Source of the DNA: an uncultured Candidatus Thioglobus sp.
GTDB lineage: Bacteria; Pseudomonadota; Gammaproteobacteria; PS1; Pseudothioglobaceae
Assembly (NCBI GenBank): GCA_905182815.1
Contig: CAJJCX010000004.1
Coordinates: 620,001 to 684,000, forward strand
Direction of reading: 5' to 3'
Length of the DNA: 64,000 nt
In this document: positions 1-64,000 of the stretch, in pieces
Numbering within the stretch: the stretch's first letter is position 1
How the letters are laid out: each line of letters starts with the position of its first letter
The notes under the pieces: model-generated
The model's input: only the letters and a program-made list of their open reading frames with translations
Databases searched by the model: none
Told to the model about the DNA's origin: nothing
Made by a program: the position numbers and the translations under genes

Positions 1-311
1 ATCTAATATTGAAGCCTGGTGAAATGTCGATTCACCATGGAGCTATCATCCATGGATCACAGCCTAATAATAGCAATCAAAGAAGGATTGGTTTTTCACT
101 TCAATCGTATGTACCGCCATCAATAAAGCAGGTAGTTGGAAGGAATATATGGACTCATATTAGAGGACGAAAGAGGCAAGATATGAATAGTATTGAGCTA
201 GATCGCCCAAGATACAATATGGATCCTTTAACAGTCAATCAGCGAAGAGTTGCTGAAGAAAACTTATCTGAAATACTTTATAAGGGCGCGAAGATTAAGC
301 GTAACTACTAA
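1..311 (+). CDS. Phytanoyl-CoA dioxygenase (PhyH) family protein, C-terminal part
   Basis: Only the last ~103 codons are in the window; the reading frame is open from the first bases (Leu-Ile-Leu-Lys-Pro-Gly), so the gene starts outside. The stretch PGEMSIHHGAIIHGSQPN followed by RRIGFSLQ matches the C-terminal core of Fe(II)/2-oxoglutarate PhyH-type oxygenases, where this His is the distal iron ligand and the Arg binds 2-oxoglutarate. Substrate cannot be judged. It converges on the hydrolase gene, with a 4-bp tail overlap. An ATP- or phytanate-specific role is not implied by the family name; many marine members act on small metabolites. Confidence 0.75.
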   Translation, partial: LILKPGEMSIHHGAIIHGSQPNNSNQRRIGFSLQSYVPPSIKQVVGRNIWTHIRGRKRQDMNSIELDRPRYNMDPLTVNQRRVAEENLSEILYKGAKIKRNY

Positions 312-1165
312 ATATAGTTTTCTAGCCAGCTAAGAATTTTTTTAACTCCACTATTCGTCTGAGACGAGCTCAAAATATCTCCAAGAACGCCATGCTGTGA
401 GGAGTCATCAGTATTTGTAAGTATTGGATTGTGAATAGAGACATTATTACCCATTTTAGAAATTATTTTACGTGTGGCTTTTGCTGATACGACCTGATCA
501 TCATCTGAAAAATAAAATAATACTGGTTGTTTAATCTTAATATGCTTAACTTTATAGGCTGCAACAACTGAGTCCTTTACTGCAAATAATGCTTTTATAG
601 GATAGCTTGTCGTCCAACATCTTGCATGATCTGCATTTCTTGGGACGAAGGAGTATTCTTTTCCAAAAATGAAGGGGATAAACCACTTAGCTCCAGGAAT
701 TCTAAGAAGTTGTCCAAAAAAAGATTTTGGTCCAAAATTAGGGGATACATAAATAATTGCTAAAGCATTTTCTGTATATTGAAGATTGGCATGGATTAAT
801 GAACAGCCTGTAGAACAACCAATTAAGATAAGGCTATCCCCAATTGCATTACCAATATCAATAGCTTCTTTTGTATCTATCATCCAATCATCAAAGGTAG
901 CCTCAGCTAAGGCTTCACCATCTAGACCATGCCCTCTAAGCCTTGTAAAAAAAATATTCGCATTGAGCTCTTTGCCAAGCATTTCAATAACTGGATCAAG
1001 CTCTGCTCTGGTTGCTGAAAAGCCATGAATAAATATAAGACTAATTTTTGTCTTCACTTTATTTTGATTTGCCCAAATAATCTTTTTTTCAGTATCTGGA
1101 CGGATATTTAGAATCTCATTTTCACTATCTTCGATGAGCTTATCTAAAGAATTAATATTGATCAT
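308..1165 (-). CDS. Alpha/beta hydrolase (serine hydrolase)
   Basis: A 285-residue protein with a typical alpha/beta-hydrolase plan. An oxyanion-hole motif HGF is at about residues 46-48, the nucleophile elbow GCSTG at 115-119 (Ser117), an acidic residue in SDDDQVV around 219-225, and a catalytic His in QHGVLGD near 257. The arrangement resembles the S33/monoacylglycerol-lipase group (RGHG motif near 76). No signal peptide is seen, so it is probably cytoplasmic. It could be a lipase, esterase or peptidase; the sequence does not decide. Confidence 0.8.
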   Translation of the reverse strand: MININSLDKLIEDSENEILNIRPDTEKKIIWANQNKVKTKISLIFIHGFSATRAELDPVIEMLGKELNANIFFTRLRGHGLDGEALAEATFDDWMIDTKEAIDIGNAIGDSLILIGCSTGCSLIHANLQYTENALAIIYVSPNFGPKSFFGQLLRIPGAKWFIPFIFGKEYSFVPRNADHARCWTTSYPIKALFAVKDSVVAAYKVKHIKIKQPVLFYFSDDDQVVSAKATRKIISKMGNNVSIHNPILTNTDDSSQHGVLGDILSSSQTNSGVKKILSWLENYI

Positions 1166-1234
1166 TTACTTAACTTACTTTTTTAGATGGATGAATTATA
1201 TCTCGAAATATATAAAAATCTTGCAATTAATTTT

Positions 1235-1287
1235 GTATACATAAAGATTACTTTTATTAATACATAAAGTATACAAAAAGTGTATAC
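1235..1287 (+). promoter_or_regulatory. Triple GTATAC motif, likely operator of the following small operon
   Basis: Three copies of the palindrome GTATAC lie at 1235-1240, 1269-1274 and 1282-1287, and the word ATACATAAAG occurs twice (1237 and 1260). The last two palindromes are 13 bp apart. The cluster ends 33 bp before the start codon of the RHH-like gene. RHH proteins often bind short repeated palindromes in their own promoters, so autoregulation is a reasonable inference. Confidence 0.45.
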
Positions 1288-1320
1288 TTCATATTAGTTA
1301 GTAAATTAATAAATCTTTAG

Positions 1321-1623
1321 ATGGGTAAATACGTAACAAAAAATCAAAAAGAGGATGAAAAGAGAGTGGTTAGCGTAAGAATTCGCAGACCTATTTTTGA
1401 GGCGTTTAAAGGAGCTGCAACTGCTGCAGAACAGTTTGGATATAGCATGACTCTTTCAGGCGTATTTGAAACAGCTATGGAAGATGCAATTTCTGAGTTT
1501 AAAGATATTAGTGGTGTTGATTATCAAGATCTCACTTCATCAAAGCTAAGTAAGAAATGGGATAGCAAGTTCAAGGCTTCCTTAAAAAATTCTAAAGGAA
1601 AGCTCAAAAAGCGCGATAAGTAA
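1321..1623 (+). CDS. Small basic protein with possible ribbon-helix-helix fold
   Basis: A 100-residue protein of unknown function. Residues 14-21 (KRVVSVRI) would form a beta strand and are followed by two predicted helices, which is the order in ribbon-helix-helix DNA-binding proteins. The C-terminal 35 residues are Lys/Ser rich and probably disordered. There is no strong ribosome-binding site before the ATG. It is followed after 27 bp by another small gene and preceded by three GTATAC palindromes. A repressor or antitoxin role is possible but not shown; a histone-like or phasin-like role is an alternative. Confidence 0.55.
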   Translation: MGKYVTKNQKEDEKRVVSVRIRRPIFEAFKGAATAAEQFGYSMTLSGVFETAMEDAISEFKDISGVDYQDLTSSKLSKKWDSKFKASLKNSKGKLKKRDK

Positions 1624-1650
1624 ATTAACTTTAATAAGGAGTGATAGTCA

Positions 1651-1875
1651 ATGTCAAAAAATAGTGTGATTGATAAATTAAAAGATTTAAGAAAAGATTT
1701 AGATAAAGAATCTAAATTTCTTCAAGAACAAATGGAGCTTCCATTAAATGGAGATGAGGTGAAAAATTCTCGGTCAGATAATAATTCTATGCAGCTTAAT
1801 AAGGGAATTATGTTCTCTAAATGGGTCAGAAAATTAACGACACAATTTGAGTCGGTTGATCCATTTTATAAATAA
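1651..1875 (+). CDS. Hypothetical small protein, second gene of the GTATAC unit
   Basis: A 74-residue protein that I do not recognise. The first third (residues 7-30) is a charged Lys/Asp/Leu helix of coiled-coil type, the middle is polar, and the end is KWVRKLTTQFESVDP. A clear Shine-Dalgarno (AAGGAGTGA) sits ahead of the ATG. It is probably co-transcribed with the RHH-like gene. Two short genes behind a palindromic operator resemble a toxin-antitoxin layout, but neither product resembles a known toxin to me. Confidence 0.5.
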   Translation: MSKNSVIDKLKDLRKDLDKESKFLQEQMELPLNGDEVKNSRSDNNSMQLNKGIMFSKWVRKLTTQFESVDPFYK

Positions 1876-1882
1876 ATTATAG

Positions 1883-2752
1883 TTACAAGTTAATTTGTTT
1901 CCTTGGCCAGTTCCAACTAATAAGTGTGCTGGCAACCCCAGACATGATTAACAAACCTCCCAATATCATTGAGGAAGTTAATTTTTCATCAAGAAGAACT
2001 ATTCCCGCAATAATTGAGGTAATTGGAAGTAGCATCAAAAAAGGCGATACTTTGCTTACATCCACACTGCTCAATAAGTGATACCAAACGCTATAACCTA
2101 ATACAGTCATAATCAATGCTAAGTATAGAATAATTGACCAGTCAATGAAGCTAGCAGTTGTTATTGCAAGCCACTGTCCATCTTCAATTAGTAAAGATGC
2201 TACAAACATTTGTGGGGTAGCCATGATTGCAACCCAGGCTAATATGGTAATTCCTGAGAGATCTTTAAGCCGGCTAATCATTATCTGTGCGACCGCCCAT
2301 ACAGCAGAGCCTGCAATTAATAATATAACGCTGTCAAGGTGACCATCTAGTCTGGGCTCTCCTGCAATTATCAGGACGCCAATAAAAGCAAGCCCCATTC
2401 CTAATGCCCTAGTAATACCAAGCTTTTCCTTTAATAGAAATGCCCCCATAATTGCTAAAATTGGACCTTCAAGCTGAACTAGGATTGCTGCAGTAGAGGC
2501 ATCAATACCTTTGAGGCCATTGTAGGTAAGACCATATTGAATAGTTGAGCCAATAAGTGCAACAACAAAAATTTCACGCATATGACCCCATGGTGGCTTT
2601 GTAAACCAAACAAGAATTAAACCTGCAATACCAAAGCGAATTGTCATGATAAGGAGAGCTGGAAACTGCTCCATTCCAATTTTGGCTAGAGTAAACCCTA
2701 AGCCCCAGGTAATAGGAACAATAAGAGCTAATAAGATTTGCTTAGAGTTCAT
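1883..2752 (-). CDS. EamA/DMT-family transporter
   Basis: About 289 residues with roughly ten hydrophobic segments in two repeats, each of EamA type (PITWGLGFTLAKIG near the start, LLDEKLTSSMILGG in the second half; LLKEKLG in the first). These inner-membrane proteins move metabolites such as amino acids or purines; the substrate is unknown. The start is uncertain: ATG at 2752 gives the usual family N-terminus but lacks a Shine-Dalgarno. A TTG at 2782 has a near-perfect one (AAGGAGG at 2789-2795, six bases away), but that lies inside a terminator stem. Confidence 0.8.
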   Translation of the reverse strand: MNSKQILLALIVPITWGLGFTLAKIGMEQFPALLIMTIRFGIAGLILVWFTKPPWGHMREIFVVALIGSTIQYGLTYNGLKGIDASTAAILVQLEGPILAIMGAFLLKEKLGITRALGMGLAFIGVLIIAGEPRLDGHLDSVILLIAGSAVWAVAQIMISRLKDLSGITILAWVAIMATPQMFVASLLIEDGQWLAITTASFIDWSIILYLALIMTVLGYSVWYHLLSSVDVSKVSPFLMLLPITSIIAGIVLLDEKLTSSMILGGLLIMSGVASTLISWNWPRKQINL

Positions 2753-2766
2753 GTTTGATGTTATAC

Positions 2767-2797
2767 AAAAAAAGGAGGTCAATTATGACCTCCTTTT
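2767..2797 (-). terminator. Intrinsic terminator on the minus strand
   Basis: A perfect 12-bp inverted repeat (AAAAGGAGGTCA / TGACCTCCTTTT) with a four-base loop. On the minus strand it is followed by seven U residues. It fits the end of the decayed gene at 2830-3225 and lies just ahead of the EamA gene. The stem contains a GGAGG that could also serve as, or be hidden as, the EamA ribosome-binding site. Confidence 0.75.
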
Positions 2798-2829
2798 GAG
2801 ATAACTAGAACAGATTTTATTTTATTTAT

Positions 2830-3225
2830 CTAGATTTCCATAAAAAAGCCAATTGCAAAAAGAGCCGTTACTCACAGTGCTAATCCAGTCGCATAGCTGC
2901 CCCAGGAGCTGATTGAGAAATCAGTATTTGATACAACTTGAAGGAGTGTAAGATAAGAACCGCTATGAAGAAGCTAAAGATTTTGCAGCAGTTTTAAGCT
3001 GTCCTCTCACTTGTCCAATTTGGTAAGCCATTAGAAAGACTATGGCGGTAATTCCTATCATTGCATGTTCCTAGCAGCTTGGGCCATTGCGATCATGGGA
3101 CGCAACAGATGGTGCCCACCCATAGGCCGTTGCAAACATCATGTTTGGCCCAAACCATTAATTGTAGACGCCCAAAGCAGACCAAGAAGCTGCGTTAAGC
3201 CTATAAATTAAAGCTAAACGCACAT
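2830..3225 (-). pseudogene. Decayed gene for a small membrane protein
   Basis: Read on the minus strand, pieces of one protein appear in more than one frame, broken by several stops and frame changes. They include RLALIYRLNAASWSALGVYN, then WFGPNMMFATAYGWAPSVA, then MIGITAIVFLMAYQIGQVRG, and a tail ending FAIGFFMEI-stop. The composition suggests three or four membrane helices in about 125 residues. A Shine-Dalgarno (AAGGGGA) precedes the GTG/ATG near 3223-3225, and an intrinsic terminator follows the stop. At least four lesions within 400 bp is far denser than elsewhere in the window, so genuine decay is more likely than sequencing error. The family is not recognised. Confidence 0.6.
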
Positions 3226-3257
3226 GTATTTCCCCTTTATTTAAAAAATAACGCTAA

Positions 3258-3444
3258 AACTTATTTGTAAAGTCTAATAACGTAGATAAAATTCTACCAG
3301 AAAGATACTATGCATTAAAAGATATAATTCAAATAGGTTTATGTTATTCCTCAAAGGATATGGTTTTTGTAAGAGTTGGACGAGGACGCAAATTCGTGGA
3401 ATGAGCAGTTACTTATTAGCGCTATTTTGGATGCAATTAACTAA
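3258..3444 (+). pseudogene. Possible gene fragment (C-terminal piece)
   Basis: An open stretch without a start codon reads about 48 residues, including LPERYYALKDIIQIGL and VFVRVGRGRKF. It then continues one frame over as WNEQLLISAILDAIN-stop, ending at 3444 and overlapping the tail of the MlrC-like gene. It could be the remnant of a truncated gene or chance coding-like sequence. I recognise no family. The 3240-3436 gap otherwise shows no gene. Confidence 0.25.
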
Positions 3445-4837
3445 CAATTGATTTGCCATTACTTGCCTGAGGAGTAAAGTCATAAAAGTCCTGAAATGGA
3501 TAGATATTTCTATTTCTTTGCTTATTGGAAATTGAGCTTAAGTCTTGATTTACAGCGCCATCAGACAAAACCATAAATGAAGGCACTGAAAGATTTTCAA
3601 GGTCTGGTGAAAGATACCCAGATTTAACAATGAGTAACTGGAAGCTACGTAGATTTATTTTTAAATCATTAAAATCTTTAAGCTTATGAAATGGCCTTCT
3701 CAGCTTGGTTACCACAATTGTTGTTTTATTTACTTTAACTATTGCGCATTGATTTTGAAAATAGACGCTATCAGCAGTAAGTATTAATGAAGGTCCGCCC
3801 CCACCAAATGTCCCGCCAATAGTAAATTGATTTCCTTTTTTTAGTTCATCATAGGCTGATTTTGATGCAATACCTGCAATCAAAGTTTCTTTTGAATCAG
3901 CTTCTAAGATTACTTTTAGAATATCAGCCCTATCTCCAACTCCTCCTGCAGTAGGATTATCACCACTATCTGCAATTATTGAAAAATCATCCTGACAAAA
4001 CTCAAGAGCGCTATGAATATCTCCTGACTTCATGCCATAGTTTAGTTTTTTTCGATTGTCCCAGTAGAGATTAGCAATACTTTTACAGATGATAGCGCCA
4101 GATTTCTCATTAGTGCAAGTCACAATAGAAGAAGCTGTGGCTCTTTTAGTATCTGCCCAAACGTAACCAATCATTAGATTACAATCGAGGATATTAGATT
4201 CTTGATTGTAAAGGTCAAGACTTTCATAGATTGATTGGCAGGGCTCTACAAATGTTGAAGACATTTCTCCTGAGACTAAAACTGGTATTGCTGACCAGAG
4301 AACATAGGGCCTATAGTTTTCATTAAGGGCCTTACAAAGCATCATTGATGACCGCTGATAAGTTTCTTTGACGTCAATATGAGGAGCAGTTTTAAAAGCT
4401 GCAAAAGCATCTATATTACTAATAATTTGATTGGTCATCTGGCCATGCAGATCGAAGCTTACTGAAATGATGCATTTTGGCCCAACTTCTTTGCGAACTG
4501 ACGCAATCCACTCTCCTTCTGGGTCCTCAATACCATCAACATACATTGCACCATGCATTAATAGAAGGACCCCATCTAGATCTCCTAGAGAGTGAATATC
4601 CTCAATGAATTGATATTTTATTTGAGTAAAGTATTCTCTATCAATAGGGCCGCCAGGAACTGACTTGTTAAAGAATAGTGGATAAGGCTTTATGTCAAAT
4701 TCACTAAAGGGAAAATCAACAAGGTCAAGCAATGCTTGACCTTGGATGCTTTGAAAGTCGTCTTTCTTTTGATATAGGGGTGAATAACTACTGCACTCTG
4801 TGCTAATTCCACCAATGGCAATTTTTTTTAAAGCCAT
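3437..4837 (-). CDS. M81-family metallopeptidase (MlrC/microcystinase C-like)
   Basis: A 466-residue protein close to the family's usual length. Family hallmarks are visible: GGISTECSSYSP at the N-terminus, the metal-site region LLMHGAMYVDGIEDPEGE (around 92-109), SFDLHGQMTN, and DSGDNPTAGGVGDRAD in the C-terminal half. MlrC proteins are zinc peptidases first known from microcystin breakdown, but most bacterial members lie outside that pathway and likely handle other peptides or amides. It ends 19 bp before the aldehyde dehydrogenase gene on the same strand and may be co-transcribed with it. Confidence 0.8.
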   Translation of the reverse strand: MALKKIAIGGISTECSSYSPLYQKKDDFQSIQGQALLDLVDFPFSEFDIKPYPLFFNKSVPGGPIDREYFTQIKYQFIEDIHSLGDLDGVLLLMHGAMYVDGIEDPEGEWIASVRKEVGPKCIISVSFDLHGQMTNQIISNIDAFAAFKTAPHIDVKETYQRSSMMLCKALNENYRPYVLWSAIPVLVSGEMSSTFVEPCQSIYESLDLYNQESNILDCNLMIGYVWADTKRATASSIVTCTNEKSGAIICKSIANLYWDNRKKLNYGMKSGDIHSALEFCQDDFSIIADSGDNPTAGGVGDRADILKVILEADSKETLIAGIASKSAYDELKKGNQFTIGGTFGGGGPSLILTADSVYFQNQCAIVKVNKTTIVVTKLRRPFHKLKDFNDLKINLRSFQLLIVKSGYLSPDLENLSVPSFMVLSDGAVNQDLSSISNKQRNRNIYPFQDFYDFTPQASNGKSIVS

Positions 4838-4856
4838 TCAATATCAAACTATCTAA

Positions 4857-6284
4857 TTAACTCCAGCCAGTAACTACTTTGACTTCAATGAACTCTTTAA
4901 GTCCAAGAGAGCCACCTTCACGCCCAATACCTGAGTGCTTATAGCCACCAAATGGAGCGCCACTTGCAGAGCTTTTTCCATTAACTTCTACGATCCCAGA
5001 CAGTAATTTTTTAGACACTCTTTTTGCTTTTTCTTGATCTTGAGTTTGAACGTAATTGGTAAGGCCATATGGCGTGTCATTTGCAATTTTAATTGCCTCT
5101 TCTTCAGTATCAAATGGAATCATGGAGAGGACGGGTCCAAAAATTTCAGTTCTTGCAACCGTCATTTGGTTATTAACATCAGCAAAGATAGTTGGCTTTA
5201 CAAAGTAACCTGTCTCTAATCCTTCAGGCTTACCAGTTCCTCCAGCGACCAAGGTTGCATTCTCATCAATGCCTGCCTGTATTAACACTTGAATTTTATC
5301 AAATTGAAGTTGAGATACAACGGGACCTAGATGCTTTCCAGACTTTGAAGCAATATCAGTATTTGTAGAGATTGCAGTTTCTTTAGCAATCGCAACTGCT
5401 TGATCATAAACTGAGCGCTCAACGAGCATTCTAGTAGGAGCATTACAAGATTGACCCGTATTGTTGAAGCAGTGTCTTACGCCTCTCTTAACAGCTTTTT
5501 CGTCTGCATCTGCAAAAATAATATTAGCTCCTTTGCCTCCAAGCTCTAATCCAACTCTCTTAAAGTCGTCAGCAGCGTTATGAGAAATTAGTGCGCCAGC
5601 TCTTGTTGAGCCTGTGAAAGAAACCATATCAACATCAGGGTGAGAAGTCAGCTGACTTCCAACACCAATACCATCTCCATTAACAAGGTTAAATACTCCT
5701 GCAGGGCATCCAGCCTCTTCAAGCATTTCAGCAAAAATCATTGAGTCTAAAGGAGCAAGCTCTGAAGGCTTTAAAACCATAGTGCATCCAGCAGCAATTG
5801 CGGGTATAACTTTTAGAGCTACTTGGCTTATTGGCCAGTTCCATGGCGTAATTAGTGCGCAAACACCTTTTGGCTCATAAATTAATTGATTGTCTGAGTC
5901 ATCAAGTTGTTCTTCAAACTCAAACTTTCTAAGTTGGTTAAGAAAATCTTCAATAGCACTTGTTCCTGAAGGTGCCTGTGATGCTTTAGAAAAGTCAATA
6001 GGTGCTCCCATTTCAATCGAAATGACTTCAGCCATGTCATCCATTCTTCTTTCATAGATTGCATAAAGTCTTTCAAGTAGTGCTATTCTATCTGCTTTTG
6101 TTGAGGCAGACCACATTGGTAGTGCTGCTCTTGCAGCTGCAATTGCTGCATCGGTATCACTTTGAGAGCCGAGAGAAATCACTGCACAAACTGTTTCATC
6201 AGAAGGATTGATGACGTCAAAGTCATTCTTAGTTGATGGTTCAACCCATTGTCCATTGATATAGAATTTTCTTTTATCTAGCAT
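4857..6284 (-). CDS. NAD(P)-dependent aldehyde dehydrogenase family protein
   Basis: A 475-residue ALDH with the standard landmarks: TPWNWP at 146-151 (cofactor site), the general base in LELGGKGANI (Glu247), and the catalytic cysteine in GQSCNAPTR (Cys280). It oxidises an aldehyde to the acid in the cytoplasm; the substrate is not determined. Translation starts at the ATG at 6284. It lies between the MlrC-like gene and an aminotransferase, all on the minus strand, which hints at amine or amino-acid breakdown, but this is inference. Confidence 0.85.
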   Translation of the reverse strand: MLDKRKFYINGQWVEPSTKNDFDVINPSDETVCAVISLGSQSDTDAAIAAARAALPMWSASTKADRIALLERLYAIYERRMDDMAEVISIEMGAPIDFSKASQAPSGTSAIEDFLNQLRKFEFEEQLDDSDNQLIYEPKGVCALITPWNWPISQVALKVIPAIAAGCTMVLKPSELAPLDSMIFAEMLEEAGCPAGVFNLVNGDGIGVGSQLTSHPDVDMVSFTGSTRAGALISHNAADDFKRVGLELGGKGANIIFADADEKAVKRGVRHCFNNTGQSCNAPTRMLVERSVYDQAVAIAKETAISTNTDIASKSGKHLGPVVSQLQFDKIQVLIQAGIDENATLVAGGTGKPEGLETGYFVKPTIFADVNNQMTVARTEIFGPVLSMIPFDTEEEAIKIANDTPYGLTNYVQTQDQEKAKRVSKKLLSGIVEVNGKSSASGAPFGGYKHSGIGREGGSLGLKEFIEVKVVTGWS

Positions 6285-6365
6285 AATGTATCTCCAATTA
6301 AGATTAGTAGAGGTTATCTTAAGAAATTTTTGATGTCAAGCAAAAATATGTAAGCAATTATATGT

Positions 6366-7541
6366 TTAGATGCTTGCTAATTTCTCAACCGATAATTTAA
6401 TGTTATCCATGCTGGTTGCAAAAGATAGCCTAACGTAACCTGGCGCTCCAAAGGCAGAACCTGGAACAACAGCCAAACTAAGTTTTTCAAGACAATAAGT
6501 TGAAAACTCAACGTCATCTTTAAGACCAATTCTTTCAATTAATCCTTGAACTTTAGGAAAAGAATAGAAGGCTCCACCAGATCTTGGACACTCAATACCA
6601 TCTATAGCATTCAAACTATCAACAAGAAACTCATGGCGACGCTCAAAAGCCTCAACCATCATTGATATGAATGACTGATCACCTGTAATTGCTTCAAGAG
6701 CAGCAGCTTGAGAAATTGAGCTTGGATTAGAGGTTGACTGTCCTTGAATTTTTTTCATTGCCTTAATTACTGTTTCAGGTCCAGCAGCATAACCAATTCT
6801 CCAGCCAGTCATTGCGTAGGCTTTAGACACACCATTAAGAATTACAACTCTATCTTTAAGTTCTGGACACGCCATTGCAATATTTACGAAATCATCATCA
6901 CCCCACCTTATATGCTCGTATATATCATCACTTATAGTAAGAACTTGAGGGTATTTTTTCAAAACCTCACCAAGGGCTTTAATTTCTGATTCACTATAAA
7001 CTGAGCCTGTTGGGTTAGAGGGGCTATTAAGAACAAAAAGTTTGGATTTATCCGTGATGCTAGCTTCTAATTGATCTGGAGTTATTTTAAAGTCTTGCTC
7101 TAAGCCAGCCTCAATAAATACAGGAGTCGCATCAGCAAGAATAGCCATGTCAGGATATGAAACCCAGTAAGGAGTTGGTATGATTACTTCATCACCTTCG
7201 TTAAGGATTGCTTGACAGAGGTTATAAAAAACTTGTTTACCACCACAAGAAACCATTACTTCATTTAAGGAATAATCTAATCCATTCTCTCTTTTAAATT
7301 TTTCACAGACTGCTTTTTTTAGTTCTGCAGTTCCGTCAGCTGGGGTATATCTTGTATCTCCAGAGCCAATTGCAGTAATAGCCGCTTTTTGAATATTTAC
7401 AGGAGTATCAAAGTCTGGCTCACCCGATCCCATTGAAATTATTTGTATTCCTTGTGACTTTAATTCTTTGGCTTTATCGCTGACAGCCATAGTTGCAGAA
7501 GGTTTAACTTTTTGTACACGATTTGATAGGATAGTTGACAT
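6366..7541 (-). CDS. Class I pyridoxal-phosphate aminotransferase, aspartate aminotransferase type
   Basis: A 391-residue fold-type-I aminotransferase. The PLP lysine is Lys240 in NGVSKAYAMTGWRIGY. The substrate and PLP contacts NSPSNPTGSVY (172-182) and the C-terminal FSTYC..PGSAFGAPGYVRLSFA region are typical of the I-gamma aspartate aminotransferases. It probably makes aspartate from oxaloacetate and glutamate. It is divergent from uvrB with about 60 bp between them, so both promoters sit in that gap. Confidence 0.85.
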   Translation of the reverse strand: MSTILSNRVQKVKPSATMAVSDKAKELKSQGIQIISMGSGEPDFDTPVNIQKAAITAIGSGDTRYTPADGTAELKKAVCEKFKRENGLDYSLNEVMVSCGGKQVFYNLCQAILNEGDEVIIPTPYWVSYPDMAILADATPVFIEAGLEQDFKITPDQLEASITDKSKLFVLNSPSNPTGSVYSESEIKALGEVLKKYPQVLTISDDIYEHIRWGDDDFVNIAMACPELKDRVVILNGVSKAYAMTGWRIGYAAGPETVIKAMKKIQGQSTSNPSSISQAAALEAITGDQSFISMMVEAFERRHEFLVDSLNAIDGIECPRSGGAFYSFPKVQGLIERIGLKDDVEFSTYCLEKLSLAVVPGSAFGAPGYVRLSFATSMDNIKLSVEKLASI

Positions 7542-7602
7542 TTACTGTGCTCTTTAAATGGTTTAAAATTAAGGGTTTTATTTTAATCAAAAACTGCCAA
7601 TA

Positions 7603-9587
7603 ATGGCTAGAAAATTTCAACTGAAATCAAATTTTTCACCTAAGGGTGATCAGCCAAAAGCTATTCAAACGTTACTAGACGGAATTGAGGCTGGAGAGAA
7701 GTATCAAACGCTCGTTGGTGTTACGGGCTCAGGCAAAACATTTACTCTTGCAAATGTTATAGAGAAGAGTCAAAAACCGAGTCTGATTATGGCTCCAAAT
7801 AAAACTTTAGCTGCTCAGCTTTATAGTGAAATGAAAGAATTCTTTCCTAACAATGCTGTTGAGTACTTTGTGTCTTATTATGATTATTACCAGCCAGAGG
7901 CCTATGTTCCTGCTTCAGACACATTTATTGAGAAAGATGCTTCAATAAATGAGCAGATAGAACAGATGAGACTTTCTGCTACCAAATCACTTCTTGAGCG
8001 CAAAGACGTAATAATTATTGCAAGTGTTTCCGCTATCTATGGTCTTGGAGATCCTGAAAGCTATATGAAAATGCTGCTTCATTTAACTGTTGGGGAGGTT
8101 GCAAAGCAAAGAGAAATTCTTGCGACATTATCAAAGATGCAATATTCAAGAAATGACATTACATTAATCCGAGGTCATTTTAGAGTTAAGGGTGAGGTAA
8201 TTGATATATTTCCAGCAGACTCTGAAGAGCGAGCAATTCGAATAGAGATGTTTGATGATGAGGTGGAAAGCCTTTCATGGTTTGATCCACTAACAGGAGA
8301 AAAACTAAAGTCTCTTCAAAGGGTTACTATTTATCCAAAGACACATTACGTTACCCCTAAATCAACCATATTAAATATCCTTGATGATATTAAGGTTGAG
8401 CTTGGCTTAAGGAAAAAAGAACTACTCTCTCAAAATAAATTAGTTGAAGATCAAAGACTTTCTCAAAGAGTAGCGCAGGATATGGAGATGATGAGAGAGC
8501 TAGGTTATTGCTCAGGTATTGAGAATTACTCCCGCTATTTATCTGGAAGAAAGCCAGGAGAACCGCCACCAACCCTTTTGATTATATGCCCGAAGATTCT
8601 TTAATTATTTTAGATGAGTCCCACGTTACAGTCAGCCAAATAGGGGCAATGTACAATGGTGATAGGGCTAGAAAAACAACGCTCGTAGATTTTGGTTTTC
8701 GCCTGCCATCAGCTCTAGACAATAGACCACTTAGATTTGAAGAATTTTCTGAAAGATTAAACCAGTGTATTTTGGTTTCAGCAACTCCAGCAAAATTTGA
8801 ATTAGAGATGTCAACTGTTATTGCTGAGCAAGTTGTAAGGCCAACTGGATTATTAGATCCAGGCATTGTTATTAAGCCCGTTGAAACTCAGGTTGATGAT
8901 TTACTATCTGAAATTCATAAAAGGGTTGCTGTAAAAGAAAGGGTCTTAGTGACAACACTGACTAAGAAGATGTCAGAGCAGCTCAGTGACTACTTAAATG
9001 ATCATAATGTAAAGGTAAGATATCTTCATTCTGATATTGATACCGTTGAGAGGGTAGAAATCATTCGAGACTTACGTCTTGGTGTTTTTGATGTTTTAGT
9101 TGGGATAAATCTTTTAAGAGAAGGGTTAGATATTCCAGAGGTATCTCTAGTTGCAATTTTAGATGCAGATAAAGAAGGCTTTCTTCGCTCAGAGCGATCT
9201 TTAATACAAACGATGGGAAGGGCTGCTCGAAATATTAATGGAAGCGTTATCTTATATGCTGACAGGATTACTAACTCAATACAAAGAGCAATGGATGTTA
9301 CATCTGCAAGAAGAGACAAGCAGGAAGCCTATAACAAAAAACATGGAATAATACCCATGGGCGTTGTGAAGCCGATTGTTGATATTTTAGATACAGACCT
9401 TTCAGCGTCTGATATTGATGATTTAATATCTGAAACTATTCAAGTAAAATTATCTCCTGTTCAGCTCTCCAAAGAACTAAAGCGACTTGAAAAAGAGATG
9501 TATAAGTTTGCTGAGGATTTAAAATTTGAGCAGGCAGCAGACACTAGAAATCAAATAAAACGATTAAGAGATGGGCAATTTAAATAA
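7603..9587 (+). CDS. uvrB: UvrABC excinuclease subunit B (frameshifted as read)
   Basis: DNA-damage helicase/loader of nucleotide excision repair. Walker A GVTGSGKT is at 39-46 and the beta-hairpin region [13 protein letters not shown] follows. LDESHV, the SAT-type motif [13 protein letters not shown], helicase motif [11 protein letters not shown] and a C-terminal UvrC-binding helix are all present. The frame breaks near 8575-8580: the first part runs to PPPTLL and the second resumes at [13 protein letters not shown]. Adding one T to the run in ACCCTTTTGATT restores FDYMPED, so one base appears to be missing. Restored length is 661 residues, normal for UvrB. Sequencing error is more likely than inactivation. 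Confidence 0.9.
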
Positions 9588-9588
9588 T

Positions 9589-10221
9589 ATGACATTAAAT
9601 ATTACTGAGATCTTCTACTCGCTTCAAGGAGAGGCAAGAGAGGTTGGAATTCCAACTGTGTTTGTTCGACTTACAGGCTGCCCATTAAGATGTAATTATT
9701 GTGACACTGCGTATGCATTTAAAGGCAATAATCCTTTATCAATTGAGCAAATATTAGCTGAGATTTCAAAATATAAAACACACTATGTATGTGTTACGGG
9801 TGGAGAGCCAATGGCGCAAAGTAATTGCCTTGGTTTGTTGGATACTTTGATAGAGAAGGGATACAAGGTGTCAATGGAAACAAGTGGCAGTATTGATATT
9901 TCTAAGGTAAATAAAAATGTATCTATTGTAATGGACCTTAAAACCCCTTCATCAACAGAGCAACACCAAAATAGATATGAAAATATTGCGCTTTTAGAAA
10001 ACAAAGATCAGCTCAAGTTTGTTATCGCTTCAAGGTTAGATTTTGATTGGTGTTGCAGTATTTTAGAAGACCATGAGATTTTATCAGATGTCCTGTTTTC
10101 ACCAGTTTATGAAAGCTTAAAGCCAGCACAATTAGCAGATTGGATTTTAGAGAAACAACTTAATGTTCGACTTCAGGTGCAACTTCATAAGATTCTTTGG
10201 GGCGACGAAAAAGGAAAATAG
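9589..10221 (+). CDS. queE: 7-carboxy-7-deazaguanine synthase
   Basis: Radical-SAM enzyme of queuosine/preQ0 synthesis, 210 residues from the ATG at 9589, which directly follows the uvrB stop codon (an upstream start would sit inside uvrB). The 4Fe-4S motif is TGCPLRCNYCDT, with cysteines at about 31, 35 and 38 in the CxxxCxxC spacing. YSLQGEAREVGIPTVFVRL and VTGGEPMAQ are typical QueE motifs. queH, a late step of the same pathway, lies at 43976. Probably transcribed with uvrB. Confidence 0.9.
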   Translation: MTLNITEIFYSLQGEAREVGIPTVFVRLTGCPLRCNYCDTAYAFKGNNPLSIEQILAEISKYKTHYVCVTGGEPMAQSNCLGLLDTLIEKGYKVSMETSGSIDISKVNKNVSIVMDLKTPSSTEQHQNRYENIALLENKDQLKFVIASRLDFDWCCSILEDHEILSDVLFSPVYESLKPAQLADWILEKQLNVRLQVQLHKILWGDEKGK

Positions 10222-10233
10222 TTAACCTTTAAA

Positions 10234-10278
10234 ATCTCTAGTCTAGAAGTAAAAATTAGTAAACTTCTAAGTAGAGAT
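10234..10278. terminator. Imperfect long hairpin between convergent queE and the SulP gene
   Basis: Outer arms ATCTCTA (10234) and TAGAGAT (10272) and inner arms TAGAAGT (10244) and ACTTCTA (10263) fold into one stem with small internal bulges. It overlaps the last codons of the SulP gene. There is no clear U-run, so a bidirectional terminator is only a guess. Confidence 0.35.
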
Positions 10279-11814
10279 GGTTCCTTCAATTCTAGCCTTT
10301 GCTTTATCAATTGCGACATGATAGTGAGGGTCTTCAAGGACGTTGACCTCGACTAAATGTTTTGCTGTTTTTAGAAGTAATCTGCACTCTTCACTAAGAT
10401 GAACTAAATGTAGGGTTTTTCCTGCTTTTTGGTAACGATCAGCAAGCTTATCAATTGCTTCAATTGCAGAGTGATCTATCACTCTTGAGTCCTCAAAATC
10501 TATGTAGACATTTTCAGGGTCTTCTTTGGGGCTAAAAATCGCATGAAAAGTATTGATTGATGCAAAAAATATTGCGCCATGGAGTCTGTATGTCTTTTTC
10601 CCATCTGACTCAACTTCTTCAACAGACTGTATTTTTCCAGCAGACTCCCAGGCATATGAAAGCGCTGACATAATAACGCCAGTTATGACTGCAAGTGCCA
10701 AGTTATCTGTTAATACAGTTATTACTGCAACAGATATTCCAACAATAATATCGGGCATTGGAACCTTACCAAATAATCGAAATGAACCCCACTCAAAGGT
10801 GCCAATTACGACCATCATCATGACGCCAATTAGAACCGCAACTGGAATCATTTCTATGTATTTAGAAAGATAGAGTATAAAAAATAGTAGTACCACAGAT
10901 GCAACTATTCCAGAGAGTCTTCCCCTTCCTCCAGACTTAATATTAATCAGACTTTGCCCAACCATTGCGCAGCCACCCATTCCGCCAAAAAGACCTGTAA
11001 CAGTATTGGCAACGCCTTGTCCAATACATTCACGATTTGGCTGACCTGTAGTTTCTGTTAAATCATCAATTAAGTTAAGTGTTAATAAGCTTTCAATAAG
11101 CCCAACTAAAGCCATAATCATTGCGTAAGGAAAGATAATTTTAAGCATCTCAAAATCAATTGGCACATCGGGTAAATGAAATGGAGGAAATACACCACCA
11201 ATAGGCGCAATATCTCCAACTGTCCTAGTATCAAGCCCTAAAAATAATACAGCCACTGTTCCAATTACAATTGCAACTAGAGTTGATGGTACTGCGCGAG
11301 TTAATCTTGGTAAAAAATGAATAATAGCCATTGTAATTGCAACAATTACTAGCATTAACATTAGAGGGGTTCCAGTAATCCACTCGCCGCCAACTTTAAA
11401 TTGTTTAACCTGCGCTAGAAAAATGACAATTGCTAGGCCATTTACAAAGCCTAGAAAAACTGGGTGAGGAACAAGTCTTATAAATTTACCCATCTTAAAT
11501 AGACCAAATACAATTTGAATGAGCCCAGTTAACACGACAGCTGCAAATAGGTACTCCACCCCATGAATGGCAACTAAGGTCCCAATGACAACTGCAATAG
11601 CTCCTGTAGCGCCAGAGATCATTCCAGGCCTTCCACCTATGATTGATGTAATGAGCCCAATAGTAAAGGCGGCATAGAGCCCAACTAGTGGGTTTAATCC
11701 TGCCAAAAGGGCAAATGCAACAGCTTCAGGGACCAATGCTAATGCTACTGTCAGTCCTGACAAGATATCGTTTTTTGCGTTACTGGGAACGCGCTTATGA
11801 ATGAGCTTAAACAT
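10267..11814 (-). CDS. SulP family inorganic anion transporter with STAS domain
   Basis: A 515-residue membrane protein. The N-terminal sulfate-transporter signature region ([21 protein letters not shown]) and [13 protein letters not shown] are characteristic of SulP carriers. About ten to twelve membrane helices are followed by a cytosolic STAS domain from about residue 400 ([17 protein letters not shown]). Members carry sulfate or bicarbonate, often with Na+; the sequence alone does not choose. In a sulfur-oxidising autotroph either would make sense. It lies 25 bp before aroC on the same strand. Confidence 0.85.
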
Positions 11815-11839
11815 TATTTCCTTTTAGGTTGGCTTGTAA

Positions 11840-12940
11840 CTAAGGCTTTTCAGCAGGGACAGGCGGTGTAGTTGATGATACATCAGCATTTTGAGCGCGA
11901 TGTCTAAGTGCGTGATCCATTAATGTAATTGCTAGCATTGCCTCTGCAATTGGGGTTGCCCTAATGCCGACGCAAGGATCATGTCTGCCAGTGGTGCTAA
12001 TTTCTGTTGCTTTACCCTTTTTATCAATGCTATCTGCAGTAAGTCTTATGCTGGAAGTTGGCTTGAGCGCAATAGAAACTAAAAGGTCTTGACCAGAGCT
12101 GATACCACCAAGTATCCCTCCAGAGTTATTTGACGTAAATCCTTCAGGAGTAATTGGATCTCTATGAAGCGAGCCTTTTTGATTAACAACACTAAATCCA
12201 GCACCGATTTCAATACCTTTTACAGCGTTAATGCTCATCATTGCGTGCGCAATATCAGCATCAAGCCTGTCAAAAATCGGTTCACCAAGTCCTGTAATCA
12301 TTTTGCTAGCAACGATGTTGATTCTTGCGCCAATTGAATCACCTGACTTTCTAAGGTTATCCATATAGTCTTCTAGTTCATTTACTTTGCTGGCATCAGG
12401 ACAAAAGAAAGGATTGTTATGAACTTCATTCCAGTCAAAACTTTCAAAAGAAATTGGTCCTAGTTGGGCTAAGTACCCACGAATTTCAATACCATATTTT
12501 TCTTTTAGGTATTTTTTAGCAATGCCGCCAGCTGCAACTCTTATTGCAGTTTCTCTAGCAGAAGAGCGGCCACCACCACGGTAATCTCTAATTCCATATT
12601 TCTGTTGATAGGTGAAATCTGCATGACCGGGCCTAAAAGAGTTTGCAATTTTTGTATAATCCCTTGGTCTTTGATCAGTATTTTCAATCAAAAGGGCAAT
12701 AGGGGTTCCAGTAGTTACACCTTCAAAAGTTCCAGATACTATTTTGATTGTATCCGACTCTCTTCTTTGAGTGGTGTGTCTTGAGCTTCCAGGCTTTCTA
12801 AGATCTAAATCACCTTGAAGATCCTCTTCTTTAAGCTTCATCCCTGGAGGGCAGCCATCTACAATGCCTACAAGAGCATCTCCATGACTTTCGCCAGCGG
12901 TTGTTAGTGTGAATAGTTTTCCAAATGAATTGCCAGACAT
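11840..12940 (-). CDS. aroC: Chorismate synthase
   Basis: Last step of the shikimate pathway: 5-enolpyruvylshikimate-3-phosphate to chorismate, using reduced FMN. The 366-residue length is normal. Signatures [48 protein letters not shown] (the central FMN/substrate region, here in part) and [18 protein letters not shown] are all visible. Upstream on the minus strand a TATAAT at about 12970 looks like its promoter. aroE of the same pathway is at 25482. Confidence 0.95.
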
Positions 12941-13067
12941 TGCCTATTGATGTACGTTACTTAGATGGCGGATATTATACCAGTGACAGCTTATATTTCG
13001 AATAAGATTAATTCAGTGGATAGTTAAAGCGCTTATTTTAAAAAGTATTGGTAACTTTTAAATAGAT

Positions 13068-13712
13068 TTATTTAAGAAAGTCGTCAAAGTAGAAGTAATT
13101 AATTCCAGGCCTACCATCAGCTTTTAAAACCATAGTCTTAGCAAGAGACTCTGCTTTAACGCTTCTGTATTTGCTTGCAGTTCCAATTAAAAAGAGATCC
13201 ATTATCTTGGCAAGATTTATTGCGATTTTTTCAGCTAGTCTTTTTTCAGAGCGCTCTCCAACTAAAAAACTAGGCCTAAATATATTTACTGTTGAAAAGC
13301 CAAGACTTTGAATGGACTCTTCAAGTTCACCCTTTGTCCTTAGATAAAAATTTTTTGAAGAACTGTTTGCACCTATGGAAGAAATAAGACTTAATGTTTC
13401 AGCGCCCGATTCTTTGGCTTTTCTAGCAATACTAAGGCAATAATCTATATCAACTTTTCTAAAATTCTCTTTACTCCCAGCAGTTTTAATTGTTGTTCCA
13501 AGACAAATAAATACATTATTACAAGAGGGCAGAGAGCCATTTTTTTCAAAAGCATCAAAATCAATAATCATTTCTGTAATGTTGGGCGGAAGGTTGGGAA
13601 TTGATCTTCGAGTTAGAGCAATAGCGCTCTGTTTTTTATTAGACAGAACTTTAATGACATTTCCACCTATAAGGCCTGTAGAACCAGCAATAATTGAAGT
13701 AGTCACTGTCAT
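13068..13712 (-). CDS. NAD(P)-binding Rossmann protein (atypical SDR, HTATIP2-like)
   Basis: A 214-residue protein with an N-terminal dinucleotide-binding loop (GSTGLIGGNVIKVL) and the later SSIGANSSSKNFYLRTKGELE stretch, with a YxxxK-like element. It resembles short atypical SDRs such as HTATIP2/YraR-type proteins. Substrate is unknown. It is followed on the same strand by no close gene; the DUF2141 gene lies 27 bp upstream of its start and may share the transcript. Confidence 0.7.
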   Translation of the reverse strand: MTVTTSIIAGSTGLIGGNVIKVLSNKKQSAIALTRRSIPNLPPNITEMIIDFDAFEKNGSLPSCNNVFICLGTTIKTAGSKENFRKVDIDYCLSIARKAKESGAETLSLISSIGANSSSKNFYLRTKGELEESIQSLGFSTVNIFRPSFLVGERSEKRLAEKIAINLAKIMDLFLIGTASKYRSVKAESLAKTMVLKADGRPGINYFYFDDFLK

Positions 13713-13739
13713 AAGTATTTAAATACTAGTTTGAATATT

Positions 13740-14162
13740 CTATGGTAAAGCTATTTCAATGCTGTCCATGTCTTTATCAACATCAATTTTCATCTTGTCG
13801 AACTTAGGAGCGCCCATTCCACTAAATTGATAAAAGCCTGCTGGCTCCTTAGGGATAAAGAAAAAGAAGTCCAACTTACCATTACCATTTTCATCTTCAA
13901 ATGAAGCAAGTGCGTATGGACCCGAAGGAACTTCCATGCTCCAAGAAACATCACAAGTGCCGCTTTTACTTGGCTCATAAATTTTTTCTTGACTATGATT
14001 CATGCCCTTCCATCCAGACTCTTCATAAATAAGAACATGGACCGCATTCTTAGTTGAACATCCAGTAACTGTTCCGCTAACAGTATGCATATGACTATCA
14101 GCCATAGCCTGCATTGCAAAAAGGGCTAAAAATATAGTAAATAACTTAAAATTTATATTCAT
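13740..14162 (-). CDS. DUF2141 family secreted protein
   Basis: 140 residues. An N-terminal signal peptide (hydrophobic core FTIFLALFAMQAMA, cleavage likely near ADS) points to the periplasm or outside. The core PSGPYALASFEDENGNGKLD and IPKEPAGFYQF is the DUF2141 signature, with a calcium-loop-like DENGNGKLD. The function of the family is unknown. Likely co-transcribed with the downstream Rossmann protein. Confidence 0.8.
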   Translation of the reverse strand: MNINFKLFTIFLALFAMQAMADSHMHTVSGTVTGCSTKNAVHVLIYEESGWKGMNHSQEKIYEPSKSGTCDVSWSMEVPSGPYALASFEDENGNGKLDFFFFIPKEPAGFYQFSGMGAPKFDKMKIDVDKDMDSIEIALP

Positions 14163-14278
14163 GATTGATGTGTAAATATAAAAATAGATTATAGTGTAGA
14201 CAATACTGTTGAGATTTTAGTGAATTTTTCATGAGTTTTATATGAAAATTTATATTTAATTAAGATTAATTAGTTTGA

Positions 14279-15109
14279 TTAATAACCATCTTCTTCAAAA
14301 AAATCAATCACAGAGTCGAGACCACCATAGTTGATAATTACATCACAATTCTTTTGCAATATAGGTTTGGCATGGTAGGCAACAGACACGCCAGCAATTT
14401 TCATCATTTGTAAATCATTAGCGCCATCACCAATAGCAATGACTTGCTCTCTTTTTAGTTGGTAAAGCGAACATAGCTCATTAATATAATTTGCTTTTTC
14501 ATTGGCATCAATAACTTTTCCTAAGACTGCTCCAGTGAGGCAGCTATTAATCACCTCTACATTGTTGGCTCTAAAGGTATCCACTCCTAAACTTTTATGA
14601 AGGCGTTCAGCAAAATAACTCAGGCCACCTGAGATAATGGCTGACTTTACACTTATTGATTTAAAGAAATTGATTAGCTCTTTGGCTCCAGGGCTTAATT
14701 TTAAAGAGTTAGTATAAACAGACTCAAATGCTGAAGTGTTGACTCCTTTAAGTATTGATACCCTTTTTTTAAAGGACTCAGTAAAGTCCAGATTACCCTG
14801 CATTGCTTGTTCAGTAATTAAAGCAACTTCACTGGACATTCCTGACTCCTTAGCAATCTCATCAATCGTCTCAATTGTTATTAAGGTTGAGTCCATATCA
14901 CTAACCACTAACTTAATATCTGAAAAATTAAACTTCTTATGATGTAAATTTATGTCAACTGTATTTTCAAGTCTTAGTTTTTCAATAGTAAAATTAAAGT
15001 CAGTATGGATTCTAAAGTGATTTTTTCGCTTTTCCAAGTCGCCTTTAAGGCTCCTTGTAAGCTTTTCAGCAATAATTAAATCTTGAGTATGGATTATGAG
15101 TGTTTCCAT
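14279..15109 (-). CDS. serB: Phosphoserine phosphatase
   Basis: Final step of serine synthesis, a HAD-superfamily phosphatase of 276 residues. Motif I is VSDMDSTLI, with nucleophile Asp71 and acid Asp73. Motif II is ISGG and motif IV is IGDGANDLQMM. The N-terminal ~60 residues form a short ACT-like region. It points away from serC-serA, so the three serine genes sit within 3.4 kb in divergent arrangement. Confidence 0.9.
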   Translation of the reverse strand: METLIIHTQDLIIAEKLTRSLKGDLEKRKNHFRIHTDFNFTIEKLRLENTVDINLHHKKFNFSDIKLVVSDMDSTLITIETIDEIAKESGMSSEVALITEQAMQGNLDFTESFKKRVSILKGVNTSAFESVYTNSLKLSPGAKELINFFKSISVKSAIISGGLSYFAERLHKSLGVDTFRANNVEVINSCLTGAVLGKVIDANEKANYINELCSLYQLKREQVIAIGDGANDLQMMKIAGVSVAYHAKPILQKNCDVIINYGGLDSVIDFFEEDGY

Positions 15110-15264
15110 TAATAAATGAATGATTTGCTAAGGTTGTCAGCATGAATATTTTACAGGATCTGATTTTTTTTGATTTCATATTTAGTCACTTTATCTTAAA
15201 TTCTGAATTTAAAAAATGTAACAAATTGACATAAAAGGTAAATTTAAGTTCATTTTGGCTTAGG

Positions 15265-15270
15265 TATAAT
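15265..15270 (+). promoter_or_regulatory. Candidate -10 element ahead of serC
   Basis: A perfect TATAAT lies 132 bp upstream of the serC start, in the 292-bp gap between divergent serB and serC. No good -35 stands at the proper distance. The remaining leader contains a 26-codon open frame (15325-15405) but no terminator hairpin. Confidence 0.35.
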
Positions 15271-15324
15271 CAATCACAATTTATAACCAACGAAGGTTAT
15301 TTTTGCTAAAACATTGACGTTTGG

Positions 15325-15405
15325 ATGGGCTTATCAAGATTGAGCACAGCTGAGCGTTTTTTTTTAATTTTGAAAAAAAGGTTTAAAGCCATTTATCTAT
15401 TATGA
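15325..15405 (+). other. Possible upstream ORF coupled to serC
   Basis: An ATG at 15325 opens a 26-codon frame whose TGA overlaps the serC ATG as ATGA. No Shine-Dalgarno precedes it, and it has only two serine codons, so it is not a convincing serine attenuator peptide. It crosses a run of nine T. Confidence 0.25.
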
Positions 15406-16481
15406 CACAAACATATAATTTTAGTGCTGGGCCAGCAATGCTGCCTACTTTAGTACTTAAAAAAATTCAGCAAGAGCTTATTGAGTATGGAAACTCTAAA
15501 GCTTCAGTAATGGAAATTTCGCATCGAGGAGTTGACTTTATGGAGGCCGCTCAAAAATCTGAAAAGGATTTGAGAGATCTTTTAAATATTCCAAATAATT
15601 ACAAGGTTTTGTTTCTTCAGGGTGGCGCCTCTGCTCAGTTTTCAATGGTTCCAATTAATCTGTTAAGAGGAAAGTCTAAAGCTTGCTATGCAAATACAGG
15701 GCACTGGTCAGTAAAAGCAATTGCTGAAGCGCAGCGTTATTGTAAAGTTAATGTTTGTACAGATAGCTCAGAGAATAATTTTACTGATATTGATGATTTT
15801 AAAAATTGGAATATTGATCAAGATTCTGCTTATCTTCATTACACCCCAAATGAAACAATTGCTGGACTAGAGTTTGATTATATTCCTGAAGTTGATATCC
15901 CATTAGTTGCTGATATGTCCTCAACGATTCTTTCTCGAGAGATTGATGTTTCTAAATATGGTGTTATTTATGCAGGAGCTCAAAAAAATATTGGACCTGC
16001 TGGCTTAACAATTATTATTGTAAGAGAAGACTTAATTGGTAACGTAGTTAAAGGACAACCAAAACTCTTTGACTATTCAACTCAAGCTAACAATGAGTCT
16101 ATGTTTAACACTCCTGCCACTTTCCCATGGTATGCTGCTGGACGCGTTTTTGAATGGCTTAAAGAGCAGGGAGGATTGAGTGTGATTCAAAAAATAAATC
16201 ATACGAAAGCAAAAACACTTTATAAGGTAATTGATAACTCTGATTTTTATTCAAACCCAGTTTCAATTAAATATCGCTCTTGGATGAATGTTCCATTTTT
16301 ATTAGCAGATGACAGTCTTAATGGCTTATTTTTAGAACGCTCAAAAGAAGCAGGATTACTTGCACTTAAAGGTCATCGAAGTGTTGGAGGAATGAGGGCT
16401 AGCATTTATAACGCAATGCCTCAAGAGGGCGTTGATGCCTTAGTTAATTTTATGATTGATTTTGAAAAGGATTATGGGTAA
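15402..16481 (+). CDS. serC: Phosphoserine aminotransferase
   Basis: PLP enzyme converting 3-phosphohydroxypyruvate to phosphoserine; it also serves PLP synthesis in many Gammaproteobacteria. The 359-residue length is normal. NFSAGPAMLP at the N-terminus, QGGASAQFSMVP, HYTPNETIAGLEF and the PLP lysine in YAGAQKNIGPAGL identify the family. Its stop codon overlaps the serA start by one base (TAATG), so the two are translationally coupled. Confidence 0.95.
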   Translation: MTQTYNFSAGPAMLPTLVLKKIQQELIEYGNSKASVMEISHRGVDFMEAAQKSEKDLRDLLNIPNNYKVLFLQGGASAQFSMVPINLLRGKSKACYANTGHWSVKAIAEAQRYCKVNVCTDSSENNFTDIDDFKNWNIDQDSAYLHYTPNETIAGLEFDYIPEVDIPLVADMSSTILSREIDVSKYGVIYAGAQKNIGPAGLTIIIVREDLIGNVVKGQPKLFDYSTQANNESMFNTPATFPWYAAGRVFEWLKEQGGLSVIQKINHTKAKTLYKVIDNSDFYSNPVSIKYRSWMNVPFLLADDSLNGLFLERSKEAGLLALKGHRSVGGMRASIYNAMPQEGVDALVNFMIDFEKDYG

Positions 16482-17637
16482 TGCTTAAAGTACAAGTTTT
16501 AAATAACATTTCATCTCTAGGTTTAGATAAATTTTCTAGTGATATTTATGATGTTTCAGTTAAAGATAATAACCCAGACGCAATACTTGTTCGAAGTGCC
16601 AAGATGCATGAATTAGAAACTGGGGAAAACCTTAAAGCTATTGGCCGCGCTGGAGCAGGAGTGAACAATATCCCACTTGAAAAAATGAGTGATAAAGGAG
16701 TGGTAGTATTTAACACTCCAGGCGCAAATGCTAATGCAGTTAAGGAACTTGTTATTTCTTCAATGCTTCTTGCTAGTCGTAATATTTGCCAGGCATGGAA
16801 CTATGTAAATAATTTACCCCTTGAGAACCTTAAGGCAACCGTAGAGGATGGAAAAAAACAATATTCAGGCTCGGAATTACCAGGAAAACACTAGGAATTG
16901 TTGGTCTTGGTGCTATTGGTGTTGAAATTGCAAATGCAGCTAGCATCCTTGGAATGGATGTTATTGGTTTTGACCCATCAATCACTAAGAAGAATGCTTG
17001 GAAAATTTCTTCTGAAGTTGAAGATGCGACTACTATAGAAGAATTATTTTCTAAGAGTGATTTTGTTTCTTTTCACGTTCCCTTAATTGATGAAACTAAA
17101 AACTTATTAAATGCAAAACGTATTGCCTTGTTACCTGAGGGCTCAGTAATAATTAACATGTCAAGAGATGGGATTGTTGATGAAGACGCATTAATGAAAG
17201 CTCTTGATTCTGGAAAAGTAAAGTATTACGTCACTGATTTCCCAATCAATGACAAAAAAAATCATGAAAGAGTCATTGCACTTCCCCATCTTGGGGCCTC
17301 TACATCTGAGGCAGAAGATAATTGCGCAGTTATGATTGCTAAGCAAATTAAAGATTATCTTGAAAATGGAAATATTGTGAATTCTGTAAACTTTCCTGAT
17401 GCAAGGATGCCTAGAGATGGCAAAGAGCGATTAGCTATTACCCATAGAAATATTCCGAATATGGTTCGTCAAATAACAAAAGCCATAGCTGAGGAAGAGG
17501 CTAATATTCTTGATATGATTAACAAGTCTAGAGGAGATTTTGCCTACACACTTATTGATCTTGAAAATGAAATTTCAAATACTGCTATTGAAAATATACA
17601 ACGAGTTGAGGGGATTTTGACAGTAAGAGCTCTTTAA
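16481..17637 (+). CDS. serA: D-3-phosphoglycerate dehydrogenase (frameshifted as read)
   Basis: First committed step of serine synthesis. The N-terminal part runs IGRAGAGVNNIPLEKM and NTPGANANAVKELV. The NAD-binding loop GIVGLGAIGVEIA follows in another frame, and an ACT domain occupies the last ~65 residues. The frame breaks near 16884-16890, where GGAAAACAC reads to a stop; one extra A restores GKTLGIVGLG. Restored length is about 385 residues, the short SerA type with a single ACT domain. A single base missing from a homopolymer in a central gene suggests sequencing error. Confidence 0.9.
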
Positions 17638-17640
17638 GTT

Positions 17641-17717
17641 TGGTGCCCTGGTCAAGATTCGAACTTGAGACCCCTCGCTTAGGAGGCGAGCGCTCTATCC
17701 AGCTGAGCTACCAAGGC
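17641..17717 (-). tRNA. tRNA-Arg (CCT anticodon)
   Basis: Minus-strand cloverleaf of 77 nt with encoded CCA. The acceptor GCCTTGG pairs with CCAGGGC, including one G-T. The anticodon stem CTCGC/GCGAG closes the loop CTCCTAA, giving anticodon CCT for AGG codons. The T-arm contains GTTCGAATC. Its 3' end lies four bases from the serA stop codon. Confidence 0.95.
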
Positions 17718-17751
17718 AAGCGGTATATTATTGCCACTTATGAGTAATTAT

Positions 17752-18384
17752 TCAAGTGATTATTTGATTAATAATATAATTAGAATTTAAGTAGTCAATA
17801 TTTATCCTTTCAAGATTGTTCTCTTTAACTAAAACTAATGATGGGAAGCCGCTTATTGGCATGGTTTTTGTGGTGTGAATCTGATTAAGAAGAAGATCAT
17901 TAACTTCGCTCGATTTTAGATCCTCCTTAAATAAGTCTTCATTTAGCCCTATATCCTGAGCAATGTTAATTAATATATCTTCATTTGAGGGATTTAGGGC
18001 ATTTAAATAATAAGCTTTTTGGATTCTTTCAGTCATTAAAACTTCAAAATCAGGGTGCTGTTTTTTTGCAGCAATAACCGCCCTACAGGAGAGATATGTT
18101 GAGCGCCTCGGCTCATTTAGAGTCCAAAAATCGTAATTAAATTCTGTACCAGGGACAATTTTTTGAATTTTTATCCAATTGTCTTGAACATATTTTTGAG
18201 TTTCTAAAGGCATTGGTAAATCGCTATCAGGAGCTAGTCCACCCAATAGATAGTAAACATTTATACGACTCGGTAATTCTTTTAAAACTTTATGCCATGT
18301 TGGCTTAAATGCCCAGCACCACGAGCACATTGGGTCATGAATATAATACAAAGTATTGTTAACTAATTCCAAAAATATTTCCAA
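17752..18384 (-). CDS. DsbA-family thioredoxin-fold protein
   Basis: 210 residues, with the redox motif CSWC (Cys20 and Cys23) in HDPMCSWCWAF close to the N-terminus, and a cis-proline region SGFPSLVLV near the end. This matches the cytosolic FrnE/DsbA-like group; no signal peptide is visible. It may reduce or rearrange disulfides or act as a glutathione-linked isomerase. Divergent from the glycine-zipper protein gene. Confidence 0.75.
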   Translation of the reverse strand: MEIFLELVNNTLYYIHDPMCSWCWAFKPTWHKVLKELPSRINVYYLLGGLAPDSDLPMPLETQKYVQDNWIKIQKIVPGTEFNYDFWTLNEPRRSTYLSCRAVIAAKKQHPDFEVLMTERIQKAYYLNALNPSNEDILINIAQDIGLNEDLFKEDLKSSEVNDLLLNQIHTTKTMPISGFPSLVLVKENNLERINIDYLNSNYIINQIIT

Positions 18385-18434
18385 AAAAGTATATAATTTA
18401 CATTATAGGGGTTAAACATTATTGGAGCATACTT

Positions 18435-18953
18435 ATGCAAGCGATCTTAAAATATTCACTAATTTCTTTATTTGTACTTACGTCTCAATTGTCTTTTGCA
18501 GGTAGCTTTGTAGATTCTGCGACTGTTACATCAGTTGAAAAAGTCTATAAAAACTATAGAGTCGATGAGCCTTATCAAGAGTGTTATATTCAGGAAACTG
18601 TTCAAAATAATGGTGATGGTAGTGCAACCAATGAATTATTTGGGGCTGCTATTGGAGGCGCAATAGGAAATAAACTTGGTAAAGGCGATGGTAAGGATGC
18701 TTTGACTTTATTTGGTGCTCTTATGGGCGCTTCAATTGCGAATGATGCAGAAAAAAAAGCCAACACTACTGGACAAAAAATAATTAGGCAAGAAGTCTGC
18801 GAAACAAAGGTTAGACAAGTCATTGAAAAAAGATTAAGTCATTATTTGGTTACAGTTGACTATGCTGGTCGTGATGTTAGCTTTAAAACTAACAGAAGGC
18901 CTTCTAAAGATGTTATAAAGATTGAGGTAACTGTTGACGGTCTTGGTAATTAA
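18435..18953 (+). CDS. Glycine-zipper 2TM domain protein
   Basis: 172 residues with a signal peptide (SLISLFVLTSQLSFA) and a central glycine zipper (LFGAAIGGAIGNKLGKGDG, then LFGALMGASIAND), as in outer-membrane 17-kDa-type lipoprotein relatives. No lipobox cysteine is seen, so it is probably periplasmic or embedded in the envelope. The N-terminal half carries a pair of cysteines (YQECYIQE, QEVCETK) that could form a disulfide. Function unknown. Confidence 0.75.
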   Translation: MQAILKYSLISLFVLTSQLSFAGSFVDSATVTSVEKVYKNYRVDEPYQECYIQETVQNNGDGSATNELFGAAIGGAIGNKLGKGDGKDALTLFGALMGASIANDAEKKANTTGQKIIRQEVCETKVRQVIEKRLSHYLVTVDYAGRDVSFKTNRRPSKDVIKIEVTVDGLGN

Positions 18954-18980
18954 TTTGTCCTAGCTGAGCTTTAAGTCTTA

Positions 18981-19830
18981 GTGCTTCTCTTTATCTTATA
19001 TTTATTAATAGCAACTGTAATTTTAATTACAGTTGCTTTTTTCTATGTTTCCTCTATAGCAGCAACCCCTCCCAAAGGAAGTTCTGGTGATCTGTCTAAA
19101 GAACTATCTTTAAAATCTGGTCGAGTTATAGCCTGTATTGGAGACTCATTAACACATGGAAATATTGGAGAATGCTGGGTTGAAAGCCTCCGTAATGAAT
19201 ATCCAGAAGATACAGTCCTTAATGAAGGTATTAATGGTGACGTAGTATGGCAAGTAATTAAGAGAATTCAGTCAATTATAAATTGCCATCCTGACATAAT
19301 CATCCTGATGATTGGGTCTAATGATGCAATGGCTTCTTTCAATAAAAAGTCAGGGGAGCGTTACAAGTCAAAAAATAAATTGCCAGAAATTCCAACTTTT
19401 GAAAACTATCAGAAATTATTACCCAAACTTCTTGATAAACTAAATGGGACATCGAAAATTGCCTTATGCACACTTCCACCTATTGGTGAGAATAAAGATT
19501 CTGCAATTAATGAGCATGTAAGAAAATTTAATGACTTCATAGAGTTAACAGCAAAAAATAAAAACATTAACCTTATTCCAGTCTCAAACCTTTTATGGGA
19601 TGAATTATCTAAAAGAACTTACCCAGTTAAAAGTGATTATGATCCAAACTCCACTTCCAATTATTAGAACAATTTATGGCGGAATGATGCACCACTATAT
19701 TTTTAAAAATTCATGGGATGAAATAGCAAAGTCAAAAGGGCAGTGGCTTCTATTTGATCAAATTCATTTGGGTGGGCGCGCTGCAAAAATTTTATTTAAT
19801 GCGACTAAAAAATATATTTCTTCAGTCTAG
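18981..19830 (+). CDS. SGNH/GDSL hydrolase (frameshifted as read)
   Basis: Starts at GTG. One N-terminal membrane helix anchors a lipase/esterase-like domain. Block I is CIGDSLTHGN (nucleophile Ser), block III is MIGSNDAM, and block V with the catalytic Asp/His is LLFDQIHLGGRAA, which lies in the second frame. The frame changes near 19645, where CCAAACTCC has one A too many; dropping it gives DYDPTPLPIIR. Restored length is about 282 residues. Likely an envelope-facing esterase; the substrate is unknown. Confidence 0.75.
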
Positions 19831-19905
19831 TTATTGCCCTTATCTATATAATAAAGCCAGTCATAAATTTACTGTAATAGCCCTTTTTTAAATTATTAAA
19901 AACTC

Positions 19906-20611
19906 ATGAAAGATATTAAAATTGAAGATCGTTTAATCTTTGCATTAGATGTTCCTGAAGTCTCAGAAGCCAAAAAAATTGTCACAGAGCTTGATGACAG
20001 TGTTAATTTTTATAAAATTGGCATGGAGCTTTTAATGACAGGCCAATACTTTGAATTACTAGACTGGCTAATTGCAAGATGACAAAAAGGTCTTTGTTGA
20101 TTTAAAATTTTTTGATGTGCCAGAGACAGTTGGTAGGACAATTGCAAGGCTAAGTGATTATGGCGCAACTTTTGCAACTATTCATGGTAATCAAGCCCTA
20201 ATGGAGAAAGCGGTTGAAAATAAAAATAATTTGAAGATTCTTGCTGTTACTGCTTTAACGAGCTTAGATAGGGGTGATTTAGACGACTTAGGTTTTGATT
20301 GTGATGTTAAAGACTTGGTTATTTCGAGAGCTAAAAGAGCTTTTGAGGCTGGCTGTGATGGCATTGTTTCCTCTGGTTTAGAGGTCCCATATATTCGTGA
20401 ATATGTTGATAATAAGCTTATTGCGGTGACTCCAGGTATTCGTCCAGTAGCTAATGATGATGATCAGAAGCGAGTTGTGGATGTTGCGACGGCTTTTAAG
20501 AGTGGTTCTGACTATATTGTAGTTGGGAGGCCAATTAAAAATGCAGAAAATCGCTATGAAGCTGCAACTAACATTCAAAAAATTATTCGCTCTTCCTTCG
20601 AAGCAGTATAA
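19906..20611 (+). CDS. pyrF: Orotidine-5'-phosphate decarboxylase (frameshifted as read)
   Basis: UMP synthesis. The N-terminal piece from the ATG at 19906 reads RLIFALDVPEVSEAKKIV and YKIGMELLM. After a break near 20079 the second frame gives the catalytic KKVFVDLKFFDVPETV, and later VTPGIRPV and the phosphate-binding YIVVGRPI. Dropping one A from GCAAGATGAC joins them. Restored length of about 234 residues is normal. The gene is expected to be essential without uracil, so sequencing error is the simplest explanation. Confidence 0.9.
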
Positions 20612-20622
20612 TTCACACTTTT

Positions 20623-20699
20623 AGTCGCGTAACTCAGTTGGTTAGAGTGCCACCATGACATGGTGGAAGTCGTCAGTTCAAATCTGACCGTGACTACCA
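20623..20699 (+). tRNA. tRNA-Val (GAC anticodon)
   Basis: 77 nt with encoded CCA. Acceptor arms AGTCGCG and CGTGACT pair throughout with one G-T. The anticodon stem CCACC/GGTGG closes loop ATGACAT, giving anticodon GAC. The T-loop TTCAAAT is normal. It begins 11 bp after pyrF. Confidence 0.95.
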
Positions 20700-20733
20700 C
20701 TTATTTTTAATTTAAAGAGGATTTAAAAAAAAT

Positions 20734-21466
20734 ATGAAAAATTTTCTCCAAATTTCTTTATTATCTTTTGGTTTGATTGGCTGTTCTTCAATAATGATCT
20801 ATGCTAGAGCTTACGTTTCACACGTAGCCCTTCTAATACTCAAATAGATAGAGATTCTTGCTCTTAAATCTATCTCATGATCGAAAGCCTTAATAGAAGC
20901 TAGTAAGATAGGATCCAAATATTGCTTCACTGTAGTTAAAGAGCTAGAAGCTAGAAACTTGAAGCTGATAATAAGCGATTAGAGCAGAGAATGTTGCTAA
21001 TTATGCTGAAATGGTTAAAGTATCCGATGACAATTTAAAGTTTACTGGGTCAAAAATATCTGATACCAAGTCAAGAAATATGTGGGTAAGCCTGAAAATT
21101 TAGATTATTTTTTACTTGGCTTTAAAGACAATAATAGATGGCTTGACTCAGCATAAGCTTAATTTTTCAATTACATACACTTCAGACGAAAGAAGAAACT
21201 ACTCTTCAGCTAATTATTGCGATAAATGGAATCGCTGTGACAATGAAAACCAAATGGATATTACTTTAATTGCCATTAAGGCTTCCGGATGCTCTTCCTT
21301 TGACTGTGACTATAATGAAATAGTGGAATTAGATTTAAGCGATAGTTTTTTGAGAGAAAATATGGAACAAGGTCTTTCAATGGACTTTAACTCTAAAGCT
21401 TCAATATCTAGTAGAGTTTCTATTCCCTCAAGCTATATAAAGGGTTATTTAAAGGTTGCTAATTAA
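20734..21466 (+). pseudogene. Decayed lipoprotein gene
   Basis: An ATG at 20734 opens a lipoprotein signal (LLSFGLIGCSS, lipobox LIGC) that ends after 37 codons. Downstream, coding-like pieces appear in changing frames: NVANYAEMVKVSDDNLKFTG, then KKYVGKPENLDYFLLGFKD. A longer C-terminal piece follows (21116-21466) with four cysteines in CDKWNRCDN and CSSFDCDYN. At least four frame changes or stops lie within about 380 bp, much denser than the isolated indels elsewhere. I therefore call it a pseudogene of an envelope protein of unknown family. The 3' piece could still be translated. Confidence 0.5.
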
Positions 21467-21661
21467 TTTTTAATGAAACTAATGGTTTAAATATAGCTAC
21501 TATATTTATTAATAAAGCTTTTATTCCTTCATTCAAATTTTGCGTAACTTTCAAAATTATTGCCTCTCTATAAGTTCTTTATTCTTCACATATTAAACAC
21601 TTTATATTCATTTACCATGTGTAGAATATTTTATTAATATATTTAAGTACAGGTTGGGCTT

Positions 21662-22921
21662 GTGATTCTAGAAATTTTTTTTGCTGCAGGATGTTTTTGG
21701 GGTGTTGAAAAAAACTTTGAAAATATTGAGGGTGTTGTTGACGTTGTATCTGGCTACTCTGGTGGAAATTATGAGAATCCAACCTATCAGGATGTTCTCG
21801 ATAATAGAAGAATCCAAAGCGAAAGTTTTCTTTCTGTTCTTAAAAATATTGGGTTATCTGATAAAGAAAAATCAACCAAAAAAAATACTTTAATTAACCA
21901 CACAGAGACAGTTAAAGTTATTTATGACACCGACAGAGTTTCCACAGAACAATTACTGAAAAATTTTTGGGAGATTCATGATCCAACACAATTAAATAGA
22001 CAAGGTAATGATGTTGGAAATAACTACCGTTCTGCAATTTATTGGACCAATGATGAACAAAAAGAAATTGCAAATCGAACAGGTCAACTATACCAAAAAC
22101 TATTAACAGCAAAAGGGTATGGTGAAATTATGACTGAGATGGCAGCTTTAGAAAAATTTTGGCCAGCTGAAGATTACCATCAAGATTACTTACTGAGAAA
22201 TCCAAATGGTTACTGCCCTGATCATTCTACGGGCGTTACTTTTATTGAGCAAGTGCCAAAAGAATCATTGGTTGCAGATATATCACCTTTAGGTGGAAAA
22301 GAAATTGTTGTTATTGGCCCAGAAGTAGAGGGTACATGCTTATTTTGTCTTGAGTTCGAAAAACTAGTAACATCAAAATATAAGGGAACTATTCCATTAA
22401 GATCAGCGCCAGCATCGTCATTGAAAGGCTTTGAGCTAATTACAGAGACATGGGCTACACCTACTATTTTTCTAATAGAGGATGGAAAGGAAGTATGGGC
22501 ACATCAAGGAATAATGTCTTCTGATGACTTTTATAAAGCATTGGGTGAATTTAAATTAGGTAAAAATTCTGAGGCTTTCAATGTTGCATTTAATGAAGGG
22601 ACAGATAGAAGGTTCTGTGAACAGTATGAAATTTTTAAGAATACACCTGATGGTGTTTTTATAGATAAGCTCTCTGGAAGACCTCTTTTTGATACCGCAG
22701 ATCGATTTGATTCAAAGTCTGGCTGGCTGTCCTTTACAAGGCCTGTGCGTAACGAGGTTTATGAAGTGATTGATCTTAGTTATGGTATGACACGAACAGA
22801 AATTAGATCCTTAAGCTCTGATATTCATTTAGGCCATGTATTTAATGACGGTCCTGACGGAATGCCAAGGTACTGTATTAATGCAACTGTTTTAGAATTT
22901 GTACCAAGAGGTGATGCTTAG
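21662..22921 (+). CDS. MsrA-thioredoxin-MsrB fusion, peptide methionine sulfoxide reductase
   Basis: 419 residues from a GTG start. Residues 1-195 are MsrA (catalytic Cys11 in GCFWG; NPNGYC near 180-185), but the usual substrate loop is replaced by an insertion at about 48-80. Residues 213-297 form a thioredoxin-like domain with CLFC at 226-229 and cis-Pro267 in WATPT. Residues 305-419 are MsrB, with catalytic Cys405 in RYCIN and Cys319 as a possible resolving residue; the zinc-binding CxxC pairs of many MsrB proteins are absent. It would reduce both S and R methionine sulfoxide with its own reductant. No signal peptide is seen. Confidence 0.85.
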   Translation: MILEIFFAAGCFWGVEKNFENIEGVVDVVSGYSGGNYENPTYQDVLDNRRIQSESFLSVLKNIGLSDKEKSTKKNTLINHTETVKVIYDTDRVSTEQLLKNFWEIHDPTQLNRQGNDVGNNYRSAIYWTNDEQKEIANRTGQLYQKLLTAKGYGEIMTEMAALEKFWPAEDYHQDYLLRNPNGYCPDHSTGVTFIEQVPKESLVADISPLGGKEIVVIGPEVEGTCLFCLEFEKLVTSKYKGTIPLRSAPASSLKGFELITETWATPTIFLIEDGKEVWAHQGIMSSDDFYKALGEFKLGKNSEAFNVAFNEGTDRRFCEQYEIFKNTPDGVFIDKLSGRPLFDTADRFDSKSGWLSFTRPVRNEVYEVIDLSYGMTRTEIRSLSSDIHLGHVFNDGPDGMPRYCINATVLEFVPRGDA

Positions 22922-22982
22922 AATCTAAAAAAAACTGTAAAATAATTATAATATTTTAAAAACAATATTATTTAAATCCAAA

Positions 22983-23612
22983 ATGAACAATACAGCTAAA
23001 TTATTCAACATCTCTCTAACTAAAGTCTTATTGCTGATATCTTTTTCTTTTTTATTGCTATCTCCAGTATGTGCTGAAGATAGTTTGTATGAAAGAGGAA
23101 TTGAATTAGTAGAACAAAAAAATTATGAAAAGGCACTTAAAGCATTTGAATTAGGTGCTAAAACAGGTGACTTAAATGCAATGACTGCTCTTGGAATAAT
23201 GTATATCACTGGTGTAGGTGTCGTTCAGAACGACATTAAAGGTTTTAAATATGTCCAGAATGCGGCAAACAAATCTCATCCAAAAGCGCAATATACTTTA
23301 GGGGCTATTTATTATCTTGGTGCCGGGGTAAATATTGACTTTAATAAAGCATTTAGCTGGATTAGTTTGTCTGCGGACAATGGTTACTCAGATGCTCAGC
23401 ATAATTTGGCACAAATGTATGAATCTGGAGAAGGAGTTTCACAGAATTTTGAGCAAGCCTATGAATACTATCTTAAAGCTGCAAGGAGTGGTAATTTAGA
23501 CTCTCAAGTTAAAGTTGCCAAGATGTATCAAGAAGGAAGTGGTACTGAGAAAAATCTTGAAAAAAGTGCCTATTGGCTTAAAAAAATTGAAGAGTCAAAA
23601 GTAAAAAACTAA
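22983..23612 (+). CDS. Sel1-repeat (TPR-like) periplasmic protein
   Basis: 209 residues. A signal peptide (VLLLISFSFLLLSPVCA) precedes about four Sel1-like repeats with the motif A..LG.MY..G.GV..N...A. These include ALGIMYITGVGVVQNDIKG and NLAQMYESGEGVSQNFEQA. Such repeats bind partner proteins. A cysteine sits just before the likely cleavage site (PVCAED), so a lipoprotein is possible but less likely. Confidence 0.8.
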   Translation: MNNTAKLFNISLTKVLLLISFSFLLLSPVCAEDSLYERGIELVEQKNYEKALKAFELGAKTGDLNAMTALGIMYITGVGVVQNDIKGFKYVQNAANKSHPKAQYTLGAIYYLGAGVNIDFNKAFSWISLSADNGYSDAQHNLAQMYESGEGVSQNFEQAYEYYLKAARSGNLDSQVKVAKMYQEGSGTEKNLEKSAYWLKKIEESKVKN

Positions 23613-23640
23613 TAAGCTAAGTTTTTCACACTTAAATACT

Positions 23641-24855
23641 ATGAAAAATAATAATTCTAACAATGTTTATGATGTGGTAATTATTGGTGCAGGGCCAGCA
23701 GGGCTTAGTTTTGCTTGTTCATTAGCAAATCAGGATCAAAAGATACTTGTTGTTGAAAAATCGCCGCATATTTCGATTTCAGACCCTAAGCCAGATGGAA
23801 GGGAGACTGCTTTAACTCATAATTCATTAAAGATACTTCAAAAACTTGGTGTTTGGAGTCTCATTGATCAGGCCAAAGTCAGCCCACTTAGAGAGGCAAA
23901 AGTTTTTGATGGTGATTCAGAGTCATTATTAAATTTTGAAGCAAATAAAACGTCAATTGATGCTCTTGGATATCTTGTTCCAAATAATTTAATCAGGCTT
24001 GCTTTATATCAAAAAGCATCAAGTGCCGATAACATAACTATTATTAATGACTTAGCAGTTGACTCTCTTAATACAAGTTCTTCTAATGCTGAGATTACTC
24101 TTTCAAATGGTAAAACTATAAATTCAAAGCTGATAGTTGCTGCAGATAGTCGGTTTTCAGAAATACGCAGAAAGATGGGCATATCATCAACGATGAAAGA
24201 CTTCTCTAAGGTAATGATAATTACAAGAGTCTCTCATGAAAAATCTCATAATCAAACTGCTCTTGAGTGCTTTAATTATGGCCATACCTTAGCGCTGTTA
24301 CCCTTAAATGGTAATATATCATCTGTTGTTCTTACGGTCCCAACTGACGAGGCAGACGAAATGTTAAATATGGACGAGACGAAGTTTTGTGCAAAGGCTA
24401 GTGATGGCTTTAATGGGATTCTAGGTGAAATGAAACAAATTGGTAAAAGGCATTCTTATCCATTAGTTGGCGTTTATGCTCAAAAATTCAGAGCTACTCG
24501 TTTTGCTTTAATTGGTGATGCCGCAGTTGGAATGCATCCTGTTACAGCACATGGTTTTAATTTAGGGTTAAGAGGGCAAGACATTCTCTCACTCGCAGTT
24601 ATTAAAGCCTCTCAAAATGGTAATGATATTGGTTCAGACTCAGTTTTAAAGGAATTTGAAAATAAACAAATACATTTATCTAGATTGATGTACTTTGGTA
24701 CAAATGGGGTTGTTTCTTTGTTTACTAATGATGATGCCATAGCTAAAAAAGTTAGAAAGTTAGTCTTAAAGTTTGCGGATCGCTTTCCTCCAGTTAAGTC
24801 TCTCATCACAAAGCATCTAACAGAATCAAAAAAAAGTAATTTAATCCCTTTTTGA
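23641..24855 (+). CDS. ubiM: FAD-dependent ubiquinone-biosynthesis hydroxylase, UbiH/UbiM type
   Basis: 404-residue flavin monooxygenase. The N-terminal FAD loop is [17 protein letters not shown], followed by the DG-like motif region, and the second FAD motif is [21 protein letters not shown]. In UbiH/UbiF/UbiI the last motif usually reads HP.AGQG.NLG; the [10 protein letters not shown] form is what I associate with UbiM, a broad-range ring hydroxylase that can replace several of them. The symbol is therefore tentative. It is followed after 10 bp by pdxH. Confidence 0.65.
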
Positions 24856-24865
24856 AGGAAATTAT

Positions 24866-25501
24866 ATGACAGGTGATTTAAGTAATCTAAGAAAGGAGTA
24901 TCTCAAAAGTGGTATCGTAAAAGATGACCTTAAAAGTAATCCAATCGAACAGTTTTCATTATGGTTTGACCAGGCTATTGAAGCTAATATTATAGAGCCT
25001 AGTGCAATGAGTCTTGCTACGTCAGATGACTATATAGGAATTAGAACCGTCCTTCTTAAATTTTTTGACGATAAGGGCTTTGTATTTTTCACAAACTACG
25101 AGTCTAAAAAATCAAAACAACTTCAAAACAATCCCCAGGCTGCTCTTTTATTTCCCTGGCTTGCCTTAGAAAGGCAAGTCAAAATTATTGGAAGTGTTGA
25201 GAAGATTACAAAGTTAGAATCTTTAAAATATTTCTCTTCGAGGCCAAAAGACTCTCAAATTGGTGCATGGTCATCTCAACAATCATCAAAAATATCTTCC
25301 AGAGCAATTTTGGTTGATCAGTTTGCAGTAATGAAAAAAAAATTTGCTAATGGAGAGATTCCACTACCTGATTTTTGGGGTGGTTATAGAGTAGTTCCTC
25401 AAAGTATTGAGTTTTGGCAAGGAAGAGAAAGCAGGCTTCATGATCGGCTCATATACGAGCGTAAAGATAATGGGTGGGATATTAGTCGCCTTTCGCCCTG
25501 A
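24866..25501 (+). CDS. pdxH: Pyridoxamine 5'-phosphate oxidase
   Basis: FMN enzyme that makes pyridoxal 5'-phosphate. 211 residues, with [20 protein letters not shown], the FMN-binding [19 protein letters not shown], and the C-terminal [22 protein letters not shown], where the Arg-Leu-His are substrate contacts. Its last 20 bp overlap the end of convergent aroE. It supplies the cofactor for the four aminotransferases coded in this window. Confidence 0.95.
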
Positions 25502-26294
25502 CTAATTCGATTACTGGTTTAGTCTGTGGGTTTTTCCCTAGCCAAAAAGAAAACGAGAGTGCTGCTTGCTCTACGAGCATTCCAAGTCCATCACTAACTT
25601 TTCTAGCAGAGTTTTCATTTGCCCACTTCATGAAGGGGGTTTCTCTGCCATACATCAAGTCGTAACATAGGGCTCCCTCGACAACACCTTTTGGAATATT
25701 AGGGATATTCCCATCAATAGATGCACTGGTCGCATTAATAACTATATCAACTGGTTTGGCTTTAATTTGGTCCAACCCAAAGCCACAAACTTTTCCATAC
25801 TTTAGAAACTTGCTCGCAAGCTTTAAAGATTTTTCTTTGGTTCGGTTTGCTAATAATATTTTTTCGGGATTACAATCAAGTATTGGCTTAAGAATTCCTT
25901 GTGTTGCACCTCCTGCGCCAATAATTAGGATTTCCTTTCCTTTCAAGGATTGATTTAAATTATTTGTAAAATCATTCACTAATCCATTCCCATCAGTATT
26001 TTCACCAATCAAAGTGTTGTCTTTTATTTTTATAGCATTTACCGCCCCAGCAGCCTTTGCATTTGGTGTTAAGCTTTTTGATAGATTGTGTGCCTGAATT
26101 TTAAATGGCAGGGTAATGTTAAAACCCTGACCATTAGAATCAATAAATTTCTTTACTGTGTCTTGAAATCCATTAATTGGTGAAAGTATTTTTTCATATG
26201 AAATTTCAAGCCCAAACTCCTTAGAGAATTGGGCATGAATCATTGGAGATATGCTGTGATGAACTGGATTACCAATTACTGCATATTTGTTCAT
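25482..26294 (-). CDS. aroE: Shikimate dehydrogenase
   Basis: NADPH-dependent reduction of 3-dehydroshikimate, 270 residues. [16 protein letters not shown] at the N-terminus binds shikimate, NITLPFKI carries the catalytic Lys, ENTDGNGLV the Asp, and the Rossmann loop is [12 protein letters not shown]. It starts 6 bp after the rne stop, so the two are likely one transcript. Its end overlaps pdxH by 20 bp tail to tail. Confidence 0.95.
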
Positions 26295-26300
26295 AAACTT

Positions 26301-28583
26301 TTAAGAAGCTTTTTCATCAGAATTTTCAGACTTTTTTAAATCAGGCTTAATTGAAGCTTTTTCATCAGAATTTTCAGATTTTTTAATTGATGCTTTTGTA
26401 GGAGCCTTTTTGACTGGTTTGCGGGTTGTTTTTTTAGTCGGCTTCGCTACAACATTCTCAGTCGGCTTCGCTACAACATTCTCAGTCGGCTTCGCTACAA
26501 CATTCTCAGTCGGCTTCGCTACAACATTCTCAGTCGGCTTCGCTACAACATTCTCAGTCGGCTTCGCTACAACATTCTCAGTCGGCTTCGCTACAACATT
26601 CTCAGTCGGCTTCGCTACAACATTCTCAGTCGGCTTCGCTACAACATTCTCAGTCGGCTTTTGATTAGAATTTGTCGTATTTTTTTGGTTTCTATTTCTA
26701 TTTTGATTTCTATTTCTATTTTGGTTTGGATTGTTCTGATTAGCCTTAATATTATTAGCTTCATTAGAGCTATTTTTTTGAGATTCACCAGTTCCACTTT
26801 TTTGATTTTCTTGTGTATTTTGATTTTGGTTTCTATTTCTATTTTGGTTTCTATTTCTATTTTGGTTTCTATTTCTATTTTGATTCCTGTTCTGTGGCCT
26901 ACTAGTTTTTGACTCAGTAGCTGTTTTTTTATCTGAAGAGAATATTTCAGATAATTTACTCATAAATGAGACTTTCTTTTCAGGCATCTTTGTTGATGGG
27001 TGATTAGAAGAAACAGCAGGAATATCAGGCTTATCAATATAATTTATTATATTTGGATTTTCTTGAGGTTTAGAAACTCCTTGAAAGCTCTTGTGATGAG
27101 AGTTTTTATCACCCTTTTGTTTGTTCATCGTGAAGTGAGGAAAGTGCATGTATTGGTTTGGAAGAAGAGTGATCTTAATATTGTGTTTATCTTCCATTTC
27201 AATTATATTTTGCCTCTTCTCATTAAGTAAATAAGTTATCACTTCAACGCTGGATTGAATTGTTATGTCATCACCATTTTTATTTGAATTTAAGTTGTCT
27301 TCTAGTTGACGAATAATTCTTAATGATAGCGAAGGAATAGTTGGATTTGTTCCGCTACCATTACAAATTGAGCAGGTTTTTCCTGTCGATTCTGCAACAG
27401 AGTTCATTAGTCTTTGGCGTGATAGCTCTAAAAGGCCAAATCTTGATATTGAGCCTATTTGAACGCGAGCCCTATCATTTGCCGTAGCTTTTTCCATTAA
27501 CTTCTCAATAGCTGTTCTATTGGATTCTGAGGCCATATCAATAAAGTCAATTACCACTAGTCCACCAATATCTCTTAATTGAAGTTGCAACGCAATTTCT
27601 GATGCAGCGTCTAAGTTTGCCTTATAGGCTGTATCCTCAATACTTGTTCCCTTTGTTGCTCTAGCAGAGTTGATGTCTATTGCAGTTAATGCTTCTGTAG
27701 GATCAAACACAATGGTTGCCCCAGATTTCAAGGCGACCTCTCTATTAAAGACGCTCTTAACTTGAGACTCTATACTCATGTGAGCAAAAAGAGAGTGCTC
27801 TGTAACATCAAAGAATTTAATCTTGTCTAAGTAATGCGGCATTACAAAGCTAATAAAGTCTCTTGCCTTTTGATAGGTCTCCAAGTCATCAATTATGACA
27901 CTATCAGTATCTTCTCTTAAAAAGTCACGCAACGCCCTAACAGTTATATCACTTTCTTGATAGATTAAAAAAGGATCCTCTTGCTTTTTAGTTGCAGTTT
28001 TAATAGATTTCCAGAGCTGAGTTAGGTGGTCAATTTCCCATTGAAGTTCACTAACGCCTCTTCCAGCTCCCTCAGTACGAATTATCAGTCCAGAGTGCTT
28101 AGGAACATTAAGGCTTGGCAATAAGTTTTTTAAATCTTGACGATCTGATGCGCCAATTTGTCTTGAGATGCCTGAGCTTTTAGGGTTGTTTGGGGTTAGT
28201 ATCATGTAAGCACCAGCTAAATTAATGTAGGTACTAAGGGCAGCGCCTTTGTTACCGCGCTCCTCTTTTTCAACTTGTATGATGATGTCTTGCCCTTCTT
28301 TAAGGACGTCACTGATAGTTAATTTGTCACCTTTAGGCTTAATACCATCAGAAAAGAAAGGAGAGATCTCCTTAAAGGGTAAAAAACCATGCTTGTCTTT
28401 GCCATAGTTAACAAAAGCAGCTTCTAAAGATTGCTCTACTCGAGAAATCTTTGCTTTGTATATGTTGCCCTTAGTCTTTCTATTGAGGCTTGTCTCGATA
28501 TCAAGGCCAGTAAGCTTTTGGTCCTTGACGATTGCAACTCGAATTTCTTCTTTGTGGGTTGCGTTGATTAAAATGTGATTCAT
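26301..28583 (-). CDS. rne: Ribonuclease E/G family endoribonuclease
   Basis: 760 residues. The catalytic half is aligned almost residue for residue with E. coli RNase E: S1 domain near 36-120, catalytic Asp303 (AIDINS) and Asp346 (VVIDFID), and the zinc-link Cys404/Cys407 (CSIC). The C-terminal part from about 520 is low-complexity and disordered: Asn/Arg/Gln repeats (NRNQNRNRNQ), nine exact copies of KPTENVVA, and a duplicated KKSENSDEKAS. It is much shorter than the E. coli tail and no clear degradosome-binding motif is visible. Functions in mRNA decay and rRNA/tRNA processing. Confidence 0.9.
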   Translation of the reverse strand: MNHILINATHKEEIRVAIVKDQKLTGLDIETSLNRKTKGNIYKAKISRVEQSLEAAFVNYGKDKHGFLPFKEISPFFSDGIKPKGDKLTISDVLKEGQDIIIQVEKEERGNKGAALSTYINLAGAYMILTPNNPKSSGISRQIGASDRQDLKNLLPSLNVPKHSGLIIRTEGAGRGVSELQWEIDHLTQLWKSIKTATKKQEDPFLIYQESDITVRALRDFLREDTDSVIIDDLETYQKARDFISFVMPHYLDKIKFFDVTEHSLFAHMSIESQVKSVFNREVALKSGATIVFDPTEALTAIDINSARATKGTSIEDTAYKANLDAASEIALQLQLRDIGGLVVIDFIDMASESNRTAIEKLMEKATANDRARVQIGSISRFGLLELSRQRLMNSVAESTGKTCSICNGSGTNPTIPSLSLRIIRQLEDNLNSNKNGDDITIQSSVEVITYLLNEKRQNIIEMEDKHNIKITLLPNQYMHFPHFTMNKQKGDKNSHHKSFQGVSKPQENPNIINYIDKPDIPAVSSNHPSTKMPEKKVSFMSKLSEIFSSDKKTATESKTSRPQNRNQNRNRNQNRNRNQNRNRNQNQNTQENQKSGTGESQKNSSNEANNIKANQNNPNQNRNRNQNRNRNQKNTTNSNQKPTENVVAKPTENVVAKPTENVVAKPTENVVAKPTENVVAKPTENVVAKPTENVVAKPTENVVAKPTENVVAKPTKKTTRKPVKKAPTKASIKKSENSDEKASIKPDLKKSENSDEKAS
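26437..26652 (-). repeat. Nine perfect 24-bp tandem repeats within rne
   Basis: Nine identical 24-bp units begin at 26437 and every 24 bp after, followed by a partial unit to 26661. On the minus strand each unit encodes KPTENVVA (residues about 645-716 of RNase E). Complete identity, including third codon positions, shows recent expansion or ongoing homogenisation. Confidence 0.95.
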
Positions 28584-28628
28584 TATGAAGTCCTATAATA
28601 TCTGGACTATTGAGCACGTACAAAGCAT

Positions 28629-28644
28629 CAATACTTACGTATTG
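28629..28644 (-). promoter_or_regulatory. Hairpin in the rne 5' leader
   Basis: CAATAC/GTATTG arms enclose a GTAA (GNRA) tetraloop on the minus strand, about 50 nt ahead of the rne start. RNase E mRNA is autoregulated through 5'-leader structure in E. coli; whether this hairpin acts that way is inference. Confidence 0.35.
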
Positions 28645-28773
28645 AATGGGAATAAAGGTTTGATTAATAAAATTCATCAATTACTAAATAAGGTTTTGTA
28701 TGTGGCTTCAATTAGCCCATAAAAAAATTAGTTCGTTACAATAGTTCTATTTTTTAGTTTGAAACAATTGTAA

Positions 28774-28813
28774 AAAAATTCTTGTTAGTCGAAAAAAAAT
28801 GATCGACAAACAA
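28774..28813 (-). terminator. Probable intrinsic terminator of the SDR gene
   Basis: On the minus strand an 11-position stem (TTGTTTGTCGA with TCGACTAACAA, one mismatch) has a U-rich loop and is followed by GAA and seven U. It lies 32 bp after the SDR stop codon and ahead of the rne leader. Confidence 0.55.
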
Positions 28814-28844
28814 ATTATACCACATTAAGACTAAGGGGATTTGT

Positions 28845-29564
28845 TTACTGATTGAGTGTACGACCACCATCGACATTAATTATTTGGCCCGTTAGGTAAT
28901 TAGAGTTTGCTAAAAAAAGCACTGTATCTGCAATATCTTGAGGTGATCCTTGTCTTTTAAGAGCTATTCTTTCAAGCATAATGCTTTTGTCTGATTCAGA
29001 AATTTCTGCTCCTTCTTGTGGCCATAAGATCGAGCCAGGTGACACTCCATTTACCCTGATAGAGGGAGCAAGTTCTTTAGCAAGGGTTAGGGTAAGCATT
29101 TTTAGGCCTGCTTTTGAAATGTTGTAGACCGAATGTTTTTTGAGTGGTCGGTCTGCATGAATGTCAATGATATTTATTATTGACCCCTCGCTAGAGTTGA
29201 GCTTTTGACTTAGTCCCTTTGATAGAAAGAAGGGCGCTTTAAGATTAACATCTAATATATTATCCCAATTTTCAGAGTCGCTCTCGTCTACTGATAAAGG
29301 ATAAAAGACAGATGCATTGTTAACTAATAAGTCTATCGATTCTATCGATTCAACAATTGTGTTTATAGAGTCAATATTATTAAGATTGCCCACTACTACC
29401 TTGGCTGATTTTTCTTTTAAAAGGTTAAGCTCATCACAAAGTAATTGAGCTTTGTCTTTTGATTGATTGCAATGAATAATTATATTAAAGTCATTGTTGT
29501 GAAGTGTTTTTGCTATTTGAGCTCCAATTCGAGCCGCTCCACCAGTAATTAAGGCTGTTTTCAT
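28845..29564 (-). CDS. Short-chain dehydrogenase, pteridine reductase-like
   Basis: 239 residues. The cofactor loop is TGGAARIG rather than the usual TGxxxGIG; the Arg form is typical of pteridine reductases (PTR1/FolM). NNASVFYPL, the YxxxK pair in SVYNISKAG and the C-terminal YLTGQIINVDGGRTL complete the SDR plan. It may reduce dihydropterin or dihydrofolate, or another carbonyl. Divergent from the methyltransferase gene. Confidence 0.8.
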   Translation of the reverse strand: MKTALITGGAARIGAQIAKTLHNNDFNIIIHCNQSKDKAQLLCDELNLLKEKSAKVVVGNLNNIDSINTIVESIESIDLLVNNASVFYPLSVDESDSENWDNILDVNLKAPFFLSKGLSQKLNSSEGSIINIIDIHADRPLKKHSVYNISKAGLKMLTLTLAKELAPSIRVNGVSPGSILWPQEGAEISESDKSIMLERIALKRQGSPQDIADTVLFLANSNYLTGQIINVDGGRTLNQ

Positions 29565-29650
29565 AGGTTTTTATTAGTTAATTAAATTGATTAAGTAAAA
29601 TTTGTTTTTGAGGGAATAAGGTTGATTCACAGTATAAAATAATTTCTAAT

Positions 29651-30742
29651 ATGAACCTTCAAGATATTATATCTAAAACCATTAAAGATAATAACAAACC
29701 CATTGGTTTTGATGTGTTTATGAATCTTGCCCTATACCATTCTGAGTTTGGCTATTATCGATCCAATAAAACACTATTTGGTCGTTATGGTGACTTTATA
29801 ACAGCCCCCGAAACTTCTGACTTATTTGGTTATACGCTTGCGAGGCAGTGCAAGCAGGTTCTTGATAGTGGTGATATTCTAGAGTTTGGAGCTGGAAGTG
29901 GAGTGCTTGCCGCTCAAATTCTTTTTGAATTAGGCAGGCTAAGCTCACTTCCTGGTAAATATTATATTATTGAATTAAGTGCTCAGCTTAAAAACAAACA
30001 GATGCAGAATATTAAAAAAGTTTTGCCTGAAATCTTTAATCGGGTTGAGTGGCTAACTGAGCTGCCAAAAGATTTTAAAGGCGTTGTTATTGCTAATGAA
30101 GTCCTTGATGCTATTCCTGCAAAAAGAATAACTTTCTCTGAAGGCTGTTTTGTAGAATTAGGAGTTGATTTTCAAAATGAGAATTTTCAATGGAAGAAAT
30201 TTACGCAGCCTTATGTGAGCACTGGAACATCTCTTCCTGATCATATAGAAGAGGGATACACTACTGAAATAAATGTTCAGTCTATCGCTTGGATTAAGTC
30301 GCTTTATGACTTTATTTCTGAGGGAACAGTTCTATTAATTGATTATGGTATGGATAAATCTGAATATTTTCACTCTCAGCGAAATGACGGAACTCTTAAG
30401 TGTTTTTTTAATCATGAGTCAAGTGATGATCCTTTTTGTAATATTGGTTATCAAGATATAACAACATCGGTTAATTTTTCAGATATTGCTGAAAGTGCAG
30501 TTGATGCTGGTTTTGAAATTTCTGGATATTGCACACAAGCGATGTTTTTAATTTCTTTAGGTATTGAAAAGTATCTACTGGATGAAAAGGATAATGAAAT
30601 TAGAGTCAAACTAGCTCAAGAGGTTAAGCAACTAGTTTTACCGGGGGCAATGGGTGAGGTTTTTAAAGTGATGGCTTTATCTAAAAAACAATCAGTAAAA
30701 TTAGATGGTTTCAAAGAGCAAGATCTTACCAATAAGCTTTAA
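29651..30742 (+). CDS. Class I SAM-dependent methyltransferase (NDUFAF7/MidA-like)
   Basis: 363 residues. GRYGDFITAPETSDLFGYTLA, the SAM loop ILEFGAGSGVLAAQIL, VIANEVLDAIPAKR and LIDYGMDKSEYFHSQRNDGTL are hallmarks of the family of mitochondrial NDUFAF7, which methylates an arginine of complex I. The bacterial substrate is not known. uppP follows after 9 bp. Confidence 0.85.
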   Translation: MNLQDIISKTIKDNNKPIGFDVFMNLALYHSEFGYYRSNKTLFGRYGDFITAPETSDLFGYTLARQCKQVLDSGDILEFGAGSGVLAAQILFELGRLSSLPGKYYIIELSAQLKNKQMQNIKKVLPEIFNRVEWLTELPKDFKGVVIANEVLDAIPAKRITFSEGCFVELGVDFQNENFQWKKFTQPYVSTGTSLPDHIEEGYTTEINVQSIAWIKSLYDFISEGTVLLIDYGMDKSEYFHSQRNDGTLKCFFNHESSDDPFCNIGYQDITTSVNFSDIAESAVDAGFEISGYCTQAMFLISLGIEKYLLDEKDNEIRVKLAQEVKQLVLPGAMGEVFKVMALSKKQSVKLDGFKEQDLTNKL

Positions 30743-30751
30743 AATCAAGAG

Positions 30752-31546
30752 ATGGATATTACTCAAACAATTACTCTAGCTTTAATACAAGGGTTTACTG
30801 AATTTCTGCCCGTATCTTCATCGGCGCATCTAGTAATACTTCCAAAATTCTTAGATTGGCCAGATCAAGGACTAGCTTTTGATGTTGTTCTTCATTTTGC
30901 TACTTTATGTGCAATTATTTTTTACTATCGCTCTTCATTGGTGTCTTTGACAAAGGACTTTTATGACTCAATTGCAACCAGAAAAACGCAAGGAGAGTCA
31001 ATGCTTGCCTGGGGTATTATTTTAGGAACAATACCAGTTGGCATTGTGGGTTTATTATTTAGAGAGTCGATCGAGTTAAATTTAAGAAGTTACCAAGTAG
31101 TAGCCTTTGCAACTATCTTCTTTGGACTTCTGCTAGGTTTCTCAGACTGGCTACATCGAAAATTTCAAAAAAGTAGAGAGTATATTCGTGGCTCTGATAT
31201 CCTAATTGTGGGCTGCTTTCAAGCCCTAGCTTTAATTCCTGGAACGTCTCGCTCAGGCATAACTATTACTGCGGCTTTGCTAATTGGCCTTTCAAGAACT
31301 CTATCAATAAAGTATGCATTTCTTTTATCTATTCCTGTTATTGCGCTTGCAACTTTATTAAAAACTTTTGACTTGGTAAAAGACACAAGTCAAGTCGATT
31401 GGAGCCTTCTTTTTATTGGATTTGTAGTTACTTTGATTACTTCATATTTCACAATTGTCTTTTTTATTCGACTGGTTGAAAGAATTGGGTTTTTACCATT
31501 CGTCATTTATAGAATTCTTTTAGGAGCATTATTATTTCTACTTTAA
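30752..31546 (+). CDS. uppP: Undecaprenyl-diphosphatase
   Basis: 264-residue inner-membrane enzyme that recycles the undecaprenyl carrier for peptidoglycan and O-antigen. The signatures LIQGFTEFLPVSSSAHL (30-bp from the start) and the second active-site motif ALIPGTSRSGITI are present, with about eight membrane segments. The end overlaps the start of pepN by 13 bp. Confidence 0.95.
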   Translation: MDITQTITLALIQGFTEFLPVSSSAHLVILPKFLDWPDQGLAFDVVLHFATLCAIIFYYRSSLVSLTKDFYDSIATRKTQGESMLAWGIILGTIPVGIVGLLFRESIELNLRSYQVVAFATIFFGLLLGFSDWLHRKFQKSREYIRGSDILIVGCFQALALIPGTSRSGITITAALLIGLSRTLSIKYAFLLSIPVIALATLLKTFDLVKDTSQVDWSLLFIGFVVTLITSYFTIVFFIRLVERIGFLPFVIYRILLGALLFLL

Positions 31547-34060
31547 CGCCACAGCCTATTTACCGCAAAGATTATGAACCAAGCTCTCACCTCATAAGAA
31601 CAACAGAGCTTGATTTTGACCTTGGCGATAATGAAACAATTGTTTCATCGCGAATTTCTTTTTATAAAAATCCTGATAGTAATAAAAAAATTGATAAACT
31701 TTTTTTAAATGGTGAGTCTCTCGAGTTAATATCAATAAAAATTGAAGGCTTAAGTCTTAACTATGAGCAAAAAGATGATGGCTTATTTCTAATAAATCCG
31801 CCTGATAACTTTATTTTAGAGGTGAAGGTTCGAATTCATCCTGAAAGCAAAACCGATCTGAATGGCTTGTACCAATCCAGTGGAAATTTCTGCACACAAT
31901 GTGAGGCAATGGGCTTTAGGCAGATAACATACTATCTTGATAGGCCAGATGTATTGAGCGTATTTACTACTAAGATAACAGCTAACAGAGACCATTATCC
32001 AGTACTTCTTAGTAATGGAAACTTGGTCAATGAGAGTACTTCTCAGGTTATTTGGCATGATCCAACGCCAAAACCTTGTTATCTGTTTGCTTTAGTTGCA
32101 GGAAAATTAGATTTCCTTCAAGATAGCTTTGTAACTTCAGCAGGAAGGATGGTTGACTTAAGGCTATATGTTGAGCCTCATAATATGCATAAAACTTCTT
32201 TTGCAATGGAGTCCCTTAAAAAATCATTTAAATGGGAAGAGGAGAGGTTTAACCTTTCTTACGACTTGGATATCTACATGATTGTCGCAGTCGATGATTT
32301 TAATATGGGCGCTATGGAGAATAAGGGCCTTAATATTTTTAATTCAGACTGTGTTCTTGCCAATCAAGAAACCTCAACAGATGCTAGTTTTATAAGAATT
32401 GAGTCTATTATTGGCCACGAGTATTTTCATAATTGGACTGGAAATAGAGTAACTTGTAGGGACTGGTTTCAGCTAAGTCTAAAAGAAGGACTAACTGTTT
32501 TTAGAGATCAAGAGTTTTCTTCTGATCTTCGTTCTAGAGCAATTCAAAGAATTACTGACGTTAATGAGCTTAAAACAAGGCAATTTGCTGAAGACTCTGG
32601 ACCAATGGCTCATCCAGTAAGGCCAGAGTCGTATATTGCAATGGATAATTTTTATACTGCAACGGTTTATGAGAAAGGTGCAGAAGTCATTCGAATGATT
32701 CATACAATTTTGGGAGAAGAGGGCTTTCAAAAAGGGATGACTCTCTATTTTGATCGTCATGATGGCTCGGCAGTTACGATAGATGATTTTGTTGCAAGTA
32801 TGGCTGATGCTAACCATTTTAATTTTGATAATTTTATGTCTTGGTATAGTCAGTCAGGAACACCTGAAGTAAGTGTCGATGATGAGTATAACTCTGAGCT
32901 AAATATTTATAGTGCTACTTTTACTCAAAAAAATCAAACAACACCTTTTCTAATTCCAAATAAATTTGGATTATTAGCAGATGATGGTAAAGAGATTGAG
33001 ACAGGAATGATCTTGATTGATGAACTTGTAAAAACTATTTCATTTGAAAATATTAAGAGTAAGCCAACACCTTCTTGGTTTAGAGGTTTTTCAGCGCCCA
33101 TTAAGTTTGACTCAAATCTTTCAGTCAGTGAGAAAATTTTTCTTTCATCAAATGATAGCTGATCCATTTAATCGCTGGGATAACGCTCAAAGCTTATGGC
33201 TTGAATATATCCTCAACCCAGAGCATGTTGAAGAAAAAGAATTGTTTAGTATGATTAAAAATCTTTTTGATAAAGATTCTGATTTTGCACTCCTTTCTGA
33301 AATGATAAGTTTACCTGCAGAGCAAATCATTCATCAACATGTTGGTCAAATTGACGTGCAAGAGGTAAGTCATAAACGTAAAAAATCTAGCCTCTCTATT
33401 GCAAATAACTTTAAATCACTTTTTCTAGAAACATATAAAAAATTAAACTATATAAAAGTCTTTGATTTATCTTCTAAGTCAGTTGGTGAGAGGGCTTTAA
33501 AAAACAAATGTTTAAGTTATTTGTCTCAGCTAGGTGAGTATGATTTAGCATATGCACAATATAATAATGCAGATTGTATGACAGATCAATTTAGCGCTTT
33601 TCAGTGTTTATTAGACTCTTCAAACCCTTATCGTGATGAGGTTATTTCTAGATTTTATAAGCAGCATAAGTCGGATGTACAGGTAATGGATAAGTGGTTT
33701 AGCGCTCAATGTGCCTCATCTATTATTTCTGTTGCAGATATTAGAAAACTTATGAAGCATGAATTATTTTCAATGACTAATCCAAATAGAGTGCGATCCG
33801 TAATTGGATCTTTTAGCCGAAATAGTATTCAGTTTCATTGTAAAGATGGCTACCAGCTTTTAACTGAAATAATTATTAAGTTGGATGGTATGAACCCTCA
33901 AATTGCAGCAAGGTTTGTGGGTATTTTTAATCACTGGAGGCGATTTACAAATAAGTATTCTGCACTTCAAAAGAATGAGCTTAACTCAATTATAAGTCAA
34001 AAAAAGTTGTCAGACGATGTCTATGAAATTGTTCATACTTCCTTAAAAGAGGGTAACTAA
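31534..34060 (+). CDS. pepN: Aminopeptidase N (frameshifted as read; ATT start)
   Basis: M1-family zinc aminopeptidase, about 841 residues once joined (E. coli has 870). The gluzincin site HEYFHNWTGNRVTCRDWFQLSLKEGLTVFRDQE supplies HExxH-x18-E, preceded by the exopeptidase motif GAMENKG. The frame from the upstream stop has no ATG, GTG, TTG or CTG before 31822, yet homologous sequence (PIYRKDYEP) begins far earlier. The ATT at 31534 follows AGGAG with good spacing and overlaps uppP. Near 33150-33165 an extra base shifts the frame (SSNDS to ADPFNRWD). pncC follows, overlapping by one base. Confidence 0.85.
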
Positions 34061-34533
34061 TGTCTTACTTAAAGGCTAAACACTTATCTGATCTTCTTGT
34101 TTCAAAAGGATTGACCATTTCGGTTGCTGAGTCTTGTACTGGAGGCTCATTATCAAGCTCTTTGACTTCAATTTCAGGGGCATCCTCATATTTTAATTGT
34201 GGCTTTATTACTTATAGCAATCAATCAAAAATTGATATGCTTGGAGTTAGTCCTGAATCTATTGAGATGTATGGCGCTGTAAGTGAAAAAGTTGCTCATG
34301 AAATGGTTACAGGGGCTGGTCAAAGATCACATAGTAATTTAGCTGTCTCAATAACTGGCATTGCTGGTCCTTCAGGGGGCTCTGCATCAAAACCAGTTGG
34401 TATGGTTTGTCTTGGTTTTTTCTTTGATGGAAGCGTAACAACAACTACTCAATTTTTTTCAGGCTCTCGATCAGATATTGTTTCACAGAGTGTTACTTTT
34501 GCTTTGGTTGAACTGTCTTCAAAAATCTCATGA
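34060..34533 (+). CDS. pncC: Nicotinamide-nucleotide amidohydrolase (CinA C-terminal domain)
   Basis: 157 residues, a stand-alone CinA C-terminal domain. SVAESCTGGSLSSSLTSISGASSYF and the later SITGIAGPSGGSASKPVG are the conserved blocks. It hydrolyses NMN to nicotinate mononucleotide and ammonia, recycling pyridine nucleotides. ATG overlaps the pepN stop (TAATG), and its end overlaps dusA (ATGA), so the run is tightly coupled. Confidence 0.9.
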   Translation: MSYLKAKHLSDLLVSKGLTISVAESCTGGSLSSSLTSISGASSYFNCGFITYSNQSKIDMLGVSPESIEMYGAVSEKVAHEMVTGAGQRSHSNLAVSITGIAGPSGGSASKPVGMVCLGFFFDGSVTTTTQFFSGSRSDIVSQSVTFALVELSSKIS

Positions 34534-35507
34534 ACTCTTCTTTAGTCTCTATAGCGCCAATGATGGACTGGACTGATAGACATTGCAGATATTTTTATCG
34601 ATTGCTCAGTAAAAACACTCAGCTCTACACAGAAATGATAACTGCAAAAGCAATTTTGAATGGCGATAAAAACCGTTTGCTTGACTTTAATGCAGAAGAA
34701 AATCCCCTGACACTTCAGCTTGGAGGAAGTGACCCTTCAGAAATGGCGAAGTGTGCTCTCATAGCTCAAGAGTGGGGTTATGACGAAGTTAATATAAATG
34801 TTGGATGCCCATCAGATAGGGTCCTTTCAGGAAGTTTTGGTGCTTGCTTAATGAAAGAGCCAGATTTGGTTGCCTCATGCGTTGAAAGTATGATTGACAA
34901 TTGTGATATTCCTGTGACAGTTAAAAGCCGAATTGGAATTGATGATATGGAGAGTTATGAGCAGCTTTCAAATTTTATAATGCGTATTCATAACAAGGGC
35001 TGTCAGCACTTTATAATTCATGCCCGTAAGGCATGGCTTCAAGGCTTAAGTCCAAAAGAAAACCGAACTATACCGCCTTTAAATTATCCTTGGGTTTACC
35101 AGTTAAAGAAAGATTTCCCGCAACTAAAAATAACTATAAATGGTGGCATTGAAAATTGTAATGAAGTTAAAAATCATCTTGATTATGTAGATGGAGTAAT
35201 GCTTGGTAGGTCTGTCTACCATAATCCATTTTTATTAAGAGAAATAGATGTATCGATTTTTGGCAACAATAAAAACTCTTTTAGCCGTGAGCAAATTTTA
35301 AAAAAATACATGAATTACATAAAGCAGCAAATTAAAATTGGAGTCCCAATAAGATCAATGACTCGTCACATATTGGGCCTTTATCATGGCGAAAGTAATG
35401 CCAAGCTGTTTAGAAGATTGTTAAGTGGTAAGACTGTAGAGCTAGAGCATTTAAATGATTGGTTGGCTTTTAAAAAAAATAGTTCAACTGAGGTTAAAAG
35501 TGTTTGA
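34530..35507 (+). CDS. dusA: tRNA-dihydrouridine(20/20a) synthase
   Basis: FMN-dependent tRNA modification enzyme, 325 residues. APMMDWTDRHCRYFYRLL at the N-terminus is the DusA signature. NVGCPSDRVLSGSFGACLM carries the catalytic Cys, KSRIGID and NGGI the FMN contacts, and the C-terminal RHILGLYHGESNAKLFRR is the tRNA-binding helix region specific to DusA. Confidence 0.95.
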   Translation: MNSSLVSIAPMMDWTDRHCRYFYRLLSKNTQLYTEMITAKAILNGDKNRLLDFNAEENPLTLQLGGSDPSEMAKCALIAQEWGYDEVNINVGCPSDRVLSGSFGACLMKEPDLVASCVESMIDNCDIPVTVKSRIGIDDMESYEQLSNFIMRIHNKGCQHFIIHARKAWLQGLSPKENRTIPPLNYPWVYQLKKDFPQLKITINGGIENCNEVKNHLDYVDGVMLGRSVYHNPFLLREIDVSIFGNNKNSFSREQILKKYMNYIKQQIKIGVPIRSMTRHILGLYHGESNAKLFRRLLSGKTVELEHLNDWLAFKKNSSTEVKSV

Positions 35508-35553
35508 TAGTTTGGTAAAATTTTTTTAATAAAAATTCTTTATATAATTTTAT

Positions 35554-36768
35554 ATGGCAGGAAATAATTTCGTAGCAAGCATAGATATTGGTACTGAGAA
35601 GATTGCTCTTCTTGCTGCTGATATAGAAGATGCAGGCCATCTTAGAATTGTTGCACATAATTTTTGTTCCTCTGATGGAGTTAAAAAAGGCTCATTATTT
35701 TCTATTGACTCTCTTGCAAGAGTACTTACAAATTTAATTGAGCAAACTAAAAAAGATTTTGGTTACAAAGTTGAGTTAGCTCGCATTAATATTTCAGATA
35801 CTCATTTAACATGTTCTGATGGGAAGGGGAAGGTTTCAATAAATGAAGCTGTTACGTTAAAAGATTTAGATTCTGTTCTTGAGTCTGCCATGGCAAAGTC
35901 AACCCCAACCAATAAAGAAAAATTACATATTATAAAAAAGAAATTTACAATTAATGAAAATTTGGTGGTTGATAATCCTATTGAGATGGAAGCAGAAGTG
36001 CTGGAGTCTACAGTTCACATTGTGACTGTTTCGAGTTCTAGTATAAGGGGTATTGAGCGTTGCCTAGAGCAGAGTGACCTTGCGGCTGAAAAAATTGTCC
36101 TTAATTCTATTGCTAAGTCTCATGCAGTTCTCTCACAAGAGGATAAAGATAGTGGTGTTTGTCTTGTTGATATTGGTGCTGGAGTTACAAGTTATTCGGT
36201 TTTTGGGGATGAGGGAATAATTCGAAGTGGAGTAGTAGCCTCAGGAGGAGACGAGATTACCCATGAAATTGCTTACGCATTTGACACTTCATTTGAAGAG
36301 GCAAAAAGACTTAAAGAGAATTATGGGTCTGCAAAATCATCAACTCTGAAAGAAGATAAATTGATTCGTTTCACCCAAAATAAAGAAGAGCACCATCTCT
36401 CTAGTCTAGAGCTTTCAGAAGTTATTGAAGAGGCATATAGAGCAATTTTTACATTATTAAATAATGAATTAAAGCACCATAACTTAAATGGCATTATCAG
36501 GTCTGGTTTTGTTTTATGTGGTGGCGGGGCGCAAATTAATTCTATATTGGAACTTGTACGTGATTTTTTTTCTAAAAGAGTTAAGATAGGTCAAATCCAG
36601 CGCTCAAAAGTTTCTGGCTTAGAAACAATTCTCACGGACTATAAATATACAGGCGCAATAGGTCTCTTATTGCACGAGGAAGATTTGAGTAATAATAAGC
36701 TTGCCTCGTCTAAAACTGACCAAAGTGTTATTGATAAATTAACAAAAGTTTTTGTAGGAAAATTCTGA
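35554..36768 (+). CDS. ftsA: Cell division protein FtsA
   Basis: 404-residue actin-fold protein that tethers FtsZ to the membrane. SIDIGTEKIALLAAD (phosphate 1), LVDIGAGVTSYSVF (phosphate 2), GFVLCGGGAQI (adenosine) and a C-terminal amphipathic helix VIDKLTKVFVGKF for membrane binding are all present. lpxC follows after 3 bp. The ftsZ gene, normally between ftsA and lpxC, is absent here, and no other division or mur gene is adjacent. Confidence 0.9.
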   Translation: MAGNNFVASIDIGTEKIALLAADIEDAGHLRIVAHNFCSSDGVKKGSLFSIDSLARVLTNLIEQTKKDFGYKVELARINISDTHLTCSDGKGKVSINEAVTLKDLDSVLESAMAKSTPTNKEKLHIIKKKFTINENLVVDNPIEMEAEVLESTVHIVTVSSSSIRGIERCLEQSDLAAEKIVLNSIAKSHAVLSQEDKDSGVCLVDIGAGVTSYSVFGDEGIIRSGVVASGGDEITHEIAYAFDTSFEEAKRLKENYGSAKSSTLKEDKLIRFTQNKEEHHLSSLELSEVIEEAYRAIFTLLNNELKHHNLNGIIRSGFVLCGGGAQINSILELVRDFFSKRVKIGQIQRSKVSGLETILTDYKYTGAIGLLLHEEDLSNNKLASSKTDQSVIDKLTKVFVGKF

Positions 36769-36771
36769 TTT

Positions 36772-37681
36772 ATGGTTAAGCAAAGAACAATTAAAAAAAC
36801 AGTGAAAGCTCGTGGTGTTGGTATTCATAGTGGCAAGCTTGTTAATCTTAACTTTAATTCCAGCTGCTTGATCATGGAGTAGTTTTCAAAAGATTAGATG
36901 CTGGAGGGAGGCAAGTTCATGCTCATAGCGCTTTTGTTAATGAAGTTGTTTTATCTACTGGACTTGAAAGCCAGGGCGTTAAAGTTTCAACTATTGAACA
37001 TTTAATGTCAGCACTTTCTGCCCTGGGTGTTGATAATCTATTAGTTGAGTTAGATTCTTTTGAGGTACCAATTATGGATGGGTCATCAGCACCATTTATA
37101 TTTCTAGTTCAGTCAGCTGGAATTGAAGAGCAAGAAGCTACAAAAGGTTTATTGTCATTAAAGATACTATCAGAGTAGAGAATGGACAATCATGGGCTCA
37201 GGTTTCACCTCATCATGGCTTTAAAGTATCCCTAGAGATTGATTTTGAACATAAAAAAATAAAAGAAAGTGGGCAAAAATTAACAATAGATTTTGCTGAA
37301 CAGTCTTATCTTAAAGAGATATCACGTGCAAGAACATTTGGCTATGAAAGAGATGTTGAGATGCTTCAAAAGCAAAATCTTGCACTAGGAGCAAGCATTG
37401 ATAATGCAATAGCGCTCTCAGATGATGATATTCTAAATGAAGATGGTATGAGGTATCACAATGAGTTCGTTAAACACAAAATTTTGGATATAGTTGGAGA
37501 TCTTTTTTTACTTGGTGGAAATGTTATTGGGCACTATGAGGGTTATAAGACTGGCCATATGCTTAATGATCAGTTGCTGTCTGCAATATTATCTCAACCT
37601 AATGCATTTAAAATTGAAACTTTTGAAGAGGGCAAATCTCCAATACATTACTACTCAGAAGATTGGCAAAACGATCTATAG
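36772..37681 (+). CDS. lpxC: UDP-3-O-acyl-N-acetylglucosamine deacetylase (frameshifted as read)
   Basis: First committed step of lipid A synthesis; zinc enzyme, essential in most Gram-negatives. From the ATG at 36772 the frame reads [18 protein letters not shown]. After a break near 36865-36885 it continues [13 protein letters not shown] and [10 protein letters not shown] (zinc His). A second break near 37148, where one T is missing from GGTTTATTG, leads into [11 protein letters not shown]. The C-terminal zinc site [11 protein letters not shown] lies in the last part. Joined length is about 302-303 residues, against 305 in E. coli. Confidence 0.9.
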
Positions 37682-37740
37682 ATTGTAACTAGTATTGCTA
37701 ATATTTTTTAGAATAATTAATCCCATTTTTCAGCGCCTTA

Positions 37741-37796
37741 AAAGCAAAAACTGCTAAAAACGAAGTCTTTTTGCTTTTGATTCTTTGGGTATAATC
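37741..37796 (+). promoter_or_regulatory. Inverted repeat and -10 element before ilvB
   Basis: AAAAGCAAAAA (37741-37751) and TTTTTGCTTTT (37769-37779) form an 11-bp inverted repeat, followed by a perfect TATAAT at 37791-37796, 29 bp before the ilvB start. The repeat may end the lpxC transcript or be an operator; there is no room for a leader peptide here. Confidence 0.45.
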
Positions 37797-37824
37797 AAAA
37801 ACTTTTAAATTACAGTTATTAGTA

Positions 37825-39558
37825 ATGAAATTGAACGGTGCTGAAATTCTTATAGATTGTTTGCAGAAAGAAGAGGTGGAGTATGTTTTTGGCTACCCCG
37901 GCGGAGCTGTACTTCATATATATGATGCCTTAGAGGCGCAAAACAAGATTAGCCATATATTAGTGAGGCATGAGCAAGGCGCTGCTCATGGTGCTGATGG
38001 CTATGCAAGATCTAATGGTAAGCCTGGTGTTGTTCTGGTAACCTCAGGCCCTGGAATTACTAATGCTGTCACAGGTATTGCTACTGCTCATATGGATTCT
38101 ATACCGATGGTTGTTATTTCTGGTCAAGTCCCTTCACCATTAATTGGAATGGATGCTTTCCAAGAAGTTGACGCAACTGGAATTACACGCTCATGTGTTA
38201 AACATAATTTTCTTATTAGAGACATTAGTGAAATTGCTTCTACTGTTAAGAAAGCTTTTCATATTGCTACTACAGGAAGACCTGGCCCTGTTGTAATTGA
38301 TATTCCTAAAGACATAACAATTGCTAAGATGGAAGTTGAAGAATATCCTGCAACTATTGAGATGCGTTCATATAAGCCAACTATTAAAGCGAGTGATCGC
38401 CAAATCAAAAAAGCCGCAGAAATGCTAGCTAACTCGAAAAGGCCTATTCTTTACGCTGGTGGTGGGTGCATTATTGGTAATGCCTCTAAAGAGCTTCGTG
38501 AATTTACGCGTATGGTTGGATTCCCAATTACTCAAACTCTTATGGGCTTAGGTACTTATCCAATGACTGATAAGCAGTCCCTTGGAATGCTCGGGATGCA
38601 TGGCACTTATGAGGCTAATATGGCAATGCATGGCTCTGACTGCGTTGTTGCTATTGGCTCTCGATTCGATGACAGAATTACAGGAAATTTAGAAAAATTT
38701 TGTCCTACTGCAAAATTTATTCATATTGATATTGATCCATCACAAATTTCAAAGAATGTTGTAGCTGATATCCCAATTGTGGGGCAAACGAAGCAAGTTC
38801 TTCAGGCTCTAATTGATCAGATGAAAGATAAAAAACTTGAGGATATTTCTAGTTGGTGGTCTCAAATTGAAGAATGGAGAAAGGTTGACTCCTTAGCTTA
38901 TAAAAAATCTCCTGGAGTTATTAAACCTCAGACAGTAATTGAAATGCTCTATGAGGTTACCAAAGGAAAAGCAATCGTTACTTCAGATGTTGGACAACAT
39001 CAGATGTGGGCTGCACAGTATTATTTATTCGATGAGCCTAGGCAATGGATTAACTCGGGTGGTCTAGGAACAATGGGTTTTGGGCTTCCAGCAGCTATGG
39101 GCGCTAAACTTGCAATGCCTGATAAAGACGTAGCATGCGTTACGGGTGATGGTAGTATTCAGATGATGCTTCAAGAGCTTTCAACAATGCTTCAATATTC
39201 GACGCCAGTAAAAATAATTAATCTTAATAATGGCTATCTCGGAATGGTGAGGCAGTGGCAAGAGTTTTTTTATGAAAAGCGTTATGCAATGTCTTATATG
39301 GATGCTTTACCTGACTTTGTAAAGCTTGCAGAAAGTTATGGTCATATGGGAATAAGGGTTGAAAAAGAAGAAGATTTGAAACCTGCGCTTATTGAGGCAT
39401 TTAATCAAAAAGAACGAACAGTTTTTCTTGATATTGTGACGGATCCATCTGAGAATGTATTCCCAATGATTCCTGCTGGTGGTGGACATAGTGATATGTT
39501 GCTTGCAGGAAGAGATGAAATGGTTTCAAAAGATGAAACTGACTTTAACGCGGTATAG
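37825..39558 (+). CDS. ilvB: Acetolactate synthase, large (catalytic) subunit
   Basis: Thiamine-diphosphate enzyme that makes acetolactate/acetohydroxybutyrate for valine, leucine and isoleucine. 577 residues. The catalytic Glu is in LVRHEQGAAHGADGYAR, the FAD region follows SRFDDRITGNLEKF, and the ThDP motif GDGSIQMMLQELSTM with NNGYLGMVRQWQE closes it. First gene of ilvB-ilvH-ilvC-pssA-leuA. Confidence 0.95.
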   Translation: MKLNGAEILIDCLQKEEVEYVFGYPGGAVLHIYDALEAQNKISHILVRHEQGAAHGADGYARSNGKPGVVLVTSGPGITNAVTGIATAHMDSIPMVVISGQVPSPLIGMDAFQEVDATGITRSCVKHNFLIRDISEIASTVKKAFHIATTGRPGPVVIDIPKDITIAKMEVEEYPATIEMRSYKPTIKASDRQIKKAAEMLANSKRPILYAGGGCIIGNASKELREFTRMVGFPITQTLMGLGTYPMTDKQSLGMLGMHGTYEANMAMHGSDCVVAIGSRFDDRITGNLEKFCPTAKFIHIDIDPSQISKNVVADIPIVGQTKQVLQALIDQMKDKKLEDISSWWSQIEEWRKVDSLAYKKSPGVIKPQTVIEMLYEVTKGKAIVTSDVGQHQMWAAQYYLFDEPRQWINSGGLGTMGFGLPAAMGAKLAMPDKDVACVTGDGSIQMMLQELSTMLQYSTPVKIINLNNGYLGMVRQWQEFFYEKRYAMSYMDALPDFVKLAESYGHMGIRVEKEEDLKPALIEAFNQKERTVFLDIVTDPSENVFPMIPAGGGHSDMLLAGRDEMVSKDETDFNAV

Positions 39559-39561
39559 TTT

Positions 39562-40047
39562 ATGAGACATATTATTTCAGTGATACTAGAAAATGAGGCT
39601 GGAGCGCTTTCAAGAGTTGCTGGTCTTTTTACTCAACGAGGCTTTAATATTGAGTCTCTTACTGTGGCAATAACAAATGACCCAAGTTTGTCTAGAATGA
39701 CCATTGTTTCTTCAGGAAGCGATAGAGTTTTAGAGCAAATTGTTAAACAACTTAATAAATTAATCGAAGTAGTTAAGGTTAGCGATTTAACTAGTCAGGA
39801 TCATGTGGAGCGAGAATTATTATTGGCCAAGATTTCTTCAAGCTCAAAAGAGGGCGCTAATATAAAAGAATTGGTAGAAATTTTTGGCTGTAAGGTTGTT
39901 GATGTTACAGATAAAGTCTACACCATAGAGGTTTCAGGAAAGACAAAGAAAATTAATGCATTTTTGGATGCTTTTGATCCTTCAAGCATTATTGAAATTT
40001 CAAGGACTGGGGTCACCGGGATTTCCAGAGGAAAAAAATTAATTTAA
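39562..40047 (+). CDS. ilvH: Acetolactate synthase, small regulatory subunit
   Basis: 161 residues. An N-terminal ACT domain (HIISVILENEAGALSRVAGLF, RGFNIESLTVA) gives valine feedback and a C-terminal regulatory domain (REL.LAKISSS) follows. It starts 3 bp after ilvB. Confidence 0.95.
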   Translation: MRHIISVILENEAGALSRVAGLFTQRGFNIESLTVAITNDPSLSRMTIVSSGSDRVLEQIVKQLNKLIEVVKVSDLTSQDHVERELLLAKISSSSKEGANIKELVEIFGCKVVDVTDKVYTIEVSGKTKKINAFLDAFDPSSIIEISRTGVTGISRGKKLI

Positions 40048-40053
40048 ATTTAA

Positions 40054-41067
<1,014 letters not shown>

Positions 41068-41104
41068 TTAATTTTTGATATTGTCAGCTTTATTTTAATT
41101 AGCA

Positions 41105-41872
41105 ATGACAGAAAAAAAACCAAGAAATAGAGGAATCTACATATTGCCAAGCGTGTTAACAACGTTTGGCTTGTTTGCTGGGTTTTATTCTATTATTGCA
41201 TCTATTAATGGTGACTTTACATTCGCGGCAATTTCAATAATGGTTGCCATGTTATGGGACACGTTAGATGGGCGAGTAGCTCGGTTAACAAATACTCAAA
41301 GTGCTTTTGGCGCGGAGTATGATTCTTTAGCTGACCTTGTTTCTTTTGGCTTAGCTCCAGCTCTTCTGGTTTATTTGTGGGGTTTTTCTGGTTTAGGAAG
41401 ATTTGGCTGGCTTGCAGCCTTTGTTTATTTAGCTTGCGCTGCTTTACGTCTCGCTAGGTTTAATACGCAAGTAGGCTCTGCCGATAAGCGCTATTTTCAA
41501 GGGCTGCCTTCACCAGCTGCTGCGGGCGTAATAGCTACAATGATATGGCTTAAAATTTGGGCATTTGCCTTCTTTGATTCGGACGTAATTTCAATAGGTT
41601 ACATAGGGTACTATCTTGGTGCTGTAATAACAATTATTTGTGGACTTCTTATGGTTAGTAATGTTCGGTATTACAGTTTTAAAGAATTGGATTCAAAGAA
41701 AGCTTCATTTCGTTTTCTTTTGGCTATTGTTCTTAGTTTAATTGTGCTCCTTTATAAGCCTAATATTGTTTTATTTACTGGATTTTTTCTATACTTGCTC
41801 TCAGGCCCATTTATTACTATTATTGGCATTAATAAAAGGCGCATTGAGAAAAAAAAGATTAAGACAACTTAA
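41105..41872 (+). CDS. pssA: CDP-diacylglycerol-serine O-phosphatidyltransferase
   Basis: 255-residue membrane enzyme for phosphatidylserine, the precursor of phosphatidylethanolamine. The CDP-alcohol motif DGRVARLTNTQSAFGAEYDS followed by LADLV matches D-x2-DG-x2-AR-x8-G-x3-D-x3-D. About seven membrane helices. Its place between ilvC and leuA is common in Gammaproteobacteria. Confidence 0.9.
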   Translation: MTEKKPRNRGIYILPSVLTTFGLFAGFYSIIASINGDFTFAAISIMVAMLWDTLDGRVARLTNTQSAFGAEYDSLADLVSFGLAPALLVYLWGFSGLGRFGWLAAFVYLACAALRLARFNTQVGSADKRYFQGLPSPAAAGVIATMIWLKIWAFAFFDSDVISIGYIGYYLGAVITIICGLLMVSNVRYYSFKELDSKKASFRFLLAIVLSLIVLLYKPNIVLFTGFFLYLLSGPFITIIGINKRRIEKKKIKTT

Positions 41873-41879
41873 GTTGCTT

Positions 41880-41885
41880 TATAAT
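41880..41885 (+). promoter_or_regulatory. -10 element of the leuA leader
   Basis: A perfect TATAAT just after the pssA stop codon. A transcript started seven bases on would begin about 1-3 bases before the leader-peptide ATG at 41894, so the peptide could be translated from a leaderless mRNA. No good -35 is seen. Confidence 0.5.
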
Positions 41886-41893
41886 CTTCACTT

Positions 41894-41968
41894 ATGATTA
41901 AGGACTTTAATTCAATCACATTACTTTCACTAAGCAAGCTCTTTGCTTTGTTGCGATTATTGCCGTAA
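41894..41968 (+). CDS. leuL: Leucine-rich leader peptide of leuA
   Basis: A 24-codon frame beginning MIKDFNSITLLSLSK with eight leucines (TTA, CTT, CTA, CTC, TTG, TTG, TTA, TTG), ending Leu-Leu-Pro-stop. It lies between a TATAAT box and leuA. A run of leucine codons directly before leuA is the hallmark of leucine attenuation leaders. There is no Shine-Dalgarno. The stop codon sits in the loop of the hairpin at 41956-41977. Too short to be found by ordinary gene calling. The symbol is by analogy with E. coli leuL; the sequences are unrelated. Confidence 0.75.
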   Translation: MIKDFNSITLLSLSKLFALLRLLP

Positions 41969-42000
41969 GGCAATAATAATCATAATAGACGAAAGTCTAT
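41956..42000 (+). promoter_or_regulatory. Tandem GNRA hairpins in the leuA leader
   Basis: Hairpin one: ATTATTGCC, loop GTAA, GGCAATAAT (41956-41977). Hairpin two: ATAGAC, loop GAAA, GTCTAT (41985-42000). In addition TTATGATTA (41892-41900), which contains the leader start codon, is exactly complementary to TAATCATAA (41977-41985), an alternative long-range pairing. No U-run follows, so this is not a standard intrinsic terminator. Confidence 0.6.
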
Positions 42001-42044
42001 CACTAAAATTTAAGATAAAATTCGTAAAATAAAAGGAGCAATTA

Positions 42045-43578
42045 ATGTCCGAAAAACTAATAATATTTGATACAACACTTAGAGATGGAGAACAATCACC
42101 TGGTGCATCTATGACCAAGGATGAAAAAGTTCGTATCGCTAAAAGTTTAGAAAAAATGAGAGTTGATGTTATTGAAGCTGGTTTTGCAATTGCATCTCAA
42201 GGTGACTTTGAAGCTGTTCAAGCAGTTGCTAAAGCCGTGAAAGATTCAACAGTGTGTTCATTAGCAAGAGCTCTTGATAAAGATATTGATCGAGCAGGAG
42301 AGTCAATTAAAGGTGCAAATTCTGCTCGAATTCATACTTTTATAGCAACCTCTGATATTCATATGAAGATGAAGCTAAGAATGACGCCTGATGAAGTTGT
42401 CACTCAAGCAATTCGCTCTGTTAAAAGAGCAACAAAGTTTACTGATAATATTGAGTTTAGTCCAGAAGATGCTGGTCGTTCAGATATTGATTTTCTCTGC
42501 CGAATAATTGAGTCAGCTATTAATGCTGGAGCAACAACAATTAATATTCCAGATACAGTTGGATACAATATACCTCATCAATTTGGTGAAACAATGAGAG
42601 AGTTAATTGAGAGAATTCCAAATTCTGATAAGGCAATTTTCTCTGCACACTGTCATAATGATTTAGGTCTTGCAGTTTCTAACTCACTTTCAGCAGTTTT
42701 AAATGGCGCAAGACAAATTGAATGCACTATTAATGGGCTTGGAGAAAGAGCTGGGAATACCTCTCTTGAAGAGGTTGTAATGGCTGTTCGAACTCGGCAG
42801 GATGTATTTGGGCTAGATACAAATATTGATGCTACAGGTATTCTTGCTGCCTCTAGATTAGTATCTTCCATTACTGGGTTTGTTGTTCAACCAAACAAAG
42901 CTATTGTTGGAGCTAATGCTTTTGCGCATGAAGCTGGAATTCATCAAGATGGAGTCCTTAAGCATAGAGAAACCTATGAAATCATGAGGGCAGAGGATGT
43001 TGGATGGAATCAGAATTCATTAGTACTTGGTAAACATTCTGGCCGGAATGCTTTTAAAGCTAGACTTACAGAATTAGGTATTGATTTTGATTCCGATGAG
43101 GCGCTAAATGATGCTTTTGCTAGATTTAAAACCTTAGCCGATAAAAAGCATGATATTTTTGATGAAGATCTTCAGGCTTTGGTTTCAGATGCCCAAACTG
43201 AGTCATCCGAAACAATTCACTTGAGTTTCACTCAAAGTATCTGCTGAATCTGGGAAAGAGAATACTGCAGATGTAACACTGTTGATAAATGGTAATGAGC
43301 AAAGTGCTTCAGCTAAAACATCTGGCGCAGTTGATGCTACGTTTAACGCAATACTTTCATTAGTTGATATTGATCCAAAGCTTCAATTGTATTCTGTAAC
43401 AAATGTAACTCAAGGAACCGACTCTCTTGGAGAAGTCAATGTTCGCTTAGAATATGAAGGGAAAATTGTAAATGGACAGGGGGTTGATACTGATATTATT
43501 ACTTCATCCGCTAAAGCATATGTCAATGCTCTTAATAAAGTAATGACAAATGTTGAGAGAGCTCATCCGCAGATTTGA
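42045..43578 (+). CDS. leuA: 2-isopropylmalate synthase (frameshifted as read)
   Basis: First committed step of leucine synthesis. [17 protein letters not shown] and [19 protein letters not shown] are the two HMGL-like signatures, and HCHNDLG carries metal ligands. The C-terminal LeuA dimer/regulatory domain ([36 protein letters not shown]) is in another frame. The break is near 43228-43240: an extra base turns LKVSAESG into a stop. Joined length is about 510 residues. A good RBS (AAAAGGAGC) precedes the ATG. It sits behind a leucine-rich leader peptide. Confidence 0.95.
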
Positions 43579-43580
43579 CT

Positions 43581-43988
43581 ATGCACTTAAGAAATAAATA
43601 TCTTGAAGCTTTAGGAATTCCAGATTTTCTCTATTCAAAAATTGAGTTAAACAAATCTCCTGAGCAGCCTATAAAGCTTTTAATTGTTGAAGTAGGGGCT
43701 CAAGACTCATTTTGCTCAAAAGGCGACAGTCAAAACCTGTTAATGAAAATGCTTGAATCTATCGGTTTCAGTATTAAGAATGCTCAGCTTGTGTCACTTG
43801 AAAAAAACCTTATTGATGAGTATATAAAAAATAATCCATCAGAGGTTGTAATGGTAATGGGCTCTTCTTATGAGTCAAATAAATCAGCTCTTTTTTTAAT
43901 GCATCACCCAAGAGATATTTTAAAGAATCCAACTCTTAAGCGTGAATCTTGGGAGATTTTAAAAAAGGTTAAACAATGTCTCAAATAG
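43581..43988 (+). CDS. holD: Small uracil-DNA-glycosylase-fold protein, possibly DNA polymerase III psi subunit
   Basis: 135 residues from the ATG at 43581. The N-terminal [18 protein letters not shown] recalls the E. coli psi start (a short helix ending LGI), and the C-terminal [20 protein letters not shown] resembles both psi and family-4 uracil-DNA glycosylases, with which psi shares a fold. Catalytic glycosylase motifs are absent. Length matches E. coli HolD (137). This is an inference from weak similarity; the symbol is tentative. It overlaps queH by 13 bp. Confidence 0.5.
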
Positions 43989-44668
43989 ACTATTCGCTTA
44001 ACTCATATAAGAGACCCAAGCTAGAGACTCCTAATGGTGAAAAAAGACTATTAATGCACTCATGCTGTGCCCCTTGTGCTGGAGAAATTATGGAGGCTTT
44101 GGCCGCATCAGAAATTGAGACAACAATTTTTTTCTATAATCCAAATATTCATCCTTTTGAGGAGTATGAGCTTAGAAAAGAAGAAAATATTCGCTTTGCA
44201 AAAAAACTTGGGATGCCAATTATTGATGCAGATTATGATCGTGATGAGTGGTTTTCGAGAACAAAAGGCCAAGAGAATGAGCCAGAAAGAGGAGAGAGAT
44301 GTTCTACTTGTTTTGATATGAGGTTTCAAAAAACAGCTAAATATGCCTCTGAAAATAATTTTGATATTATTTCTTCAACACTTGGAATTTCTCGCTGGAA
44401 AGACATGAAGCAAATTAATGACTCAGGTGCCAGATCTTCTGAGCCACACAATGTTCCCTATTGGGATTTTAATTGGCGCAAACAAGGAGGATCTTCTAGG
44501 ATGCTTGAGTTATCCAAAAAAGAAAACTTCTATCAGCAGGAGTATTGTGGATGCGTCTATTCCCTGAGAGATACTAATAATTGGAGAATCTCAAAGGGTC
44601 GAGAAAAGATTGAAAGAGGTGTTAAGTTTTATCAAGAAGCTAAATTAAAACTATCTCAACTAGATTAG
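43976..44668 (+). CDS. queH: Epoxyqueuosine reductase QueH
   Basis: 230 residues (DUF208). Final step of queuosine synthesis in tRNA, the cobalamin-independent alternative to QueG. Metal-cluster cysteines: HSCCAPCAG (30, 31, 34), RCSTCFDMR, and [25 protein letters not shown] and [11 protein letters not shown]-like [13 protein letters not shown] are family blocks. Its end overlaps convergent argF by 4 bp. Works downstream of queE at 9589. Confidence 0.9.
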
Positions 44669-45567
44669 TCTTTAATCAGATACAGTAATAGTGATTTCTG
44701 AACATGTAGTCGATTTTCAGCTTCACTCCATACAACACTCTGTTCTCCATCAATCACCTCTGCACTTACCTCTTTGCCTCTATAGGCTGGAAGGCAGTGC
44801 ATAAATATTGCATCATCTTTAGCCTGACTCATCAATTTTTGATCAACTTGAAAGCCCTTAAACGCTGCTTCTCTCTGTTTTATTTCTAATTCTTGTCCCA
44901 TACTAGTCCAAACATCAGTAACAATAATGTCGGCGCCTCTGCAAGCATCATTAGGATTTGTAAAATAACTGATATTTGTTTTATATTTTTCAATAAAATC
45001 ATCAGATGGTCCATAACCAACTGGAGTTGCAATCGAAAGGTCAAAGTCAAATATTGCTGCAGCTTGCATATATGTCTGACAAACATTGCAGCCGTCACCA
45101 ATCCATGCTATTTTTTTACCTTTGATTGAGCCTCTATGTTCTTGATAAGTCATTAAGTCGGCAAGTATTTGGCAAGGATGAGATTCGTCTGAAAGAGCGT
45201 TAATAACTGGCTTACTTGAATGCTTTGAAAACTCAACTATATCTTCATGTGAGGACATTCTTAGCATTATTGCATCAACCATAGAGCTAATAACTATAGC
45301 GCTATCAGTAATTGGCTCACCTCTTCCTAGTTGTATATCTTTTTCAGAGAGAAAAAGTGACTGTCCACCAAGCTGCGTCATTCCTGCTTCAAATGAAACT
45401 CTAGTTCGGGTAGAGGATTTATCAAAAATCATTGCTAAAGTTTTGTTTTTAAGGGTTTCATTTATAAGTCCAGATTTATGCTCTTTTTTAAGCAAGATAG
45501 CTCGATCTATAATTCCTTGTAAATCATTTTGAGAGAATTGGTCAAAGTCGATGAAATGATTGGGCAT
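44665..45567 (-). CDS. argF: Ornithine carbamoyltransferase
   Basis: Makes citrulline from ornithine and carbamoyl phosphate. 300 residues. Carbamoyl-phosphate motif [29 protein letters not shown]; ornithine motif [10 protein letters not shown]; and [13 protein letters not shown]. Second gene of argD-argF, 8 bp after argD, and presumably under the same leader at 46762-46933. Confidence 0.95.
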
Positions 45568-45575
45568 AGTTATTC

Positions 45576-46739
45576 CTAAATAGTAATTAGTTTTATAATC
45601 TTATTGATCAAGATATCAATTTCTTTTTTAGATATTATTAGTGGCGGCAGCATTCTAATAGAATTACCAGTGATGTTTATTAATAGCTTGTCTTCTAAAG
45701 CCTTTTGAGTAAGTTTGCTGCAATCAATAATATTTTCATCAAGTCCAATACCAATCATCAGTCCTTTGATCCTTAGCTCCTTTACCACACTATAACTCAT
45801 TATTTTGGACTTAAATTCTGACTCAAAATATTGACTCATTTTCATTACGTTATCAAGAATTAAGTCATTCTCAAAGACGTCAAGAACACTTGAAGCTACG
45901 CCCGTTACTAGTGGGTTACCTCCAAAGGTTGAGCCATGAGTTCCTGGAGTTAGCATCTCAGCAGCTTTACCTTTGGCTAGGCAAGCTCCAATTGGAACGC
46001 CGTTACCTAAGCCTTTTGCAAGGCAGAGAATATCAGGAGTAATTTTGTTGTGCTGGTGAGCAAAAAGCCTTCCTGTTCTTCCCATTCCTGCCTGAACTTC
46101 ATCAAGAATATAGAGCCATTCATTTTGTTCACAAAGTATTTGGACTTTATTTAAGTAATCTGATTGAGGAATTATAACTCCAGCCTCTCCTTGCACAGGT
46201 TCAAGCATGACAGCAACTACATCTTTATTTTTACTGTATTTATTAATAGCATCAATGTCATCAAAGTCAACATGAACAAACTCACTCATTAGTGGAGCAA
46301 AACCCTCTTGAACTTTGCTTTGACCTGTTGCAGAAAGAGTTGCCATTGTTCTTCCATGAAAACCTTTATTTGCAGTTAAAACAATTGGATTATGAATATT
46401 TTTAGAGCGTGCATACAGCCTAGCAATTTTAATGGCAGCTTCATTCGCTTCAGCTCCAGAGTTTGAAAAGAAGGCTTTGTCCATATTAGCAAGTTGACAT
46501 AGACGTGTTGCCAGTTTTTCTTGGTTTGCAATGCGGTAAACATTTGAGGTGTGAAGTAGTTTTTTTGACTGATTGACTATACTCTTTGTAATTGCTGGAT
46601 GAGAGTGGCCAAGGTTCACTACGCCAATGCCTGAAAGTGCATCAAGGTATTCATATCCAGATGTATCAGTTAACCAACAGCCACTCCCTTTTACAAAGGT
46701 AACCTCGAGTGGGTAATAGTTAGACATTAAGTTTGACAT
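45576..46739 (-). CDS. argD: Acetylornithine aminotransferase
   Basis: PLP enzyme of arginine synthesis, class III aminotransferase, 387 residues from the ATG at 46739. An earlier in-frame start at 46775 is rejected because it lies inside an intrinsic terminator. GCWLTDTSGYEYLDALSGIGV, FFSNSGAEANEAAIKIAR, LDEVQAGMGRTG and the PLP lysine in LCLAKGLGNGVPIG are typical. Acetylornithine and succinyldiaminopimelate activities often coexist. The leader has an Arg-containing peptide and an attenuator. Confidence 0.95.
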   Translation of the reverse strand: MSNLMSNYYPLEVTFVKGSGCWLTDTSGYEYLDALSGIGVVNLGHSHPAITKSIVNQSKKLLHTSNVYRIANQEKLATRLCQLANMDKAFFSNSGAEANEAAIKIARLYARSKNIHNPIVLTANKGFHGRTMATLSATGQSKVQEGFAPLMSEFVHVDFDDIDAINKYSKNKDVVAVMLEPVQGEAGVIIPQSDYLNKVQILCEQNEWLYILDEVQAGMGRTGRLFAHQHNKITPDILCLAKGLGNGVPIGACLAKGKAAEMLTPGTHGSTFGGNPLVTGVASSVLDVFENDLILDNVMKMSQYFESEFKSKIMSYSVVKELRIKGLMIGIGLDENIIDCSKLTQKALEDKLLINITGNSIRMLPPLIISKKEIDILINKIIKLITI

Positions 46740-46761
46740 AAAAAAATTCCAGTTAATAAAT

Positions 46762-46787
46762 AAAAAAAGCCCCATAATGGGGCTTTT
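46762..46787 (-). terminator. Attenuator terminator before argD
   Basis: On the minus strand AAAAGCCCCA and TGGGGCTTTT form a 10-bp stem with a three-base loop followed by seven U, ending 22 nt ahead of the argD start. Leader bases at 46821-46830 (AATGGTGGCT on the minus strand) can pair with AGCCCCATT of this hairpin (46776-46784) through nine pairs and one bulged U, which would prevent the terminator from forming. Confidence 0.75.
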
Positions 46788-46808
46788 GAATCTAAGTTAT
46801 TTGCCAGA

Positions 46809-46898
46809 TTAAGGCAAATTAGCCACCATTAATAAATAAACGTGAAGACAAGATCTTCGAGAAATATAAGGTTTTATTCGGCGTGATTCAGATAACAT
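46809..46898 (-). CDS. Arginine-containing leader peptide of argD-argF
   Basis: A 29-codon frame beginning MLSESRRIKPYISRRSCL with two Arg-Arg pairs (codons 6-7 CGC CGA and 14-15 CGA AGA), ending Asn-Leu-Pro-stop. The last codons overlap the antiterminator segment, and the stop codon lies in the loop of the hairpin ATTTGCC/GGCAAAT. A TATAAT at 46928-46933 is 30 nt upstream. No strong Shine-Dalgarno. Layout and pairing fit ribosome-controlled attenuation by arginyl-tRNA supply; expression is not shown. Confidence 0.6.
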   Translation of the reverse strand: MLSESRRIKPYISRRSCLHVYLLMVANLP

Positions 46899-46927
46899 TT
46901 CAATATTCAGTAAAACTCAAAAGATTT

Positions 46928-46933
46928 ATTATA
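46928..46933 (-). promoter_or_regulatory. -10 element of the argD leader
   Basis: TATAAT on the minus strand, placing the transcript start near 46921, about 23 nt ahead of the leader-peptide ATG. No clear -35 is seen. Confidence 0.45.
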
Positions 46934-47066
46934 TCCTAATTTCTTCACTCATACTTTCTGTAATTTGCTCAATAAAAAAGATAAAAAAGTCCAATAGTAT
47001 GATCAATTTATGACACAATATGGTTGCAAGAAACACAATTTTATTTCATTAATCTAAGGAGTAAAA

Positions 47067-47360
47067 ATGCAACTTAACCTTTCTGGTCATCATCTTGATA
47101 TTACATCTTCTATCAGGCAACATACGAGTGATAAACTCACAAAAATAAAGCATCACTTTGATAATGTTATGAATGTTAACATGATTTTAGAAGTGCAAAA
47201 AGATCTTCAAAAAGCCGAAGCAACTATTCATGTTAGTGGGGCTGATTTATTTGCAAAAGCCCAAAGTAGCGATATGTATGTTTCTATTGATCAACTAATC
47301 AATAAGCTTGATTCTCAAATAATCAAGCATAAAGAAAAACTACATAACCACAGAGCTTAG
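47067..47360 (+). CDS. hpf: Ribosome hibernation-promoting factor
   Basis: 97 residues, short HPF/YfiA type. NLSGHHLDITSSIRQHTSDKL at the start, with VNMILEVQKDLQKAEATIHVSG and DMYVSIDQLINKLDSQI, is characteristic of the family. It binds the 30S decoding centre in stationary phase. RBS TAAGGAGT precedes the ATG. Confidence 0.9.
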   Translation: MQLNLSGHHLDITSSIRQHTSDKLTKIKHHFDNVMNVNMILEVQKDLQKAEATIHVSGADLFAKAQSSDMYVSIDQLINKLDSQIIKHKEKLHNHRA

Positions 47361-47388
47361 CTTATATAAATTATAATACGATGTAATA

Positions 47389-47419
47389 ACTGCATAACAA
47401 GTTAAGCTTGTTATGCAGT
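47389..47419 (+). promoter_or_regulatory. Perfect 13-bp palindrome in the mgtE leader
   Basis: ACTGCATAACAAG and CTTGTTATGCAGT are exact inverted repeats around a five-base centre. A TATAAT-like box at 47372-47377 places the transcript start near 47385, so the hairpin would be the very 5' end of the mgtE mRNA, about 20 bases before its start codon. No U-run follows. It may be an operator, an mRNA-stabilising hairpin or the end of the hpf message. Confidence 0.5.
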
Positions 47420-47440
47420 CTAAACCATTGGATTATAAAT

Positions 47441-48796
47441 ATGGCTGAAGTTGAACTTACTAATTTCGAAGTAAGCCTTCAAAATTTAATGATTTCATTA
47501 GAAGCATCAAATCATGATGAGGCAAAATATCAAATCAAAGAACTTCATCCTGGAGAAATAGCAAGACTTTTAGAAGCCATTCAACCAAAAGATAGAGCAG
47601 TTATTTGGCCTGGGATTGAAGTTTCAATCCAGGGCGAAGTTTTAAAAGAGGTTAATGAAGATGTCCAGTCCCAGTTAATTGGCGAAATGTCGGTAGACGA
47701 TCTTGTTAAGGCTACTGAAAAATTAGATACGGATGACTTGGCAGATATTGTCCCAAACCTACCTGAGTCTGCTGTTCATAGCCTTTTATTGACACTCGAT
47801 TTTAAACATCGAGAGCGCCTTAACAAAATTCTGAGCTACCCTGAAGACTCTGCTGGTGGATTAATGAATACTGACTTTATAACTGTCAGACCTGATGTCA
47901 CAATAAGAGCTGTAATAAGATATTTAAGGCTATTGAAAGAGATGCCAGTAGACACTGACCAAATTTTTGTTGTTGATAGAGACTTTAATTATTTAGGCTC
48001 CTTACTTATTACTACCTTGTTAACTGAAGGGCCAGAGCAAATGGTCGATTCATTGACTAACAATGAAGCTTCAAAACCAATTAATGCTGATACTGATGAA
48101 TCTGAAGTAGCTATACTATTTGAACAAAGAAATTTAATTTCAGCTCCCGTGATTGATGAGAATAATCAGTTAGTTGGGCGAATTACAATTGATGATGTGG
48201 TTGATGTAATTCGTGATCAGGCTGAACATTCTGTGATGTCCATGGTTGGTTTGGACGAGGATGAGGATGTCTTTGCCCCTATTTTCCAAAGCTCAAAGCG
48301 CCGAAGTGTCTGGCTAGGAGTTAATTTAATAACGGCATTTATTGCGGTCTACTTTATCGGTCTTTTTGAAGCCACCTTGCAGCAAAAAATTGCTTTAGCA
48401 ATATTAATGCCAGTAGTTGCTAGTATGGGCGGTATTGCAGGTACTCAAACGCTGATAATAGTTACTCGAGGAATTGCAACGGGAAGGGTAACCTCAGCTA
48501 ACATCAAAACCTTAATAAACAAAGAAGTTGCAGTAAGTGGCCTCAATGGCATAATTTGGTCTGTCGTTATTGGCCTAATTACTTACTACTGGTTTTCTGA
48601 CTTACTGCTGAGCTTAGTCATAGCGCTTGCAATAATTACCAATTTACTTGTTGCTGCTTTTTCTGGTGCATTTTTACCTTTGGCACTTACTAAGTTAAAG
48701 ATAGATCCTGCTTTGGCTGGAGGAGTTATTCTCACAACTATTACTGATGTCATTGGGTTTGTAGCCTTCCTTGGGTTAGCAGCTTTATTTATCTGA
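47441..48796 (+). CDS. mgtE: Magnesium transporter MgtE
   Basis: About 451 residues from the ATG at 47441 (an earlier start at 47408 lies inside the palindrome and is rejected). The N-terminal Mg-sensing superhelical domain is about 1-125, two CBS domains about 130-250 (SAGGLMNTDFITV, GRITIDDVVDVI), and the membrane domain has five helices with PVVASMGGIAGTQTL. Mediates Mg2+ uptake, gated by internal Mg2+. Confidence 0.95.
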   Translation: MAEVELTNFEVSLQNLMISLEASNHDEAKYQIKELHPGEIARLLEAIQPKDRAVIWPGIEVSIQGEVLKEVNEDVQSQLIGEMSVDDLVKATEKLDTDDLADIVPNLPESAVHSLLLTLDFKHRERLNKILSYPEDSAGGLMNTDFITVRPDVTIRAVIRYLRLLKEMPVDTDQIFVVDRDFNYLGSLLITTLLTEGPEQMVDSLTNNEASKPINADTDESEVAILFEQRNLISAPVIDENNQLVGRITIDDVVDVIRDQAEHSVMSMVGLDEDEDVFAPIFQSSKRRSVWLGVNLITAFIAVYFIGLFEATLQQKIALAILMPVVASMGGIAGTQTLIIVTRGIATGRVTSANIKTLINKEVAVSGLNGIIWSVVIGLITYYWFSDLLLSLVIALAIITNLLVAAFSGAFLPLALTKLKIDPALAGGVILTTITDVIGFVAFLGLAALFI

Positions 48797-48809
48797 TTTT
48801 TGCACTCAA

Positions 48810-49118
48810 ATGAAACTCTTGTATACGAATGAAAATCGAATAATGGTGATGAATGTTAAAAACGTTTTAATTAATAACGGTTATGAGGTCGTTCTTAATA
48901 ACGAGTTTGCATCGAGTGCATCTGGTGGTTTAGCCCCCTTTGATACTTGGCCGGAGGTCTGGCTTTTAAAAGATAGTGAGCTAGAAGAGGCTAAAAAAGT
49001 TATTGAGTCAATTGACACTGAAATAAGCTTAATTACTTGGAAGTGTGGGGATTGTAATGAGATCAATGATCAAACTTTTGATTTTTGCTGGAAGTGTGGC
49101 AGAGACAACTTTCAATAA
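48810..49118 (+). CDS. DUF2007 domain protein with C-terminal zinc ribbon
   Basis: 102 residues. The first ~65 (YTNENRIMVMNVKNVLINNGY...GGLAPFDTWPEVWLL) match DUF2007, a ferredoxin-like fold of unknown role. The last ~30 contain four cysteines, CGDCNE and CWKCGR, as in RanBP2-type zinc ribbons. The two modules together suggest a protein- or RNA-binding adaptor. It follows mgtE by 13 bp. Confidence 0.75.
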   Translation: MKLLYTNENRIMVMNVKNVLINNGYEVVLNNEFASSASGGLAPFDTWPEVWLLKDSELEEAKKVIESIDTEISLITWKCGDCNEINDQTFDFCWKCGRDNFQ

Positions 49119-49127
49119 ACTGTTCTT

Positions 49128-49307
49128 ATGAAAAAACTTATCTTACTTTCATTAATTGTAATAATTGTTGGTTTTTTTTCTAAGGATATCTATTTAGTTA
49201 TAAAACTAATTGGGTACTTTGCTTTTTTCTGGTCTATTATTAGACTTGGAAGGTTTCTATCTAGAGACTTCAATGATGGCAGAGACAATGATTATTTTGG
49301 TGAGTAA
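49128..49307 (+). CDS. Small membrane protein
   Basis: 59 codons from the ATG at 49128, 9 bp after the DUF2007 gene. It has a hydrophobic N-terminal segment (LILLSLIVIIVGFF), a second one (VIKLIGYFAFFWSIIRL), and an acidic tail (DFNDGRDNDYFGE). Two membrane helices are likely. No family is recognised; the coding-like composition and operon position support it. Confidence 0.55.
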   Translation: MKKLILLSLIVIIVGFFSKDIYLVIKLIGYFAFFWSIIRLGRFLSRDFNDGRDNDYFGE

Positions 49308-49351
49308 TAACGCAGTATTTGGTGAAAACTGAAGCATGAAAACCCTCACAA

Positions 49352-49774
49352 CTAAAGCTTTCTTGTCATTTTTATATGATCAATGCCAGCCTCTTCATAC
49401 TTTTCACCAGTACAAGTAAAGCTAAGATCAATATAAAATCCACGAGCATGCCACTGAGACGAAAGCCATAAGCTTTTTAATTGATTTTCTTGAGCCCACT
49501 CAATGAGCATTTTCATAATTAATTTACCAACACCCTTGCCTCGAAATTGTTTTAAAACAGCTACCCTTCCTATATGCCCATCAGACAAAATTCTTCCTGT
49601 TCCTATTGCCTTGTCATCTAATAATATGAGTATATGAGTAGCGTCATCATCAAGCCCATCTATTTCAAGCTCTTCAGGGACATTTTGCTCATCAACGAAA
49701 ACTTTAAATCTGACTTCACATATTTCTTTATGATTAGATTTATAGCTAGTTGTAATTGCAGAAATATTTTTCAT
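49352..49774 (-). CDS. GNAT family N-acetyltransferase
   Basis: 140 residues, with the acetyl-CoA loop RVAVLKQFRGKGVGKLIM and the C-terminal GFYIDLSFTCTGEKYEEAGIDH block, as in the YjcF/ElaA-like subgroup (VRFKVFVDEQNVPEELEID near the start). Substrate unknown. A LysE-type gene starts 7 bp away on the same strand. Confidence 0.8.
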   Translation of the reverse strand: MKNISAITTSYKSNHKEICEVRFKVFVDEQNVPEELEIDGLDDDATHILILLDDKAIGTGRILSDGHIGRVAVLKQFRGKGVGKLIMKMLIEWAQENQLKSLWLSSQWHARGFYIDLSFTCTGEKYEEAGIDHIKMTRKL

Positions 49775-49780
49775 AATGAC

Positions 49781-50410
49781 CTATAAGTGAACAAAAAAAA
49801 GATTAACCGCTAGAGCAATATATATTAAAGCTGCAACAAGGTTAAGATTTTTATTTATAGTTTTTGATTTTTTTAAAGTTCCTTCAAGGAAGCTAGATAA
49901 ATAGGCAATTGATGTGAAAACAAAAAATGCACTAAAAATGAATAGTAATCCAAGGAGAAATATCTGAGATGAGACATTATTATTGGAATTTACAAACTGA
50001 GGCAAAAAGACCAAAAAAAAGATTGCTACTTTTGGGTTGGTTAAGTTCATAACAACACCCGTTAAATAGTATGATTTATTTGAACTATTTTGGGAGGCTT
50101 TCCCTAAGTTTAACTCTTTATTTTGAATCGAGAGCCATGCAAGATACACAAGGTAAAAAGCGCCAATAATTTTCAGTCCATTGAAGGCAATTGCACTTGT
50201 TTGAAAAACAACACTTACACCAATCGCAACTAAGATTGTGTGTCCTATGAGCCCTGTGCAAAGACCAAGTGTAGTATAGAGTCCAATTTTCCATCCCCTT
50301 AAAGCTGAATTACTCATAACAAATAGATTGTCAGGCCCAGGAACTAGGCTTAGAACTACAGATGCAGTAATAAAAGTTATTATTGTCTCAATACTCAATA
50401 CTTCTAACAT
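49781..50410 (-). CDS. LysE/RhtB-family exporter
   Basis: 209 residues and about six membrane helices. VPGPDNLFVMSNSALRGWKIGLYTTLGLCTG near the start is the RhtB signature. Exports amino acids or related small molecules from the cytoplasm. Last but one of a five-gene minus-strand block that begins with the DmdA-like gene. Confidence 0.85.
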   Translation of the reverse strand: MLEVLSIETIITFITASVVLSLVPGPDNLFVMSNSALRGWKIGLYTTLGLCTGLIGHTILVAIGVSVVFQTSAIAFNGLKIIGAFYLVYLAWLSIQNKELNLGKASQNSSNKSYYLTGVVMNLTNPKVAIFFLVFLPQFVNSNNNVSSQIFLLGLLFIFSAFFVFTSIAYLSSFLEGTLKKSKTINKNLNLVAALIYIALAVNLFFVHL

Positions 50411-50429
50411 TTATAAACCTTTGGCGTAG

Positions 50430-50843
50430 TTATTTGCTAAACACTTCTGTTAAATTTTTGTAGGCTTTGAGTTCGATAGAGTTACCTGAATAGTCCTCAA
50501 AAAACATTGTTGCCTGCTCACCAGGTTGGCCTAAAAACCTCACATTAGGAGTAATAATAAATTTAACAGATTTTGATTGCAGTTTATGGGCTAAATTATA
50601 AAAGGTATCCCAATCTAGTACACAACCAAAGTGAGGCATAGGAACTGAAACACCTTCTACGCTTGAGCTAGAATTACTACTTTTTATTACCTCACCAACA
50701 TGAAGCGAGAGTTGGTTTCCAAAAAAATTGAAATCTACCCAGGTTTCTGAGCTTCTTCCCTCAAGACACCCTAAAAGACTCCCATAGAATCTTCTTGTAG
50801 ACTCTAGATCAGTCACTGTATATGCTAAATGAAAGACACTCAT
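50430..50843 (-). CDS. VOC (glyoxalase/dioxygenase) superfamily protein
   Basis: 137 residues with the start FHLAYTVTDLESTRRFYGSLLGC, typical of the vicinal-oxygen-chelate fold. Candidate metal ligands are His3-type in FHLAYTV, the His in PHFGCVL, and the Glu in GNSIELKAY. Length fits a single-chain two-module VOC protein. Substrate unknown. It sits between two LysE exporters. Confidence 0.75.
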   Translation of the reverse strand: MSVFHLAYTVTDLESTRRFYGSLLGCLEGRSSETWVDFNFFGNQLSLHVGEVIKSSNSSSSVEGVSVPMPHFGCVLDWDTFYNLAHKLQSKSVKFIITPNVRFLGQPGEQATMFFEDYSGNSIELKAYKNLTEVFSK

Positions 50844-50853
50844 AAAAATCTAG

Positions 50854-51474
50854 TTAAGACGTACCCATTATTAAACCAATAAGAATTAATGTGGAACCAG
50901 TAACTCTATTTTGCCATAATATTTTTTTTGGGTCCGACAGAAATGATTTTGATATTTCAGCAAGCATGACGTAGCCAATCATTACAATTAAATCAACACT
51001 AATTAATGTTGCAGTTAAAATTAAACAAGTAGAAATTTTAAGGGCAGTTAAATCGACAAAAAGTGGTATTAATGCAAGAAAAAAAACGGTGCCTTTGATG
51101 TTTGTTATGTTCACAAAAAAACCCTTTAGAAGAGAACTCAAAGGGTTAAAAGCTTTCTCTAGGTAGGCTTTAGAAGTAGATATCTGTTCAATTTTTTTAA
51201 GCCATTGCATAATTCCTAGCGCAATTAAGTAAAGCATTCCCAGCATTTTAATTATTGAAAAAATACTTGGAAACTGATCAATTAATACTCCTAGTCCTAG
51301 CAGCAGAAATATAATTTGACTCATTAATCCAAGTTGCAGGCCAATTACTGAAATTATAGATCTCTTCAAGCCATATTGAGTGCCCTGACTTATTGAAAAA
51401 ATTGCTCCAGGGCCAGGGGATATACTAATAAAAAGTGCAGATGCTAATAGCCCAAGCCAGACAGTTAATTCCAT
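50854..51474 (-). CDS. LysE/RhtB-family exporter (second copy)
   Basis: 206 residues with SISPGPGAIFSISQGTQYGLKRS at the N-terminus and about six membrane helices. It is divergent from the other LysE gene at 49781, so this is not a recent duplicate. It starts 8 bp from the stop of the DmdA-like gene and is probably co-transcribed with it. Confidence 0.85.
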   Translation of the reverse strand: MELTVWLGLLASALFISISPGPGAIFSISQGTQYGLKRSIISVIGLQLGLMSQIIFLLLGLGVLIDQFPSIFSIIKMLGMLYLIALGIMQWLKKIEQISTSKAYLEKAFNPLSSLLKGFFVNITNIKGTVFFLALIPLFVDLTALKISTCLILTATLISVDLIVMIGYVMLAEISKSFLSDPKKILWQNRVTGSTLILIGLIMGTS

Positions 51475-51482
51475 AAGTTCAT

Positions 51483-52598
51483 TTAGTTAAAGGGAATTGG
51501 TGAAACCTTCCCTAGTCTTTTGCCCCAAGGCGTTTCTACTTCTACTTCTGAGTCTATATCATTGAAGCCTTTGTCAAGAGTGGCCATAGCCATATTAATT
51601 TTTAGTCTTGGTGAATATGCAGCGCTAGTAACCTTTCCACATATTTTGTTGCCACTTTTAACTTGCCATGGGCTAGCACAGCCACCAATAAATGCATCAC
51701 CCTCAACAACAAGGCCAACTAGTTTTTTAGTGATGCCTTCAGAGCGTATTTTATGGAGTGCATTTCTACTTAAGTAATCAGCTTCTTTATCGAGCTGACA
51801 AAAATTAGCTAAAGGAAGCTCTAGGGGGTTGCTATTTATATCCATGTCATTACCCCATGAAAAAAGACCCGACTCAACCCTTTCAATATTGTTTGGAGTT
51901 CCAGGCTTAATGTCATATTTTTTACCGGCAGTAGCAACAATATCCCAGAGCTTTTGGCCTTTAGAGCCATCACGAAGATAGAGCTCAAAACCACCTTGCT
52001 TACTCCACCCTGATTTTTGGACAATGAGAGGAATGCCTTCTAACTCAACTTCTTTAAAAAAGAAATACTTGATATCTTTAACCCAGTCACCAAACAAATC
52101 AATCATTAATGGCAAGTGGTTAGGTCCTTGGATAGCAAGGGGAGATACATCTGGCTCACTAATCTGAACATCCCAGCCAAGTCCACAGACAAGTCCACGA
52201 GTCCATAGTAAAACATCACTATCAGCAATCGAAAGCCAAAAATGATTTTCAGCCAATTTTAATATTATTGGATCATTTATAATTCCACCATTTTCATCAG
52301 TAATAAGGGCATATTTTCCTTGACCAATTTGGAGTTTTGAGAGATCTCTAGAAGTAATATATTCAACAAACTTATACGCATCACCACCAATTATTTCAAC
52401 TTGCCTCTCAGCAGCAACATCCCACATCGTGACGTTATTCATTAAATTCCAGTAGTCAGCCTCTGCACCTTCATAAGAAGTGGGCATAATCATATGATTG
52501 TATAACGTGAAAGTTTTAGCTCCTGCTTTAAGAGTAGCCTCGTAATATGGGGATTTTCTTAAGCGGTCTGAAAGGGTAAAGTTGACATGTCCATCCAT
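51483..52598 (-). CDS. dmdA: DmdA-like tetrahydrofolate-dependent demethylase (GcvT family)
   Basis: 371 residues of the GcvT/aminomethyltransferase fold. The blocks VTMWDVAAERQVEI, SIADSDVLLWTRGL, DVSPLAIQGP, SGWSKQGGFELYL and NNIERVESGLFSWGNDMD closely follow SAR11-type DmdA, which moves a methyl group from dimethylsulfoniopropionate to tetrahydrofolate. A related N-methyl substrate cannot be excluded. Shine-Dalgarno TTGGAGC precedes the ATG. First gene of a block with LysE, VOC, LysE and GNAT. Confidence 0.75.
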   Translation of the reverse strand: MDGHVNFTLSDRLRKSPYYEATLKAGAKTFTLYNHMIMPTSYEGAEADYWNLMNNVTMWDVAAERQVEIIGGDAYKFVEYITSRDLSKLQIGQGKYALITDENGGIINDPIILKLAENHFWLSIADSDVLLWTRGLVCGLGWDVQISEPDVSPLAIQGPNHLPLMIDLFGDWVKDIKYFFFKEVELEGIPLIVQKSGWSKQGGFELYLRDGSKGQKLWDIVATAGKKYDIKPGTPNNIERVESGLFSWGNDMDINSNPLELPLANFCQLDKEADYLSRNALHKIRSEGITKKLVGLVVEGDAFIGGCASPWQVKSGNKICGKVTSAAYSPRLKINMAMATLDKGFNDIDSEVEVETPWGKRLGKVSPIPFN

Positions 52599-52698
52599 TG
52601 GGGTTGCTCCAAGTTTTAAGTATTATTACTTTTTAAAAGAATGTTGTCTTGCAAAGATAAAAAAGTGTATTTTATACCTTATTTTTTAAATTTTTCAA

Positions 52699-54072
52699 CT
52701 ATAAAGAATCTGCAGAAATACCATTCGATTTAAGCCATTCAGCAAACTTTGTCTTTATTTCATTTAGCGATTTATTGTCATTAGCTTCAAAACGTAAAAC
52801 TAAGCAAGGGGTTGTATTGGAAGCCCTGACTAGCCCCCAACAATTTTCGTAGTCGACTCTAACGCCATCAATAGTAATAATAGTGGCATTGGGAAAATTA
52901 ATGTCCGCTGATAATTTATTCATTGCTTCAAATTGCTGACCATGCTTCTCAAAGTTAATATTAATTTCAGGGGTACTTAGGTTTACTGGCATTTCATCAA
53001 AAATTTCAAAACATGACTTATTGCTCTTAGAGATAATTTCTAATAGCCTTGCACCAGTATAAAGAGCATCATCAAATCCATACCAGCGCTCCTTAAAGAA
53101 TATATGTCCTGACATTTCTCCAGCTAGCTCTGCTTTAGTTTCTGTAAGTTTTTGTTTAATAAAACTGTGCCCGGTTCTGGACATAATTGGTTCACCTCCA
53201 TTTTCAGAAATAAATTTAGGCAGAAGTGAAGAGCACTTCACATCAAAAATAATTTTTGCACCTTTATTTCTACTTAATACATCCTTAGAGTAAAGCATCA
53301 TTTGCTGATCAGCCCAAATGATTTGACCTTTGTTGTCAACCAATCCTAACCTATCTCCATCTCCATCAAAAGCAAGGCCTAAGTCAGAGTTAGTATCTTT
53401 AACTTCTTGGATTAAATCTTGTAAATTTTCGGGTTTAGAGGGATCTGGGTGGTGGTTTGGAAACCTGCCATCAACTAAACAAAAGAGTTTGGTAACTTTA
53501 ACGCCTAATGCTTCAAACAATTGAGGAGCAATGTTACCTGCTACGCCATTGCCACAATCAATTACAATTTTGAGATCTTTCTCAATTTTGATATCTGACT
53601 TAATCGTGTCTATATAGTTTTGATCGATATTTATAGAAGTTGAGGTTCCAGAACCAGAAGAAAAATTGTTCTCATTAATTCTTTTAAGTAGGTCTTGAAT
53701 TCTTTCAGCTGAAAGAGTTTCGCCTGCGACCATAATTTTTAATCCATTATATTCTGCAGGGTTGTGCGACCCAGTAATCATAACGCCTGATGTTGCTCCT
53801 TTGGTGTAAGTTGCAAAATACACAACTGGAGATGGGACCATACCTATATTCACCACGTGACAGCCACTCTCAAGAAGGCCTGAAATCAATGCATCTGATA
53901 ATTCTGGTCCCGTTAAGCGTCCATCTCTTCCTACAACAACACCTCTTTCACCTTTTTCAATAGATTCGCTACCAACAGCCTTGCCTATCAATTTGACAAT
54001 TTCTGGTGTTAGTTCAGTTTCAACAATACCTCTTATATCGTAGGCTTTGAAGATTGAAGTTGGAATATTCAT
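52699..54072 (-). CDS. manB: Phosphomannomutase/phosphoglucomutase
   Basis: About 457 residues from the ATG at 54072. The alpha-D-phosphohexomutase landmarks are the start IFKAYDIRGIVE, the phosphoserine loop GVMITGSHNPAEYNG, the Mg loop DGDGDRLG, the sugar loop GEMSGHIFF, and the C-terminal RASNTTPCLVLRFEA. Resembles AlgC. Supplies mannose-1-P or glucose-1-P for envelope sugars. It is divergent from aceE. Confidence 0.9.
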   Translation of the reverse strand: MNIPTSIFKAYDIRGIVETELTPEIVKLIGKAVGSESIEKGERGVVVGRDGRLTGPELSDALISGLLESGCHVVNIGMVPSPVVYFATYTKGATSGVMITGSHNPAEYNGLKIMVAGETLSAERIQDLLKRINENNFSSGSGTSTSINIDQNYIDTIKSDIKIEKDLKIVIDCGNGVAGNIAPQLFEALGVKVTKLFCLVDGRFPNHHPDPSKPENLQDLIQEVKDTNSDLGLAFDGDGDRLGLVDNKGQIIWADQQMMLYSKDVLSRNKGAKIIFDVKCSSLLPKFISENGGEPIMSRTGHSFIKQKLTETKAELAGEMSGHIFFKERWYGFDDALYTGARLLEIISKSNKSCFEIFDEMPVNLSTPEININFEKHGQQFEAMNKLSADINFPNATIITIDGVRVDYENCWGLVRASNTTPCLVLRFEANDNKSLNEIKTKFAEWLKSNGISADSL

Positions 54073-54332
54073 TAAAATATTTGTAAAGATTAAAGTTGCA
54101 GTCATTTTAACAAATTTTTATTTTAGAAATCGATAGAAGACTTCTAAAGGAACAAAATAAAAAGATTTATTGATAATGCTAGCTAATCGCTTTTTTCTCA
54201 ATATCTATAAAGACTTTTCTTTAAGCTTAAACTGCACTTTATTAAGGTGATTTTGAGTTAACTTTTTAGGGATAATATCCACAAAAGTTGAATTTCAAAC
54301 CTTTTCTGTTGAATTAAATTAAATTAAATTTT

Positions 54333-56984
54333 ATGTCTCAAAAAGATATTGATCCGCAAGAAACTATTGAATGGCTAGAAGCTTTTAGATCTGTTGCCAG
54401 GGTTGAAGGGCAAGATAGAGCTAAGTATATCCTGCAAAAATTAATGGATATGGCCCATGAAGATGGGATGAATTTACCGCAAGGCGTTAATACAGCTTAT
54501 TTAAATTCAATTCCAGTAGAAAAAGAAACTGAACTTGTTGTTAAGCATGATATTGAGCATCGAATTAAATCGATCATACGATGGAATGCAATGATCATGG
54601 TTGTTAAAGCAAATCAAGTCTCTTCTGAGCTTGGTGGCCATATTGCATCATTTGCATCTAGCGCCACACTGTATGAAGTTGGTTTCAATCATTTCTATAG
54701 AGGTGGGAATTTAGACCAGGGAGCAGACCTAATATTTTTCCAAGGCCATATTGCACCTGGTATATATTCAAGAGCCTTTCTAGAAGGTAGAATTACTGAA
54801 AAGCAAATGCTTAACTTTAGGCAGGAGGCTAATCAAGAAGGATTATCATCCTATCCCCATCCATGGTTAATGCCAAATTTTTGGCAGTTTCCAACAGTAT
54901 CTATGGGACTAGGGCCAATAATGGCGATATTTCAAGCGCGTTTTATGAAATACCTTCAGCATCGAGAAATTATTAAAACGGATAAAAGAACCGTTTGGGC
55001 CTACATAGGAGATGGTGAAACAGATGAGCCTGAGTCTCTTGGTGCCATATCTTTAGCAGGTAGAGAAAAGCTGGATAATCTTATTTTTGTTATTAATTGT
55101 AATCTTCAGCGTTTAGATGGACCTGTTCGAGGCAATGGTAAGATCATTCAAGAGCTTGAAGGAATGTTTCGAGGCGCTGGCTGGAATGTAATTAAAGTTA
55201 TTTGGGGTAGGGGTTGGGATAAATTAATCGCCAATGATACTTCGGGCCTTTTGAGGCAAAGAATGGAAGAAGTTGTTGATGGGGAATATCAGGCCTATAA
55301 AGCAAAAGATGGCGCTTATGTTCGTAAGCATTTTTTTGGAAAGTATCCTGAAACTCTTAAACTTGTTGAGCATATGTCTGATGATGAAATTTTTGGGCTT
55401 ACTCGAGGTGGTCACGATCCAAATAAGGTTTTTCAAGCTTACAAATCAGCTAAAGAGCATAAGGGACAGCCTACAGTTATTTTGGCAAAAACAGTCAAAG
55501 GATACGGAATGGGAGAGGCTGGTGAAGGACAAAACACTACCCACAGCCAGAAGAAATTAGGTGTTGATGCACTAGTTCGTGTTGCTCAGAGATTTGATAT
55601 CCCTGTTACTAAAAAAGATGCAGAAGAGCTCAATTTTTATAAGCCTGCTGAAGATAGTGAGGAACTAAAATATCTTAGAGAGAGGCGTGAAGCTTTGGGC
55701 GGATATCTACCTGTTAGAAGTTTTGAGCTGGAGACCTTTAAAATACCAGAATTAAACGTTTTTGATCCTCTACTAAAATCTACTGATGAAAAGGAAATAT
55801 CAAGCACAATGGCATTTGTGCGCTTCCTATCACTATTAATACGAGATAAAGAGATTGGTCCAAGAGTTGTTCCCATTGTTCCTGATGAGGCGAGAACTTT
55901 TGGAATGGAGGGTCTTTTTAGGCAAATGGGCATTTATTCTTCCTCTGGTCAGCTCTATGAGCCAGAAGACTCTGATAAAGTTATGTGGTATAAAGAAGAT
56001 ATTAAAGGCCAGGTGCTTCAAGAAGGCATCAATGAAGCTGGAGCAATTTCTGACTGGATTGCTGCTGCAACATCTTATGCTTCTCATAATGTCACAATGA
56101 TTCCTTTTTATATTTATTATTCAAAGTTTGGTTTTCAAAGGGTTGGTGATCTTGCTTGGGCTGCTGGAGATATGCAAGCCAAGGGTTTTTTGATGGGTGG
56201 TACTGCTGGAAGAACTACGCTTGCTGGTGAAGGTCTTCAGCATCAAGATGGGGATTCATTGATTGTTGCCAATACTATTCCAAATTGTGTTTCCTACGAT
56301 CCAACTTATGCGTATGAATTAGCAGTTATTCTGCGTGAAGGCATGCGCCGAATGTATGAGAATATGGAAAGTGTTTTTTATTATATAACACTTATGAATG
56401 AGAACTATATTCATCCTGCTATTCCTAAAGGCGCTGAAGAAGGAATTATTAAGGGAATGTATCCATTAAAAGTAGTAGGAAAATCCAAAATTGAAGTTCA
56501 ATTATTAGGAAGTGGCGCTATTCTTAGAGAAGTTGAAAAAGCAGCTGATATGCTCTCAAAAGACTGGGGTGTTATGTCGCATGTTTGGAGTGTTACTAGT
56601 TTTAATGAGATTACAAGAGAGGCTCAAAAAATTGATCGTGAAAATTTATTTAGTACAAGTAAAAATAAGAAGGTTCCATACATAACTCAGTGCTTAAGCA
56701 AATCTTCTGGCCCAGTAATTGCTGCTACAGACTATATGAGAAATTATGCAGAGCAGGTTCGTAAGCATATACCTCTTCATTATGAGGTATTAGGTACAGA
56801 TGGATTTGGTAGGTCAGATTCTCGTAAAGAGCTTAGATATTTTTTTGAGGTGAATGCAAATTATATTGTTTTTGTAACATTAAAGGCGCTTGTTGATGAT
56901 GGCTTGCTGGATTCAAAAATAATTAAAAGTGCTATTAAAAAACTTAATATTGATGTTAATAAGTCAAACCCAATGTATACATAA
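54333..56984 (+). CDS. aceE: Pyruvate dehydrogenase E1 component, homodimeric type
   Basis: 883 residues, full length. The ThDP/Mg motif GDGETDEPESLGAISLAGRE (about 228-247), VINCNLQRLDGPVRGN, RTFGMEGLFRQMGIY and LTGTDGFGRSD-like VLGTDGFGRSDSRK near the end are AceE hallmarks. Decarboxylates pyruvate for acetyl-CoA. The partner genes aceF and lpd do not follow; a HopJ-family gene does. In the 227-bp upstream gap a tandem AATTA/AAATT stretch and a possible TAATAT box are seen, but no clear PdhR site. Confidence 0.95.
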   Translation: MSQKDIDPQETIEWLEAFRSVARVEGQDRAKYILQKLMDMAHEDGMNLPQGVNTAYLNSIPVEKETELVVKHDIEHRIKSIIRWNAMIMVVKANQVSSELGGHIASFASSATLYEVGFNHFYRGGNLDQGADLIFFQGHIAPGIYSRAFLEGRITEKQMLNFRQEANQEGLSSYPHPWLMPNFWQFPTVSMGLGPIMAIFQARFMKYLQHREIIKTDKRTVWAYIGDGETDEPESLGAISLAGREKLDNLIFVINCNLQRLDGPVRGNGKIIQELEGMFRGAGWNVIKVIWGRGWDKLIANDTSGLLRQRMEEVVDGEYQAYKAKDGAYVRKHFFGKYPETLKLVEHMSDDEIFGLTRGGHDPNKVFQAYKSAKEHKGQPTVILAKTVKGYGMGEAGEGQNTTHSQKKLGVDALVRVAQRFDIPVTKKDAEELNFYKPAEDSEELKYLRERREALGGYLPVRSFELETFKIPELNVFDPLLKSTDEKEISSTMAFVRFLSLLIRDKEIGPRVVPIVPDEARTFGMEGLFRQMGIYSSSGQLYEPEDSDKVMWYKEDIKGQVLQEGINEAGAISDWIAAATSYASHNVTMIPFYIYYSKFGFQRVGDLAWAAGDMQAKGFLMGGTAGRTTLAGEGLQHQDGDSLIVANTIPNCVSYDPTYAYELAVILREGMRRMYENMESVFYYITLMNENYIHPAIPKGAEEGIIKGMYPLKVVGKSKIEVQLLGSGAILREVEKAADMLSKDWGVMSHVWSVTSFNEITREAQKIDRENLFSTSKNKKVPYITQCLSKSSGPVIAATDYMRNYAEQVRKHIPLHYEVLGTDGFGRSDSRKELRYFFEVNANYIVFVTLKALVDDGLLDSKIIKSAIKKLNIDVNKSNPMYT

Positions 56985-56990
56985 AAAACG

Positions 56991-57347
56991 ATGAATACCA
57001 AAGAGTATCTCGAGCAACTTAGGTCAGGAGTTAAGATGAATTTTTCTGATTTTACTAATCTCATTGATCAAGAATATGAGTTTTTAAATGTCGCTTTTAC
57101 AAATAGTGATCTTGTTAACTCGAAAGAAGAAAATCAAGGCTCTGCAAAGGTTTTCTGTTTTGCCTTGATGCATTCTCTTTCTGAATCAGAAACGTTAAGA
57201 TGTTTTGGTGAACATTATCAATCTGTTATTGATGAGCCAGAAAATCATAATTCCCATTTAAACATTCGCAGATTCGTTAGTAATGGCTGGAAGGGAATTT
57301 TAATCAATCAAAGTACACTTAAGCCCAAGAAGGAATTTGAGCATTGA
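56991..57347 (+). CDS. HopJ type III effector-like family protein
   Basis: 118 residues. It matches the HopJ family through FTNLIDQEYEFLNVAFTNSD, AKVFCFALMHSLSESETLRCFGEHY and RRFVSNGWKGI. The name comes from a Pseudomonas effector, but the family is common in free-living marine bacteria without type III secretion, where the role is unknown. It lies 6 bp after aceE. Confidence 0.85.
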   Translation: MNTKEYLEQLRSGVKMNFSDFTNLIDQEYEFLNVAFTNSDLVNSKEENQGSAKVFCFALMHSLSESETLRCFGEHYQSVIDEPENHNSHLNIRRFVSNGWKGILINQSTLKPKKEFEH

Positions 57348-57348
57348 T

Positions 57349-58509
57349 ATGACTGAGAGTGCTAAATATAATAATGGTATTTATACTGTCTTTCTTAGCG
57401 CCTTCTTAGTACTCTTTCAGATTGGATTATATTTTGTTTATATTCCTTGGAACGCTGAAAGGCTTCAAATAACTGAGGCGGAAATTGGTATTGGCCTTCT
57501 GGTTTTCGGTATTGCAAATTTAATAGGTAACCAAACATCAGGGAGATTAATTGTTCCAAAAATTGGCACTAAAAATGCCATTACGATTGGTTTACTTGGT
57601 ATTTCGTACCTTCCATTACTATTAATACTATCACCAAATTACTTCTGGTTTTTATTGGCTTTTGTACCATTTGGTTTTTTTGTAGGTTTTTTTAGTCCTT
57701 CTGCGCAGTCACAAATATCAATGATTGAAGAAAAGACTTCTAGAGTCATTACGCCTTTATACCACGCAGCATTTAGCTTTGGCTCATTAGTGGGAGCTAT
57801 TACTGCATTCTTTACAATCAAGTACATTGAAAGTGTAAGTTTAATTTTTTCTATATCTGGATCAATGCTTGTTTTAGGAGCACTAATAGTATTTAAGTTT
57901 GGACTCTCAAAAACATTTGAAGATTTAAAGAAAACACCAAGATTTAAATTTCCAAAAAAATCAATACTAATTTTTGGCTTTTTAATGATGATGAATTATG
58001 CAACTATGGGCATAATTCTTGATTGGTCTGCTTTATGGTTAACAAAAGATTTATTAGTACCTCTTTTCTTAGGAGGAGCCGTTATAGTGGCCTTTAATGT
58101 TGGTGAGATTTCTGCAAGACTAATCGCCTCAAAAATGATTAATAAATATAGCGAAAAATTAGTTGGTGGTTATTTAAGTATTATTGCAGGCATAATACTT
58201 TTCCTATCAATATTGACGTCAAATTTTTATGTCATTATTTTTGGAATGATACTATTCGGTTTTGGAACAGCTAACTTTATAGCAATTATTCTTAGGCAAG
58301 CTATCAGGCTGACAGATGAGCCTATATCTTTAACTGTTGCTAATCTTATAACTATGGGATTTGCTGGCTTTATTTTTGGACCAGCATTGGTTGGTTATTT
58401 AGCTGAATATATTGGATTGACCTTTAATATGTATCTCTTAAGCTTGGTATGGGGACTTAATGGTTTAGCCCTTATAATCATGATGAGGCGAAATCAGGCT
58501 ATTGTTTAG
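57349..58509 (+). CDS. MFS transporter
   Basis: About 386 residues and twelve hydrophobic segments, with the N-terminal YFVYIPWNAERLQITEAEIG, GIANLIGNQTSGRLI (loop between helices 2 and 3) and a second-half repeat. Resembles the FucP/YbjJ-like sugar or nucleoside carriers; substrate unknown. The ATG at 57349 is preferred over a TTG at 57337 inside the preceding gene. Confidence 0.8.
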   Translation: MTESAKYNNGIYTVFLSAFLVLFQIGLYFVYIPWNAERLQITEAEIGIGLLVFGIANLIGNQTSGRLIVPKIGTKNAITIGLLGISYLPLLLILSPNYFWFLLAFVPFGFFVGFFSPSAQSQISMIEEKTSRVITPLYHAAFSFGSLVGAITAFFTIKYIESVSLIFSISGSMLVLGALIVFKFGLSKTFEDLKKTPRFKFPKKSILIFGFLMMMNYATMGIILDWSALWLTKDLLVPLFLGGAVIVAFNVGEISARLIASKMINKYSEKLVGGYLSIIAGIILFLSILTSNFYVIIFGMILFGFGTANFIAIILRQAIRLTDEPISLTVANLITMGFAGFIFGPALVGYLAEYIGLTFNMYLLSLVWGLNGLALIIMMRRNQAIV

Positions 58510-58587
58510 TAGCTAGAAAACTCATTGCTTTCATATTCTCCCTTAATAAGCTCTAAAATTCTCTCTTTTAAGGCAATCTAATCCAAG

Positions 58588-58797
58588 TTAATAATGTGGT
58601 GGCTTATCATCAGTCACTTCAGATTGTTCAGGTTGTGATTCAGAGTGATTAATTATCTTTTCATTAGTTTCTTTAATTTGATTAGTGAGTTTTTCAATTT
58701 TTTCACCTTGACGGAAAATAACCATATTAAGTTCATCGAGCATATTTTGAAGATATGATATTTTTTCTTCTAGTTCTACGAGTTTATTATCTGACAT
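58588..58797 (-). CDS. slyX: SlyX family protein
   Basis: 69 residues: a coiled coil (LVELEEKISYLQNMLDELN) and the usual C-terminal end DKPPHY. Function of SlyX is unclear. It follows the pnp terminator on the minus strand. Confidence 0.85.
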   Translation of the reverse strand: MSDNKLVELEEKISYLQNMLDELNMVIFRQGEKIEKLTNQIKETNEKIINHSESQPEQSEVTDDKPPHY

Positions 58798-58813
58798 AAT
58801 TTATTATATTCAA

Positions 58814-58836
58814 TAAAAAAGCCACCTTTCGGTGGC
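58814..58836 (-). terminator. Intrinsic terminator of pnp
   Basis: GCCACC and GGTGGC (with flanking AAA/TTT pairs) enclose a four-base loop; on the minus strand six or more U follow. It lies 10 bp after the pnp stop codon. Confidence 0.85.
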
Positions 58837-58845
58837 TTTATTTAA

Positions 58846-60939
58846 TTACTTATCAATTAAAGCCTTTCTAGAAAGTTTAATTCTTCCTCGGTCTATCCCA
58901 AGAACTTTAACTTCAATTTCTTGACCTTCCTTAAGGTGATCTTCAACTTTTTCAACTCTTTCATGTGCAATTTCAGATACATGAAGAAGCCCATCCTGAT
59001 TAGGCATGATTGTAACAAAAGCGCCAAATTCGACTATTTTTGCTACCTTGCCCATATACACTTTGTTTAATTCAGGAACTGCAGTGACATCTTTAACCAT
59101 CTGAACTGCTTTTTCAAAGCTTTCAGTATCATTTGCAAAAACATTAACATTTCCTTCATCATCAACATCTACGCTAGCACCTGATTGAGCTACGATACCT
59201 CTAATAGTCTCGCCACCTTTACCAATTACATCACGAATCTTATCAGTAGGGATTTTGATAACTTTAGTTTTAGGAGCATTTTTTGATGCAGCATTAGGCT
59301 CAGAAATAACTTGGTTCATTTGACCAAGAATATTAAGTCTTGCTTCTTTGGCTTGCTTAAGTGCAATTGACATAATGTCTTCAGTGATACCATCAATCTT
59401 GATATCCATTTGAAGTGCATTTATTCCTTTTGCTGTTCCAGCAACTTTAAAGTCCATATCACCAAGGTGATCTTCATCACCAAGAATGTCAGTTAAGACT
59501 GTAAAGCGATCTTCATCTTTAACAAGACCCATCGCAATACCTGCAACTGGCGCTTTAATTGGAACACCTGCATCCATAAGTGACAGAGAAGAGCCACAGA
59601 CACTTGCCATTGAACTAGAGCCATTAGACTCAGTTATTTCTGAAACAATACGGATAGTATATGGAAATTCTTCAATACTTGGAAGGCAAGCTGCAATTCC
59701 TCTTCGTGCCAATCGACCATGACCAATTTCACGACGTTTAACGCCCATTACTCGACCTGTCTCACCAACACAGTAAGGAGGGAAGTTGTAATGAAGCATG
59801 AAGTGATCTTCAATACGATCATTTGATTCAAGTTTTTCAATAAGCTGTCCATCTCTTTTAGAGCCAAGAGTTGTAACAACAAGGGCTTGAGTTTCACCAC
59901 GCGTAAAAAGTGCGGAACCATGCGTATTTTCTAATACACCTGTTTCGATTGCAAGCTCGCGAACAGTTGAGCTATCTCTTCCATCGATTCTTGGCTCACC
60001 TTTTAAGATACGCTCTCTAACAGTTGATTTTTCAATTTTTTTAATATAGTTTTTAACGTCATCAGAGCTTGGTGAATCATCAGCATCACTTATAAATTCT
60101 TCAAGGGCAGCGTCTTTAACTTCACCCATTTTTTCATAACGCTCCATCTTGTCAACAGTCTGATAAGCTTCAGAAATTTTACTTTCGAATTTAGATTTAA
60201 TAGAAGACATTAGAGATTCATCCTCAGCTGGTGCTTCCCATTCGCGAGGAGAAACTCCTACCTCTTTTGCAAATTCAGCAACACTATCAATTACTACTTG
60301 AAATTGCTCATGTGCAAACATAACAGCTGCAAGCATTACGTCCTCTGAAAGTTCACTTGCTTCAGATTCAACCATTAATACAGCATCTTTGGTTCCAGCA
60401 ACAACCATATCAAGTTCTGAAGTCTTAAGATCAGTATATGTTGGGTTAATAATGTAGCTTCCATCTTTGTAACCAACGCGTGCAGCACCAATTGGCCCTT
60501 TAAAAGGAACCCCAGCAATTGCCAATGCTGCAGAAGTTCCAAGCATTGCTAAAATATCAGGATCTACATTTTTATTTGCAGAAATAACCTGAATCATAAC
60601 TTGAACTTCATTCATGTAGCCATTTGGAAATAATGGACGAATAGGGCGGTCGATTAGGCGAGAAGTTAATGTCTCTTTTTCACTTGGACGCCCTTCTCTT
60701 TTAAGAAAGCCACCAGGGATTTTTCCTGCTGCATAAGTCTTTTCAATATAATCTACGGATAATGGAAAAAAAGATTGGCCTGGTTTGGCTTCTTTTGCTC
60801 CCACAACGCTAACTAGTACTTGTGTATCATCCATGCTAGCTAAAACAGCTCCATGAGATTGTCGTGCGATTCTTCCTGTTTCAAATGTGATTTGACTATT
60901 GCCAAACGTAAAACTTTTTTGAACTATATTCATGTCCAT
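58846..60939 (-). CDS. pnp: Polynucleotide phosphorylase
   Basis: 697 residues. Two RNase-PH cores ([37 protein letters not shown]; phosphate site in [20 protein letters not shown]), then a KH domain ([15 protein letters not shown]) and a C-terminal S1 domain ([30 protein letters not shown]). Degrades RNA phosphorolytically, with RNase E (rne, 26301) as partner in many Gammaproteobacteria. rpsO, usually just upstream, is absent; the 228-bp gap holds no gene I can support. Confidence 0.95.
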
Positions 60940-61167
60940 TGCGTTACTCCAATAAAATAAAAAATGTTTTATGGTTTAACGTAATAAGCTTTATTTAAAA
61001 CATACCCAATAGGTACGCTTGAGATAAAACTTACCAAAATCCATAAAACAGTTGAATTATCCCCTAATTTTTTTTCTCGAATGTACTAAATTTGCCTGTT
61101 CTCATTGAGTATTAATGCTTTATAAGTTTTAAATAATTAAAACTTAATTTAAAAATATTGATTAGTT

Positions 61168-62274
61168 TTATGTAGATTTTTCGATGAGTGATAATGACAC
61201 TAATCGCTCTGCTAGAGCTCTATTTTTATTGCTTAATTGAAGTTTTCTGGTATTGGAAAAACTAACAACTAAGTCTTCATCTATATCGCTACAATTAAAG
61301 ACTTCACCATTAATAAATACTCTCAACTCTTGATTGATAAATTGGTATGCTATTCTGCATATTGGATGAAGTTGATAAAAACCTAGCTCTTCTATTTCTT
61401 CTTGAGTCTGGTAAGCTCTGATTTCATTAAATTTTTTTTCATCCTCAGGATCAAGTTTGGTTACAAAGCACCCAAAGTAGTCTTTAGGCAGCGTATTAAT
61501 TTTTAAAAATCTTCTCGTTTGCTCAATTACTGATTGAGTAATTTCAGCTGGATTAATATTCACTTCCCATTCTGGATCTTTAAGATAGGCATCATTCTTA
61601 TTATTAGGCAATTCAAGTGAACTCAGCATTTCATTATTTAAGTAGGATCTGTAGCCAATCGAGAGCGTTATACATTCATCATCAAGACTTACACCATGAT
61701 GAGCCACTTTTGGAGGTATGTAGACGATGTCTCCAGGCTCAGCCACCCAAGTTGTTTCTTTAATAAAATTTTTCATTATTCGAAGTGGAGTATCTTTTAA
61801 GTAATTTTCAGGATTGCAATCAATTGAACTTGTTGTCCATTGCCGCCTTCCAAGCCCTTGAAGTAAAAACACATCATAATGATCATAATGAGGTCCAACG
61901 CTTCCACCTAATGCTGCAAAAGATATCATTACGTCATCAAAGCGCCACCTTGGAATAAAATCAAACTCACTAATAATCTGATGAACTTCACTTATGTATC
62001 TGTCAACTCCTTGAACTAAAAGAGTCCACTTATTGTTTGGAAGCTGCTCAAAGATTTTTTCATCAAATGGCCCTTCTTCTACGTCCCATTTATTCATTGA
62101 AATTGATCCAGTCACAATTCTAGATTCAAATTCTTCTTCACAAGAAAGCCCTGCAATTTCATCGGGAGATAGAGGACTAATAAATTTTGGAAGGGCGTTT
62201 TTAATTAGAAGTGGTTTTTTTTGCCAATACTCTTCTAGAAACTGTTTTTTAGAAATTTGGCCAAAATGAATCAT
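61168..62274 (-). CDS. roxA: Ribosomal protein L16 arginine hydroxylase (RoxA/YcfD type)
   Basis: 368-residue JmjC/cupin 2-oxoglutarate oxygenase. Start FLEEYWQKKPLLIKNALP; iron ligands HYD at about 129-131 in GPHYDHYDVFLLQ, and a distal His in KVAHHGVSL near 195. GRRQW and PGDIVYIPP are typical. E. coli RoxA hydroxylates an arginine of ribosomal protein L16. The C-terminal winged-helix-like domain is present. Confidence 0.85.
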   Translation of the reverse strand: MIHFGQISKKQFLEEYWQKKPLLIKNALPKFISPLSPDEIAGLSCEEEFESRIVTGSISMNKWDVEEGPFDEKIFEQLPNNKWTLLVQGVDRYISEVHQIISEFDFIPRWRFDDVMISFAALGGSVGPHYDHYDVFLLQGLGRRQWTTSSIDCNPENYLKDTPLRIMKNFIKETTWVAEPGDIVYIPPKVAHHGVSLDDECITLSIGYRSYLNNEMLSSLELPNNKNDAYLKDPEWEVNINPAEITQSVIEQTRRFLKINTLPKDYFGCFVTKLDPEDEKKFNEIRAYQTQEEIEELGFYQLHPICRIAYQFINQELRVFINGEVFNCSDIDEDLVVSFSNTRKLQLSNKNRALAERLVSLSLIEKST

Positions 62275-62391
62275 TATGTTCCTTTTAAATTGTTGTTTAA
62301 TTATCTATTAACATAAAGCTTGAATACAACAAATTATCTTTATTGGTTGTATATATAATTATTTTTATAATGAAAATTAAATACTTAGTTT

Positions 62392-63186
62392 GTGATGATA
62401 AATAAAAATAAATTATCAGCTATTATCGATATAGATAAGCATCCAATTAATAGCTCTATTTATAGGACTGAGTGTAAAAGAAAATTAGATAATGAAGGGG
62501 TGCTTGTTCTTACAGATTTTCTTTTAAAGGATACAATCAAAAAAATTCTTAAAGAGGCTAATAAACAGGAGGATTTAGCTTATTACTGTGTAAATAAACA
62601 TAATGTTTATTTAGAGCCTTCAGATCCTAGTTTTCAAGATAGTCATCCAAGAAACAAAACCGTGATATCTTCAAAAGGATGTATCACTGATAATCAAGTT
62701 CCAAGTGACTCTTATTTAAGGTTTCTTTATAATTCGAAAAGTTTTAAAGAGTTTCTTTGCGAGGTTTTAAGCGAAGAAGCATTATATAAATATGATGACG
62801 AATTATCTTCAATAAATATTCATTATGCTAAAGAAGGGCAGGAGCTAGGTTGGCACTTTGATAACTCTTCTTTTGCGATTACATTGTTAATACAAAAGCC
62901 CATATCTGGAGGGAGATTTGAGTACATTCGTGATTTTAGAAACTCTTTTAATAATGAAAATAATTATGATCAAGTTTCGCATTTATTAGATAACAGATGC
63001 TCACCTAACAAATTAAAAATGGAAAATGGTTCACTTGTTTTATTTCGAGGTAAAAACGCTATACACCGAGTAACACCGACAGAAGGAGATTTGACAAGAG
63101 TTTTGTCGGTTTTAGCTTACAATTCTGAGCCTGATGTAAAGCTTTCAGAGTCAGCAAGAATGACTTTTTTTGGAAAATTATATTAA
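62392..63186 (+). CDS. 2-oxoglutarate/Fe(II)-dependent oxygenase
   Basis: 264 residues. The metal triad is visible as His155-x-Asp157 in LGWHFDNSSFAITL and His225 in NAIHRVTP, and Arg236 in LTRVLSV would bind 2-oxoglutarate. SGGRFEYI fits the double-stranded beta helix. It resembles small-molecule hydroxylases/halogenases of the Phy/ArpA kind. Substrate unknown. Divergent from roxA over a 117-bp gap. Confidence 0.75.
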   Translation: MMINKNKLSAIIDIDKHPINSSIYRTECKRKLDNEGVLVLTDFLLKDTIKKILKEANKQEDLAYYCVNKHNVYLEPSDPSFQDSHPRNKTVISSKGCITDNQVPSDSYLRFLYNSKSFKEFLCEVLSEEALYKYDDELSSINIHYAKEGQELGWHFDNSSFAITLLIQKPISGGRFEYIRDFRNSFNNENNYDQVSHLLDNRCSPNKLKMENGSLVLFRGKNAIHRVTPTEGDLTRVLSVLAYNSEPDVKLSESARMTFFGKLY

Positions 63187-63296
63187 GCATTATGATTAAT
63201 AATCAAAAAGGTTTACTGTGTTGTTAAAGTAACTTAACTACTATGCGCTTATTTAATTAAAATACACTCTTTTTAAACATTTCTAGTAATTCAATA

Positions 63297-63608
63297 ATGA
63301 AAAAGACATTTGAATTGATTCATCCTAAAATTAAACCAGCTAGACTTATCGAGGCAGCTAGGCGTGACGTTAAAAAATATTTAAAGAGAGAGAATAGAAA
63401 ATTACTTCCTGATGATTTTGATTGTTGGAATTTTGATTGCAAGTTTGGCCCTTCAGAAGAAAAGGCCGAGGTTATTTTATCTTCTGAAATAAGTAAGTGC
63501 ATCAGTGAGGCAGAAGCAGAGAGCTTGAAATCATTTTATTTAGAGATTCTTGCTAAACCAGGCTACAAGAAAAGTTTTGCTAAGCTTAAGGCTTTAGACG
63601 AAGAATAA
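63297..63608 (+). CDS. DUF6172 family protein
   Basis: 103 residues, KTFELIHPKIKPARLIEAAR then WNFDCKFGPSEEKAEVI, which I recognise as DUF6172. Basic, cytosolic, of unknown function. It converges on guaB with 10 bp between stop codons. Confidence 0.75.
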   Translation: MKKTFELIHPKIKPARLIEAARRDVKKYLKRENRKLLPDDFDCWNFDCKFGPSEEKAEVILSSEISKCISEAEAESLKSFYLEILAKPGYKKSFAKLKALDEE

Positions 63609-63618
63609 AAACTTTACT

Positions 63619-64000
63619 TTATTGATGGTAGTTTGGTGCTTCCTTAGTAATTGAAACATCATGAACATGAGATTCTGTCATGCCAGCTGCAGTAACTTGA
63701 ACGAATTGAACCTTTGTTCTCATGGCTTCAAGGTTTTTACAGCCAGTATAACCCATAGATGATCTTATGCCTCCGACCATCTGATGAATAATAGGCCGTA
63801 TAGATCCTTTGAAAGGGACTCTTCCTTCTATACCTTCGGGAACTAGTTTTTCAGCTGCAAGTTCGGCTTGAAAGTATCGATCTGAAGAGCCATGAGCTTG
63901 ACCCATTGCACCAATTGAGCCCATGCCCCTATATGCTTTATAAGACCTTCCTTGAAATAGTTCAACCTCTCCAGGTGACTCTTCGGTTCCTGCAAGCATA
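63619..64000 (-). CDS. guaB: IMP dehydrogenase, C-terminal part
   Basis: The window holds the last ~127 codons. [31 protein letters not shown], the flap region [19 protein letters not shown] and [12 protein letters not shown] identify GuaB. It makes XMP from IMP, the first step to GMP. The start lies beyond the window. Confidence 0.95.

What the first reader, a model, noticed from the sequence alone, without database searches (positions are those of the whole stretch)
46762..46933. Candidate arginine attenuator controlling argD-argF
Seen: on the minus strand a TATAAT box, a 29-codon frame with two Arg-Arg pairs, then a 10-bp terminator stem with seven U, then argD 22 nt later. Minus-strand bases AATGGTGGCT (46821-46830, leader codons 23-26) can pair with AGCCCCATT (46776-46784) in nine pairs with one bulged U, which is mutually exclusive with the terminator. 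A ribosome stalled at codons 14-15 would leave this segment free; one reaching the stop codon would cover it. Known: this is the logic of trp/his/leu attenuation. Arginine genes of Gammaproteobacteria are better known for control by the ArgR repressor. The arginine assignment is inference.
Basis: partly seen in the sequence, partly recalled or inferred. Interest (0 to 1): 0.85.

Follow-up and report, generated by a model that had tools for sequence, protein, structure and literature searches.

The report
Arginine attenuator before argD-argF genes
A marine bacterium seems to switch its arginine-making genes on only when a ribosome, short of arginine, stalls on two arginine codons in a tiny leader gene, a design seen in every relative of its genus where these genes could be read.

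Summary
The window is from the SUP05/Pseudothioglobus group. All 23 genus genomes in which argD was found (of 29; the other 6 are 53-74% complete) share one layout: TATAAT, a leader of 27-29 codons (21 in one), Arg-Arg as CGA-AGA, GGYGGY 32 nt on (31 in one), and a terminator whose 5' arm GCCCC lies 44-45 nt further. CGA-AGA is identical in 23 of 23, while the five invariant Arg residues of ArgD use 3-5 codons each. GCCCC folds onto GGYGGY in 22 of 23. The frame is open in 22 of 23; the frameshifted one stops early where a ribosome would still cover GGYGGY. ArgR was not found in 36 family genomes. Corrections: only the second Arg pair is conserved, and covariation is weak because the core pairs never vary. 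Sister genera keep promoter and terminator but carry a 67-aa ORF instead, so the element is genus-specific. Best reading: classical ribosome-mediated transcription attenuation responding to charged tRNA-Arg; a new member of a known kind. No expression data were available.

The parts
46928..46933 (-). -10 box TATAAT of the argD promoter
   Evidence: Exact TATAAT in 23 of 23 genus loci, 72-78 nt before CGAAGA; transcription start not mapped. The consensus scan lists no promoter here, so no clear -35 was recognised.
46809..46898 (-). leader ORF, 29 codons plus TAA
   Evidence: over 78 nt the frame is open in 22 of 23 relatives, against 2 and 4 of 23 in the other two frames. The only gap before the Arg pair in the alignment is 3 nt (L023); L013, L015 and L018 start one or two codons later.
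46854..46859 (-). control codons CGA-AGA (Arg14-Arg15)
   Evidence: Identical bases in 23 of 23.
46844..46858 (-). small hairpin GAAGA/TCTTC over the control codons; possible pause hairpin
   Evidence: 89.6% of cells paired, no change on both sides; the 5' arm is invariant, so every break comes from the 3' arm. Function inferred, weak.
46821..46830 (-). antiterminator 5' arm AATGGTGGCT, inside leader codons 23-26
   Evidence: GGYGGY at +32 from CGA in 22 of 23, +31 in L006; all five GCCCC bases pair with it in 22 of 23 minimum-energy folds.
46799..46819 (-). hairpin ATTTGCC/GGCAAAT with the leader stop codon in its loop; lies inside the antiterminator loop
   Evidence: predicted in near relatives, different or absent in others.
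46776..46784 (-). antiterminator 3' arm AGCCCCATT, which is also the terminator 5' arm
46762..46787 (-). intrinsic terminator, 10-bp stem and U7
   Evidence: terminator stem in the fold of 23 of 23.
45576..46739 (-). argD, acetylornithine aminotransferase
   Evidence: NCBIfam TIGR00707 argD 450.6 bits against cut-off 410.05.
44665..45567 (-). argF, ornithine carbamoyltransferase, 8 nt after argD
   Evidence: TIGR00658 373.2 bits against cut-off 280.85; same strand, gap 8-10 nt in 23 of 23 genus loci.

Best explanation
The argD-argF operon is controlled by ribosome-mediated transcription attenuation sensing arginine. RNA polymerase starts at the TATAAT promoter and transcribes the leader ORF with a ribosome following. 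When charged tRNA-Arg is short, the ribosome stalls at CGA-AGA (codons 14-15), leaving AAUGGUGGCU free; as the next RNA emerges it pairs with AGCCCCAUU, the terminator cannot form, and argD-argF are made. When arginine is plentiful the ribosome reaches the stop codon, covers GGUGGC, the terminator forms and transcription ends after about 160 nt. Shown here: anatomy, fixed spacings, codon locking, open frame, operon context, ArgR not found. Inferred: the transcription start, leader translation, the stall, and the direction of the response.
For: Layout in 23 of 23 genus loci. CGA-AGA the same in 23 of 23, whereas 0 of 5 invariant Arg columns and 3 of 167 invariant columns of the 18 amino acids with several codons (one each Ile, His, Phe) keep one codon in ArgD; fourfold sites are 37% identical (29% if fully saturated), leader residues outside the pair 32% (22 of 23 leaders). 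Frame open in 22 of 23 against 2 and 4 of 23 in the other frames. GCCCC wholly on GGYGGY in 22 of 23; all five paired upstream in about 4% of shuffles and 1 of 45 sister-genus terminators. Spacing fits: CGA to GGYGGY 32 nt, GGYGGY to stop 16 nt in 22 of 23 (ribosome footprint recalled). L006 lost one base and stops 7 nt before GGYGGY, still within reach of a terminating ribosome. argD-argF spacing conserved in 23 of 23. ArgR in 0 of 36 family genomes, many of them incomplete.
Against: No RNA-seq, Ribo-seq or genetics. Covariation is weak: 2 pairs with changes on both sides, reached by 159 of 500 shuffles; covariation score reached by 125 of 500. From the stall point to the U run the minimum-energy fold is the terminator in 23 of 23, so the antiterminator must win by forming first. 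In L020 only 2 of the 5 GCCCC bases pair with GGYGGY; in L010, L011, L013 and L017 31-43 of 100 shuffles fold at least as well. 17 of 45 sister-genus terminators without the leader also have at least four GCCCC bases paired upstream. Few leaders show a Shine-Dalgarno sequence (by eye). No conserved 1:2 hairpin was identified. ArgR was also not found in 18 of 21 other class genomes, so its absence is not specific.
Confidence: 0.86

Rival explanations
1. Arrest-peptide sensor: the nascent leader peptide itself binds free arginine or ornithine in the ribosome tunnel and arrests, as recalled for SpeFL with ornithine.
For: Arg-Arg at a fixed place and a nearly constant penultimate Leu (21 of 22 leaders); the operon handles ornithine; an arrest at the stop codon would also favour the terminator.
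Against: Outside Arg-Arg the peptides share 32% identity on average, minimum 8% (22 of 23 leaders), little for a tunnel sensor; exact codons, not only residues, are fixed; 6 of the 23 leaders tested match no Pfam family at E up to 10, DUF2618 of SpeFL included; L006 ends 8 codons after the start of the pair.
Confidence: 0.06
2. RNA-level element: CGAAGA is a site for an RNA-binding factor or part of a riboswitch; the ORF is secondary.
For: Six nucleotides invariant in 23 of 23, more than an Arg pair needs; further conserved bases without a role just before the terminator.
Against: Open frame in 22 of 23 points to translation; no Rfam family reaches its gathering score in the window region or in the three leader loci L006, L022 and L103; the spacing matches ribosome geometry; the hairpin partner of CGAAGA varies while CGAAGA does not.
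Confidence: 0.05
3. Ordinary or partial 5'-UTR terminator with an incidental ORF.
For: Sister genera carry a like terminator without the Arg leader.
Against: The terminator lies between the promoter and the genes it would silence, raiA upstream is divergent, and Arg codons, spacing and antiterminator are conserved together in the genus.
Confidence: 0.03

Closest known systems
trp/his/leu-type ribosome-mediated transcription attenuators of enterobacteria (recalled)
   Same: Short leader ORF with tandem control codons, antiterminator overlapping the 5' arm of an intrinsic terminator, biosynthetic operon downstream.
   Different: Arginine specificity; the antiterminator 5' arm lies inside the ORF; no clear 1:2 hairpin; six control nucleotides invariant.
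uORFC-8-2 motif upstream of cysS in Rhodobacterales (PMC8632094, passages read)
   Same: Predicted ribosome-mediated attenuator with two tandem control codons, usually at positions 14 and 15 of the uORF, and an intrinsic terminator.
   Different: Cysteine and a tRNA-synthetase gene; UGC dominates there but UGU occurs, here the codons are fixed.
Salmonella orf34-speF leader (PMC6386406, passages read)
   Same: Gammaproteobacterial leader ORF in which two consecutive Arg codons (12-13) mediate control by arginine.
   Different: Acts through Rho, RNase G and translation of an ornithine decarboxylase; carries the DUF2618 motif; the Arg codons could be exchanged for other Arg codons without loss of arginine control.
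Pseudomonas aeruginosa carAB leader (known here only as cited in PMC4997734, passages read)
   Same: A leader peptide upstream of a gene serving arginine and pyrimidine synthesis, attenuation proposed.
   Different: Attenuation is cited for pyrimidines, arginine acting at the transcriptional level; its sequence was not compared here.

Membership tests
ribosome-mediated transcription attenuator | Promoter, short ORF and intrinsic terminator in this order before the structural genes | tested here: met
   TATAAT, leader and terminator in order in 23 of 23; transcription start not mapped.
ribosome-mediated transcription attenuator | Tandem codons for the end product of the controlled pathway | tested here: met
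   CGA-AGA in 23 of 23; argD-argF downstream.
ribosome-mediated transcription attenuator | Leader frame under coding constraint | tested here: met
   Open in 22 of 23 against 2 and 4 of 23 in the other frames; the exception L006 stops early in a fitting place.
ribosome-mediated transcription attenuator | Antiterminator that excludes the terminator, placed so that stalled and terminating ribosomes expose or cover it | tested here: met
   22 of 23 by folding, fixed spacings.
ribosome-mediated transcription attenuator | Antiterminator helix supported by covariation | tested here: inconclusive
   89.1% of cells paired, 2 pairs with compensating change, not above shuffles.
ribosome-mediated transcription attenuator | 1:2 protector or pause hairpin | tested here: inconclusive
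   A local GAAGA/TCTTC hairpin exists; in the window GCC of codons 6-7 can pair with GGC of the antiterminator arm, but codons 6-7 are not conserved.
ribosome-mediated transcription attenuator | Termination relieved by starvation for the amino acid | not testable with these tools
   Needs RNA or reporter data.
SpeFL / DUF2618 leader | Match to the DUF2618 profile (core HIRRT) | tested here: not met
   0 Pfam families for each of 6 of the 23 leaders at E up to 10; HMMER's filters drop most weak matches.
Rfam amino-acid leaders | Score at or above the family gathering score | tested here: not met
   Best at this place 26.5 bits (rimP, cut-off 47) and 25.7 (Phe_leader, cut-off 55).

The most novel reading that the evidence does not exclude
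The switch is codon-locked, not only amino-acid-specific: the invariant CGA-AGA dicodon makes the ribosome need two different isoacceptors, tRNA-Arg(ACG), reading CGA by inosine wobble, and tRNA-Arg(UCU), in succession, so that the pair is tuned to a particular charging pattern. The premature terminator is an old module whose sensor ORF was exchanged: a 67-aa ORF in sister genera, an Arg leader in this genus.
Probability: 0.3. Interest if true: 0.65.

Novelty: new member of a known kind. Interest (0 to 1): 0.55.

Why it matters
Arginine genes of Gammaproteobacteria are usually explained by the ArgR repressor (recalled). In this marine group, where no ArgR was found, an arginine-specific intrinsic-terminator attenuator appears to do the job, and no account of it was found in the searches made (open-licence full text only). 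The strict codon identity offers a natural test of why attenuators choose particular synonymous codons; the L006 frameshift and the 67-aa ORF of sister genera show how such switches tolerate damage and may be exchanged.

Tried and rejected
Rejected: (a) the first Arg pair as a conserved control element. (b) The hairpin over CGAAGA as the reason for its invariance: its 3' arm varies and breaks single pairs in up to 5 of 23, and no pair shows compensating change. (c) Spread beyond the genus: a covariance model from the 23 leaders hit 5 of 369 class genomes at E <= 0.01: the window genome and four at E 0.002-0.006, about what chance gives over 369 searches. Among the ORFs near those four, read by eye, I recognised no argD. 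That search used stricter filters and scored 8 candidates per listed genome, so weak relatives could be missed. (d) An arginine regulon of such leaders: the 13 of 25 argG loci and 13 of 25 argC loci that I read lie behind another reading frame, and the script's terminator test found nothing in any of the 26. argB, argH, argJ, argA and carA were not examined; the composite pattern occurs once per genome. (e) RNAalifold finds the terminator and a 2-bp helix, no compensating pairs. (f) Likeness of the leader's last codons (Met-Ala-x-x-Leu) to the end of the sister-genus 67-aa ORF was noticed by eye, not tested. (g) A 67-aa ORF elsewhere in the genus: 0 of 29 genomes (which has no positive control of its own).

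Rows left out: L006 is left out of the codon-column table and of the leader identity mean (22 of 23 used). The sister-genus control used 45 of 50 loci; 5 had no GCCCC/GGGG terminator by the script's pattern (four of genus g2 with a decayed stem, and L084 with a variant stem); G036, which has neither ORF nor terminator, was not given to it. Genus genomes without an argD hit (6 of 29) are not in the leader counts. L031-L035 and L036, L037, L040 are named or duplicate records and were not counted again.

Full report
Identity and context. The nearest named record has 97% ArgD identity and is titled Candidatus Pseudothioglobus aerophilus; the next are titled SUP05 cluster. The operon is argD-argF (NCBIfam cut-offs passed), 8 nt apart in the window and 8-10 nt in 23 of 23 genus loci; raiA is divergent upstream in 30 of 30 family loci compared.

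Observation. The pairing with one bulged U between codons 23-26 and the terminator 5' arm is in the minimum-energy fold of the RNA that exists before the terminator's 3' half is made.

Conservation. ArgD was found in 23 of 29 genus genomes, including 11 of 11 that are at least 90% complete and at most 5% contaminated. All 23 have an ATG-started ORF with CGA at codon 12, 13 or 14 and AGA next, GGYGGY at +32 (22) or +31 (L006), GCCCC 44 or 45 nt further, and a stop 48 nt after CGA (22) or 24 nt (L006) (for L010, L014, L016 and L017 that script took an ATG further upstream, and the nearer ATG was used). A pattern search of 83 family genomes found the composite once in each of these 23, in none of the other 60 (6 of the genus without an argD hit, 54 of other genera), and never when read backwards.

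Is CGA-AGA special? In ArgD of the same 23 genomes 174 residues are invariant. Of the 167 such columns of amino acids with more than one codon, 3 keep one codon in all 23 (one each Ile, His, Phe); 0 of 5 Arg columns do, and these use 3-5 codons each. Fourfold sites are 37% identical between genomes, 29% expected at full saturation, so shared ancestry alone hardly explains six fixed bases. Outside the pair the leader peptides share 32% on average (22 of 23). In the window's 50 long ORFs CGA is 12% and AGA 47.5% of Arg codons. In the own genome (25 tRNA loci found, assembly 76.8% complete) the tRNA-Arg anticodons are ACG, TCT, CCG and CCT, so the two codons need two isoacceptors. That CGA is read slowly through inosine is recalled.

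Is it translated? Over 26 codons around the pair the leader frame has no stop in 22 of 23, the other frames in 2 and 4 of 23. The only gap before the pair in the alignment is 3 nt, in L023. Arg makes up 87 of 654 leader codons, against 3.8% in the window's long ORFs. L006, from a genome in one contig, lost one base after the pair; its new stop lies 7 nt before GGTGGC, so a ribosome ending there would still cover it. Against: few leaders show a Shine-Dalgarno sequence, judged by eye.

Antiterminator. In 22 of 23 all five GCCCC bases pair with GGYGGY; L020 pairs two. Shuffling the upstream stretch gives five paired bases in about 4% of cases; in sister genera with a like terminator it holds in 1 of 45, though 17 of 45 reach at least four. 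Per-pair counts: 89.1% of cells paired; three core GC pairs never vary, so covariation cannot test them; compensating changes are few and not above shuffles. From the stall point to the U run the minimum-energy fold is the terminator in 23 of 23, so the antiterminator must act by forming first, as recalled for other attenuators. The whole window leader folds better than its shuffles (z -2.66, 2 of 200 as low).

Regulator context. A search with the Pfam ArgR model found none in 29 genus and 7 other family genomes, many incomplete; it rang in E. coli. But 18 of 21 other class genomes also gave no match, so this leaves room for attenuation without proving it.

Sister genera. All 51 other family genomes with argD were read upstream of it. 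50 carry, before argD, an ORF of 64-67 codons with a shared sequence: script-listed in 38 of 40 loci and in 6; 6 by eye, of which L067 and L071 from the ORF's tail only. One (G036) shows neither ORF nor terminator. One member of the ORF family matches no Pfam or NCBIfam family and nothing in the 29 genus genomes. In four genomes of genus g2 the ORF persists while the G+C terminator has decayed, which suggests a real protein rather than only a leader. A terminator at the same place is shared with most of these loci, so the ORF before it differs by genus.

Literature. Four papers were opened, passages only: PMC4997734, PMC2965389, PMC6386406, PMC8632094; the other papers listed were seen only as listings with the start of the abstract. 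Searches for arginine attenuators of argD or argF, or in SUP05/Thioglobus, showed no description of this element. The library lacks most subscription journals, so a prior description elsewhere cannot be excluded.

Verdict. A classical attenuator with arginine specificity, conserved through one genus; a new member of a known kind, with codon locking as its unusual feature.

Noticed in passing
window 41894-41968 (+): A 24-codon Leu-rich leader (MIKDFNSITLLSLSKLFALLRLLP, 8 Leu) precedes leuA. 21 of 23 genus leuA loci show a 24-codon leader with 7-10 Leu ending in LLRLLP (L186 was misread because its flank was cut, L202 gave no ATG). It is followed by a hairpin over the stop and a TAGACGAARGTCTA-like hairpin, with no U-run terminator seen by eye: probably a leucine attenuator with another output.
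   Followed up: partly
L024-L029, L045-L084, L099-L102 (sister genera, upstream of argD): A conserved unknown 67-aa protein sits between raiA and argD, in many with a hairpin ACCAATCA..TGATTGGT over its stop codon just before the argD terminator; ORF in 50 of 51 genomes.
   Followed up: partly
L086, L087, L088, L090, L091, L092, L093: In other Gammaproteobacteria a GGCAG-type hairpin followed by a T run lies close before argD, in several soon after a promoter-like box and with little room for a leader ORF (by eye): perhaps another kind of argD attenuator.
   Followed up: no
window 43240-43290 and G000:C4:235826-237001: leuA of the window is split over two frames (ORFs end at 43247 and start at 43282) and argG of the same genome has six in-frame stops, while the other genus genomes with a leuA hit have open frames of 511-544 aa: probably assembly errors.
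   Followed up: no
window 46788-46796 (-): CTTAGATTC just before the terminator (CTTAGTTTC-like in relatives) is strongly conserved in the 23 leaders without an assigned role.
   Followed up: no
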